From: Pilatotrama ljubarskyi
Lineage: Eukaryota; Basidiomycota; Agaricomycetes; Polyporales; Polyporaceae
Length of the DNA: 64,000 nucleotides
Direction of reading: 5' to 3'
Assembly: GCA_022385805.1 (NCBI GenBank)
Contig: MU277685.1
Coordinates: 460,644 to 524,643, forward strand
Shown here: positions 1 through 64,000 of the stretch, one piece after another
How the letters are laid out: each line of letters opens with the position of its first letter
Position numbering within the stretch: the first letter of the stretch is position 1
Made by a program: the position numbers and the translations under genes
Notes under the pieces: model-generated
Seen by the model: only the letters and a program-made list of their open reading frames with translations
Databases searched by the model: none
Told to the model about the DNA's origin: nothing

Positions 1-463
1 AACCGGATAGATATCCTCGACTCGGCTCTTCTCCGGCCAGGGCGTATCGACCGCAAGATCGAGTTCCCGCCGCCGGGCCCCGAGGCGCGTGTCGCTATTC
101 TGCGCATTCATTCGCGGAAGGTATGTGCAACGATGTGACGGGCATTCGGATCTGGTGCTCCTTCTAACACCACCTATCACAGATGTCTCTCCAGCGTGGC
201 ATCAACCTGCGCGCGCTTGCTGAGAAGATGGGCCAGTGCTCAGGAGCTGAGGTCCGCGGTATCTGTACGGAGGCGGGTATGTATGCGCTGCGTGAGCGTA
301 GGCAGCACGTCACACAGGAAGACTTCGAGTTCGCGGTAGCCAAGGTACGTTTCCGCCGAGTTCCTCCTATTATCTACGAGAAATCGTCTCACGTTCGCGC
401 TGCAAACAGGTTCTCAAGAAGAACCAAGAGGGCAACACCTCTGTGAACAAGTTGTTCTCGTGA
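1..463 (+). CDS. RPT6: 26S proteasome regulatory ATPase Rpt6, 3' end
   Basis: This is the C-terminal part of an AAA ATPase of the 19S proteasome base; the gene starts before the window. Exons are <1-120, 183-344 and 410-463, with GT-AG introns of 62 and 65 bases. The first codons read [19 protein letters not shown], the AAA second region of homology with its arginine fingers. They are followed by the C-terminal helical domain ([20 protein letters not shown], then [14 protein letters not shown]). The Lys-rich tail ends NKLFS. The pattern fits Rpt6/PSMC5 better than the other five Rpt subunits. In the cell this subunit unfolds ubiquitylated substrates for the 20S core. Naming is from family knowledge; splice sites are read directly. 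Confidence 0.93.
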
Positions 464-1137
464 TGTATCTATCGCATTGTATGGACGCACGTCGATGTAG
501 CCACTTCCCTCTTGATATTCTCCCAGATCTGTGCCTTGCTTGGGCGCATCACATCATAGCTGTGACTATATGCTCCGGCGGTAGGTGCTCCGACGATAAT
601 GACAGGTTCCACACGAGTACAAGGCAAGCGCACCGTATGCCAGCAATGAGCATACCCACTGAGCCCACGAACAATACTTCACCAGAATGCCAGGTGTATG
701 GGACGGAGGAACCAGGTGAGTCACATTAACATCTGGGGATGCTGGAATTGAGGTGAAATTCCCAGGCTTAATCAGGTATGCATCGCGATCTGTTCGCGGG
801 ACGCGTCAGTGTCAGATTGCGTTTGCACCGGTCGCCTTCGTGGGGATAGACATGCCGACGCAGGCTCGCCGACGGCCCACTCTCAGGCTGTTCGGGCTCC
901 TCGTGCTCCACGAGACAGCGGCACATTTCGTCTCGAGTCCGCCCTATATCTCCGGTAGCTGAGTGCGACAGCACGTTTCTCTTTTCGATATCATCCCTAG
1001 GCATCGACGGGATGTTCTTGTCTGCTGGTGCCGCAGCGCGAGACGGGCTTGCTCTTGAGTAGGAGCTCGCTCTACAGTTTGCTTCCGACCTGTGCTCAAG
1101 GACGGCCTCCACGTCTCCTGACTTTGCTCTCCCTGAC
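464..1137. other. intergenic, no gene seen
   Basis: About 670 bases between RPT6 and the first membrane-protein gene. Small open frames on both strands have no recognisable domain. The right part should hold the promoter of the next gene and possibly a 5' exon for it, because that gene lacks an obvious signal peptide. Confidence 0.5.
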
Positions 1138-2461
1138 ATGTCTACCACTACCATTCCGACTGCACCACTGCCACCGACGGGCACTCTGAGGAACGCTTCT
1201 GCTACGCCTCATGGACCGGGCCACTCAGGGCCCTCTGCCATCGACCCTCTGACCTTTACTTCCACCGTTGACTTCGCTTTTACTTATGTCCCCTCCATGT
1301 CCACCTGCGACATTGCCACAATTCTGTGGAACTACACGGGCCCGACACAAGACTTCTCCCTATATACGGCGGCCACACATTCACAGCTGTCGCTCATTGC
1401 GTACTCGCTCCCCGCCACTGCAGCATCGTACGTCTGGACCCAGGTGAACGTGACCGAGGGCGTGTACGAGCTACTCGCGCTAGGTAACGGATTCGCGAGC
1501 CTATCATCCGCGTTCTTCGTCTCGGACAACGGCGGATCGTGCTTGGACACTACGGTGCCATCTTCCTACAGGTCGCCTCCAACAAGCCCGCCCCCTGCGT
1601 CGCCGCCACGGTCACACCTAGGAGTGATCTTGGGAAGCGTAATTGGGGGTATTGCGGTCGTCGTCGCCATCCTCGGTGTCTACCTCTACCTCAGACTGCG
1701 AGGAAAGGCAGTTCCTGGATACCGTTGGCGTAGCTATAAGGATGGTGGAAAGAGCGTTCAGCCTCGGAGCTGGGCAGGACTATCCTCGCATTTAAACATC
1801 AGCAACCAGCGATCCGCTCCTTGCTCGTCCGAGGAGGCGGCCACCGTCGCTGGAAAGACCTCTGTACAATTGACCATGCTGCCGCGCCTGGAGCCGAATC
1901 GCCGCAAGCCCTCCATCGCGACCGTCACCCTGCTTTCCGAGGCCCTCTCCAGTCCTGCGATCGAAAAGTCCCTACCTGCTTCGCCTTCCCCTGCGCTTCG
2001 GCTGGACGACGAGCTGCCCCCTCCACCTTCGTCGTACGTCGCGCCCGCGCCGGATGCGCGCCTACGCCGGCCGCGCACCTTCGACACGGTGGACTCAGTC
2101 TCCGTCATCTGGCTTCGCCGCCACAGTTCGGCCGTCACAACTCCCACACGTAGGCCTAGCGGCACGTCGGCCGTGCCGTCCTCGTCCACCTCGCAGATGT
2201 ACCGTGGACGGGACAGTATGTGGAGCATGGCGACTCCTAGCACGCCGGAGACGCCTGAGCGACCGAGCCCGGACAGAGCGATTGCGCGTCGCAGTTCTCG
2301 GGCACTTGGACACACCAGTCCCATCCGTGAACCTATCCCCGATGTACCCCCACTGCCTAGCGAACACATCTCAAGGCATCCATGCGGCTCGGTAAGCGTG
2401 CTCTATTCCTGCTCACCTAGAGCGGCCTACTGACCAGTGTGTATAGGAGACGGAGCTCTGA
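1138..2461 (+). CDS. single-pass membrane protein, copy 1 of a tandem triplet
   Basis: Function unknown. From Met1 the protein has an S/T/P-rich N terminus and a beta-rich region at about residues 45-135 (CDIATILWNYTGP, then YVWTQVNVTEGVYELLALG). That region has a conserved Cys pair, the second in GGSCL. A P-rich stalk follows, then one membrane helix at about 161-186 and a long basic, S/P-rich cytoplasmic tail. The beta-rich part loosely resembles the Ig-like Kre9/Knh1 N-terminal domain; this is an inference. Tail motifs WAGLSS, LEPNRRKPS and QMYRGRDSM recur in the two downstream copies. A 55-base GT-AG intron (2392-2446) probably removes the last in-frame stretch, giving a C terminus of GSETEL. 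Read through, the ORF instead ends at 2433. There is no clear signal peptide, so the true start may lie in an upstream exon. Confidence 0.7.
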
Positions 2462-3239
2462 GCGGCGACGATCGTTCCGGACGGACATTGCATAAAGCAC
2501 CGGAACTCCTTGGACTGTTGGACATGTACGCTGTGGTTTCTGACTTTGTGACTTCGGCGCCTCAATCTGCCCACTTTCTTGGATTATACCAAGCACCACG
2601 TCGTTGAGATGGAGATCCTGCTCGAGCTCTGTGGCACCCATTGTCATGTCTTGCTTGGTTTCACGCAGGCTTTCAGGCATGGTGATCCTCGCTCCGGTCC
2701 AGCGCCAAGTTTTGGCTCGTATGTAATGTTGCCGTTTCTCGCAGACACCACGTTTGGCGGACTTCATTCGCGGCATTTCGCCGCGCTTGTTATTATTCTT
2801 AGTTCGACGCCTCATGTGATGTGCCGTAGCATGATATCTTCTACATGAGCTGCCGCAAAATCCCAGTCGCGCCTGCTCAAAGTCGCTCAATTGTGATATG
2901 TTCGAGCTGTCGCTCCATCTTCCGAGTAGCTTGCATAGCGACTCGGAGCGGGCTGGCTTGAGACTGTCTCAGCTTGCGCTTCGCTACCCTCCCAGTGACC
3001 GCAGGTTGCGACTGTTAAGGTTCGCTCAAAAGCCTCCCCACCGGCGAGACCGACAGCCTGGGAAGTTCTTATCTGCGGTGGGTGTGCTGACCTTCCCCCG
3101 AGTTGCTCTCTCGTCCAGCTATCACTCGGTCGCTCAGAGCTCTGGTGCAGCCCTACCGGGATATCGTACGCCCTTCTGTTTGCCCGTACGCTGCACTTGT
3201 CCTGACTAGGATTGCTCGACAGCCACATAGCTTGTAGAG
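2462..3239. other. intergenic, no gene seen
   Basis: About 780 bases between membrane-protein copies 1 and 2. No RNA gene, repeat or convincing coding exon was recognised. Confidence 0.5.
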
Positions 3240-4301
3240 ATGGATCAGCTACCCGGGTCAAGGCCGCTCCTAGTCAGCATCCCTACGACGTCGACGTCGA
3301 CGAGTGCAGGGGCTGCCTCAACGGGCGGCTTCACGTTCACGATAGTCCCGTTCACGGACACTTGCGCCACAGCCACCCTCAAGTGGGCGTACAGCGGCCC
3401 GGCGGAGAGTTTCTCCCTCTTCGCTTCCTCCGCATCCTCGTTGGACGAGGGAGCAGATGGTGTCGAGGTGATAGGCGTCCCGGTAGTGTACGGCCTCCCA
3501 GCCGCCTCGGGGACGTACACCTGGTCGCCAGTCAACCTCACGGCCGGGATGTACATCATGCACGCAGTGGGCGAGGGCATCGAGGCGCAGTCCTCGCAGT
3601 TCCAAATCGGCGCGGGCTCAGACTCGTCCTGTCTGAACGCAGCAGACTCGTCGCAGACAAACCCCCCGCTGGCTACGTCGTCGTCCATTCCTGTTCCCCC
3701 TGCGACCTCGCGTTCGCACACAGCTGCGATCGCTGGAGGCGTCGTCGGAGGCGTCGTGCTTCTCGCCGTTCTCGCCGGTATCCTCGGCTACATGCGCCGC
3801 GGCGTGCATCGGCCCCCGTCCCGACGGGGCAGCAGCGGGAGCCGCAAAGAGAAGCTCCAGTACTCCAAGCAATGGGTCGGCCTGTCCTCCGTCGATACCC
3901 TCCCAACTCATTTCTCACGCTCGAGCACGGCCGTCTCGGGCGCGACAGACTTCAAGGCGCCGCAGTTGGATACCATTCGCCCTCCTCCATCTATCCCCTT
4001 AGCAGACGGTGCTGCTCCGGATCTGCGCTATGCGGAAACGCTCTCGTACGGCCCAGGTAGCGTTCTGCCCAGTCGCAGGTCCCCAGGCGGCATCTCCACT
4101 TCAACCTCTCTGCGTACGCTGGATATAGCTGTGGACCCCTTCCAAGACGGGCAGAACAGCTCCTCGTCCCCAGTTCCAGGCACCCGGAACCTCGACTCGC
4201 CCACACCGTCCTCTACAACGTCACACATGTACCCCATTCGTGGTAGCGAGTCCGGCGCCGGGACTTTCTCGAGGGAAGGGCATGTAGGCGCCAGGTTCTG
4301 A
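3240..4301 (+). CDS. single-pass membrane protein, copy 2 of a tandem triplet
   Basis: A 353-aa paralogue of the genes at 1.1 and 5.2 kb. The ectodomain at about residues 30-125 keeps the same landmarks: a Cys then Trp segment (TCATATLKWAYSGPAESFSL), YTWSPVNLTAGMY, and a second Cys in SSCLNA. A single Gly/Val/Leu-rich membrane helix lies at about 161-184, followed by MRRG (positive-inside). The cytoplasmic tail carries WVGLSS soon after the helix and a HMYPIRGSES motif near the end. It lacks the LEPNRR motif of copies 1 and 3 and is the shortest of the three. No signal peptide is evident from this Met. The 3' end may be extended by an unrecognised intron. Likely a plasma-membrane or cell-wall-facing protein; role unknown. 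Confidence 0.7.
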   Translation: MDQLPGSRPLLVSIPTTSTSTSAGAASTGGFTFTIVPFTDTCATATLKWAYSGPAESFSLFASSASSLDEGADGVEVIGVPVVYGLPAASGTYTWSPVNLTAGMYIMHAVGEGIEAQSSQFQIGAGSDSSCLNAADSSQTNPPLATSSSIPVPPATSRSHTAAIAGGVVGGVVLLAVLAGILGYMRRGVHRPPSRRGSSGSRKEKLQYSKQWVGLSSVDTLPTHFSRSSTAVSGATDFKAPQLDTIRPPPSIPLADGAAPDLRYAETLSYGPGSVLPSRRSPGGISTSTSLRTLDIAVDPFQDGQNSSSSPVPGTRNLDSPTPSSTTSHMYPIRGSESGAGTFSREGHVGARF

Positions 4302-5211
4302 GGCGTCATAACCAGGGCTCGCGCATGGCGCGCCTGTGGCTTGTCCTCTACGCATGACCATCGCCCCTCCGTATGGGTTTTGGCTCCGATTCTCCGAGGA
4401 GTGGAAGCTGCAGGGCGTCTCCGCACGACGCTGAGGTCGCACAAGCTATCCGAAGTAGACCGCCGTACAGACTGTTTGTCGGTGGTACGGGCGCTGTATG
4501 ATACCTCCGATGAGTCATGAACTTTTGTACGATGTAGGATGTACACCAACCATGTCTTCGCTGTGCCACTGGGAGGGTGCCAGGGACCCGGGATCGCATC
4601 TCTGTTCGTCTCGAGCAGGCTTCCAGACGGACTGCGCTTAAGTACCCAAGCTGTCAAGGGCTGCGATTGAACTACTCAGCACGCGTTGACGCTGTTCGAA
4701 TCGCGATGGTCTCTGAAGCTCTCAAGCTCAAGACTCAGAGCGCCGCCTACGAGTATGAATGCTGGACGGTCGGTGTCCCCATAGCACTGCGAAGCGGGGA
4801 CACATCTCCCTTCGCTGCATGGGTCATTCACGCCTGACAGCGATTTGATCCCTCTCACGGCCTGTCCGTCCTATCCTCCATCGGTGACCAGACAATGCGG
4901 ACCCCCATCAGCCTGGGTGAGATACCTTCCAAAGCCCTTCCGCAGAGGGTGGCATCTTCCAAGCAAGTATCAATATCTGTCCGTCCTCATAATTGGGAAC
5001 ATCGCCGGTCCCAGATGCGCCTGCCCCTTCTTCGCCGCATGGACAGATCGCTGCGCGTTCAATGATGATATCTTTGCTCGAGGAGCGCAGATATACTCGA
5101 CGATGGATGGACTTGCGAGGTCTACCGGATGAACTTCCTCTGGGGTCGTATTAGGTACGCCTAGCCCATACCGTCCGCGCACTCAGCTCGCTCAACTCGG
5201 CGTAGAGCACC
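4302..5211. other. intergenic, no gene seen
   Basis: About 900 bases between copies 2 and 3 of the membrane-protein array. Short ORFs only, none with a recognisable domain. Confidence 0.5.
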
Positions 5212-6786
5212 ATGGCGCGCTTTGTGCAACCAGAGCGCTGCGGCCGCGCCGTGGGGCACAGGCTGACGCTGCCTAGTACACTCTTACCCCTGCCTCTTCC
5301 GACTGGCACACTTACGCCTACGACCCCACGAACGTCTGCGCCGGCCACGCCAATTCCGAGCTTCACAAGCGCTACCGGTGGAGCGTCCAGGTCACAGTCC
5401 GCCCCCGCCTCATCACCCTCCAGCAGCATCAACCTGTCCGCATCTCCCAACGTCTGGAGCCTGCACCCCGTGTCATCGCCGCCCTCGTTAGCCTCAGAGA
5501 GCATCCGCCCGCCCTCCATCTCCACCAATTCCAGCCTCCCGATCGCAGCGCCGACGTTGTCTGACGGCCCACGTTTGTTCAAGTTCAACGAGCCGATCGA
5601 GTCCGTGGAGATATGCACGCCGAAGGTGATCACGTGGACGTACTCCGGACCCGATGCAGACATCGCGCTCTCCATCGCCGCCACCCCGGAGCTGCACGTT
5701 GAACCCGACCTCCCATTCATGCCCCTCGCAGCGGGGATCGACGCCGGGCAGGGGGTGTTCGCGTGGGAGAGCGTAAAGTATCCCTCGGGGTGGTATGTCC
5801 TGCGGGCGTCGGGCAGCACGGTCTGGGCGCAGTCTATTCCGTTCCCCATCTACGTTGGCAAGGACGTATCGTGTTTGAAAAACTACACGTCCTCGACGTT
5901 CAGCTCAACGACGTCGCCAGTTCAGAGTCTAGTCACTGGTCCTAACGCGGCGAACACCCGCATCACCACCGCTGCCCCATCCGTCGCGCCATCCGCCCCT
6001 AGCGCAGCCAAGTCGACGTCGGGCACGGTCAGAGGAAACAAGCGCGCGAGCGTGATCGCCGGAGGCGTCATCGCAGGCATCGCCATCCTAGGAGTGGCGA
6101 TCCTCGCTGGCATCTGCATCCGACACAGTCTCTGTCGACGCTCGCGCCGCTCCTCTGCCCCTCGCACGCGCCGAACCTGCCGGTCTGGCAGGTGGGTGGG
6201 CCTCTCGTCGAGCGACATCAATGAGGAGAGCGAGTGCGGCGCGCCGATGGACGAGCCGCCGTCGCTCCCCGCCTCCACCGAGAAGCGTGCCTCGGTGACC
6301 TCACGTCTGGAGCCCAACCGCCGGCGGCCATCCATGCTCTTCCCAGAGATGGCGACCCTAGACCCTCTTCCACCTCCCGGCAGGGACACCCTGAGGTTGA
6401 GCACCAACAGGCTCTCCGTACCAATAGTCGAGACGAGGCGCGGGGACTCACCTACGTTACCCGTCAGCCCGTACCGGACGCGCAAACCGGTGCCGCCCCT
6501 GGATCCGCTGGACGACGCGCCCCGGACAAAGCAGCCGCCTACGCCGAGCAGGGGAAGCCAGACGACGGGGTTTCCGAGCTTGAACTCGCCCGTGTCGTCG
6601 TCGGCGACGTCCGCAATGTATCGCACCCGGGAAAGCGCTATGAGCAGCACGCGGACACGTCCGTACGGGGACGGAGAGGAGAGTTCGGTGGCGAGGGCCT
6701 CGAGCGTCATTGACCCGGGCCAGTTTGGCGCCATGAAGACGATGTATAGCTTAGTTCCAGACGTGCCGCCGCTTCCGCAGAGTTGA
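5212..6786 (+). CDS. single-pass membrane protein, copy 3 of a tandem triplet
   Basis: A 524-aa paralogue, the longest of the three because of a roughly 115-residue T/S/P-rich N-terminal extension. The beta-rich ectodomain has the conserved Cys (ICTPKVITWTYSGPD), then FAWESVKYPSGWYVLRASG, then the second Cys in DVSCLKNY. It is followed by an S/T stalk and one membrane helix at about 280-305 ending in CIRHSLCRR. The tail repeats the family motifs WVGLSS, LEPNRRRPSM and AMYRTRESAM, and ends SLVPDVPPLPQS. Copy 1 has the same PDVPPLP just before its last exon. The tail motifs suggest a conserved cytoplasmic partner (inference). Start chosen as the first Met of the ORF; an upstream exon with a signal sequence is possible. 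Confidence 0.7.
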   Translation: MARFVQPERCGRAVGHRLTLPSTLLPLPLPTGTLTPTTPRTSAPATPIPSFTSATGGASRSQSAPASSPSSSINLSASPNVWSLHPVSSPPSLASESIRPPSISTNSSLPIAAPTLSDGPRLFKFNEPIESVEICTPKVITWTYSGPDADIALSIAATPELHVEPDLPFMPLAAGIDAGQGVFAWESVKYPSGWYVLRASGSTVWAQSIPFPIYVGKDVSCLKNYTSSTFSSTTSPVQSLVTGPNAANTRITTAAPSVAPSAPSAAKSTSGTVRGNKRASVIAGGVIAGIAILGVAILAGICIRHSLCRRSRRSSAPRTRRTCRSGRWVGLSSSDINEESECGAPMDEPPSLPASTEKRASVTSRLEPNRRRPSMLFPEMATLDPLPPPGRDTLRLSTNRLSVPIVETRRGDSPTLPVSPYRTRKPVPPLDPLDDAPRTKQPPTPSRGSQTTGFPSLNSPVSSSATSAMYRTRESAMSSTRTRPYGDGEESSVARASSVIDPGQFGAMKTMYSLVPDVPPLPQS

Positions 6787-6954
6787 GTGATCTTGGACTG
6801 TGGGGGACTCCATGTCTTGTCGTGAATTGCGTCGGGCAGTAAGTGTGAGGAGTGTTTCTAGCAGTATTATACCATATGAGGGCCTCTATGTACGATGGAA
6901 GCTGCAAGGTGCGACGAAAAGCCGTGGCGACCAAGGACGTAGCGTGCGACGAAT

Positions 6955-8016
6955 CTAGGAAGATGACTCGGGCTTGTCATCCTGTTTTGTTGACTCCTCT
7001 GCGGCTTTCATCTTCTTGCCGAGGATTTTTGCGCTCACCTGGGACAGGGCTGTAAGACACGATTTCCCGCAATAGCGGGACGCGACTTACGTTACGGATG
7101 TGCATCGCAGCACGCTCAACACCATACTCCTTACTGCGCTTGTACTGCTCGAGGGCCTCCTCCAAGAACCCACATGCTTCAAGGACAGCGGCGAGGTTAA
7201 AGGCAATCTCAGCATCTTCCGGGGCCAGCGAGGCAGCCACTCTGCAAAATGAAGCGGTATGAGGCACTTTCAAGTCGAGCATGGATCGCCGCGACGTACC
7301 GCAAGTGATGCAATGCGAGGTCTGGTCTGCTCACAGGAGAGACGATGTATGCACTAGCGAGGTCTAAGAAAACGCGCGTGAGTCTTACACGGAGAGGTTC
7401 TTCAAGGCCCGGACATACTTGTGTGCGCGTCCGCACTTGAAGGTTGGAGAGCAATGGCTTCCTTCCACGCAGCAATTGCATCGTCAAACTCCTCTGTGCG
7501 CCGGTCACAGGTTACACCACACAGTCTTTCACCACAGCCAGCACGAAACTCACTCAGGTGATAGTGCGTCACACCAAGATTGAACAGCGCGCTCGCGGTC
7601 CGCTTGATGTCTACGCTACGCTTGTACAATGCCTGGCGACGATTTGAATAGAGGCACGGACGCGTTGCAGCGGGGCATACCTTGGCGGCCTGCACATCGC
7701 CCTCCTCGAGCTTCTGGGTACCCTCTTCGAGGCATTGCATGGCCTCGACCTCTGCGGGGTTGACTGCTGACGAGTTCGGTGTCGTAGAGGTCGCCCATCC
7801 TAGTATTATCGACATTCAAAGACAAGCCCAGGACGCCCTCGAGAATGACCTACGTCTAGCCACGACTTGAAGAGAGGTTCGCGGCCGAGAAACGCCGTTC
7901 ACCCGTGCAGGGACAGCAAATGCGCGACTGATATTCCGACACACATGCGAGGGGACTGGAGAAGCAGCAGACAACGCAGGCCGAACGAGCTGAGCAAAAC
8001 CGAGCCTAGCAGACAT
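6955..8016 (-). CDS. mitochondrial TPR-repeat protein
   Basis: Seven exons on the minus strand: 8016-7854, 7799-7681, 7632-7554, 7493-7419, 7363-7300, 7241-7091 and 7038-6955. All introns are GT-AG, 48-60 bases, and the frame closes exactly to 244 aa. The N terminus (MSARLGFAQLVRPALS, Arg-rich, no acidic residues for about 50 residues) looks like a mitochondrial presequence. The body has TPR-like helical pairs: ALFNLGVTHYHL, then EFDDAIAAWKEAIALQP, then IAFNLAAVLEACGFLEEALEQYKRS. It may scaffold a mitochondrial complex, with a TTC19-like role possible but not shown. The tail is Lys-rich. No more specific name can be given from sequence alone. Confidence 0.8.
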
Positions 8017-8093
8017 TATGGAATGGTGGTCGTGGACAAGCCTTTGCTATTGTAGCGAGGCGCTCACTGTGAACGAGGGGCACCGCGAGGAAG

Positions 8094-8098
8094 AAAAA
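8094..8098 (-). terminator. Pol III T-run terminator of tRNA-Val
   Basis: Five T residues on the minus strand two bases past the tRNA discriminator base, the usual RNA polymerase III stop. Confidence 0.7.
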
Positions 8099-8100
8099 GC

Positions 8101-8188
8101 TGATCGAGGCCGGGATCGAACCGACGACCGCCTGTGACCCACACGAAGCAGTGTAAGACAGGAGTGATAACCACTACACCACTCGACC
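8101..8188 (-). tRNA. tV(UAC): tRNA-Val (anticodon UAC) with a 15-nt intron
   Basis: On the minus strand the acceptor stem GGTCGAG pairs with CTCGATC (one G-T wobble) and the discriminator is A. The D arm contains the A box GTGGTGTAGTGGTTATCAC. The anticodon stem CCTGT pairs with ACAGG around the loop CTTACAC, giving anticodon UAC at 8155-8153. The T arm GTCGG/CCGGC encloses TTCGATC (B box). A 15-base intron (8151-8137) sits one base 3' of the anticodon, the canonical eukaryotic position. The mature length is 73 nt. Confidence 0.95.
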
Positions 8189-8678
8189 TTGCAGTAAGGG
8201 CGGCCTGTGTCCTCTATAGAAGGCATACCGTGGTCCGAGAGATTGTGCACTTGACTCGCGCAACTTGAGCATGTTCCTCCTACCATGACCGCGGTCTATC
8301 ATTGAACGCCTTGAGGATGTACTCAACTGTCCCTAGCCGGAGCTGAGCGCTGAGGTACTATCCTGTTTAATGTTTGCATCGAAGGCCCTCTGGACTGACG
8401 AGTAGTACTACCATGGATCCTTAGTAGGTTGTGCGCCTGACGTCATAACGACCGGTCGCTACTGGGCGGCGGGCGATCGACAGCGTGAGGCTACGTGCGC
8501 CCGACACATACACACACAGTAAGCCCCGGTTATGCTCTTACAGCTCCCGGCAAGCAATGACAAACAGCCCATCGTGTCAAGAACAGGGCCGGGCCGTGGC
8601 GTGGCGTGAAAGCCGGTCCTGCACATAACGCCTTCCACGCCCTAATCGCTGCAACTGCCCCCGCCACCTGAAGATACG
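8189..8678. other. intergenic, no gene seen
   Basis: About 490 bases between the tRNA and the mpaB-type gene; nothing recognised apart from presumed promoter sequence. Confidence 0.5.
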
Positions 8679-10589
8679 ATGCACTTCCAGATCGGAGAAG
8701 TGCGTGCGCATAACGATAGCGAGGTCAGGCATATCCGACACTCTGAAGAAACGAGGACGCTCCGCCCAGGGGACATCGTCGAGACCTTTGGACATGTCTT
8801 CGAATGGGACCAGGACTGCGTCCCCATCGAGCTATGCGAGAGGTATAGCTCAAAGATGACCCTGAACGAACGTGATGCTGACTCTTTGCACAGTTGGCGG
8901 GGTGTCGGTGACCCCCTGTGCGACGATGCTCTTCGGCAAGCGTTCGCTGGTCCATCATCCAGCGTAGGCAAAGACCTGCTGCAAACTCTTGAACAAAGAG
9001 CAGACATACAAGATGACCAGTCAGAAGCAATACGCACCTTCGTGGATGAGATACACCAGGCTCCGCCTTCCGGTATCATGGCGACCGAGGAAGAGGTCGC
9101 CCTCGCTCAGGCGTTCTTCCTGGACAATTCCATCCAGATCATGCAAGCACTCCTACATTACAGTCTCGCAGGAGGCTTCGCTAGGTCCGTGATCAACACG
9201 TCCTCTGAAGATTATCTCATACCGACTTGCTCAACAGCCCGCGTATCGTGCGGACACTAGCAGCTGTCTCCTATCTCGTGCCCCATGTTCGCAGGGAGGA
9301 CGAGGGGTCATCTTCTCATGACTTGTCCCACCTCCTCAATAGCATCTCCAAGGCATCCTCAGATAGAACACTTTCTCGGCTTCTGGAGACGTTCCAGTTC
9401 GTCCTAGACGTGATGGGCTGCTCCGCGCCTGCGGCACCCGCTCACCCTATACGCGAAGAAAACATCAAACTCTCTCAAGAATGTGCGCATACATCCAGCC
9501 AAACACATGTCTCAGGCACGAGCGAACTCGCGTATCTACTCCCGGGCGGCGAAGGGTGGAAGTCCACGGCACGAGTACGACTACTCCACGGGGTAGCCCG
9601 CTGGAGGGCAGAAGAACGGTGGAAACGGGAAGGGCAGACGAGGAGCGTCGAAGCAGGTGTTCCCATCAGCCAAGAAGACCTCGCAGCGACGTGTGTATGC
9701 TCTCCATCTCCCCCAACCCATCGCTCATATCTCTTCTCCCGGTACCAGGCTGGCCGCCTTCTCGACGATACCGATATGGTGCCTGCACCGCCTGCACCTC
9801 CCACCGACCCAGGAGCAAGCGAGCGCATACCTCGCGCTCTGGCGACATGTCGGCTACTACCTCGGCGTCTCCCCCAAGATCCTCCTGCGCTACTTCAGCA
9901 ACACGCGCACCGCGGACAAGTTCCTCGCCACCGCCGCGCTCCATCTCTTCTCCGACGAACTCACACCTTCCCCTTCCCCTCCACCTTCCTCTTCGCCCTC
10001 TCCCAGCGAATCTCGGAGCACGATCCTCCGCGGCCCGACCATCCCCATCCTCGTTGCCGTCTCCAACCGGCCCCCGCTCAACACCTCTCTCGAGTACAAC
10101 ATCGCGCTCACGACCCACCTCCTCGGCACGCCGCTCTCCGCGCACCTCGGGCTCCCGCGCACCTCCCTCCGCGCGCGCCTCAGCATGCACGCCTTCCTCC
10201 TCGTCCAGCGCATCCCGCACGTCTTCGCCAGCTGGTACCCGCGCAGAGCCTGGCTCGAGAAACGGCGCGCCGTCCTGAGGGAGGGCTTGATGCGCAGCGT
10301 GCGGTGGAACTTGGGGCTGAGGCGCACGACGTTCCGCCCGCGGACGATGGTGCAGGACGTCGGGCTTGAGGGGGAGGCTGGGGGAGGGGAGCTCGCACCG
10401 GGCGTCGTGGAGGAGGAGGGCGTGAAGCCCGATCCGGCGCGGGCGAAGGTGCTCACGAAGATGTGGTCGGAGGTGTGGATGGAGATGGTCGGGGTGTGCG
10501 TGGCTACGTTCGCGGTCACCGGCGTGGTTGGATACGTGGGGCTGGGATACCTTCTGAATTTGGCACGCTCGTGGAACCGCGCGTACTAG
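8679..10589 (+). CDS. ER-bound oxygenase mpaB / rubber-oxygenase-type protein (DUF2236)
   Basis: Three exons, 8679-9184, 9238-9690 and 9749-10589, joined by GT-AG introns of 53 and 58 bases; 599 aa. The region RVRLLHGVARWRAE, then VPISQEDLAAT, then LWRHVGYYLGV matches my memory of the mpaB/latex-clearing-protein catalytic domain (DUF2236). In that family conserved His and Arg residues surround a haem or metal centre. Known members cleave isoprenoid chains; the substrate here is unknown. GDPLCDDALRQAF and GGFASPRIVRTL (the splice restores the Ser) also fit the family. A hydrophobic stretch near the C terminus (about residues 560-585) suggests membrane anchoring. The first intron's donor, gtccgt, is weak. 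Confidence 0.85.
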
Positions 10590-11101
10590 AGGTACCGATA
10601 TCCCATTCATTCGCACACTGTAGCCCTCCGTCATCTGGCGTTCGCATGGGTAATACGTAGAAGTGGAACGGCCTACAAAGAGGACCATGCCGGCATCTCT
10701 CAATGTCTTCTGGTCGCATAGTATCACGATACACGGGCCCGAGCAGTATAATGGCTGACGGGATTCCTGATACTTGACCGTGCATACCGGCGTCGGCTTC
10801 GCCCACCACGGGCTGCAACACAGCGCTAGCAGCGACGTCACCTCGGGTTCAGACCAACGTACGGTCACGTATCAATCACGTACCAACCCACACGCGCGTT
10901 CACCTGAAGCAATCCAGAATGATGCAGCTTGCGATTGTGCCAGGTCCGTCTTGCCATGACCCACATGTCTCGCGACCGATAAGACGGTATAGTTGGCGCA
11001 AGATGGTACGAATACATCCAGTTTGAACTTCATTCTTCATGACCTCCAGATCTACGCATCCCCAGATCGTCCGCCCGAGATACTCTGCAGTCCGCACATG
11101 T
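10590..11101. other. intergenic, no gene seen
   Basis: About 510 bases between convergent genes (the mpaB type on + and phosphoglucomutase on -). It should hold both 3' ends; no other feature is seen. Confidence 0.5.
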
Positions 11102-13124
<2,023 letters not shown>

Positions 13125-13183
13125 GATGGTTGAGGGGGGAGAGATGGGGGAGAGATGGAGAGACGGCGAGGGCCAGACGCCTC

Positions 13184-13192
13184 TTATATACC
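13184..13192 (-). promoter_or_regulatory. TATA box of phosphoglucomutase
   Basis: The sequence GTATATAAG on the minus strand lies about 60 bases upstream of the phosphoglucomutase ATG and is followed by a C/T-rich leader. This is the pattern of strongly expressed fungal genes. Confidence 0.6.
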
Positions 13193-13297
13193 TCTCCCCC
13201 CGCCTATGACGCACGTTGTCCTCCTCCCGATTGGGCGAACCCCGTCACATTCGCGTCAGGTCACATTATTGCCCATCGCGTGTATGACGTGACGCAG

Positions 13298-13306
13298 TCA
13301 GTCACC
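13298..13306. repeat. target-site duplication, left
   Basis: TCAGTCACC, repeated exactly at 19608-19616 just outside the right terminal repeat. Confidence 0.9.
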
Positions 13307-13404
13307 TAGTCTCGTGACCAGACGTTCGGAGCGCGAATCGGAGATGAAAAATCGGGTGTTGCCGCGCTCCTGAACGTCTGGTGGCAAACCCCCCGTGACT
13401 CCCC
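13307..13404 (+). repeat. 98-bp terminal inverted repeat, left
   Basis: This is the exact reverse complement of 19510-19607 over all 98 bases. It starts TAGTCTCGTGACC. Inside it, 13318-13335 and 13363-13381 form an imperfect inverted repeat (18 and 19 nt, one extra base, 27-nt loop), so each terminus can fold into a hairpin. Confidence 0.95.
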
Positions 13405-13550
13405 GCTCGGTGACATTTGTGACTGCCCTCCCTCTCGTTCTGCTTCCCCGACATCGCCGAGCAACGCGTTCGCACACGGCCACTTGCACGAGTCTTCCAT
13501 AGCTTCCGTATCACCGGCCTCGCTTTCCCATTCCCAGCAAATCTTGCATC

Positions 13551-16500
13551 ATGGCACCGGCCTCCTCGCGGCTGTACTCGCATGAAGAAGAGCTCGCCCG
13601 CTCCTACAAAGTCCTCCAAGCCGCACGAGACATGGCCACAAGCAAACGCAAGTACGACTCCTCCGCCACGCGCAGCAAGATGGTCGCCGAGTTCCAGGCG
13701 CGCACAAAGGGGAAGGTGCCTTATGAGTGGCAGGTGGATGTAGCGGAGGCGTTGCTGCTCGGAGTCGACTGTACGGTGATTGCGGGTACGGGGTCAGGAA
13801 AGACAATGCCATTCGTCATGCCTGCCTTTGTAGAACGCGAGAAAGTATTTTTCGTTATTTCTCCCCTGAATGCTCTCGAGTCAGACCAAGTGAGATCATG
13901 AACAATGAGCGGCATGCATGAAGACCAGAACTGACAGAGGCATAACACGGAGACAGGCATCGCGGTTCGCAGCGTTGGACGTTTGTGCTGCGGTATTGAA
14001 TGGGGAGACATTTACGAAGATGCTGCTGGAGGTATGTACTAGGACTCATACTTTGCATACTGGCTATGCGCTCATCTTCGGGACACAGGACATACAAAAA
14101 GGAAAATATCGCATAGTTCTCACCTCACCAGAGATGACGCATAACCCGGACTTCCAAGGCGTTGTAAAGACTCCATCCTTTGCGAAGAAGATTGGTGCAT
14201 TCATTATCGACGAGGCACACTGCATCACGCACTGGGGCACAGAATTCCGGCCAGAATACAGCACCCTCGAACATCTGCGGTCATTCGTGCCGTCACAGGT
14301 CCCCATCCTCGCAACATCTGCGACATTGACGCCCGCCGTGTTGGCGGAAGTGCGCAAACAGTTATGTATACGACCGGCCCACTCTTTCCATCTCAACCTC
14401 GGGAACGACCGATCGAACATCCGGCAAGGAATGCGGTATATGAGGTCCGCGAGCGATTACAGCGCGTTGAATTTCATGGTGGAGGGCGCCAAAAATCCCG
14501 AGGACTTACCCCGCGCTCTCGTGTTTGTCAACGCCATCCAGAAATGCCATGCGGCCGCGCACCATTTGCGAGGACTTGTGGACGAGCATTTACGCAACTG
14601 CGTTGGCGTATTGCACGCAAAGCAGGGCAGCTTGACAAAAGAAGATGAATGGCGGCGGTTCCGGGACGGTCACATACGTATCTTAGTCGCAACTGAGGCG
14701 GCGGGGATGGTGAGTGATCCTGGACGATGGTGAGCTTGGGACCTATACTGAGGCAGAACCACGTACGGACAGGGGATGGACGTACCCGATATTACACTAA
14801 TTGTACAGTTCGGAGTTCCGGAGACGCTGGCAGTCTGGCTGCAACGAGCTGGCCGAGCGGGACGTTCACGATCCATCCAGGCCTGTGCAATCATGCTTGT
14901 CCAGTCGTCGGTCACGCAGAAAGTAGAAGCCCGCGACGCGCCAAACGAATCCGAGTCCGAGTTCGAGGAAGCCGAGGAGAACATGGACTCGGAATTGTCA
15001 GCAGTGAAGAGCCGGCCCAGGACGAAGTTCAAGAAGAACATTGAGGACGGTCTGAGAGCGTGGATCGAGACGAAGGGATGTCGACGTCGTGTGGCGGATG
15101 CCTACTTCGATAACCCACCACGTAGCGCCAGTATGTAACTGGCGCCTCCTTTCGACAGTGCACTGCCGTGTGCTCACCGTGGTTCTCTCTCGCCCTCATG
15201 CAGTCCATCGCCCACACCAATGCTGTGACAACTGCTCTATGGACGCCACCCCTAGCCAGCCTGCAAACACGCCCTCTACCCATACCAAGCCCGAGTCCGA
15301 CTCGTCTACTTCGAGCTCGACCACGTCGACTCCAGATGTTCAAGCTCAAGGCGACAGCACCTCGGGGCCTCAGGTTGAACAGGACGACCAGACGAACTAC
15401 GGTGATGGAGCTGGTGAGGGCGACGAGGGGCAGGAACGGTCCGGCGAGGCTCTGGTGAGTGCCAGTGTGGTGAGTTGCAGTACCGTATTTATGCTAAAGG
15501 GTTCGCAGGCTTCCCCCGGCGGGCCCTCTTCGTCAGCCAACACGACATCTCAACAGTCTCCGAAGAGACGCACAGGCGACCATCTGAAGAACGTGAAAGA
15601 ACAACTTCGAGCGTGGCGACGCGACACGCGCCGCAAAGTGTACAAGCATACTTCGCTGAAGGCCGACAATATCCTGCCCGAAGCCACTCTCCGAACCATC
15701 GCATCCCAGCGCCGCAGCGTCAAGACCGTCGAGGACCTGAAGACGATCCTCAAGCCGCCGTGGCCGTTTGTCGAGGTCCATGGGGATGAGATCTTGCATC
15801 TCGTCAAGCGGCTCAACGAGGAGTACGACAGTCAGCGTCGAGCGGCGACTCTGGAGGCTAGGGAGAACCGGAAGCTGGCAACACAACAACGCAAGGCTGA
15901 AGCCGCGGCCATCAGCAGGCTCAGAAGGACACCGAGAGGTGGCGTAAACAATGGGCGCAGGCCCTCGCAAGCTACCAGGGACCGTTGGGTCCCTCAGGTG
16001 CGCTCAATGCGCCGGCCGCTCGTGTGCTAGTACCACCCACAACTCCCCGTCATCCCTCTGCGCAGCGACCCGGAGACTCAATTGCCAGTAACGCGAATCC
16101 TTGTCCCCCCCACATGTCGCCATTCTCGCCCAGTCCCCACGCATTTCAAGCAGCCCCGCCCGCAACTCCCCCCCACACAGGTCAGCGTACACCGTCGACG
16201 CAATTGTACTATTCATACTACCCATACTACTACAGCCCGCCTTCAATGTCACCGGTTCAATCTCAAGCTCTCGCTGCGTCTCCTTCCTCTTCCTCTTCCC
16301 ATCCCTCGGCCCCCTCTCCCTATGGAGGTTTGACGTCTGTGGGGTCTCCGTCATTCTCACCGCCACATGCCTGGCCCCTCCACCCACCATCCGAGCCCAC
16401 TGCTTCTCGTCAATCGCCTTCGTCACCTGTGCCCGCCTCATCAACAGAGTCCATCCCTACACACGCCCATGCTCGGCCGCCGTCGTCGCTGCTCCAACAG

Positions 16501-16659
16501 CCGCTGCCGACACCAGCACCCCTGCTGTCGACGTCATCGTGGTCGCCCGGTCTTCACTCTTCAACGACATCCTCTCTGCCACCCTCAGGCTCTCATGGCC
16601 CGGGTCCCCATTATGACCCTCCATCACCGGCTAAGCTGCCCCAGCAGCCTGAACAGTAG
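13551..16659 (+). CDS. RecQ-like DNA helicase of the transposon, apparent frameshift near the 3' end
   Basis: Exons are 13551-13889, 13957-14031, 14089-14709, 14773-15130, 15204-15454 and 15509 onward, all GT-AG. Helicase motifs follow in order: motif I AGTGSGKT, motif II DEAH (IIDEAHCITHWG), motif III SAT, ATEAAGM joined by splicing to GMDVPDI, and motif VI QRAGRAGR. A CCDNC cluster resembles the RecQ zinc site. A helical tail follows (LKNVKEQLRAWRRDTRR). Near 15900-15920 the coding frame shifts by one base: read in the first frame the protein stops at 16030, while the other frame continues (KDTERWRKQWAQALASYQ) through an S/P-rich tail to 16659. I see no usable intron there, so this is a one-base indel or an assembly error. 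The helicase core is intact. Likely role: unwinding DNA during transposition. Confidence 0.82.
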
Positions 16660-19442
16660 GCGAGTCCACGCCCACTGGCTGTGAAGGTATGGGCTCTGCA
16701 GCCAGCGTCGGCGACCAGACCTGCGCTGCGTGTGCTCATAGATTATGCGCCTCTGCCACCACTTCGGTAAGATCGTCCTGGCTGCGACGTTGAATCCCTC
16801 GCTTACAAACTCCTTGAAGTCGTCAGCAGAGCCCTTCGTGACCGTTCGTCCTGGTTGATACTCGTGTACTTCGGCGGCTTCGTAAAAGTCCTCGAGGTGC
16901 TTGACGTCGGCGTCCTTTGAGGGGTTGGTGTGCCTGGTCCCGCGATAGATGCTTCGAAACTGACGTGTGATCTCTTCATCGACAGCTCGCAGGAGCGGTA
17001 TCGCAGGCGCACGAGCCTTCATCAAGTCCCATGACGCATTGGGACCTTTGGGCCGGTAGGTCACCTTCACGTCCTTGATTGTATGCTCCTGAACAAGGTC
17101 GATTGCTTGAAAGTCCTCCGCACCACCTGTCAAGTTGACCAACCAGCAGTTCTGCCGCACGAAGTCTCTGAGATCGTCGTAAGTGCTCCCATGTCTTAAC
17201 CGCTGGATCAACATACTCACTTTACTTCGGGTGTCCATTCCCGGTGCAGGCCCTGTAGCAGCTCTAGGATCTCGACCGCGTACTTGTGGTTCCCGCCGCC
17301 TGAGAATTGGAAGAATAGGTGGGGAAGGAGGTCTTCCATCATCCCAATGTCCCCGCGCTGCATCGCCTGGTGGAGGAGGAGGTAGTAGAGTGCATCGCGG
17401 TTCCACATGACCGCGTGCCGCAGCACGTCATCTTCCTGGCCGTCCATCAGCATCTCGAGGTCTTCGACGGCATCGTTGGATGCATGCCGAAGCACGAGCT
17501 CTTCTGCAAGCGCCTTCAATTCTTGTGGCGAATGCCTCCGAAGATCTGCCAGCTTCTCCACCCCGCCGACCTTCTTCCAGCATGCGCGCAGATGGGCTTC
17601 AGTGACGTGTTCGATCCCTTCGTGTAGGTCGTGATAGAAGACCCCCTTGATCTGGACATGCTGTAACCCCTTCCTTTTCAGGTGAGCGAATGCTTTGCGA
17701 AGGCCGTGTCCTGATGTCGTGCCGAAGTACTGTCGGTGTAGGGAATTGGCAAATGCCATGAGCAAGTGGAACCAGCCAAACACTGTGACAAGCCAGTCGA
17801 GCCTATCGAAGCCGTTCAAGTCCTCGCAGCGATAGTTCGCCAGCCCTCGTAAGCGGTCGACAGTGAGCTGGTCCCCAATCCAGAAGCAGACACGTTCGAG
17901 GCCGGTACGTTTATGTTCCTCGGGACTGTCGAGCTTGAGTTGATGCATCCACTCCGTGATCAGGTCGTCCGTGCCCTCGTAGCTCGACTCGTCGATATGT
18001 ACAGTTCCGAGTACATACTGCTTGGTGATGTGTTCTGGGCCATGTGGAAGGGCGTTGATGGGTGGGGGACGTGCGAGAGCTGGGTCCTCGCGGTGCTGAT
18101 AGGTTGCAAAGTCGAACTCGGGGGCATCAAGCAAAGCCTGAAGGACAAGATGAACAATGTGTGTGTGTATGTGAGGTGCAGCAGCGACCTCGAGAGCAGT
18201 GATGTCGGCGAGTGTTATAGGATTGAGACGTCCGACTCTGCGCTGCTCTTGGAGAGCGGCACTCGATATTGGCGCGGGGGCCGGAGCATTTGGTTTGACG
18301 AATACAGAACCTGCGGTGCCTGAGTCAAAGTGGGACTGGTTGGTGAGGCGTTGGGCGAAGACACGGAACGCGAAGTTCACGTTGTCATATGCTAGCCACC
18401 ACGCAAGGAAGTGAATGACCTTTTGCAAGTCGGCCATTGCACTTGCTGAGATCCCAGCATATGCTCGGACACTCCAGCTGTGGCTCATGGTGATTCCCAG
18501 CACGTGCAGCAAGTCGAGTGCCTTAGCCGATGTCCCTTTCGCCTTCAAGAACACCGTAAGAGGCTTCGTCCATGCCGTGAGGGATCGGGAGCGCATGTAC
18601 TGTAGCTGACTGAGCATCATCACAGCGGCCTGCCGGTGTGCGATCATCAATGGGAGACTTCAACACCTCCGAAGACTAAATGCACTCACAAAACTTGGAT
18701 TCTTGCAGGAATTGCTACAGTCCTGCAGCGACGGCTTGTGCATCCTCTTCATTGCGCCAGTGAGGAGCGACCACAGAGTCGGGGCTCCAGAGGGACTATC
18801 CAGCTTGCTTGCCGCTCCAGCAAAGTTGAAGCTCGTCAAGGCAGCTTGGGAGAGGCTCTCCTTGGAGGAGCGGAATAGTGGTGCAGTGGCCTCGAGTTCT
18901 CGGTCGATGATTTCAGCCACACAGCTTGTTGCAAAATCCTCAAGAGCCTTGCGGGCACCGTTCGGACGAACATGGTGGTGGCGAGAAGTCGATGCACGGG
19001 GAACCTTGTGCCACCGCGCGAGGATCTGAGGAAGCTCCTCGCTGACCATTAAGGCGGTACGTTCGTACTGCACCTTCGGGTTTGCGATACATGCATCGTC
19101 TCCCCAGCTGAGAGCATCAAGAAAAATCGGTAGATTCATATCGAGCGACTCCATGTATCTGAGGATCTTGACAACGCGCTCAACCTTGCTAGCGGACCCG
19201 AGTCGCTCGCGGAGGACGCGAGTGTTGTGCAGATGCGGAGGCTCCTGACGTGCGTCCTCCTCAATCTCGACAGGCTCCCAGTCCGAATCGTCAGACAGAC
19301 GGTCGCTTTCGTAGCCGCCAGATGGGGGAAGATAGTCATTGTCATCGTCATCATAGCCGTCATCGAAGAGCGCGCCCCATCCATTGTGAAGCTCGTCTTG
19401 ATGGTCTTCAGCAAGGCCTTCGGCTTGAGCTTGACCGCCCAT
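16624..19442 (-). CDS. DUF6589 protein, candidate transposase
   Basis: Exons are 19442-18690, 18629-17221 and 17167-16624; GT-AG introns; 901 aa, frame closed. The N terminus is acidic (DDGYDDDDNDY). The central and C-terminal parts match my memory of DUF6589, a repetitive Agaricomycete family: GWFHLLMAFANSLHRQYFG, then WNRDALYYLLLHQA, then GGGNHKYAVEILELLQGLH, then QEHTIKDVKVTYRPKGPNAS. Possible RNase H-fold acidic residues are D464 (HIDESS), D504 (IGDQLT) and E704 (YAVEILE). A His at about 539 falls after the second Asp, where Mutator-type transposases have a C/DxxH motif. This assignment is my inference. The 3' end overlaps the convergent helicase frame by 36 bases. Its ATG lies only 67 bases from the right terminal repeat. 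Confidence 0.85.
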
Positions 19443-19509
19443 AGGCGCGCAGAAGAAGCAGCTCGGGGTACTCGGAGAAGAGTGGGAACGTCACACAAAG
19501 TCACCGCGA

Positions 19510-19607
19510 GGGGAGTCACGGGGGGTTTGCCACCAGACGTTCAGGAGCGCGGCAACACCCGATTTTTCATCTCCGATTCGCGCTCCGAACGTCTGGTCAC
19601 GAGACTA
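19510..19607 (-). repeat. 98-bp terminal inverted repeat, right
   Basis: Perfect inverted copy of 13307-13404, with the same internal hairpin. It lies just upstream of the DUF6589 gene and probably contributes to its promoter. Confidence 0.95.
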
Positions 19608-19616
19608 TCAGTCACC
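19608..19616. repeat. target-site duplication, right
   Basis: TCAGTCACC, identical to 13298-13306. Confidence 0.9.
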
Positions 19617-19753
19617 CACCACGCGCGACCCGAGCATGGCAGCGGGTCACGACAGAGGTCGACCTGGATACCGCACTCGACTGCCGGGAGTGTCGGTTTG
19701 AAGTATACGTGATAATTGTATAGTCATGTATACAAAATATGTGTTCACCGTCT

Positions 19754-20875
19754 TCATTTGTCTTGGGTTCGGTCATTCCCCGGACTCGACCCTTCTCCGG
19801 CCTGATAACCTGATCGTCGCGCGGCGGAATCGCGCTCGTAGCTAGGCCCTGGAGATTCACTGCCAGAGCCTTCACCCTGCCGAGCCCATGGCAGTGTGCT
19901 CTGATACACGTTGTTGCCACAATATCCTCCGCGAGTGTTCAAGTACGAGCCGTTGCCGTATGACGGCGCGCCGCGGCCTCGGAAACCTCGTTGCTGGAAG
20001 CTTCGTCTTTGTTGGAAAGAGCCTCGAGGGAAGCCGCCCCCTTGGGTGGAAGTGAAGGGAGGAGGACCCAATTCTGGCGATTCGCGAAGCCGCTGCAGAA
20101 TGGCGCGAACGTCCGCTTCTGAGTACCCGCTATCAGGGCAATCAGATGGCTTGAGGTATAAGACGCGTGTGTAGCCCTCATGGGGTGAAGGAGGGCGATA
20201 CTGCGATCGAAACCTTTGTAGCACTTGCATCCCCAGTTCGGGGCTCGTGATGGTTGGATGTCCAGTCCCTGCAGAAGGAACGTCAGCTGTGGAGCTCGCA
20301 GGGCGGTATAGAGGGTTGACTGACGTTCTGCGATTCGTGCTGCACAGACCTTTACGGACGTCTGTGTCAGGAAACTTACTCACGCACGCTCATAGCTAAC
20401 GCTCACCTCAAATGGGACATCGAAGACTATCACCCACGGTTGCGCTTGGGGGAACTCACGAGCAATGTTGATCCAGGTCGCTCTCTGACTGGAATGAATG
20501 CGTGCCGCATATCAGTACGGGAGAAAGGCGCTCCATATCCCTCACCTCTCATCAAAGTTTGTCCTGTCTATGCAGACCGACAGACCCTCTCTCAGAGACC
20601 GCCTTGCCAGTGCCTCGACGCTCCGCCGATCGCCAAGGTCGTCCTGGCTGCATCTGCGAAACTCAGGGAAGTATTGCTCCAACGCTTGAGCGAACCTTGA
20701 CTACAACAGGAAATTCATTACTTGTTCGGTTCTCGAGAAGCCCGGAACGCACCTTGCCAGAGCCTATCAGACCGACCAGAATGAGGACAACTTGCTGCCC
20801 CGGAGGTAAGAAGGGTTCCGACTGTAGATCTGCTGATTGCTGCTCGACCGGGTTGGTTTGGGACTGTTCTGACAT
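19754..20875 (-). CDS. P-loop polynucleotide-kinase-like protein with a Gly/Arg-rich tail
   Basis: Five exons on the minus strand: 20875-20753, 20700-20546, 20488-20407, 20349-20325 (25 bases) and 20268-19754; 299 aa. Residues 30-45 form a Walker A loop (LILVGLIGSGKS; the splice restores the Ser), followed by FAQALEQYFPEF and QDDLGDRRSVEALARR. LSVCIDRTNFDESQRATWI has the DxTN arrangement of polynucleotide-kinase/zeta-toxin-like (AAA_33) kinases, then VIVFDVPFEVCAARIAERTGHPT. This suggests phosphoryl transfer to a nucleic acid 5' end or a nucleotide (inference). The C-terminal third is Gly/Arg/Gln-rich (FQQRGFRGRG), typical of RNA binding. No phosphatase or aprataxin domain is present. Confidence 0.8.
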
Positions 20876-21247
20876 GAAGCCTTATCGAAGATCAGGCTCG
20901 TACACTGAGTCCAGGTTCGGATGAGGTTCTCTCGATGGCAAACTGTGAGGAGACTGCAGCACTGAAGCTCGAAGCGTAGATGACTGCAAGAGTCACGGTG
21001 CGCGATCGCGCCCTCCATGCGAGAAACAAGCGCTAGCGCTCATGGGTATTGAATTCTGCACACAAGGCTTGATCTTTTCAAGAAGAAACGTAGGATGGAT
21101 TGAGCGCATTATCAACATCGAGAACAAAAATACTGCAGTGCGACTAACAGATTGCAAGACATCTCACAGACCAAGGAACACATACGCCTACGAACGTCCA
21201 CATTCTCGCCTATTGCTCTTTCTCTCCGTCTCCTCTTGTTCTCTTCT

Positions 21248-24200
21248 TCACGAGCCACCATTCCTCCTAGGCCTCCTCGACTTCCCAGTACGTCTCCTCG
21301 CCGATCCACGTCCTGTGCCACCCGCTCTTTGCGCATCATCAGCGTTGCCGTTGCCTTCGGCATCCACCTCCATGGGTTCGACCTGGGCGCTAGCTGCCCC
21401 GTCGCCGCTTCCTTGCGGCGCGAGCTCGACCCTGTCGCGCAAAGACGCTCCGCCATCAGGGCCAGGCGCTACGTCATTCAGATTGAGCCTCTCCAGGAGT
21501 GAGCTACCGCGCTTTATGTTGGGACGATAGCCGTTCTGGGATGGCGGCGGTGACCTATCTCTGGGCGGGGGCATGCGCGCATCATCGACAGGACGCAGCG
21601 GCAGGCTCCTATCGACGTCGTCAGGGTGGACTCTGTCCCGGAAACCACGCTCGGGAGACCTGCCCGGACGACGGGTCCCCGCTGGTCCTGATCGTCCAGA
21701 ATCCTCGGGAGGAACAGACCTGTCTACGGCCAGCAGACGTGCACGTTCCGGATGCACCTTGCCCGCGACTGGGTGTTCCACCAGCGGCGTCTCGTAGCGA
21801 CGCCCGTCTCCGGCAGGCGGAGGCGTGATAGGCCTATTGCGCAGACGGACCTCGGGAGACGTCCGCGGGCCCGGGATTTCCGGGGCGCCGGGGCCTGGGG
21901 GGTAAGAGTCGTTGACCGGCCATCGTCGAGGTGCAGCCGGCTCGTTGTTGGACGTCCAGTCGTGTAGGGGACGAATATCACTGAAGAAGGCATAAGTGCT
22001 CGATCTACGGTCCGAACGACATATACTCACTCTCTGGGAGCACGAGAGTCACCGGGCCGTACATCTTGAGTACGAGCACTCTGCGCTTCGTCGCGAGTCT
22101 GCCAGATGCGAGGTTCCGTGATAGGCGCAGCGCCGGAGCCGGAGGCGGGAGCAACGCGGGACTGCGACTAGTCAGCAGGAGATAATGATGTGTGATGGCG
22201 CAAACATACCTGACGAGGAGGAGCATTGTCCCTTGGGGGAACGTCTCGGGGTCGAGGAGGAAGCGTGCTGGGAGGGCGGTCGGAAATGGGATCGCCTCCA
22301 CGAGCTCTCTGCAACAGATGTGAACAATAGCTACGAACGGACAGGGGAAGAACGTACAGCAAGTCCATCTTGGCCCACCGATGGACGACGACCGGCGCGG
22401 TCAACACGCGTAGGTCCGGGAGGTGGCAAATCAGGAGGTGGGAATGGCGGGCCCTGGGAATACTCGTGTGAGCAACGTTGGTGAGTTATAAGACGGCCGA
22501 GAGCATACCCGTCTGTCATAGGAGTCTACTTCAACCGGAGGCGGGCGTCGAGGCAGCCCGCCAAGATTGTCTGCGGGTCTGTAGCGGTCGACAGGGGAAC
22601 GGACGGCGTTCGAAACAGAGGTGTCCGATCCGTAACCGGACGACCTTCCACCAACTGGAATGCTGTTAGTTCCAGAAATCGGCGCAGGGGGCCGCTACAG
22701 GGTGATCGCAATGAGTTTCGAACTACTTGTCGCAAGACAGGACGCTTACATCATCTCGCCGATCGCTACCTGCGAGTCGAGCAGGTGGTCGGTCAGGGAG
22801 GTCTCGAAGGGCGCCGGAGCCTTCAGGGCCAGAGAAAATGGGCCTTCTGCCAGTGTCATTCGTCTCCCACCGACGGTCCATAGGCCGTCCACGTCCACCT
22901 CCAGGCACGGGAAGCGGAGAGTCGGGCAGTGGAGCAGCTGTCGAACGTGCACTGTACGGGGAAGTGGGCGAAGGGGTCGGTCCACCGGGCGGCATCGAAG
23001 AGTATGCGCCTCCAGGTCCGTCCCTCGGTGCCATGGCCCTAGGGCCACGGGGAGGTTCGGCAAGCATACGATCAGCGTGCATACCTCCCATAGTTGAACG
23101 GGGAGGTGCTTGCGGCATCCTTGGCCAAGGGGAGGCATCAATATCCATTTTATCTACGGATGGCGGGGGCGCATCGAAACGTGACCTCCGCTCATTAGGC
23201 CCAGTCGGCGGCGCACGGCTGGAGCGGTCCATGTCTACATCACGAGGAGGCGACCTGGCTGCACGACGGGACCCAGAAGGCACATCGTCGGGCGCGCCGC
23301 GGAACCTATCCTCCTTACGGTCAGCGAACGTATCGTTAGGCGGACCATAGGCTCTGCGCCCTATGTCATCGGGCGGAGGCGGGGGCCGCGTGAAACGTCC
23401 GCCTGGGCCCGGAGGAGGGAGAACTGAGCCGCTATCGAGGGGGCCCGGAGGTGGTACGGATGGACCCTGCCTCCTGTTTGACCGCCATTGCTGGTCTTGA
23501 GGGGGAAGAGGCGCCCGTTTGCGATCTACTTGCATGCGGAGGCAACATGGGATATGGAAGAGCAGCGAAGACATAGGTCAGCGCGTCGGATGGTTGCAAC
23601 CACGAGAGAAAAAAGCGTACGTGGTCCATCGAGAGGCGAACCATCAGGCGGAAAGCTGGCTGCAACAGGCTTCGCTGGGAGGGATGCTACGGGAGGCGGA
23701 AGATCAGATGGAGGACGACGAGGTGGACCTGGGTCATCGTTCAAGCGTCTTCTCTTCGAATGGTCGTACCCAGGATCTGGAACGTCGCCGTCTCTGGCCC
23801 TTCTCAGAGACACACTGTCAGTCGACGTGTTAAGCGGCAAGTTGCGTGGTGGATAGCGGGGCGGCGGACTGTTCGTTCGCTGATAGAAAGGCGGCTCTCT
23901 TGCGTTACTTGATGCCGGTCCCATGTAGCCTCCAGCTGAAGGAGGGAAGGACGGAGTGGCAGGGCGCCTTGGGGGTGAGGGTTCGCGTAGGTGCGGTGGC
24001 GGCGATCTCGGTCCTGCAATAGAAAAGGAAAAGAGTTCGTAAAAGAAGCGATTGGAGCGGGACGCAGCAAGAGAGAGGAAGCGATAACGGTAATGGGAAG
24101 TCGTTGGGTCCACGAGAAGGTGCGTCGAACGGATAGCAAGCACTTGGCGAGGCATTAAAGCGTGGGGTAACACAGCTCGACTCCCGAGGCTTCACGAGAC

Positions 24201-25743
24201 AGTCGGCGAGCATCTGTCCTCCACCTCGAGAGGAGCCTCGATGCTGAAGACGGGGGGCGGAGGAGGATGCGAATAACGTACTCGAAGCCGGCCACTCATC
24301 GTTCGCGTGGCGTGTGCTTGGTTGTTTCCGGGGGAGAGGTCGGAGAAGGGGTTCAATGTCGTCCTTGCGACGCAATGGGGGCTCGATATCGTCTTTACGC
24401 CGGATCCAGGGTTCGATATCATCCTTACGACGAACCGGAGGGTCGATGTCGTCCTTGCGGCGCATTGAAGGCTCAACATCATCTCTCCGACGAGGTAGCG
24501 GCGGTTCTATGTCATCCTTGCGACGCTGGCGGCGCGCAGGCGGCGAGCGAGACGCAGGCTGACTATCGTCCAAGACATTCGACCGTTGAGAGCGACCCCA
24601 GTTGGCATCTGGAAGGCGTTCTTGCGAGTAGTCGCGAGGTGGATCCCTGAACCCACCGCGAGACGCTGGTGCAGCGGGAGACAAGTCCCTACGGGGTCCA
24701 CGCTCCCAAGGGGGGCTGGCTGAACGCGTTCGCCGACGACTATCGGGAGCAGTCTGGGGAGAAGGGGATCGCGTCCGGCCAAGGGAGGCCTCTGCCAAGT
24801 GAGTTGACCTAGCTCCTGCTCGCTCACCCCTTCGATCGCCAGCAACACCTGTGCCAGCAGGGACGGAGGCCTCACCGGGTCTGTAATGACGGTCCTGATA
24901 CGTGAGGTCTCCATTGGGAGCAGGCGGCGATCCGTTGCGCGAAGGCGCATCCCTTCCTCGGGGGCGAGGGCCCTGGCCCCTGCCGGACTTGTCCGACCAT
25001 GCAGCGTCTGGAGCGTCAGGAGAGCGGCGCCCAGAAGAATGAGTGCCACCATTCTCTCGCTCCTTGCTTGGCGAAGACCTGCCAGAGGCGGGAAGCCTAG
25101 GTCGTATCCAGGTCGATTCCTCGGTCTTCACGTTGAAGTAGTAGACGTCCTTGCCGCCGTTTCGAGGATACCTGACTTCCCAGTCTGGCGGCAAGGGATC
25201 GCCTCCATCGGGACCAGTGCTAGACTTGCCTGACCCACCAGATTTCTTCTGTCGATGAATCATGGCGCTCGCCAATATACCAGGCCCTGCGGGAGAGGGT
25301 GGACGGTAATGCGGTGGAACCAGGACCGGTTTCGGAGGGAGCGCATGCATTGGCGGCGGAAGGCTGTTAGCCGATTGAGTGCGCCGCAAACCACCGCCGG
25401 GAGACTCTGAACTTTTGGATTGGGAGGGAGTCCTGGCGTGCTGCGAGGATGTGGCGGATTGGCGCTGGGGGTCGCGCTTGGCTGAGTGTGAGTGGGTGAC
25501 GGTCGTGGACTTGGTGAGGAGGACATTGCCGACGCCCACCGATACCTGCTCTGTGACGTGATGAGCAAAGAACTCCCGCTCGTCCTCATCGTCGCCACCA
25601 AGGGACACAGCGTCCTCGGCGTCCTCGCCCGCGTACCCGCCCATCGTCTGTCGTGGCGAATAACTCTGGAAAGAGTCAGCGGGTGCCTGTGGCTCGTCGT
25701 CGTCGTTTCCCCAATCGACGCGTTCTGCGTCCTCTTCTAGCAT
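21248..25743 (-). CDS. WW-domain protein with long disordered Arg/Pro/Ser-rich regions
   Basis: Eight exons on the minus strand: 25743-24225, 24013-23621, 23528-22727, 22662-22509, 22462-22358, 22308-22210, 22167-22031 and 21980-21248. The frame closes to 1313 aa. The 211-base first intron and the donor of the third (gtagtt) are the least certain. The acidic N terminus reads MLEEDAERVDWGNDDDE. A WW domain lies at about residues 183-216 (LPPDWEVRYPRNGGKDVYYF, then TWIRPRLP). After it come SR/RS-like segments, six tandem 10-residue units of the RRKDDIEPPL type (about 400-470), and long Pro/Arg-rich regions rich in PPPRD-like motifs. WW plus RS-like sequence suggests a nuclear role linking Pro-rich partners, perhaps in transcription or splicing (inference). 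Start set at the Met before the acidic segment. Confidence 0.82.
24343..24532 (-). repeat. 30-bp minisatellite encoding RRKDDIEPPL-type units
   Basis: About six imperfect 30-base copies within the first exon of the WW-domain gene, coding for a charged 10-residue unit with variants such as DDVEPSM, DDIDPPV and DDIEPWI. The reading frame is kept in every unit. Confidence 0.8.
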
Positions 25744-26101
25744 CTTGATGGTGAGGACGAATGTGGGGGGTTGTGTGAGTGGCAGTCGCGGAGGGCGGAC
25801 GACTTGGCGTCGACCACTATTGAGTGTTCGAGCGAGATACAGACTCCGCTTCAAATTGTTGATCTCCGCCACCACACAGATGGGCGTCTACCGTGCATCC
25901 GGGCACATGCGGTCATCCGGCGTAGACGGTAGCAGCCTCGCTATCCACCGCAGTGCGCGAGCAGTGACTCTCTACTAGCAACCTCGGGCGCACTTAGTCC
26001 AGACACATCCGACATCGTTCCCCTCATTCCTGACTTTGGGACTGTATAGCAAGCTGTCTTACCGCCGCCCTCTCCTCCGTCGCCTCAGGATACGCGCAGA
26101 C
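25744..26101. other. short divergent promoter region
   Basis: About 360 bases between the divergently transcribed WW-domain and UNC-50 genes. It must contain both promoters; no specific element was recognised. Confidence 0.5.
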
Positions 26102-27249
26102 ATGAATGTCCTGCCTACATCGTCATCTACTGCCCAGCTCAGTGACAGGCAGAGGCAGCCTTGGAACTCTTTCGCGCCGGCTCGCGTCCCAACAATATTC
26201 AAGAGGCTTACTCGCTTCCATCAGATGGTACGTGGCCTGCTTCAGAAGAGACACCTCGTATTTGACGCGATGCGGAAGTAGGACTTCGAGTTAGCAGCAT
26301 GGCAATTGACATACCTATGCATCTCTCCGAAACGAGTGTGAGTACTCGCAAGCTCTGATGCACCTCAAACGAGATACTCACCGTACCTAAAGGTATCGCA
26401 ATGTCTATTTCCACAAACGTACGACCAGCCCACTCATCCTGCCGCATTCGTAGCCTTACACGTGCCAACAGAAACCAAGAATACGTGGGCAAGAGATGAT
26501 CCAGCTATCCTGTACCTGATTTCGGCATGCCTATGTGGTGAGTCTTCCAAGGCGCGTTGCTATCACAATCTCAGTGATTTCTCGCGTCGCGCCAGTATCC
26601 GCCATAGCATGGTCGGTTGTCTACTCCTATGGCCTCTGGAGAGCTATTGAGCTAGCATCGGTGATGATACTACGTGATTTCCTGCTCTTCGGGTTCATCG
26701 TCGCAACGATCATATGGTGCGTCTGAAAGTGCTGCGCTGTGGGCTCGACTGACTTTCGGTGAAGGTTCTTCGCCAACCGAGTCCTGCTGTCACCACCTTC
26801 GCACTCAACACCAGAAGATGCCAAGGTAGAGTGGGCGTATGCTTTCGACGTGCATACGAATGCCTTCTTCCCGCTCTACTTGACGTTATATCTCGCCCAA
26901 CTCTTCCTGGTCCCAATCATTCTGAAGAACAAATGGATTTGCCTATTCATATCGAATACGCTCTACCTGGCAGGGTGCGTCTTTCGGGGCGTTGTGCACG
27001 CCGCACGTGTTGACCCTCGACCTTCAGATTTGCTCAGTACATCTACGGGATCTACCTGGGCCTCAACGGTGAGAAGATATGCTGCCATCAGTCCGTCCCG
27101 TGCCTGACAGTAACCTCATAGCTCTGCCGTTTCTGGTCCGTACGGAGTTGTTGCTGGCCCCCTTGTTACCTCTGTTCACCGGGTACATTGTATCGTTACT
27201 GGGATTCAATGTCGCGCAACATGTACTTCCTCTGTACTTCGGTTCATGA
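26102..27249 (+). CDS. GMH1: UNC-50 / Gmh1 family Golgi membrane protein
   Basis: Eight exons: 26102-26227, 26282-26337, 26393-26418 (26 bases), 26472-26537, 26596-26716, 26765-26974, 27028-27068 and 27122-27249. The frame closes to 257 aa, the family's usual length. The diagnostic UNC-50 segment is spread over four exons: DFELAAWQLTYLCISPKRV, then YRNVYFHKQTKNTWARDDPA. Several hydrophobic helices follow (ILYLISACLCV, VMILRDFLLFGFIVATIIW, PLYLTLYLAQLFLVPIIL, FLVRTELLLAPLLPLFTGYI). UNC-50/Gmh1 is a polytopic Golgi protein linked to Arf-GEF recruitment and receptor trafficking (established for yeast and worm). Seven introns in a 1.1-kb gene is dense even for a basidiomycete. Confidence 0.93.
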
Positions 27250-27622
27250 TGATAACCTCATAGAGTCGATCCGACCACCCGTTGGATATGTTTCCTATAA
27301 TCTGATTACTCTCATGTTTCTGAACTCGCCGCATGATCTATACGGCAGCTCCGTGCCTGCTTTCTGACACTGACAAAGATGCAAGACCTGACGCCTGAGC
27401 TCAGGCCTGGTTACTCGACGCGGCGGACTCGCGGCGGTCGCGTTGCATACAAGGCCCGGATATTAGCCGCCCACGAGTGTGTTTAAACTCCGCTCCCAAG
27501 GGCGTCGATGGCACCGCGGAAGAGGTCTTCACCGCCCTCCACCCATCTCATCTCGTTGCCGCCGTCCCGGACCTTCTCCTTTCACCTCTTACGACGTAGC
27601 AACGACGAGCCGCAACGACAGG
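27250..27622. other. intergenic, calcineurin promoter region
   Basis: About 370 bases between UNC-50 and calcineurin A on the same strand. No clear TATA box; C/T-rich sequence precedes the calcineurin ATG. Confidence 0.5.
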
Positions 27623-30236
27623 ATGAGCGGGACACCGGCTCAGATCCAGAAGGCCATAGACCAGATCCAGGAGAAGCGCGCCGTCCCCGAGATCGACTTC
27701 ACCCAGCACCAGCTGGAGAATGGATACACGATTAGCACGCAAGAGCGTGTCGTGAAGGAGGTGTGTAGCTGCTGAGCACGCCTATGGAATTGTTCCCTTG
27801 GAGAAGAAAACTGAACGCCGCGGGGTCATGGTTGATAGGTGCAAGCTCCGGCTATGACCATCCCTACCGATGCACAGTTCTTCTCGAAAACAGACCCGAC
27901 GAAACCAGACGTTGCGTTCTTGAAGAACCATTTCTATCGCGAAGGTCGGCTTTCTGAGGAGCAGGCACTCTTCATCCTCGAGAAGGGCACGGAGATTCTT
28001 CGCTCGGAGCCCAATCTCCTCTACGTCGATGCGCCTGTGACCGGTGCGTACTCTTGCCCGCCTCGTGCGTTGGCATTCCAAGGCTCATTCAAGTCCCTGG
28101 TGGACCTGTGATCCTCAGTCTGTGGTGATATTCATGGACAATACGTGAGTTTCCAGCCGCATGATACTGTCGCGGTGTATTGATATGCCCGCTACGCTCA
28201 AGTACGACCTGATGAAGCTATTCGAGATCGGAGGGAACCCTGAGACCACACGATACTTGTTCCTAGGAGACTATGTCGATCGCGGCTACTTCAGCATTGA
28301 GGTGCGTCGCGTGCACAGCCCTTGTCCTTGTCCTCTGAACCCCGCGCGTCTGACCCAAACGGGAAGTGTGTACTATATCTCTGGTCCCTGAAAATCTGGT
28401 ACCCGGAAACCCTCTTCCTCCTCCGCGGAAACCACGAGTGCCGGCACTTGACAGACTATTTCACCTTCAAGCTTGAATGTATGCGCCCTCCTGCATCTAT
28501 TGGCGAGCGGAGCTGATTGATCAATCGCTCTTATAGGCAAGCGCAAGTACTCCGAGCGTATCTACGACGCATGCATGCAGTCGTTCTGCGCCCTGCCCCT
28601 CGCTGCCATCATGAACAAGCAGTTCTTCTGCATTCATGGTGGCCTATCTCCCGAGCTCCACACTCTTGATGACATCCGCAGCGTGAGTATCAAATTTGTT
28701 GATACAGTCGGCTCTTGCTGATGGCACGTTCAGATCGACCGCTTCCGCGAGCCACCTACACAAGGCCTCATGTGCGACATACTCTGGTCTGACCCTGTGG
28801 AAGATTTCGGTCAGGAGAAGACGTCGGACAGCTTCGTACACAACCATGTGCGAGGATGCTCCTACTTCTTCACGTACGTCTCTCTGTCGCCAGTACCGCA
28901 TGCAAGTGCTGATGCCTTGGCGTATAGCTACCAGGCGGCATGTCAGTTCTTGGAGCGCAACAAGTTGCTGTCTATCATACGCGCGCACGAGGCGCAGGAT
29001 GCTGGGTAAGTACTACGGACCGTCTTGTCAGACCCATTCTGACAAAGGAGCCCCAGGTACCGCATGTATCGCAAGACCCGGACAACCGGCTTCCCCTCTG
29101 TCATGACCCTCTTCTCCGCACCGAACTACCTTGATGTGTACAACAACAAGGCAGCCATTCTCAAGTACGAGAGCAACGTCCTGAACATCCGCCAGTTCAA
29201 CGCGACCCCACATCCCTACTGGCTCCCTAACTTCATGGACGCATTCACCTGGAGTCTTCCGTTCGTGGGCGAGAAGAGTGAGAGCACTCACAATATCAGT
29301 TCAAGAAACATGCTGACTGTCGTGTATAGTCACCGACATGCTGTTGGCGATGCTCAACTGCTGCACGAAGGAGGAACTCGAGGAGAGCTCAGACGAGGAA
29401 GAGACGCTCGCTTCGCCAACGCCGTCTGAGGAGGCCAGTGAGCGCCGCAAGGTCATCAAGAACAAAATCCTTGCAGTTGGTCGTATGTCCAGGGTGTTCG
29501 CATTGCTGCGGTATGTATCATGGCTTTCACTCTTTAAGTGTTGTACGCTGATACCGTGGCCACAGCGAGGAGTCCGAGAAAGTCTCCGAGCTCAAGAGCA
29601 TGTCTGGCTCGGCCAAGCTACCGTATGGTACCCTGGCATTGGGAGCGGAGGGCATCAAGGATGCTATCTCCGGCTTCGAGGATGCGTACGTGTATCATGT
29701 TCCAACGAAAGGGGCACATTTCGCTTACGACGATCTACAGCCGGAAGTCGGATATCGAAAATGAGCGTCTCCCTCCCGAACTATACGATCCAGATACCCC
29801 TGAGGGTAAGACGCTCATCAGCTCGCAGCCCGCAACACCCTCCGAGGGCGCCTCCTCCCCTCCCTCCCCCAACGGCGTCGCTGCTGCTCTCGAGCAAGTT
29901 ATCGCAGGCGCCGCTCCTACTGTCTCCCCTGCCGCGGCGACCCCCGGCTCCCCCATGTCACCCACCTCACCCACCTCGCCTATCTCGTCGACCTCCTCGC
30001 CGTTCAGGCGCGGTCACGGCAGGCAGGCGAGTCTGGGAACGACGATGACGAGCCCGAGTACCCGTCGGCGCAGTCTGGAGAGCACCATGTCGCTCATCCA
30101 GGAGGCGTGGGATGGCAAGACGAGCTTCCAGGACCCCGAGCTTGTGAAGCTGGCCGATCAGGTCGCGGACAAGAGCACAGGCAAGAATGCGTCTGAGTCC
30201 GGGCGGACGAGCCCTAGCGGCGCGGCCCCGAGCTGA
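27623..30236 (+). CDS. CNA1: calcineurin A catalytic subunit (PP2B)
   Basis: Ca2+/calmodulin-dependent Ser/Thr phosphatase. Twelve exons: 27623-27760, 27839-28043, 28119-28144, 28203-28301, 28367-28478, 28537-28682, 28734-28873, 28928-29005, 29057-29277, 29330-29510, 29566-29685 and 29741-30236; 653 aa. The PP2A/2B metal-site motifs are spread over exons: VCGDIHGQY, then [11 protein letters not shown], then LLRGNHECR, then [11 protein letters not shown], then [14 protein letters not shown]. They are followed by the calcineurin-B-binding helix. A basic amphipathic calmodulin-binding segment ([19 protein letters not shown]) and an autoinhibitory-like [13 protein letters not shown] follow. The extra C-terminal tail is rich in Ser-Pro ([11 protein letters not shown]) and then RRGHGRQAS. 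The start gives [19 protein letters not shown], typical of fungal orthologues. Confidence 0.97.
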
Positions 30237-30966
30237 ACGCGAGGGCATGGACGCTATTTCTCGAGAGTAGCTGAGCGGGCCAAGGGACGCAGACGGGCTG
30301 TGATGTTAGTCTCTGCATTGCACTGTATATCCTGGAGGCTGGTGTATTTCATCGTCGTTGTTCCTACTTCTGTAATTCGCGTTTCATATACAGGGTCCTT
30401 ATATCGCCATAGCCGTCTTAGTGGAGCTGTATCTATCACCCTGGACCCGCCATCTTTCGTCACCGCTGGTTTATGAACGGCGCATGTTGCAATGGTCGAC
30501 ACCGCCTATGGTCCAGCGATCGCCCGACCAATTTACCCCGACACCCCCTTGTACAGCCACGTCTGCTTGCGCGCTCTTGATAGGACGGGGTGGACGGCTA
30601 TGTCGCCCGTGAGTAGTCCTGAGCTCCGACACTACCGGACTAACTCATCCATACTGCTGCAGCCGGACGGACGAACCTCTTCGCGTTCGGGTATGTATCC
30701 ACAACAGTGCTTCTATATTACCAGCTGGGTTGTGTACGCCGGCACCCGGGTCATTTGAAACATTCACGAAGCCTTAGCCGTCTCTTGTGTTTGTCATGGT
30801 CATAAATAGCACAGGTCGAGTCGAATGTGCCTCCCTGGGCACCGGTAAATGCCTCGTGAACCTCCGAGTGCGCCCTATATAATTGAATGGCGAAGTTGTG
30901 GACTGGTAAGCACGTCCGCCGCATCTCCACCCCTTCAACAACTCACAAGCCTCGCTGCTACATAGT
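30237..30966. other. intergenic with a promoter block shared with 32.9 kb
   Basis: No convincing gene. A short frame from 30492 is probably chance. GCACCCGG at 30742 and GCCTTAGCCG at 30771 recur with the same spacing upstream of the next paralogue. Confidence 0.5.
30771..30882 (+). promoter_or_regulatory. promoter of paralogue A: GCCTTAGCCG box and TATA box
   Basis: GCCTTAGCCG at 30771-30780 and TATATAA at 30876-30882, the latter 85 bases before the ATG. The decamer and the upstream GCACCCGG are shared with paralogue B. Confidence 0.55.
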
Positions 30967-32342
30967 ATGTCAGACTACAACCCATACGTCAACACAACAT
31001 ACACGAAGGCCGAGCAGCACGTTGCTGTATCGCGCGCAAGTCATGGAGATATGGCGTCGGGCTCGGGCTATGAAGAGCCTCCACCGTCCTATGGCGACGT
31101 TACACCAGGGCCGAATCCGTCCCATCGGGAAATAGCTAGTGCTCATCACGCCAACTGGGCCGATGTCCAACACGTCTCGATACCTGGCGCGTCGGTCTAC
31201 CAGCCACCTCCTGGCCATGCCCCGCGCTCCCTCCCTGTCGGAGCAGATTCAGGTCGTTCCCTGTACCCTGAGACTTTAATTCGGACACCTCAGCTATCTC
31301 CTAGGTCGCCTGCGCCTCACGCATCACACGCGCCCTACGCTACAGAACAGTCTACATCAAGATCCAGCAGATTATCCAGTCTCATACCTCGAGGAAAGGA
31401 CGTCCGTGGTCTCATCGAACCACCTCCCCCGTCATTCCTCCGTCCTCCAGCGCGGGGCTTTCCCTATGGTCCATTCGAGCCCCTCGAAATCCCGGCTGCC
31501 GGGAAGAAGCTCGACGACGGGTTCATCACCGCTCTGCCGCCGTCCTCAACGCAGCCGCACCCGTTCTCGACCCACGACGTGAGGGAGGAGGACTGGATGC
31601 GCTTCTTGGGCGACATCAAGCTGGCAGGCTCGCTCTCCGTGAAGGATAAGATCATCTCGGGCATGGCCCCAGCAGCAATGGGACTCGGGATCATACCTGG
31701 CGAGTCCTATTGCGTTCGTTAGCGTCAGGGACGAATGCTCACTATTACGGACGTCCACCTGTAGGTCTTCTCGTCAGTTTCGCGATTGAGTCGCACATGA
31801 AGAAGAAGAAGCAAGCACCCGTTGTTGAGCTCGTTCACTACTGGAATCAGGTCTGTACCGCTTGCTCTAAGTCTATCGTGAAGCATCCTAACTGACGGGA
31901 CACCACACAGTACTTCTTCCAGCAGCGCTTCATGGAAGTCTTCCTCACTAATGGGACACCCCAAGGGGGCGTTGGTCGAGCATCATCGCCGTCATCGTCT
32001 TCCAGCAGCTCCAGCGATGAGGACCACGAACGCCTCGGTTCACACGGAGACCCTCGCATGACCAGGCGAGAGGAGAAGCATGCTCCCAAAGCCAGGCGTC
32101 GAGAAGAGAAGCATGCTCGCAAGGCTGAGCGTCGAGAGAAGAAGTACGCTCGCAAAGCCAGGCGGCGAGAGGAGAAGCACGCTCGCAATACCAAACACCA
32201 CGGTTCGGAGGATGAGGACCAGGTTGCACCAGCAGGCAGCACGTCTTCTGTCCTGGCTTCTACTCCGGGCATCAATCGATTTTCGAGGGCTACAAGTGGT
32301 CGCTGGCGTCTCGTGGTTCAATACAAGCCCGCAGCGGCTTAG
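30967..32342 (+). CDS. unnamed fungal protein family, paralogue A (GC-AG intron)
   Basis: Three exons, 30967-31699, 31765-31850 and 31911-32342; 416 aa. The first intron begins gcgagt, a GC donor; the second is GT-AG. The N terminus MSDYNPYVNTTYTKAEQHVA and a PPPSYGDVTPGP motif match paralogue B. The conserved core runs IEPPPPSFLRPP, then FEPLEIPAAGKKLDDGFITA, then PHPFSTHDVREEDWMRFLGD, IKLAGSLS, LGIIPG, then FAIESHMKKKKQAPVVELVH and YWNQYFFQQRFMEVFL. The tail holds about four copies of a basic RREEKHARKA unit and ends RWRLVVQYKP. I know no function; a PPxY-like N terminus could bind WW domains (inference). TATATAA lies 85 bases upstream. Confidence 0.8.
32065..32190 (+). repeat. minisatellite encoding RREEKHARKA units
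   Basis: About four imperfect copies of a 33-36-base unit in exon 3 of paralogue A, coding for alternating Arg/Lys/Glu. It is absent from paralogues B and C. Confidence 0.75.
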
Positions 32343-33106
32343 AGGACCTAAGGAGCGTACGTTAGGGTTGAGCTGTACCTAGATCTTAGGTGCTTAATCA
32401 GCTTTTCATCCTGACCTTCGCAAGTACTGACACGTGGTCGTAGCTTCTGTATCCTATCCCCAACTTGAAGTATCTGATCTTGCTTGTCCTCCATACTATT
32501 TCATCGATCCGTTCTCTTGTACCTCCGACTTCCTTCGCACCTCCGCTCCAGCCGTATTCATGTAGTTCTTGTAGGTCAGCCATCATAGGCGTCGCTCAGG
32601 CGACTGGCAGCTGTGTGCGTCCAAGTGTCGATATGTGCGCCCGCGTCGTCATGCCGTACGTGCCAGTACTATCGACGCTGATAACGATTGCCCGACAAAA
32701 ATAGCCATTACGATGGTGCGTGCTTGCGTGCCTTGGTGCCTACGTCAGGAGAAGGCAGTAATGGCTGTGTTCCCCGCGAGTACAATTGCGCTCGTCTCGC
32801 GTTCCGATCCTACCGCTCCCGGGCTGTACTCATCCCAAGATCGCGGCCGGTCGGAAGATCCCCTCTGCGCAGCGTTCGTGTACCGCATCTCCGCACCCGG
32901 ACCGTAGCAATGAACATGAAGCAGCCTTAGCCGAGGCCGCCTTGTCGTAGTGATGCCGTAGCTCAGGGGGCCATCGGTGGAGCCCCGGTAGACAGCGCTT
33001 CTACGACTCCCTACATATACAGGAGGCAAGCTCCCGGTCAAGTAAGCCCATCCCTTGCAGTTACGTCCAGCCATCGACTCACAAGCCATCCTTCTGGTCG
33101 CATACC
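32343..33106. other. intergenic between tandem duplicates
   Basis: About 760 bases with no gene seen. The right part carries the promoter of paralogue B with blocks shared with paralogue A. Confidence 0.5.
32924..33020 (+). promoter_or_regulatory. promoter of paralogue B: GCCTTAGCCG box and TATA-like sequence
   Basis: GCCTTAGCCG at 32924-32933 and a TATA-like ACATATAC at 33013-33020, about 90 bases before the ATG. GCACCCGG at 32893 is 31 bases upstream of the decamer, against 29 in paralogue A. Confidence 0.5.
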
Positions 33107-34382
33107 ATGTCGTCCGCCTACAACCCATATGTCAACGCCATGCCGACGAAAGCCGAACAGCACGTCGCCGAATTGCGCCCGAATGATGCAGAAGTAGCTG
33201 GGTCCGAAGGCGCAGGCTCTGAAGTGCCTCCGCCATCCTATGGCGACGTGGCGCCAGGACCATTCACACCGGAGCGAGCACCTAACAGTGCTTACCGAAG
33301 CCACCAAGGCCCCGGTGTGGTTCTGGACACCTCGGTGTCTGGCGCCTTCGCCCACCGACCACCTCCAGGCCCTCCCCCACATTCCGTGCCCTCCGGCGTA
33401 GACGCAGGTCTTTCGGTCCGCTCTGAAGGATCGAATCACATCGTCCCACCATCTCTCCACGCTACCCACGAACTCGCGTCTGAATCCAGCAGCATGCATG
33501 GAGTCGGACAGAACGGAGTCCATAGTCTCGTTGAACCACCTCCCCCCTCCTTCCTGCGTACTCCACCGCACGGCGTTTCGTACGGTTCTTTCGAGCCCCT
33601 CCAGATTCCCGCCTTGGGCCAAAACCTGGAGGACGGGTTTATCACTACGCTGCCGGCCTCTCTGACGCAGCCACACCCGTTCTCGACACACGACGTGATG
33701 GAAGAGGACTGGATGCGCTTCTTGGGCGACCTGAAGCGCGCAGGCTCACTCTTGATTCTGAAAGACATGACCAGCTCGAACGTGGCCCCTGCGGCGAGGC
33801 CGAGGCGTGGGATATTATCAGGCAAGTCGTTATGCATACTCAGCCTCGACGAGGACTGCTCACATCCGGACGTGCTCTGGTAGGTCTCGCAACGTACGCG
33901 ATCGAGTCGCAAACGAGGAACAAGAGGCCTGAGAGTCAGGATGCTGTTCATCAGCTCGTTCAATATTGGAATCAGGTTTGTGCTGTCTCGAAGCGGATCC
34001 GTTCCCGTCTTATTAGCTAACATTCCATGCTGTACAGCGCTTTTTCCAGCAGCGCCGGATGGAAGCCATCCTCTCCAACCAAGCTCGCGCAGAGGACCAC
34101 GGTGTAGCGTCGCCGTCATCGACTTCCGGCCGCCCCAGCAGCGGAGGCCTCGGAGAACTTGGGGAAATGGGACAGAGTCTTGTAGCAGGACGCTTTGAAC
34201 GCCGCGCTGCCAGACGAGAGGAGAGGTTCGCTGGCAAATCCCAGCGTCGCCGTGCGACTAGTAGGGAGCCCAGGGTTGGCATCTTACGCGGTGCACTGGC
34301 TAGTCTGGGAGACTCAATTGATCGCTCGTCGGAAGCGTCAGGCGGTGGTCCTTGGTATCTTGTGGTTCGCTACAAGCCGTAG
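33107..34382 (+). CDS. unnamed fungal protein family, paralogue B (GC-AG intron)
   Basis: Tandem duplicate of the gene at 30967. Exons are 33107-33821, 33884-33975 and 34038-34382; 383 aa. The first intron has the classic GC donor gcaagt at the same phase and position as in paralogue A. Conserved parts: YNPYVNAMPTKAEQHVAEL, PPPSYGDVAPGP, EPPPPSFLRTPP, FEPLQIPALGQNLEDGFITT, HPFSTHDVMEEDWMRFLGD, LATYAIES, then VQYWNQRFFQQRRMEAIL, with end WYLVVRYKP. The acidic/basic repeat of paralogue A is replaced by a shorter Arg-rich stretch (RRAARREERFAGK). Function unknown. Confidence 0.8.
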
Positions 34383-35241
34383 CGGTGTAGGTCATGCATG
34401 CCACAAGACGTACTGTAGACATAGGGTATTCTTCCATGCAAGCTCGTCTTTAGCTCTGCATCCAACCTGAATAACTTGCTCCGACTACACTACCAATGCA
34501 CATCTGATATTGGCAAACAGATCGTCAAGAGATTATTCTATATTTCGATTGAGAAAGGAGCACTAAGGCGAAGAGAGCTACTCATACAGTTTCGTAGGCG
34601 ACGACTATTCGACAGTTCCGGACCCAGGGGGGACACTATGTACAACGGGCGCAGCCCCACCACGGCGTTGCGCAAACATGCGCACCTCCATCGGAAACGT
34701 GCATGCAGGCTCGGCTGTGCGGGCGGGCAATAATAGGGTACTAAGACGATGCTGAGACAGAGGGAGGAGGGAAGTTCAATCGAAAGGAGGGTGGGTAGAA
34801 GGGGAGAGAGAACGGTAGGGTCGGAGAGGGGACACGGGAGATGGCGAGTAGGATGCCTTGGGATGAGCGGGGTGATAGACGAGAGACGATGGACAGCGGT
34901 GGCAAATGCGATACTGGAGTTGGAAGTCCCACGTGCTTCCTGAAGCTTTATGCTACGACGATTAATGGCAAGATGGAGGTTATATACCGAACGGAAGGGA
35001 CAATATGAACAGCAAGAAAGAGAGTGGGACCGCTCGGCAAATCGCGAGGGTATACTTGCATAGAACGATTTTCGGCTTTGCTTCTGCTATAACTTGACTT
35101 TGCATATTTCGTCTTGGTTTCTTCCATCAGTTACGAGGAGCTCCACGTACATCTCCCAACGTCTCCGACGCCCTGCCTCTTCAGCGCAAGTGCTCAAGTC
35201 GTCCCAAGTCGGCTACTGTCGCTGGCGACTGGCTGATGCAT
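34383..35241. other. intergenic with a purine-rich tract
   Basis: About 860 bases between convergent genes. A G/A-rich tract lies at about 34750-34850 on the + strand (pyrimidine-rich on -). Nothing coding is recognised. Confidence 0.5.
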
Positions 35242-37376
35242 TCATTTCCTGCTGAGATTCAAAGTCGCCATGCTCTCCGCGAGCAGGTCCGTCACTGAGG
35301 CCACACAAGCCGGGCGAGATGAGCACGGGTGCGGCTTCTCCTGCTTCTCCTGGACCGCGCTGGGACGCGGGCTCGGTACACGCGCAGCAGCGGGCTGCGG
35401 CTCGACGTCGACGATCCGCACGACAGCGGTGCCCTCCATAACGCGGCGAACCTTCTCGGCGTCCCACTCGCGCTTGACGTGCCCGTTGGGGCCAAGGGTG
35501 CCAGAAGGACGAGCGAAGGCATCCCAGAACGCAGAGCCGAGCTTGCCGATGAGGGTCTGCGAGGCGATGCTCGCGAGCATTGCCTGCTGTGCAGTGGGCG
35601 TATCCCGCTGCTGGTTGTGGGCAGAGGAAGAGGAGAGGGCAGAGTGAGCAAGAGGAGGAGAGTTCGGCGGAGTCGGATAGGGGTTGATATGTGAAACCGA
35701 GGATACGGCCGCCTTGCCGGACAGGAGAGCGTTGAGGGAAGGGCTCTTGGCGAAGTAGTGAGGGCGCAGATTGCTCGCAAGACCGCTCGGCGACTGGGCC
35801 GGTTGCTGCTGAGTTGACCTGTGAGTCGACTGTTGCTGAGCCATCTTGCCCCAGAGATGCATCCGGTACCTGCGAGAATGTGGATTCAGTACCGTGGTTC
35901 TTTAGGCTGAGCAGGAACCATGAAAAGACATACGCATCCAGAGACTTGAGCGTGAAGGGGTTGATATCCGCAAACGCGTCGAACGCGCCCATGGGAAGCT
36001 GTTGATGCTCCTTCGGCTTCTCCTCATTTCGTCCGCTGAGAAGGGATGCGAGTGATGCGGGCGAGCCATTGAGAGTTGGGTTGATGTTCTCCTGGAGGGC
36101 CGGGCTCCTGCGTCCTGCAACGGGCTTGCCGCTCAGCACGCTGCTCAGATCCGGAACGAGAGTCGTGTGAACAGGCGTGATGCTGCCGAAACCACCCATA
36201 TGGGCTCCACCCCAGAAGGCGCGGGCGCCCATACGAGGTGATGTCGGGAGATCCTTCTGAGTGTTGGGCGTAAGCAGAGGGCTGCGCGGGTTAGTCGGCG
36301 GGGGTGAAGGAGAAGAGGCCGAAGACGAGGCCAGGACGGAGGCAGGAACGGTAGGCAAGGGAGCAGGAGGAGGAAGAACTGGGGTTTCGCCACGAGCACG
36401 GCCATCGAGGAGCGCTTTCTTGAGGGCCGCAATCTCTTGACGCAGCGCCACATTCTCGCTCTTCGTGCTACCGAGTTCAGACCGGATGGCGTCGATGAGC
36501 CTGTCGCGTTCGGCGATGTCGCCCTCCAGGGTGGCGATGTACTCTGTATCAATGTTAGAACATGGTGCAACTCGGATGAGTACATCACAAAGTCGACTTG
36601 CCCTTTCGTCTGACGCGGAAGTTGCGCGCGCTAATCTTGTTGCGGAGCTGGCGCTTCTCCTTGGAGGACATTTTCTTATACTCTTCGGGAGTCGGCCGCC
36701 AGTCGTCGGGCTCGACGGACGTCGTCGAGATGACTCCCGACGGCTTCGAGTTCTCCTTCTTCTCCACGCCTGCCGAACGCTTCACGATACCGCCCTCGCG
36801 GACGGTACCCTTCCGATTCGACTTGCCCTTCCCGCCCACCTTCACCGGAGCAATCACCGAGTCTTCGGGGATGCTTTGCAGGTCCTGGTGGTCATGAAGG
36901 AACTCGTCGTCGTCACCCTCCTCCTCCTCCTCATCGAACTCGCTTGCGGCCTTGGAGGGAGCAGGCGTGCCAACCAATTGCGGGTCTATTGTACCTGGTG
37001 ACTCTATTGCTTCGGAGGAGTTACCCGAGCCCGATCCAGAAGACTCGGGGCTGCTCATCTGGTTGATGGAAGGGAGGGCGAGGAAGTCGTAACCAGGAGC
37101 GGTGGCGGGAGGGACGGAGAAGGAGCTGAACTTGGGCTGCTCGTCCTCCTGGGAGAGCGAGAAAAATGAATCCGAAGGGAAGGAGAAGTCGTCCATGGGA
37201 CGAATCTCGGGCGGAGTGAGGGGGACAAAGGAGTTGGAAGGCGAGGAATGGGGCGACGAGCCACTCGAACCAGGGGCCTGTGAGGACGGACCTGCGAGGA
37301 GGTCCATGTTGAAGAAGTCCTCGAAGGCGGGGGTGTAGGAGGAGAAGTTGTGCTGGACGGGATTGTCGACGAGCAT
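35242..37376 (-). CDS. bZIP transcription factor (GC-AG intron inside the bZIP)
   Basis: Exons are 37376-36602, 36543-35934 and 35869-35242; 670 aa. The DNA-binding basic region is RQLRNKISARNFRVRRK, with the N-x-x-A-A/S-R-N-F-R signature of fungal bZIPs. The splice then gives EYIATLEGDIAERDRLIDAI, and leucine-zipper heptads run to ALRQEIAALKKALL. The intron between basic region and zipper has a GC donor (gcaagt). The N-terminal half is acidic and S/P-rich, likely activating. The C-terminal part contains NPFTLKSLDAYRMHLWGKMA and SASQTLIGKLG-like helices conserved in basidiomycete homologues, to my recollection. In-frame coding-like sequence extends upstream of this Met to an AG at about 37446, so a short 5' exon may exist. 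Targets unknown. Confidence 0.88.
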
Positions 37377-38046
37377 GGTGTTGAGGAGGACGTGGTCGCT
37401 GCGGTGGATGTCGAGGTCGAGAGCAGAGTTTGGATGCGCCTGACCGCAGCGAACACACGCTTACGGGGGCAGGAATTATGTAAGCTGGCCACAGAACGCT
37501 CCAGAAACAGCAATCAGTCCTTATTTACACCCTCGGAGCTGACTTCAAGACTGAGTCTCAATGTAGGGGCAAGGAAGGCACGCGGAGATGATAAACTCCG
37601 CGTTCCGCTTACCTCCCGGCAAACTCAGCTGCAAAGTCAATTTCTCCGCATAAGATACAGAACCCTAACCTCGCCATTCTTTGGCTCGGCCTGGCTCAAC
37701 GGATGGCATCGGATGCGTACGCGTCCATCGGCATCGGCCAGATTTTTCTTGCGCAGCCACCGACGTCGTCCTCTCGAACATTGCTGCGACTATGATGTTA
37801 TACGGCCTGAACGCCACGAAGTTCCACCAGGCGATAACGAGATTAAATAGAGGTCGAGGAAAGTGTAGTCTGCGTTCTGCTGTCTTCTGATTACTCGTAC
37901 TGCTCTAGTAAGGAAGCATATCTAAATACGTTCCAAGCGAACTCGAGATGAAGAACGGGCCCCGTCAAACAGAAGAGGATCCCTTCAGAGAGCGGGAGGC
38001 ACATCCTACCGATGTGCGCCTGCTTGTTCGTGCCTATCGAGAACCC
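37377..38046. other. intergenic, possible 5' exon of the bZIP gene
   Basis: In-frame sequence just upstream of the bZIP Met (NSALDLDIHRSDHVLLNT) up to an acceptor at about 37446 looks coding. I could not find a matching ATG exon, so it may be 5' UTR. Confidence 0.4.
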
Positions 38047-40248
38047 TCAACTCATCTTGACACCCCACCCCAACACCTCGAACATGACCGGAATCGCTCC
38101 TCCGCCAAGCATCCCAATCCCGCAGTAGACGAATACCTTCGTCAGCACTATCCGCCGGCGCATCAGGCACATCAACACAAGCAGCAGCAGCAGAGAGAGA
38201 TGCAGTTACGCACCATCAGCATCGTAGTGTTTCACGTCTTGTTCTCTCTTTGCGCGCGGCTCGCTCCAGAGATCCTGCGCGTCGCGCGCGTCTGCATCTC
38301 GCGCGTGCTTCTCAGACGTGGTGCTGAGTTCCTGCTTGTTCCTGCCTCCGCGCTGCTTGATCGCGCCGTAGCCCCGCAGCCCGTTACCCCGCGCAGTGCT
38401 TGCGGCCGCAGCATCGATTCCGACCCCATCCACCTCGTACTCAACCATCCCGGGGAGGTCGATCACAGATGGGATGGGGCGCAGACTCTTGTCGGCGGGT
38501 ACGGATGTGTAGTCGGTTGCTGGCGTGTAGAAACGACGATTGGGCAGTGTGAAAAGATGGGACAGGAACCGGAAGATCGGAGGCAGGATGAAGTGGCAGA
38601 ACGACTTCGCGAGCATGCGCCAGATGACGATCGTCAGAATACCTGGTTGAGCGCACCATGAGCTCAACGGCGCGGTAAATAACGAAATAGCAGACAAGAC
38701 GTACCGATGACCATTTTGATGACGGCAAAGGACCACCAGATCCCGACGTCCGCCCAGGTGGCCCAGGTGCTCCCAGGCATAGGGCGCACGAAGAAGCTCT
38801 GGTCGTACCCGTGGTGATGCATGTACCAGCGTGCCAGCAACTCGCCCATTACCACCGCAATGAACGCGATTGCGTCCTCGAAACATGGACAATCGTCCAC
38901 AGGCTGGGGATGCCTATGCACCAGCAATAGGCACAGCGGCACTATGACCGCAGGGACTGCGTTGATGCTATGAGTGGTCCGATCGGCGACGGCACACATC
39001 GGACGACTTACCAATCCAGCCGCTGGTCCGTACCCACGCGTCAACGTAGTCTCCCACGTAGATATGCACCACCCAGACGGCAGTGCCGATGAACATGCCG
39101 GCGATGCAATCCGTGAACGAATGCATGGCAGTGTACAACCGGCCATACACGATGGAAAACACATAGAATAGCAGGGCTGCTATGAGGAACTTGTAGGTTG
39201 CTGCGGAAATGACACCCTCAACATGTGTGATGGTCTCCGCCGAGGGTAGCGCGCCGGTGCTGACATTGATTGATGCGGCGGCTGAGTCCACAGCGGACTT
39301 GACTGCGGTGGTAACGGATGGGATATAGAGCCGTTGAACGAGGGTATAAATGATGAGCGCAATGGACACGCTGTTCGTAGAGTGTGTCGAAGGAAATCCG
39401 TATTCCAAGTGATGATTCCCAATGGCTATATCGAAGAAGCGAGTCAGCTTGGCATCGATGCAGAACGAATGGGCGACATACTCAGTCGAGTAACGGGAGG
39501 TGCATATGGCCGTGGGCAACAAAACAGATCTTTGATGAACGAGGAGACATATACGCCGACCGCGAGCATCAGCAGTAGGCTGTGACAGATATCAGTATGC
39601 GTGCCTCGCCGAAAGTCTGCGGAGACATACTCTCGTCCGAACTCCGCTGCGCCGAAGAAATGGAACATGGGTAACATGACGAGGAAGAACGTGTGCGTTC
39701 CGAGGGAGGATGTATAGACGAAGTACGCATCGAGGAAGGGCGTGCGCACTCGGTTCTACATGCAGAGGTTAGCATGCTCCCTAACATACAGAACAGACAG
39801 GTTCACGTACTTGCATCGCCGCCAGCCATTTCGTCTCCTGCTCTACGCGTTTCACGATCGCGCGCCGGATACCCGCCCTCCACCAACTGAGCGTGCGCTC
39901 GTACACTTCGTGCGACTGCCTGCCCGCAGAACCCACGAGCAAGGCATGGTTGTCTTCGCCTTCCTCACCAGAGATGACGATACGCGCAGCTGCAGCTGCA
40001 TTTTCCGGCTTCTCGCTCCAGTTGCGGTCAACGTCCGCCTGCTTGAAGTTCACTTCCAGCCCCGTGTGTGAATCAGGGGTGGAAGAGCGCGAGTCATCGT
40101 ACGACGAGGACGTGCGGGATGAGCGCTGCGCGTCTGAGGTTTCGCGGGTGCGCGTGGGCACGTCGTGCGGACTGAGGAATTTGGAGACAAGCGGGTCGTA
40201 CACCCGCTGGGCAACAGGGGAGTGAGGGGACTTGGATTCGTTATTCAT
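38047..40248 (-). CDS. LCB3: sphingoid-base-1-phosphate phosphatase (LCB3/SGPP-like, PAP2 family)
   Basis: Dephosphorylates dihydrosphingosine/phytosphingosine-1-phosphate at the ER. Six exons on the minus strand: 40248-39811, 39755-39482, 39425-39012, 38956-38705, 38642-38214 and 38147-38047; 635 aa. The three PAP2 phosphatase motifs are present: KDLFCCPRP (KxxxxxxRP), YGFPSTHSTNS (PSxH) and YGRLYTAMHSFTD (xRxxxxxHxxxD). Multiple hydrophobic helices surround them. After splicing the last exon supplies a final helix (VFVYCGIGMLGGGAIP). The cytoplasmic N terminus is S/T-rich. RLTIGNHHLEYGFPSTH is characteristic of the LCB3/YSR3 group, as against lipid phosphate phosphatases. A pyrimidine-rich tract (minus strand) precedes the ATG. 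Confidence 0.92.
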
Positions 40249-42699
40249 AGCTAGTAGTAGTCTGAGGCGGAGTGTTGGTCGTCTATAGCTGTCGTAGAGT
40301 ACTCATGAACGAAGGAAAGCCGAGCGAAGTCAGCAGAGGGGGAGAGGTTCTGTGGAGGGGTAGGGGTGAGAGGGGTCGGAAGATAGGGAGGCTTTGGAGA
40401 GCATCACGGCTAGGTACATGTATGAGCAGAGCGGCACCTACAGGCGCCTATCGCACCAACACCGGTTGATCACGCAAATATCTGTGCACTGGCAGCTCGG
40501 CACAGCCCACGCAGTCCGCGTCCATAGAATGCGCCTCCTGGCCAGAAATAACAATGTGAAACGTCGCAGCGGTAATGCTGCCGGAAATGACGGCGCGGCG
40601 TGGGCGCCAGTGTCCGGTCGTAGAGAAGTCGAATAGTCCGTGGATAGCCAGATGTATTGCAGACGGCTACAGTACATGGGGATACATAGTACAATGTCGA
40701 GACGAATGCAGACGTACGGGTATTGGTTGTCTGCAAAAGATGATGTCAGCGAAGTTCTCAGCGTACTGCGCGCGCGGAGTTGAGAAGGAACATGAAGTCT
40801 CAGAGAACATACTGTGTCCTACATGGTGGTTCGGACATATGCTTGTCATTAAAACGATGTAGAATCATCAAAGACAAAGGAGAGGTAACGAAGGGAGCAG
40901 GCATCGAGAGGCTCACCTATTTCTGTTGGTATGTCCAAGCCTCGGATACGGATGCGAGAACACCTATGACATCCGTGCCAATGAGCTATGCGTGAACGCA
41001 GGCAATAGCATTGCGACAGCAAGCGAGCATCCTCAGTGGGTGGTAATGCAGTTTGCGCGCATGCGAGTACGCAGCGTACTCGTCGCCAGCTAATACAATA
41101 ACTCGTCCTGGGACGTGCTGTCCGGAGACCAGACACTTACGCAGGCCACGACATCTATGATTCATTACTTCGTCAGCAATACGTCCAAGGTCATGCGAGG
41201 CACGCAAACAGACGAAAGAAATCGAAAGGATGCTCCGTTGGTGATGCATGTTAAGTGAGTACGGCACACGGTGTGTTCGCCAACTCGAATGTTTATGGAT
41301 AAACTATCTTCATAGCAAAGCGTACTAGAACTGAGACTCACCTAGCGATGCCCCCATGAGTATGCTGGCGACCCGCTCATGTTCAGTCAGAGAGAACACA
41401 CGGAACAGCTACCGGCTGGAGACGACGCAAATTGTAAGGAAAGGCGGCGATGACCTCGGAGCGCGCGAGCGAGGACATCCGGATGATTGAAGCGGAGTTT
41501 CGAAAACGGCGTCGGAGTACACCGGAGTTGAACAGCTATACAGTTGCTCGAGCATAAGAGCGCTGGACGCGTCGTCCCTCGTTTCGTGGTCTGCCTCAGC
41601 CTTCGATGTCCGTCGTCTGCCTCCGTTCTCGTGGTAAGTCTTCTATTCACTACGTTCGAAGATGTCATCTTCCTCTTCCATGATGAACACTGTACAATCA
41701 GTTCTGCTTCCGAAGGGAGGGAAACCTCCTTGTGGACAACCTTATACCAAAACTCTCAATCCTGATACTTTCGTCTCCGTCTCAATATCATAGACATGAC
41801 GCTGACAATATCTCTCACAGATTGTAGTGCCTCGTCTACCTCGCTCAGTCTGTCTCAAGGCTTTCAGTAGGTGAGTGAAGCCCTGCCGCTGTCAGTACAA
41901 GACGAAACCAAGTTCATCCATTCGTTGAACGTCCCCTCGCATATCCCATCTCTCCCGCGTTCAGTCCGCTCTGCGGGTCTGTCGCCGTGTTCGCACTCAT
42001 CGTCTTGGTGTGTGCGGGCCGGGCGGGGTGGGGTCACTGCGGGAGGAAATATGAAAATACTGGCTTTTCTGATTCCTTCCTGTCCCTACCCCGAGGAACA
42101 TCTCCAGCTGACTTTATTGCCATCTCCAGGTCTCTCCGCGCCCTCGTACACTATGTTACTACGTCACAAAGGCAGAATACCAATATATCTCTTCGTACTC
42201 GTTTCTTTGCTCTTGCATGATGGGCGTCTGCCGAGGGGAGACCAGGGCCGCCTCGATAGAGGTGTTCAATCATACAGCTTGCCAGTGCCGTTTCAAACGG
42301 TGTCCTCGATGCTGGGGAAGGCTCTGAGTACGTTGACAGGGTTCATCCCGTCTGGTATTATATGAGCCGACTCAGCCCACAAGAAGGGCATCTTCGCTCT
42401 GGATCCTGAGGCGTATACGCCTGCTTGGAGTCGATGGCATGGCAATGAGTGTACTCGATTCAACGGGGAATGCTATGTTTTACAGTGCGTATGGTCACCA
42501 GATGAGAAACCGCTTGGAGAGAGATAGAGGACGACGGCTGAAGGAGGGTATGACGCAACTTCGTGGACCACCGGGTCGCTAGAAGAAGCGAACGGGGAGG
42601 GATCTGCGAAAGAGCGTGTGAGTGCTTGAGACGGCGCTGAGATCCGGGTGCGGCAGTGGTTGTGGTTGCGGCTGAGGGAGCAAAGTCCCCGGAATGATT
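40249..42699. other. 2.4-kb gene-free stretch
   Basis: Only short scattered ORFs on either strand, none with recognisable domains or consistent splice signals. The leftmost 150 bases are the purine-rich (+) promoter side of the LCB3-like gene. Confidence 0.45.
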
Positions 42700-43600
42700 C
42701 TACTTCCCAGACATGTGAGGCCGGAAGGATATTGCGAGGCGCCAGTACTTGTCGATGGATCGCGGGGGCCCTGGACGAGAATGCCTGTCTCGAGGACCCT
42801 TCTCAAGTGCGATATGTATGCATCTCGGATGGAAGAATAGCTGCGAAGTTGGTTAGTGACCGAGAACAGGTTACGGTTTCAAGGAATGGGTCCCTCACAT
42901 GGTTCCAGTGTTCTATGAGTTGGGTTACAGGGCCTTTCTTCTTGCGCCTCAAGTAGTCGTCGATGCTCAGAGTCGCAAATAACCCTGGATGGAGCAGGCA
43001 CGCATGATTGAGCATCTGCTCGAGCGGGCGTAGCATTGGGTAAAACTTACCGATAATGATCCCGAACCCAAGCAGCATTGGGAAGACATTGGATACGACC
43101 CGGTTCATCGGCGACAGCGAACCCGCTATGCGGATGTCGTGCAGAAATTGCCGCCAATCATCTTCGTTGACATCATGCATCACAAATGGGTGGGGGAGCA
43201 TCGGGCATGCGGGGGCGATGTAAGGGAACCCAAGGTCAAGAGTTTTTCCTTTCCCAATGAGCTCCATAGGTGGGAATTCGCAGTAGGAGAGTGCTGGCGG
43301 CGGCGGTCGGGTGAGCGATGAGGGGGGAGGGCTAAGGAGTTTCGCGGGGCTCTTGCCAGGGGCGAGGTTCTTGAAGTGTGCCTTCCAGCCTTTCGGGTTG
43401 TCTTCAGGAAAGGATAGTTGCGGGCCGCCATAAGGACATGTTGCAAATGATTCTGCATGCCGCTGAGGTGGAACGAGATCGAGTCGGCTGCGAGAGGGTC
43501 CAGCATGGCGCGAGTATGGTGGAGGCGGGACGATGGAGCTCGGCGAGGCAGGGCCGTCATACAACTGAGTCGTTCCACCGAGAGCAACCGCCTTGGGCAT
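42700..43600 (-). CDS. unnamed fungal protein family, paralogue C (GT-AG intron)
   Basis: Dispersed copy of the family at 31-34 kb, in opposite orientation. Exons are 43600-43051, 42984-42899 and 42840-42700; 258 aa. Shared landmarks are LSPPPSSLTRPPPPALSY, FPPMELIGKGKTLDLGFPYI, PHPFVMHDVNEDDWRQFLHD, IRIAGSLS, LGFGIIIG, and after the first intron LFATLSIDDYLRRKKKGPVT and IEHWNH. The final exon gives LFFHPRCIHIALE and ends YWRLAISFRP, aligning with the RWRLVVQYKP end of paralogue A. Both intron positions match A and B, but the first donor here is canonical (gtaagt). The N terminus is shorter and diverged. Function unknown. Confidence 0.75.
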
Positions 43601-46600
43601 ATTGGATGGATCAATGGTTCGAGGTGGAATGGGTGCCGGGACTTGTACAGACTCCCGGAGCGGAATGGGTCACCAGGAGTTATAGGCGTTCTGACACTAA
43701 CGCGCCTGTCTTGGCTTGGCAATCCAATACCAATGGAACCCGCTGCGCAGTCCTCTCGAGGCTGTCAACAGAACGCGGGGAATCGTCGAGGACCGTATCA
43801 TTTCCTGGGCGGTCGGCGCGATTGGCACTCCGCAGTCGCTGCTCGCGCCAAACCGCCCGGAAGCTGTCCACCTGTACCGACCAGTTCCGTAGGATCAGGC
43901 CTATAAGGTGCGTCTGACTATAACGCAGAGGCGCTGCGCATCTGATGCATGACAATCATCTGTTACAGCGGTCGGCGTTTGGCATTCGTGTAGGAGCTCC
44001 GTGGGCGTACCGGTACGACGTACTGCAGCAACGCGGCATCAACAGCAGCGCGACCACCTCACGAAGTCACTGCGCCTCAGCAGACAGCTGCGGTGGCCTT
44101 GTGTTGTATGCTGCTTCGCCGACTAGTAGAATGGCTCTTCCATGCAGCCCCTACAGGCTACCAGCCCGGGATGCAAAATGCGGCGCTGTTGGCGAGCAAG
44201 CGGAGCACAGCCCGCGTTACTTACTCTGGAGTCTGATGTGCGTAACACCCGGGCATACACCAGAGATGCATGCATTCTGTCCCGGTGCTTCACCACTATG
44301 GCATGGGGAGAATATCAGTTTGGATAGTGAACGTACAAGAGCAAGTACGGGAGTCCATGTAGACGTCCATTTTATCGGAACGAAGGTCACGGACCCACGG
44401 TTGTGGATGCCTGTTGACGCGCAGCCTACATAGCAGCCACGGCCCACCCGCCACTGCACTTGCAAAGTTGTACTGAAGTACTCATCAATCGTCCATCAAG
44501 GCGAGAGGCCTCTTGTCTAGATACACTCACCTGCGCAGCACACTTACCAACAAGGGTCACCCTCGACTGCTTATAGGTAAAGAGTCACCAGAGACTTCTG
44601 CTGAACTACACTAGTACAGCGCGAAACATGGATAGCCTCGGCGACCGTGACAATGCGCAAGTGAGCCTCTAAGGAAGTGCAATGTTGTCCATCGATAATT
44701 AATCATACTGTTGGCAGAGTGTGCACAATCCCATCCGATTGACTATGATTTTACTACCTCCAAGCCATGTCGACACCACAAAATCCACTGAAGATCGAAA
44801 ACTGTCTGAGGATGGTGAGGACTCGGATCTAACCCGCCGCAAGGCACCTGGGAGTGACTAGTGTCTCCTACACCATCCAGGAAAGCACGTAATTCTCCCT
44901 AAACAGGGTCGCAAAGGCATGAAAACCTCCTGGCCTATTATTTCCGCAGTATCGTGAGCGCGACGGGCATGCAGGGGTGTTGTTGGCCGTCTACAAGCCC
45001 AGCCTCCCTTCTTTAAGTCCCCGCGACTGGTCGCTCGTATGGCAAGTTAGGGACATAGCGGCTTGGCGCCAGATACTTGTCTTGCAAGAGAAGATGGTCA
45101 GTGGACCGTCGCCCTAGCCGCGGTATGTCTACTGGGGGCCGCGGTGCGCTGACCAAAGTCTGCGGGCCCGACAGACGCTGCCGCTACCAAGCACTCGCTT
45201 GGCAGTTTTCGCTGGCAGATAGGAAGATCGAAGAGCTCGCGTGGCAGACCTCTGTATGGCACTTGGAACTGCCAGGATTGGCTTTTCGACCTGCGGCGGC
45301 GTCTGGCAACCGCCGGACTCATCTCGCAGGAGAAGTTCAACTCTGTTCTGAGCGCTCTGTAGCAAGAGAAGGTGAACAGTACTGTGCACAGTATTCTCTT
45401 GCATACTGTTCTGACTAGAGAGGCAGACGCAACTGTACTTCAAGATACTCCCCGAGGACGGACGCACAGTGTGTAGCAAAGCACGCCATGGTAACCCAGC
45501 AGCATACCGGCCTTCCTTCCTAGTCCCACTGATACTATCCACACAACATGCTATCCCTGTACTGTGCGAAAGAAAGAATATACGCCATCGGAATGTGCCA
45601 TAGCGTCGCAAAGAGAGCCATGGGCTTATGAGAAGGCCTCCTTACCAGGCGCAATTGATGAGCTGAACCGGGCAGCCTGCTATCTGTAGGTGCCAATTAC
45701 ATCTTGTGCCAATGCACCGTATACATTGAAGCCTTGCGTCTCACAAATTGCTACCAGATAGGTTTTACGACGCCAATCTCGTGGAGAGCACCCCATCGCG
45801 TCCCGCCTGAGGTGCATGCAGTCCACCGTGTCCCTGGGGTAAACTCGGTGAGGTGAGTACCTCGGAAGTTACCTCCAGAGTCGACACAACCACCTCGTGA
45901 GGGAAGGCCTAGCGTCGTTTCGACCTCTCGCACACAGATAGAAGCTTACGCGAGTCGCACGTCGCTGACCCACGACAAACATCCCCATATTCCAAGGCCA
46001 TTGACAGCGTCAGGACACTCCAGGATCTGCTTTGCCACCTTAAAAGTCATGTCATTGATGGCCTGTTCGACATTCAATTTAAGGAGGGCAGCGCATTCCA
46101 TGACACTGTCCCAGGTTCTGGAGTCGGTGCACTTTTGTCGTGACCCACGTTGAGCACCGTGTACACGTAGCGAGAGACGATCTGACGGACAATAGCGCAT
46201 CCCGGTCGCGCTGCCGAGCGGTGGTACTATGGCGTGCAAATCCGGATGTGGCGCACATATCTTTCTCATCATCCCGTGGCCTCGATCGCAGGAGACCGGA
46301 GAGCGAGGGACTTGGCGACGATGCACCAGTAATGAGTACTGAGATCCATCCATATGCATAGCTCTCACTGCTTGGAGTTGAGAAGACATTGTATCCCGGT
46401 GAGCGTCCTGGTGTATAGGCTGCACGGCGTACATCTCATCCGAATGACTGGTAGCCGGCCATGTTGCCTGGCGGAAGCACAGAGCTGGGACCAGACAGGC
46501 ACAAGGCAGGCATGAGCATGGACCGGCAAGCAAACCGCCACGATTTCCTCGGTATCGCTTTTCCGGCGGGAATGCGTCGCTTATACCCGCCATTGTACCA

Positions 46601-46942
46601 TATGCGGGAAAGCTAATGCCATTTCAAGGAGTACCGGCGACAAAAATGAAGGCCAAACAGAGGTAAACAGCCGACTCCAGACGATTTCCTAATGAAATGG
46701 TGGCACGGGCGTCTAGCACCGCAGCTATTGTTCCCAAAACGTCAGTCCTTTTTGTTTGAACGGTCGAGGCGAGCGCGAGGGGGAAACAATGGAGGGCAGC
46801 CAACAAAAGCCGGGAATTGCAGCGAGCGATACTAAAGCTCCTGCTGGGCAGAGTACTTCGCCACTCCTCACCGTTCTCAACGCGGCTTTCATTGCTTTGA
46901 GCATCCTTCCCCTTACGCCCTAGAATTCTTACGACCTCCACG
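43601..46942. other. 3.3-kb gene-free stretch
   Basis: No supported gene. A 215-codon frame on the minus strand (45946-46593) has no recognisable domain and erratic composition. A 44-codon ATG frame at 46789-46923 lies just upstream of the next gene and could be an upstream ORF. Confidence 0.45.
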
Positions 46943-48928
46943 ATGGCATCAAGTGAGTATCACTGGCATAGTTTTAAGAGGCATATGCTGATCGGAATAC
47001 AAGTATTCTCGAATAACAGGATACTTCCAAGCTTGAAGCGACGCTCGCGTCCTACGAACAAGTCTGAGGCATCGCCATCCAAAGCGAAGCCTCTGCACAT
47101 TCTACCCAATCTCGCGGAGGAGGACGAACAGCTGGCTCTTCATTCATGTTCGTCCTCATCCTCCGTGCCATCCTCCGCAAATCGTGGTCGGCTCCCGACA
47201 AGCTGCGCCACGGTTGGCGCCCGCCCAACGTCCGACCAAGTCATCCACATCAAGCGGGACTCGCGCAGAGTGGTCCTGACTGGTGTCGAGGGCCTCACCT
47301 TTGACGACTTCTTTCCCCCATCAAGCGCTCCGCGGGTCCGGACTCCTTCTCCCCCTCCCCCTCCCGTCCAACGCACACCCTCGCCTCCCCCACGTTCCGC
47401 TGCCTCTTCTCCTGCATCTGATTCTCCCTTGGACGACATTAACCTCAGGTTTTCGGGTCTCGGCATCTCTCTGGATTTCCCTTCACCTCCCGCTACGATT
47501 CGTTCTTCTTCGCGCTCGTTCTCAAGAAGGCGCGAGCTGTCGCCCACGCCTTCTAACGCCAGCAGCGATGTTTCGAGTTCATACTCTAGTCCCAAGACGC
47601 CTTGCACGACTCCTCCGACCTCCGACGACGAATCACACTGCAAATCAAACCTTGCGCGAGCCCCCACGTTCAAGTCGCAGCGCGCGTCTATCCTTTTCAT
47701 GAAGTCCATGCCCGACCTGTCCGAGCCTATGCGCAAGAGCTCCATCGCCTCGACCGTCGATGATGACAGCATCCTCGAGGAGCTCGAATGGATCGCGCAG
47801 GACATCAGCGAGGTCGTCACGCTTTCCACTCCTCTCCCGCCCACTTTCCCCACGACGCCTACGGAGAGCTCTATTGACGTTCGCGCGCGCCCCGACTCCA
47901 TCATGCCTCCCCCTCGGAGATCGCGAGAAGCAGCCAAGAGTCTCAATGGGAAGCCTCTTCCCGTCCCTCGCATCCACATCCAGGACAGCTCGGCGCAAGG
48001 ACCGAGCGCGCAGCTCGATCCCACCTTCCCTCTCCGCAGACGCTCTTACATGGTTCCCAGCCGTCCGCCCCCTCCGCCTCCCGTGCCCAAGTCGCCCACG
48101 ACGGCTATGGAGCAGGCGACGGAGGAGCTTCTCGCTGAGCTGGCCAACGCCGCCCTGGGCGCTGGTTTCCTCGGCACCGAGCTCACTGTCCCGCAGGAGG
48201 GCTACTTGTCCGCTGAGTCGCTCCCACCCACACCAAGCAGCCAGTTCATTGTGACGTCGCCTTCGCCCCTCCGTCCCCCGCCTCGTTTTGCGGTCCCGGC
48301 CGACATCAACGACATGTTCGACGAGAGCCCCGTCGAGCTCAATGCGCGCTCCGACCTGACGGCACCCATGTGGCCCTCGACGCCGCAGAGCATCAGCGTC
48401 TACTCGCAGATGACGGACGTCTCTCCGCCTACCTCCCCGCTCTCCTCATTCGACTTCGACGTGGACGTCAGCCACGTCCTCAACCACCGCGAGGAAGCTG
48501 CGGCGGCGCTCGAGAGCCCATCGCCTCTCCGCCGCACTCCGTCCTCAATCTCTCTCGTCCCTCCCGAGCGCACGCTGCGCTCTCGCTGGTCGACCTCGAC
48601 TCTCGGCTCGCTCGCCGAAGCGTCCTCCAGCTCCGCTAGCTCGTGGCTCCCGCGCTTCCACCTGTCCCCTTCGAAGAAGGGTAAGAGCAAGTCCGCTCCT
48701 GCCCCCGCCCCTGCTCCGTCGCCCGTCGCGACGCCACTGCAGCGCAAGAACGCCGTCAAGGGCCACGGTGCGAAGCGCTCCGTCGACTCGGACCGCGGGC
48801 TGACGAGGCGTGACAGCCGCGCCTCGCGCATGAGCGAGAGCAGCGCGAGCGATAGCGGGGAGAGCACGACGAGCTCCGGGCTGAAGCGGAAGCCGATCCC
48901 CATGGCGCTTCTCGCTACCGGTGCGTAG
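46943..48928 (+). CDS. large disordered S/P-rich protein, basidiomycete hypothetical
   Basis: A 661-codon open frame with strong fungal coding bias. It is rich in Ser/Pro with poly-Pro (PSPPPPPVQRTPSPPPR, SRPPPPPPVPKSP). Better-ordered islands are VIHIKRDSRRVVLTGVEGLTFDDFFPP, SILEELEWIAQDISEVV, and MEQATEELLAELANAALGAGF. The last two may be short amphipathic helices. The C terminus is basic and Ser-rich (KGHGAKRSVDSDRGLTRRDSR). There is no membrane segment or catalytic motif. Residues 5-27 may be an artefact: gtgagt follows the fourth codon and an AG lies at about 47021, but that splice shifts the frame, so I keep the continuous ORF. Many SP/TP sites suggest kinase regulation (inference). Confidence 0.7.
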   Translation: MASSEYHWHSFKRHMLIGIQVFSNNRILPSLKRRSRPTNKSEASPSKAKPLHILPNLAEEDEQLALHSCSSSSSVPSSANRGRLPTSCATVGARPTSDQVIHIKRDSRRVVLTGVEGLTFDDFFPPSSAPRVRTPSPPPPPVQRTPSPPPRSAASSPASDSPLDDINLRFSGLGISLDFPSPPATIRSSSRSFSRRRELSPTPSNASSDVSSSYSSPKTPCTTPPTSDDESHCKSNLARAPTFKSQRASILFMKSMPDLSEPMRKSSIASTVDDDSILEELEWIAQDISEVVTLSTPLPPTFPTTPTESSIDVRARPDSIMPPPRRSREAAKSLNGKPLPVPRIHIQDSSAQGPSAQLDPTFPLRRRSYMVPSRPPPPPPVPKSPTTAMEQATEELLAELANAALGAGFLGTELTVPQEGYLSAESLPPTPSSQFIVTSPSPLRPPPRFAVPADINDMFDESPVELNARSDLTAPMWPSTPQSISVYSQMTDVSPPTSPLSSFDFDVDVSHVLNHREEAAAALESPSPLRRTPSSISLVPPERTLRSRWSTSTLGSLAEASSSSASSWLPRFHLSPSKKGKSKSAPAPAPAPSPVATPLQRKNAVKGHGAKRSVDSDRGLTRRDSRASRMSESSASDSGESTTSSGLKRKPIPMALLATGA

Positions 48929-49615
48929 CCGGCTCGGGCTGCTGTCCTCCCCCCACCTCACACACTCTGGAACTGGAACTGGAACTGACATAACGACCCT
49001 TATGACCGCACTTGCTCTCATCGCTGTATCCATAGCTCTCCGCTCTTTGCATCCCTGCGCACCGACCACAGTCACAACAACGTCATCCACAACCACTATA
49101 TTCTTATTGTACGATTCGCATTCCCACCCCCGTCCTCCGCGCGCGCTCCTTTGTAGCCTTCGTTCTTTTATCAATATATCTGGACTGCGTCTCGCGCTCG
49201 GCGCACTCTTGCGTATATAGCTCGCTCGTATCCCGTACTGACTAATCTCGTACGCGTTCGTTCGTACTGACCTGTACATACTTCTGGACGCTGCCACCCA
49301 TAGAATGTCCAGACCGCACACTCGTTCTTATACATAGCTAGGTATCCGGCCCTGGTAGTTGCGCAGCCTCTTTCGACTGGTTCGAGTGTATCATTTACTT
49401 GCTCACGAGTCATGAATGCATCTCGAGCTTTCTCTTGTCCATCCTCCGCACGCGTGCTGATTGACGACAGCCTTGCGGCGCGTACGGCTATGGTTCTCGC
49501 ATACTGTGAACGACTTTGGTTTCGCCTTCCAGGCTGGCCCCCATATCCAGATAGTGATGGTAGACTAAGTATACATCCAGGTGACTTCTCGGCCCATGCA
49601 CTCCATAAATTCCTT
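48929..49615. other. intergenic between convergent genes
   Basis: About 690 bases holding the 3' ends of the disordered-protein gene and the glutathione-transferase gene. Nothing else is seen. Confidence 0.5.
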
Positions 49616-50580
49616 TCACTGGTTTCGGAGGTTCGCGAAACGTTGCTTGAACGCCTGGGTGACATATGCCTGGTTGGATGAAGGAGACGGGTGCCAGTCA
49701 GTCGGGACAAGGAAAGGAATGATTTCAGAGCACGCACCTCGTCGAAGGTGGACTTGAAGCTATCGCGTGCGAAGAGGTCCTCCGCGTACTTCCCGATACG
49801 CGCGAACTTGCCAGTGGTAGCAGTTTCCCAGACCTTCTTACCATTGCCCTCAGGGTACTTGCCGAGCTCGTTCAGCAGCGAGACGCGCGTACGCGCGATA
49901 AACGGCGCGATGGCGATATCCGCGATCGAGAACTGGCCCACAGCGAAGCCGTCCGAAGGGAGGAGCGACTGGATGTACTCCAGCGCGCTGTAGAAGTCCT
50001 CCACGGGGGCGTTGCGGAGGAAGTACGCGTACCAGGCGGGGATGAGCTTGCTGGAGACGCCTTCGATGAAGAAGCGCGCCTTGGCGCGGGTGACGGGGTC
50101 CGAGGGGAGGATACCGGACTCGGGGAAGAGGTCCGCGACGAACTCGACGAGGACGAGGGACTCGGCGAGCTTCACGGACTCGGGCGAGGGCTGGTCGGGG
50201 GGAACGTCCGGGCCGCCGTAGGCGATGGCAGGGACCTATTGCGATGGTATGAGCGAACCATTACATGCATGTCCATGAGGAGGGGTGTGTACGTACCTTG
50301 CTAGCGGGGTTGACTTTGGGGGCGTACCATTCGGGCTTGTTCTGCAGATCGATCTCGTATCTGGTGAACTGTGCCTTCGCCTCGGCGAGCGCGATCTCTA
50401 CCTGGTTGCCTGGTCAGCAACCAAGTCTCTCGCCGGTTCATGTCATTCGGCGTACCCTCTGGGCAAAGGGGCAGATCTACAAGCAATGCGGCATAGCGCG
50501 TCAATACTCCATGCGCGTGCGGAACGCAGGAGCTGCGACGGTCTCACCTTGGCGCTATAGAGCGTGATCCTCTCGGGCAT
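49616..50580 (-). CDS. omega-like glutathione S-transferase
   Basis: Cytosolic glutathione-dependent thiol transferase or reductase. Five exons on the minus strand: 50580-50548, 50476-50456 (21 bases), 50401-50297, 50235-49738 and 49669-49616; 236 aa. The thioredoxin-like domain starts ITLYSAKICPFAQR, with a catalytic Cys in CPFA as in omega/GTO enzymes. It continues VEIALAEAK, then NPASKVPAIAYGG with the cis-Pro glutathione-site loop, then ESLVLVEFVADLFP. The all-helical C domain contains GQFSIADIAIAPFIAR, the N-capping box of GSTs. The end reads AYVTQAFKQRFANLRNQ. Likely roles are redox protection or detoxification of wood extractives (inference). A TATA box lies 70 bases upstream. Confidence 0.93.
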
Positions 50581-50648
50581 GGTGCTTGAGTGGACGTCGG
50601 GTACGGGAGTACGGCGCGGGAGGGAAGAAGACACGGCATCGGGAGGAG

Positions 50649-50657
50649 CTTATATAG
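50649..50657 (-). promoter_or_regulatory. TATA box of the glutathione transferase gene
   Basis: CTATATAAG on the minus strand, about 70 bases upstream of the ATG. Confidence 0.6.
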
Positions 50658-52204
50658 AGCGGGCGGGGTGAGGCTTGTGGGCGAGGATGGTGGGAGGTGG
50701 GAGGAGATTGTGTCATCGGCGATCGAGTGATCATGGTGCTGACTGTTCTTCGAAAGTCCATGCGATCCCATGAACGTCAATATCCCGAATCCCGGTATAC
50801 GTGGCCCGGTGCGTTTCAATGCACCCATCGATGGCAAACATCGTCCATTCGTTTGCGTGCTTGGGCTGGGGGCTGCTAAAATGCCGCGGACTAGCGCTGG
50901 TCGCGGGTCCATGACAGGCGAGCGCTTGCGACATTCGGCCATTAGAGTCGACAGCCCTCTCTGTGCGACCGATACGTAGCGAAAAGTACTACTTACTTCT
51001 TGGGGGTAAATATGGTGATTTCAGCCCAGCTACCGGCATGTAATCACCCATTTGAAACTATTGGCGCCAGCGTATTTTCACTATGTATTTCGGTGACAGA
51101 ATGGGTGAATTTGAGCCTTATTTTGTTGCAATTCACCACCTGGGTTGCAAGGCGCAAATGTAGTAAATATTCACCATTTTCTGGCTGGTTCTCGCTGGGA
51201 CTCCAGATGCGGTGATTCTCGCCCATTAGTCACGCTTTTCACCGCAAAGGAAGGTGGTGTTCTCAAGCAGGTATATTTGGGATACTATTACATGCCATAG
51301 ACATAGCTATACACAGTGTACATTATCGCGAACGAGGCAAGGCGGTAGCAGCCGCCGGGAGCAAAAAATAGATGATAGACAGAGAGCTTGAATAGCAGAC
51401 CCACAGGCAGACATACACATGCACGGCAGAGTGCATGGAGCCAGAAGAAGACCTAGCACAGAAAAACCAGGGCCGTTCCAGTGCAGCATCCAGCAGGCGG
51501 GCAGCAGGCTGCAAGCAGTAGTCTGAGCATGTCACAATAGTACTAGTAGTAGAGATCGTACCCGAGTCTGCGGAGACGATGGGGGTGCCAATGGGCGGCC
51601 ACGAAGATGGAGCAATGCGAGACAGAACCGTAGAGAGGCTATACAAGAGGGCGTGACGAGATGGCTGACGAGGGCAAGCTCCCGAGGCAGACCCGAGAGA
51701 TGAGATGAACAGGAAAGGGCTCATGACGCACGCATGTGATAGCTTCAGAGACGTACTAGTGCACAGCAGGTAGAGGCTACTGCTGCTACAGCAGCTAAGT
51801 GAGGGAACAGAACCATCTAAGCAGGGAGGAGCCAGAAACTTCTAGCAGCCCAGCAGAGAACTACGCAAGAGCAAGTCTGGACGAAAATCTCTCGAGGACA
51901 GCATGAGCGAGAACCACGGGGGAGCTCAGAGGTTTGACAAGCTTGCGTTGCATCGAGAGCCTATACCATACAAGGGCCCAATGCGCTAATCGAGGCACGA
52001 TGTACAGGGAGCCAGGATAGAATGACGAGCGCGAGAGGGTGCAGGCCTGTACAGAGGCACGACGGAGAAAACGCGTTAAGTGAGGACGTCGCAAGGCGAG
52101 CCGCCGTTGCTGCTGTTTGGCCATGTTTGGTCTCCACATGGATTCACTCGGGCGCTAAAGCAGGTGGAACCCTCTCGCGAAACCTCAGCGATTATTACCA
52201 CTTA

Positions 52205-52240
52205 TTGTAGTGAATCCACGGTCGGTTATATTCACTACAA
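52205..52240. repeat. perfect 11-bp inverted repeat (hairpin)
   Basis: TTGTAGTGAAT at 52205-52215 and ATTCACTACAA at 52230-52240, separated by 14 bases. Confidence 0.8.
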
Positions 52241-52792
52241 AAATCCACACCCCCACTTAACCCCCATTTTCCCTGGTGATCGGCGCTTTCCACCAGATAT
52301 AGTCGTAGCGCCCACCACTTCTGAGGCGCACAGTGCCTAGCTTCGACTCTGATGGAACTCAATCGTTTTCTCGACCGACCGCTTTTCAGATGCGGTACTG
52401 CTCACCCGCACCCGCCAGGGCTGCTCCCAAACGGATTGGCCTGTTAGTCAAATGTCAGCAATCTGCAGCATGTCCTCTGTAGAAGACGGCGGTAGAACCA
52501 ATCGGGATGAGTCCAGCACGCATCTGCGTCGCTTGACTGTCTGCTCGAACTTGGCCTCAAATACTCACTGAATAACCACGGGGAGCATCCGCGCGCTCGA
52601 GGGCTTTATTGTAGCGCCCGGCGTTCAGTAGAGCTCGGGCGCCAAATACCGCAGTGGCAAAAGCTCTCTCTCACAGGCGCCCAAGAGCACATTGCGCTAG
52701 GCGGTGAACTTCAACGACCACCGCCACGGGCAGACCACTCCGCCGTACTCACCTCTGCAAGCATATGAAGTGACCTGCTTCACACATTGAGG

Positions 52793-55700
52793 ATGCAAGC
52801 TCTTCGGCAGGAGATCCTTCCGCCCAGCGGAGTCGAGTTCGCGGCGTGTCTCAAGTTCACACCGTCAACCCTCTCCGACTCCGGCCCTTCAACCTCGCAA
52901 AGCGGCCGGGCCCTCTTCAACATCGTCGTCGCGCGGTCAAGCCTGCTCCGCATCTTTGAAGTCAGAGAAGAACCGGCTCCCATCTCCACGCAGAAGGAGG
53001 ATGAACGGGACAGGCGCGCCAGCGTGCGCAAGGGGACGGAGGCGGTGGAGGGCGAGGTCGAGATGGACGCGTCTGGGGAAGGGTTCGTGAACATGGGCAC
53101 GGTCAAGGTGAATGCGGGTAACCACTTCCTGTTGACCTACCTCAGTCTGTCAATGAGATCCCTTGCTATCTCTCTCGATTGCCCGTGTGAGTTGTCGAGA
53201 CGCATGGCTGACCTCCCTTCTTCGCCTTTGCTGTCTTCAGTCAACTGGTGTGAATGGTGTCGCCCATCCCGCCACCATCAACAAGCTCTACCTCGTTCGC
53301 GAGCATCGGCTACATGGCACGGTCACCGGCATGGAGGCCGTCCGGACGGTGCACTCGCTGGAAGATAAGCTCGACCGCTTGCTGGTGTCGTTCAAGGACG
53401 CGAAGGTGCGTAGACATGCTGTGCGGTACTGCACGCGTTCTGACTCTGAGGACAGATTGCTTTGCTCGAATGGTCCGATGCTATACACGACGTCTTGACC
53501 GTCTCCATTCACACATACGAGCGAGCACCTCAATTAGTAGGTGCGCTCATCCCGGCTCATGTTCCCCCAACTGACCCGCTTGCAGATGGCTCTCGACTCT
53601 GCTCTGTTTAGGGCCGAGCTCCGCGTTGACCCACTGTCCCGCTGTGCTGCGTTGTCCCTACCAAAAGACGCCCTGGCGATCCTTCCATTCTACCAAAGTC
53701 AGGCCGAGCTCGACTTGATGGAGCAGGAGTCAAGTCAGGCTCGAGACGTGCCCTACTCTCCAAGCTTCATCCTCGACCTCGCAAACGATGTCGACAAGCG
53801 CATACGGAACGTGATCGACTTCGCGTTCTTGCCAGGCTTCAACAATCCGACTGTCGCGGTTCTTTGCCAATATCAGCAGACGTGGACAGGGTACGTTCTC
53901 CCGAACCACAGGAAAAGGCATACTGACGAGCCTTGTAGACGGTTGAAAGAATACAAGGATACAGTCGGACTGTACATCTTCACGCTTGACTTGGTCACCA
54001 ACAATTACCCCGTGATCACCGCAGTCGACGGGCTTCCATATGACTGCTTCTCCCTAGCACCTTGCTCGACTACCACTGGTGGTGTCGTGATACTCGCTGG
54101 AAACGCGATCGTCTTTGTGGACCAAGCTTCTCGCCGCGTCATCCTGCCCGTGAACGGCTGGTTACCGAGGACGAGCGACGTATCTATGCCCTCGCTCACG
54201 CCGCAGGAACAGTTGCGCGATCTGCAGCTCGAGGGCGCTCGTGTCACCTTCGTGGATGACAAGACCTTCTTCGTGATACAGAGGGACGGCACCGTGTATC
54301 CCGTCGAGCTCGTCCTGGATGGGAAGATCGTCTCCCGGCTGTCTATGTCTGATGCTGTCGCTCGTACCACTGTTCCAGCTGTGCTCAAGAGGATCGAGAA
54401 TGACTACCTTTTCGTCGGGAGTATCGTCGGGCCTTCTGTCCTGCTCCGGACGGCCCATGTGGAGGAGGAAATAAAGGACGAAGATGTGGACATGACAGCT
54501 GCCCCTGCGACGGCGGTTGCCCCAGTGGACGCGATGGACTTGGACGATGATGAAGGTCAGTGCGCTTCGTATTTCTGCTGCTGCCCCAGCCCTGACGCTC
54601 TAGTCAATAAGACCTCTATGGCCCCTCAAGCAGTGCGGAGAAGCCGGCCGCGAATGGGACAGCCGACGGCATCGCCGACTCTGTGAAGAAGCGGACAGTC
54701 GTTCGTCTCTCCTTCTGCGACGCTATGCCGGCATACGGCCCGATATCGGATATGGCATTCGGACTAGCTCGCAACGGGGTACGTACCTCTTATCTCGACT
54801 ATGCAGACTGATCTCAGCGTCGTCCAGGACCGAGTGGTCCCGGAACTCATCGCTGCTACAGGTTCTGGGGAGTTAGGCGGCTTCCATCTCTTCCAGGTAA
54901 AGGATACATCTGGTCCATGCTGTCATGCCAGCTCAACATGCCTCGCGCGTAGAGAGACATGCCTACACGGTCAAAGCGCAAGCTCCACGCTATTGGCGGT
55001 GGTCGTGGAATGTGGTCCTTGCCTGTCCGTCAGCCCGTCAAAGTCAGCGGGGGGACATTCGAGCGTCCTGCAAACCCTTTCCATGCAGAGAAGGATTCTG
55101 TCATCATTAGCACGGATGCCAACCCCGCGCCGGGTCTCTCTCGTGTATGTACTGACTTATGGGTCGGAAAACAGCACCAAGTGCTGATGGTTCAGAGTAG
55201 ATTGCGACGCGGTCCTCGCACTCGGACATCACGATCACAACTCGAATACCTGGAACAACCCTCGGTGCGGCACAGTTCTTCCAAGGAACAGCGATACTCC
55301 ATATCCTCTTCAACGTGACAAACGTGATCCGGGTGCTAGAGCCTGGTGCGTACCCTGTGAAGCAACTGATGCCACAGCTCACCTTCCGGATTTAGACGGC
55401 TCGGAGAGGCAAATCATCAAGGACCTGGACGGCAACTCTCCAAGGCCAAAGATCAAGTCGTGCAGCATATGCGACCCCTTCGTGCTCATCATACGCGAAG
55501 ACGACAGCATTGGTCTGTTCATCGGAGAGATCGAACGCGGAAAGATCAGGAGAAAGGACATGTCGCCCATGGGAGAGAAGGTCCTTCGTCTGCATATCAT
55601 CGTCGTCTTCGGTATTAACCCGTGTGAATAGACGTCTCGCTATATCGCTGGAGGATTCTACACGGACACCAGCGGTCTCTTCCAGACGTTCCTGAACGAA

Positions 55701-58293
55701 CAGGCGCCGGCGGAGAATGTCACGTCGACATTGCAAGGAGCCATGAATGCAGGGAGCAAGAGCCAGTGGTTGATCCTCGTCCGCCCACAAGGCGTTGTTG
55801 AGGTACATGTCGACCTAATCAGATGCTCGCATGTGAACCTCACGCACCTGTCGCCAGATCTGGACTCTCCCGAAGCTTACCCTGGCCTTCTCCACGACTC
55901 TCCTAGCCACTCTAGACCCTGTGTTGACAGACTCGCTCGACCCTCCTGCGCTCTCCCTGCCTCAGGATCCTCCCCGAAAACCGCAGGAGCTCGATATTGA
56001 CCAGATCGTCATCGCGCCTCTCGGAGAGTCACGACCGCACCCACACCTCATTGTAGGTCACAACGTGCATTGATGCATGCTCCAGTCTCATCTTGATTCG
56101 CTCTAGGTCCTGCTGCGCTCAGGGCAGCTCGCGATCTACGAAGCAGTCGCTGCCGCGCCGCCTGCTGAACCGCTGCCCTCTACCCGATCACTGACCCTCC
56201 TGGTGAAGTTCGTGAAGGTCTTGTCAAAGGCGTTCGACATCCAGCACACCGAGGAAGAGCAGAAGTCCGTGCTAGCCGAGCAGAAGCGCATTTCGCGATT
56301 GCTGCTGCCGTTCGTAACGTCACCTGCGCCAGGTCAAACGTACTCAGGGGTATTCTTCACGGGCGATCGACCCTCCTGGATCCTCTCCTCCGACAAGGGC
56401 GGAGTGAGGGTGTTCCCTTCGGGGCACAACGTCGTGCACGCATTCACGACTTCCTCTCTCTGGGAGTCCGGAGGCGAATTCTTGCTGTATTCGGAGGAGG
56501 TAAGGCCACTGCTGTACGCCGTTCATTGAGCGGAACTCACTATAATGGCACGCAGGGCCCTAGCCTGGTCGAGTGGATGCCTGACATTCAGCTAGACGGT
56601 CATCTCCCTGCGCGCTCCGTCCCACGCTCGAGGCCATACTCCAACGTCGTGTATGATGCCTCGACTTCATTAATTGTCGCCGCATCGTCTTTCCAGAACC
56701 GCTTTGCGTCATATGACGAGGACGGTAATATCGTCTGGGAGCCAGATAGTAAGCAAGCGAGAACAGCTATCTTCCCCGCTCACGGATGCTGACGAGGTAC
56801 GCACAGGTCCCAACATCTCCTTCCCTAGGTGTGAGTGCTCCACGCTGGAGCTGATCTCGCCGGATGGCTGGATCACAATGGACGGGTATGTCATTCAGCT
56901 TTGTGGCGAGATGAAAACGGATCTTGAGCGTTCTCCAGATACGAGTTTGCTCCGAACGAGTTCGTGAACTGCATTGTGTCCGTGCCGCTCGAGACGATGA
57001 GCACCGAGTCTGGCATGAAAGACTTCATTGCCGTCGGTACCACGATCAATCGAGGCGAGGATCTCGCTGTCAAAGGCGCAGTACGTGACGACATGCTTCT
57101 CCAGACAGGGGCTGCTGCTGATCGAACCCCACAAGGTATACGTCTTCGAGATCGTCGAGGTGGTGCCAGACCCGAGCACGAGCATCAAGCGATGGTGGCG
57201 ACTGAAGCTTCTCTGCCGCGACGACGCCAAGGGCCCCGTTTCGTTCCTCTGTGGCATGAACGGGTACCTCGTCTCCTCCATGGGCCAGAAGGTGCGTTGT
57301 GCTCATATGCCTTGCGCCGGCACCGTCTGAGGCACTTTGACTAGATCTTCGTCCGCGCGTTCGATCTGGATGAGCGCTTAGTTGGCGTAGCCTTCCTGGA
57401 CGTCGGCGTCTATGTCACTTCATTGCGTGCGGTCAAGAACTTGCTCGTGATTGGCGACGCTGTGAAGAGCGTCTGGTTCGTTGCATTCCAGGTCAGTCGT
57501 GGCTACTTGTACCCGCTCTAGAGCTGACCTTCTCCGCAGGAGGATCCGTACAAGCTCGTGATACTCGGCAAAGACCCTCACCACTGCTGCATCACCAGAG
57601 CTGACTTGTTCTTTGCCGACGGACACCTCTCCATCGTCACCTGTGACGAGGAGGGGATCGTCAGGATGTACGCCTATGATCCGCACGGTATGCTCCGCTT
57701 CTCCCAAGCTGATGAGTCCGGACTCATGACAGAAGTAGACCCGGAGTCGAAGAGCGGACAGCACCTCCTCCGGCGTACCGAGTTCCACGGTCAGACGGAG
57801 TACAGGAGCTCGCTACTGGTAGCCCGGAGGCCAAAGACGGGTGATCCGGAGATTCCACAAGCGCGGCTTGTTTGCGGTCGGCAGCATCCATGACTCATGT
57901 CTGTGCTTCGGTCTAACGGTCGTTCCTTCCCAGGTGCGATTGACGGCTCCCTAAGCACGCTCACATACGTCGACGAGGCTGCGTTCAAGCGCCTTCACCT
58001 CCTGCAAGGACAGCTGATCCGCACGGTGCAACATGTGGCGGCGCTCAATCCCAGAGCATTCCGGTGAGTGCTTCTACGGTACCCACGAGCCTAGGACAGC
58101 AGCTGATGCATGAGGCAGCATGGTGCGAAACGAGCATGTCTCGAGGCCACTATCGAAGGGCATCCTGGACGGGAACCTTCTAGCAACGTTCGAAGACCTA
58201 CCCATCGCGCGCCAGAACGAAGTGACTAGCCAGATTGGCACGGACCGTGCTACGGTGCTGAAGGACTGGGCTTCTTTAGTCGGTGCTTGGTGA
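52793..58293 (+). CDS. CFT1: cleavage and polyadenylation specificity factor CPSF160 / Cft1
   Basis: Scaffold of the mRNA 3'-end processing complex in the nucleus. 22 exons: 52793-53107, 53241-53405, 53456-53536, 53586-53890, 53939-54555, 54612-54778, 54828-54896, 54953-55144, 55201-55345, 55396-55580, 55632-55802, 55858-56052, 56107-56499, 56556-56748, 56807-56885, 56939-57080, 57136-57291, 57345-57491, 57540-57687, 57733-57876, 57934-58063 and 58119-58293. The frame closes to 1437 aa, the normal length. It starts MQALRQEILPPSGVEFAACL. Typical segments are NKLYLVREHRLHGTVTG, LLEWSDAIHDVLTVSIH, PTRSKRKLHAIGGGRGMWSL, then FVNCIVSVPLETMSTESGM and VYVFEIVEVVPDP (CPSF_A domain). It ends DLPIARQNEV and DWASLVGAW. 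Beta-propeller architecture is known for the family. Intron 19 (57688-57732) is 45 bases and in frame. Confidence 0.96.
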
Positions 58294-59629
58294 CAAGCTG
58301 CATATGACATGTTCCCTTATTGTCTCCGCCTTTTTCGTCTCATGCGCTGCGGTGTTCGGACTTGTCCCAAACCCTTGGTGCCTTCTCATTAGGGGCGCAT
58401 TTTTGTCGGAGTCCGTCCCTTGTTCGGGCGGACTCTGTTCATGAGCTAGCACCAGACGTTCCTAGTCGAGCCGCATACATCTGCATTGGAGCTACAGGCC
58501 GGTGCCGATAATCTCTCACGCGTACATCATCCGACTGAGGCCATCGTGAGTGCCCTCGATTAGCTTCTGCCTCGCTCCGTGAACATGACTCCAGTTCCTT
58601 CCCGATTAAGTGTGACTCGTGGGCCCTTGTCTCCGAGGAAAGGTAAGAAGGCGCATGTGCCTAAAGCTCGGCGCGCGAAGCGACTCGCGCTGCATCTGTA
58701 CACAATTCGGGGATATGGTCTTCCGAGTCGTGTACAAATCTCATCATCCTACCGATCAGTCGCCCTTGGGCTACATAGTTCGTCTCAAGGCTTCTAAGGC
58801 GTTGTGCGAACGTGCGGACCCAGTTATAGGGTGCGTGCTACTTCGCAGGCGGTATTGTCTTTGTCCTCGATTCGCCAATGGGGTGGTATGCAAGCTTGGT
58901 ACATTTCACGTCGCGAAGGTCGCCGTGATCTTCCCCGATAGGAAGGGGACTGAGTAAACCACATACCACCCCACACTGGTCTTCTTGATGCAGCGCGTTC
59001 TGTGATGACCCATGGATGGTGATCTGAACATGGCAAGACCTACTTCGTTTGCTATTCGTGTGAGCAGTATCAGACCATTCAGTCACCAGATACTGTCGGA
59101 CCTGGGAAACAGCTTCCAAATTCTATGTATGTATCAAGAAGCACGGCCCGATCATTCTCAATAGTTGCGAGGCGCGTGCGGAGGTCTACTGCGTTTATAC
59201 CAGGTGAAAAAGTTGGCTATGCGGCACCGGGCAATCACCCTGCCAGCGGTCCGTGCAGTGGCGAAAAGGAGCCAACAGCTTCGTCTCATTCTCGGCACAG
59301 ATTCCATGCCGGCACAGAAGCACTGCAGACTACAATTGTGTCGAGCGAGTGCAGTACGGGGAAGTCCCGAGACTCCGAGGCTGCGGCGACGTGGAATGGC
59401 CTCACGAGTACTAGTAGTACTTCCAGTGAATGCGGTGGCGGTGCAGCGCCCGGTGTTCCGGAACTTCGGAGTTGTACTACTGACTCCGCAAGAGACGCGC
59501 CAGGGAACGACGCAGTCCGGGTTGGCCTGCTTCAACGTCCCGTGTGCCAGTGTATTCCCGGTCATTCTCTTCAGATCCTTCCCCAAGTGTGCCAGAGTTC
59601 GGGCAGTAACAGGTGCTTCAGCTCCCGCC
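58294..59629. other. intergenic, no gene seen
   Basis: About 1.3 kb between CFT1 and the kinase-like gene. Overlapping ORFs occur in several frames without recognisable domains. Confidence 0.45.
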
Positions 59630-61094
59630 ATGGCGACTAGAACGACTGGTTCAGTATCCCTGTGGATGGTTCTCGCTGCAACAACCGCAGGCGTCACATT
59701 CTCCATGTTGTCCTCGGGAGTCCTCTCCCAGATTCGCTCGAATGTAGATGGAACAGTCTATATACGCCAGAAAGTATGTTTCTTGGCCTTCTGCTGGAAC
59801 GTGGTGCTGATCGACGTCAATGCTGCAGCTCCCGCAAACGCTCGAAAAGTGGCGCTACTCAACCGGAGATGGAGAGTACGACGCCATATGGCATCCGTTG
59901 CGGGATTACCTCAAGGAACGGGGATACGTTCTTTGGTCTCATCAAGGCCTTGGCTATCTGTACCCCCCTGAGGATGTCGAGGAGACGTGCAACGGCTTCG
60001 CTTTTGCACCTTTGCATCGCGGCTGGGGTGTCGACTCGCCCATGATGAAGCTGTTGAGTTTCTTCTCACCTGTGAGTCTGCAGGCTCTCAGGTGGCATTG
60101 GCGGTGCTCGACGCTTACCATACCACGTTCCCAGAACCCATTGAATAGGCCTGCCCGTGCCAAGGACGGTCGCGACGTTGTTATTCGCGTCATCTCTGTC
60201 GGCTCTGAAGGGCGAGACCATCTGCAGGTGTTACGTTACCTCTCCAGGGGTGCATGCAGTCAAGCAACGCCGAATCACGCCGTTCCCCTCTTCGAGCTCT
60301 TCGAACTCCAGGACATCACTTTCGGCGTCTTCCCAAGGGTAGGGTTCAGCATGTTTGATGCATGGGGCTCATGGCCAGAAAACTCGGTTGGCGACATTGT
60401 AGACATGATCGTGCAGTGCTTAGAGGTGCGTCACACTTGTGCCTGTCATGGAGAACTCGGCTCACGGGCAGCTTCCCAGGCCCTTGGGTATCTACATAGT
60501 ATCGGAGTAGCTCATAGGGTAGGTACAGTCCGTGGTTCGTGTGCGCAGAGTCTGATGTGGAGTCAGGATGCATTCAGGGACAATTTCCTCATTCAATGGT
60601 TTCCTGAGTCCTTGGCACCCAACCAGATCACTACGACCCGTCCGCGCGTACTCTTGAATGACTTTGAGACTGCTGTGTATTTTCGCGCAGATGTCGCTCC
60701 AGACGCTCGCACATGCACCGGTCTCCCGCTGTCTCCCTCGTTCCCTACTCCGGAGCGGTATTTCCGCCCTCTTGCTCCAGAGTTATCCTCCGGACAACCG
60801 TATGACCCTTTCAAACTGGATATCTGGCAATTTGGGGATAGCCTGCGCTCCTTGAAGGTTTGCTCCGTTCTCTCCAGCATGGCTTCCTTCGTATCACACT
60901 GATCATCTTTGCAGACAACTATTCCAGACATCGACGACGTGTTGAATGCAATGACAGACAAGACTCCCAGCGATCGCATCAGTGCGTTCAACGCCCTAAA
61001 GCGTATCGCTGCTGTAACGCAGTCTATGCCTCCGGATAGCCTTAGATTCCCCCCCGTCGTCCTGTCTTACGATGAGGTGCACCGCCTCGTTTAG
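59630..61094 (+). CDS. Agaricomycete kinase-like protein
   Basis: A divergent protein-kinase fold of the kind expanded in Agaricomycetes. Exons are about 59630-59773 (least certain), 59829-60091, 60149-60425, 60480-60518, 60567-60857 and 60915-61094. The conserved start of the family reads LPQTLEKWRYSTGDGEYDAI, then LKERGYVLW. A beta-3-like segment VVIRVISVG replaces the VAIK lysine region. The catalytic loop after splicing is HSIGVAHRDAFRDNFLIQW (HRD..DN) and LLNDFETAVYF stands for DFG, so the catalytic Asp, Asn and metal Asp are kept while the Lys is doubtful. KLDIWQFGDSL is the helix-F Asp. The proposed first exon gives a hydrophobic N terminus (SLWMVLAATTAGVTF), a possible membrane anchor. 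If it is wrong, translation may start at the Met at 59820. Substrate unknown. Confidence 0.75.
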
Positions 61095-61547
61095 TCAGAA
61101 TTGTCCTAGTTAACCGCTCGTTTTCATGTCTTCGTTGTCGTATTCCAATTGGCAACCCTCTTGCGTGTACGGCGAATGCCAGCTCGGAAACCCGCTGCCA
61201 TGTGCACGTCGTTCGCTCAATGCTTCCGAGAGTCCACCATAACAGTCTACAGAACAAACGAATCAGGCTTTGCTTTAGGCATCGGATATCGCCTTCTTAT
61301 GGGAAGTGACTCACGTCCGTGTTGCACTGACCATATCGGAACAGGCACCAGATCTCAACATATTTCGCATCAGATCCGGCGGCCCTCATGTTTCGAAGCA
61401 AGACGTACGCAAGGCAAGGCGAGGTTCAAACCCTGACGAGTCACCGCCTGACATCTGTATTCACTCCACCTTCTAGGCTTGTTGGGCGCACGGCGCCGCT
61501 CGGATACTTGGGTTTCGTGCCAGAACGATCAGCCAATGTAACGCAAC
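61095..61547. other. intergenic
   Basis: About 450 bases downstream of the kinase-like gene. Nothing recognised. Confidence 0.45.
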
Positions 61548-62000
61548 ATGGAACCACCATGGCATGCCACGAGGACACAGAATAGTCTTGAGAAGCCCAC
61601 TGACTCGGATTCATTGGGTGCCGCGCCCAATGCTCCCAAGGACCCTCATGCGTGGACCCAATGTCCAGAGCGACAGCCAGAGGCTCCCACCGAGTTCATT
61701 CAACCTACCCCCCCTTCACGAGAACGTATAAAAGCAGCTGGGAAACAGGTCTCTTCCTCAGACTCGGACCCCACAAGTCTACACTCATCATCGTCTATAC
61801 TCGCCCACACAGCAAATGGTGAGCCTGATAGTACCGCTAGTACTCGCCTCGCAATCTCTGACAACCGATGTCCCCGTCCCGGGCCTATGCTCCGACGCCA
61901 GTCGTCCCTCTACTACTCTCCCGTTGAGCAGAGGGTACGTCTGCGCCGTTCTTCTCGTTTCTCTCTGTCCTCAATGATGTACGGCGACCCCGCTGACTGA
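61548..62000 (+). CDS. possible short S/P-rich protein, doubtful
   Basis: A 150-codon open frame rich in Ser/Pro with charged residues (SSSDSDPTSLHSSSSI, RRQSSLYYSPVEQRVRLRR). The composition resembles disordered tails of local genes, but there is no domain, no clear promoter and no paralogue. It could be the terminal exon of a gene whose 5' part I could not find, or chance. Confidence 0.25.
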   Translation: MEPPWHATRTQNSLEKPTDSDSLGAAPNAPKDPHAWTQCPERQPEAPTEFIQPTPPSRERIKAAGKQVSSSDSDPTSLHSSSSILAHTANGEPDSTASTRLAISDNRCPRPGPMLRRQSSLYYSPVEQRVRLRRSSRFSLSSMMYGDPAD

Positions 62001-62373
62001 CTCGGTCTTCAGGGAAGGAGGATGAAGATCACAATGGATGATGGTCGAACGTACGTCGGCCTCTTTGCTGGCCAGATCCAGACCAGCGGCGGGGCGAGTA
62101 TCTCCTGTGTTGAGATATAGGCTGTTACAGCATGCTCATACCACTCACCCCACAGTTGATGTGGCGCTTCACATTCGCCAATCCGACCGCGACGGCTGTC
62201 CTCGTAGAGCCTTACCGCTGCGTTGAGACTAAGTGCGTCCAAAATCTCCCCATCAAGAAGTCATAATGTTAACGAACGGACTAATTCATAGCGAAGCGCT
62301 GTCCGACCGTGGCCCTGACCTCCCCCCTAACCCGAACCGTGGTCGTCTTGGAACCGGCCAGGTCTCCCAGCCT

Positions 62374-62872
62374 CCGCATCAGTACTTGTGTAAAAGTCTG
62401 ACGAGGTCTGACGCAGACCTCTCAGACCCTTCAGACCAGGTTTCAGACATATTCAGACAGGCCAGATGGTCAGAGCTCAGAGGTAGCAGGACGGCTGTTC
62501 AGACATTTTGAGTTTTCATGTTTTGCCCCTGAAACGTCCTTGTGGAGATTGTTAAGCCAACCTATGCATCCTTCTTACATATTCCACAGCTATGTGAAGT
62601 CTAACTCGACTACTATTGCCTCATATTGACCCCAAGTTGATGCATTCTGGACAAGCCATTTCATGCCATTGGCATCAATAGTTTCTTTCAGGAAGGCTCT
62701 GAATTAATTACAGAGTTTATACTACACATGTGCAAGGTGCTCCATGCTGCAATATGCAAAGAAAGGCCCCTAGGTAGCAGCAGACCTGGCAGATTGGACA
62801 AGTCTGAGGGGTCTGACTGAGAAAAGGTCAGACATGCCAGATGCTCAGAGATTTGCGAAAGTACTGATGCGG
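62374..62872. mobile_element. candidate 0.5-kb non-autonomous DNA transposon (MITE)
   Basis: The ends carry inverted CCGCATCAGTACTT (62374-62387) and AAGTACTGATGCGG (62859-62872), extended imperfectly by about seven bases (TGTAAA against TTGCGAA on the right). Both ends hold clusters of TCAGAC/GTCTGA hexamers: about seven copies within 62396-62510 and four within 62800-62850. Subterminal hexamer arrays are typical of hAT- and CACTA-like elements. The interior is AT-richer than the surroundings and has no ORF. No clear target-site duplication was seen. Confidence 0.55.
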
Positions 62873-64000
62873 CGGATAGCTGGCCCCCCACTGACTAGGT
62901 CGATCATGGCCAATCAGCTCTTGCGACTCCCTCCATCGGTGATAGTCACATGAGGGATTTCCTTGATAAGGGCCCGAATAGTATGGATCGAGATGTATTC
63001 AAGTCTGTTAGTGTTGTACGAAGTCTTTCGGGCGGTCGAGCGCCGTCACTTCGAGTAGTCCGTCTTGAATGGCAGACAATGCATGATTTCTTTGAATGGT
63101 GTGCGGATTTGAAGTGGTAGTTGCCTCTAGCTGCAAGCCGTCAGAGCGATGATTTTGTACGGTAACGAGACTACTTAGTATGCACAAGTGTTCTACTGGC
63201 GGTAACTTGAAGGTCGCTTAGCGGGCACGAGCTTCTGCCAACGGTGTGCATGAGGCCCATGCATCATTCGACAGCAGTGACCGGCATTTCGACAATGGAT
63301 GCTATAGTATGATAATATGTATGTGCAGTAGCGGGCCGCCTGAACCTCTGCCAGTATCTATGATACAGTATATGCTTGGCAAGAACCCCGCCGAGCCTGT
63401 CCTGCCAGGAACTTCTCCCGCCTCCAATGGCTAACACAATATTGGCCTGGAGAGAAGTCGTCTCCGAGTCCTCGAGACGGTCTAAAGTGCCTTATGGACT
63501 GTATGCGCAAAAATCAGCAAACTAGTCAGAGACATACGTGCACTTGGAACGACTTGCAAGCGCTTGAAACCACAGAATCGCACGCAATTCCAACGCCCGT
63601 AAGTAATCGTTACGGCCCATAGCCTAAGCAGTTGCAAAGCGCCGGGGTTCCTCCCATTTCAGGCGTGAAGGCCATGCGGACTCTCAATCCAGACAGCTTT
63701 GTGTCCGAAAGGAGAGTCCGAGGAATGGCATGACGTCGAGGACGACGACATGAACGGGCTGGATCGAGGAACAGCCAGGGAGAATTGGATGGGCTTGGAC
63801 TTCGACTGAGTGCGCGAATCACTGTGCAAGTACATCCAGGTGTTTGCTGTCTGGCCTCGGGCGCGAAAACCTCGGAATACATTGAGCGTCGAACGCGCTT
63901 TTGCTGATGAAGCGGTACGAGCAAGCCGCCCACCAATCATGGACGACGCTGTTGAACTAGGCGCTTACTAATAGCAGCATAGTCAACCGGTCGCACTTAG
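62873..64000. other. right end of window, no gene seen
   Basis: About 1.1 kb with only short ORFs. No domains, RNA genes or repeats recognised. Confidence 0.45.

What the first reader, a model, noticed from the sequence alone, without database searches (positions are those of the whole stretch)
13298..19616. Complete two-gene transposon: DUF6589 protein plus RecQ-like helicase between perfect 98-bp inverted repeats
Boundaries are unambiguous in the sequence: 98 of 98 bases match between the termini, and TCAGTCACC is duplicated on both sides. The interior holds two convergent genes that account for nearly all of it, and no known transposase family is recognisable. DUF6589 proteins are repetitive in Agaricomycetes (known to me) without an assigned role. 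Here one lies inside a clean mobile unit with a helicase partner, which suggests a transposon superfamily with a two-protein machinery.
Basis: partly seen in the sequence, partly recalled or inferred. Interest (0 to 1): 0.88.

Follow-up and report, generated by a model that had tools for sequence, protein, structure and literature searches.

The report
AcademH-type jumping gene in a fungus
A wood-decay fungus carries a cleanly delimited jumping gene made of a likely DNA-cutting enzyme (until now labelled "DUF6589, unknown function") and a DNA-unwinding helicase; it very probably belongs to an already described transposon lineage (AcademH), and its main value is that it gives this unknown protein family a likely job.

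Summary
A 6,301-bp unit (13307-19607) has perfect 98-bp inverted ends and a 9-bp target duplication. It encodes, convergently, a 901-aa DUF6589 protein and a RecQ-family helicase. It is not a one-off: the genome (Pilatotrama ljubarskyi by protein names) has 8 DUF6589 loci found; 7 lie beside a related helicase, and 4 show both ends plus a 9-bp duplication (three perfect, one 8/9). Three of the other four run into contig ends; one shows no ends. Ten short derivatives share the ends; their duplications read 9 bp (4), 8 bp (4, one imperfect) or none (2). In other species at least 35 of 107 named DUF6589 proteins share a contig with a related helicase. DUF6589 proteins have a confidently predicted RNase H-like fold with a helical insertion, whose best structural matches are Hermes and P element transposases, and a conserved D333/D504/E748 triad. 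So DUF6589 is very probably the transposase of a cut-and-paste element and the helicase an accessory. Helicase-bearing elements with 9-10 bp duplications are already described as AcademH (Kojima 2020, seen only through citing papers): a new member of a known kind. I found no paper naming DUF6589.

The parts
13298..13306 (.). target site duplication, left copy (TCAGTCACC)
   Evidence: 9 of 9 identical with 19608-19616
13307..13404 (+). left terminal inverted repeat, begins TAGTCTCG; perfect for 98 bp, 97% to about 13423
13317..13382 (+). palindrome inside the left terminal repeat; mirrored at 19532-19597 in the right one
   Evidence: folds as single strand at -22.8 kcal/mol against -12.25 (sd 2.11) in shuffles, 0 of 200 as good; of 10 ends of related elements folded (this one included) 8 have z below -2, 2 do not
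13551..16030 (+). RecQ-family superfamily 2 helicase gene; my exons 13551-13889, 13957-14031, 14089-14709, 14773-15130, 15204-16030 (739 aa); Walker A GTGSGKT, DEAH, QRAGRAGR, CCDNC zinc motif, weak HRDC
   Evidence: the annotated protein P0121 (letters) has the same start and end but other introns (656 aa)
16624..19442 (-). DUF6589 (PF20231) gene, 901 aa; exons 18690-19442, 17221-18629, 16624-17167; proposed DDE transposase
   Evidence: identical letter for letter to P0001; fold; triad D333/D504/E748
19510..19607 (-). right terminal inverted repeat, perfect for 98 bp
19608..19616 (.). target site duplication, right copy (TCAGTCACC)

Best explanation
This is a complete cut-and-paste DNA transposon of the AcademH kind. 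The DUF6589 protein is its DDE transposase: it would bind the palindromic 98-bp ends, cut them with a two-metal D333/D504/E748 active site and join them to target DNA with a 9-base stagger, leaving the 9-bp duplication. The RecQ-family helicase made by the second gene is an accessory that most likely unwinds the ends or the gapped product, or helps repair. Shown: the anatomy, the recurrence of both genes with the same ends and duplications, and low amino-acid against silent change in both genes. Inferred from predicted structure and conservation: that DUF6589 is the catalyst. Inferred only: the order of steps and the helicase's role. Recent movement is indicated for related short derivatives (three copies about 99.8% identical at different sites), not for this copy.
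Confidence: 0.85

Rival explanations
1. A separate transposon superfamily: DUF6589 transposases arose apart from Academ and acquired a RecQ helicase independently, as KolobokH did.
For: KolobokH shows that RecQ helicases join other fungal transposons (PMC9587614 passages). No sequence link from DUF6589 to an Academ reference was made here; Pfam names DUF6589 only. A subfamily with 8-bp duplications departs from the cited AcademH range.
Against: The cited AcademH hallmarks (helicase, 9-10 bp duplication, presence in Basidiomycota) are matched by this copy; no other described superfamily known to me combines them.
Confidence: 0.1
2. A Mutator-like (MULE) element: long ends and 9-bp duplications are typical of that superfamily (recalled).
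Against: Pfam lists no MULE or Transposase_mut domain at E<=1 in the 901-aa protein; Hermes and P element rank above ISCth4; a helicase partner is not a MULE feature (recalled).
Confidence: 0.03
3. The helicase is the mobilising enzyme (Helitron-like or other) and DUF6589 a passenger.
For: Both genes are regular partners.
Against: Inverted ends with staggered target duplications are the mark of DDE cut-and-paste, not of rolling-circle transfer (established knowledge); the helicase is RecQ type, not the PIF1 type of Helitrons (recalled); DUF6589 has the predicted transposase fold and triad.
Confidence: 0.02

Closest known systems
AcademH lineage of the Academ superfamily (Kojima 2020; seen only through citing papers)
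   Same: Helicase-encoding DNA transposon, 9-bp target duplication, reported from Basidiomycota; RecQ helicase reported in Academ
   Different: Some related copies here read as 8-bp duplications; sequence kinship of the transposase to Repbase Academ not tested; gene order and palindromic ends not compared
KolobokH (RecQ-helicase Kolobok of fungi, PMC9587614 passages)
   Same: DDE transposase with RecQ helicase in fungi
   Different: Helicase lies downstream of the transposase domain there; here a separate gene on the opposite strand; Kolobok duplicates TTAA (recalled), here 9 variable bp
hAT (Hermes) and P element
   Different: Identity 6-11% in the structural alignments; mostly 9-bp duplications; helicase gene
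Plavaka elements of the same genome
   Same: Agaricomycete transposons (class recalled)
   Different: Own Pfam model PF18759, which does not hit the DUF6589 protein

Membership tests
AcademH | DDD/E transposase | tested here: met
   Predicted fold and conserved D333/D504/E748; in silico only
AcademH | encodes a superfamily 2 (RecQ) helicase | tested here: met
   (recQ_fam 1e-56, below its curated cut-off)
AcademH | 9 or 10 bp target site duplication | tested here: met
   This copy 9/9; of 14 elements 7 are 9/9, 1 is 8/9, 4 read as 8 bp, 2 none
AcademH | no XPG-type nuclease (recalled mark of AcademX) | tested here: met
   Pfam scans of P0001 and P0121 list none at E<=1
AcademH | transposase groups with Repbase Academ transposases | not testable with these tools
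   No Academ reference sequence at hand; key papers not held
KolobokH | TTAA target duplication (recalled) | tested here: not met
[quoted passage not shown]
   Separate convergent gene; definition from PMC9587614 passage
MULE/Mutator | MULE-type transposase domain | tested here: not met
   Pfam scan of the 901-aa protein lists DUF6589 alone at E<=1
Plavaka | Plavaka transposase domain PF18759 | tested here: not met
   Pfam scan; the model matches 75 stretches in the genome, none of them in this element
hAT | 8-bp target duplication (recalled) | tested here: not met
   9-bp in this copy; four of 14 related elements do read as 8 bp

The most novel reading that the evidence does not exclude
DUF6589 defines a transposase superfamily distinct from Academ that recruited a RecQ helicase on its own, and whose palindromic 98-bp ends are unwound by that helicase into cruciforms or hairpins for recognition, with the cleavage stagger able to shift between 9 and 8 bases among subfamilies.
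Probability: 0.1. Interest if true: 0.65.

Novelty: new member of a known kind. Interest (0 to 1): 0.38.

Why it matters
It gives a large 'unknown function' family of mushroom-forming fungi (PF20231; 205 and 432 relatives in two searches that may overlap) a testable role as a DDE transposase, and tells annotators that many of these genes and their RecQ-like neighbours are likely mobile elements, not host genes. Copies with intact frames and perfect ends, and near-identical short derivatives, make the question of what a RecQ helicase does for a cut-and-paste transposon directly testable.

Tried and rejected
Considered and rejected: KolobokH (no TTAA, separate gene), MULE (no domain), Plavaka (model does not hit), Helitron (inverted ends, RecQ-type helicase). 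A 23-kb copy on contig C25 first looked like a cargo-carrying giant element; part of the extra length is a Plavaka transposase region, and 6.9 kb of it (C25:154000-160899) was not read, so cargo is not excluded. C123's apparent 44-bp ends proved to be the inner part of longer ends, C64's likewise, so the first boundaries were replaced by those.

Led nowhere: scan of viral contigs with the DUF6589 alignment gave no relative; plasmids no match; viral fold library no match at E<=0.001; Foldseek on PDB no match at E<=0.001. Literature: 'DUF6589' in 0 papers; 'PF20231' in 4 papers whose listed titles and abstract openings look unrelated and which I did not open; 'Academ' with 'XPG' 0. Papers seen only as passages: PMC10799480, PMC10045372, PMC9587614, PMC12210899, PMC3627910, PMC8290104, PMC9970103, PMC4455052. 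Kojima 2020 itself: nothing seen beyond its title in reference lists.

Rows dropped: one search used the 110 named rows of the 120 listed (10 without organism or contig left out), 3 of them Pilatotrama; it matched contig length only, and I compared the organisms by eye afterwards (37 of 37 agree). I mistyped the contig length of one row there (P0091), which changes nothing since neither value is in the helicase list. One search used 34 of the 37 matches (three with two candidate helicases left out; two of the 34 are Pilatotrama). Alignment A1 used 84 of the 120 listed proteins (partial or closely similar ones left out by choice); one search added 71 of 120 from the second search (820-1180 aa only). 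Single or partial ends at C17, C53, C7:676k, C51 and C58 are not among the 14 elements; C58 was not fetched. A few of the ten 90-base pieces folded start one base before or three bases after the element end.

Full report
What is there. The unit is exact at the stated place. The inverted ends are identical for 98 bases (13307-13404, 19510-19607), and TCAGTCACC is repeated directly outside them. Between them lie two convergent genes. The minus-strand gene (three exons, 901 aa, no internal stop) agrees letter for letter with P0001, a protein named for Pilatotrama ljubarskyi (taxonomy). Pfam calls residues 387-800 DUF6589. The plus-strand gene is a RecQ-family helicase: its best solved relatives are BLM, WRN and RecQ, NCBIfam's recQ_fam model matches at 1e-56 though below its cut-off, and RecQ zinc-binding and HRDC matches below their cut-offs follow the motor.

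It is a family, not an accident. The genome has 17 DUF6589 stretches, which group into eight loci (the tool calls such counts lower bounds). A search with the largest helicase exon found seven places at E<=1e-10, and each lies beside a DUF6589 locus; the eighth locus (C158) ends at a contig end. A broad RecQ model lists 41 stretches; those on contigs without DUF6589, such as C14, C2 and C61, are presumably host or other helicases and are not among the seven hits. Five of the seven pairs are convergent and two (C64, C112) divergent (coordinates), so gene order changed while the ends stayed alike.

Ends and duplications. I located both ends of 14 elements and tabulated flanks. Four are DUF6589-helicase elements: C16 (6,301 bp, 9/9), C64 (8,153 bp, 9/9), C25 (22,977 bp, 9/9, ends identical over the 190 bases compared) and C38 (6,181 bp, 8/9). 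Ten are too short for both genes (189-1,556 bp): C93, C21, C90 and C26 have 9/9; three 1,349-bp copies on C38 and C7 have 8/8; C29 has 7/8; C12 and one C7 copy have none. Of the other four DUF6589 loci, C112 has both inverted repeats but the right one stops at the contig end, C123 has its left end and runs into the contig end, C158 is cut by the contig end, and C38:30k shows no ends. In one search all 28 ends begin T(A/G)G-N-CTCG, and 25 of 28 carry CCAG by base 17. In 8 of 10 ends folded, the first 90 bases or so hold a palindrome that folds better than shuffles with z below -2; two do not.

The three 1,349-bp copies are 99.8-99.9% identical to one another and keep an N-terminal helicase fragment (57% identical to residues 22-82 of P0121), which ties these short elements to a helicase-bearing parent. 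Their near-identity at three sites with different flanks is the best sign of recent movement.

Other species. Two searches found 205 and 432 relatives at E<=1e-3, of which the best 120 each are listed; the named ones listed are, as far as I recognise the genera (not looked up one by one), Agaricomycetes. More distant relatives would not show in such lists. Nine of these are on contigs under 100 kb; three are on contigs of 5.3, 6.3 and 8.4 kb, so both genes must lie close together. Locus tags are consecutive in Trametes cubensis (g5810/g5811) and Agrocybe chaxingu (g10340/g10341) and two apart in Trametes cinnabarina (g5/g7). Pairwise distances of 34 pairs correlate (r=0.845, none of 9,999 permutations), as expected for linked genes, though shared species history contributes. 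Between the C16 and C38 copies non-synonymous change is well below synonymous change in both genes (pN 0.16-0.27, pS 0.67-0.81, synonymous change saturated in three of four exons).

Mechanism, with its basis. Staggered joining by 9 bases follows from the duplications. DUF6589 as catalyst is inferred from fold, triad and regular presence. A helicase acting on ends or on the gapped product is inference; the palindromic ends suggest a substrate for it but nothing here tests that.

Comparison with the known. Papers citing Kojima 2020 say that AcademH makes 9 or 10 bp duplications and AcademX 3 or 4 bp, and relate this to their helicase and nuclease (PMC10045372 passage), that AcademH has been found as a low-copy element in Basidiomycota, Ascomycota and Mucoromycota (PMC10799480 passage), and that a RecQ helicase in Academ was reported earlier (PMC3627910 passage). 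That the AcademX nuclease is of the XPG type is recalled. The present copy fits on every feature I could test; four related short elements read as 8-bp duplications and do not. The one missing test is sequence kinship with a Repbase Academ transposase. I therefore file it as a new member of a known kind, at 0.85, with the added point, for which I found no paper, that PF20231 covers most of the transposase's catalytic region.

Noticed in passing
window 13124-13306: The element lies 174 bp upstream of an ATG at 13124 (minus strand) that I take, from recalled N-terminal sequence, as the start of the phosphoglucomutase-like gene whose PGM_PMM domains lie in the ORF 11818-12816, i.e. in or near the promoter of a housekeeping gene.
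   Followed up: partly
window 15880-16659: The helicase reading frame stops at 16030, but an overlapping frame (15901-16659) continues a charged, then low-complexity tail; a frameshift or unrecognised intron in this copy is possible. Motor domains are unaffected.
   Followed up: no
L054, L055, L056 (C38:176609-177957, C7:297916-299264, C7:162688-164036): Three nearly identical 1,349-bp elements with about 195-bp inverted ends and a helicase fragment, with 8-bp instead of 9-bp duplications.
   Followed up: yes
C25:138124-161100 of the genome (L041, L042, L057): A 23-kb DUF6589-helicase element with matching ends and a 9-bp duplication; a Plavaka transposase lies inside (stretches 147861-149076), and 6.9 kb of it was not read, so other cargo is possible.
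   Followed up: partly
source names: DUF6589 proteins of Ganoderma boninense are named 'Type 1 capsular polysaccharide biosynthesis protein J' and 'PRP28 RNA helicase' (P0099, P0255), and some helicases related to the transposon's are named 'bloom syndrome' (e.g. P0175, P0179): apparent annotation errors.
   Followed up: no
C51:224915-225000 (L030): A solitary end related to the C16 terminal repeat (81% over 86 bp), without a partner end found in the 10 kb read.
   Followed up: partly
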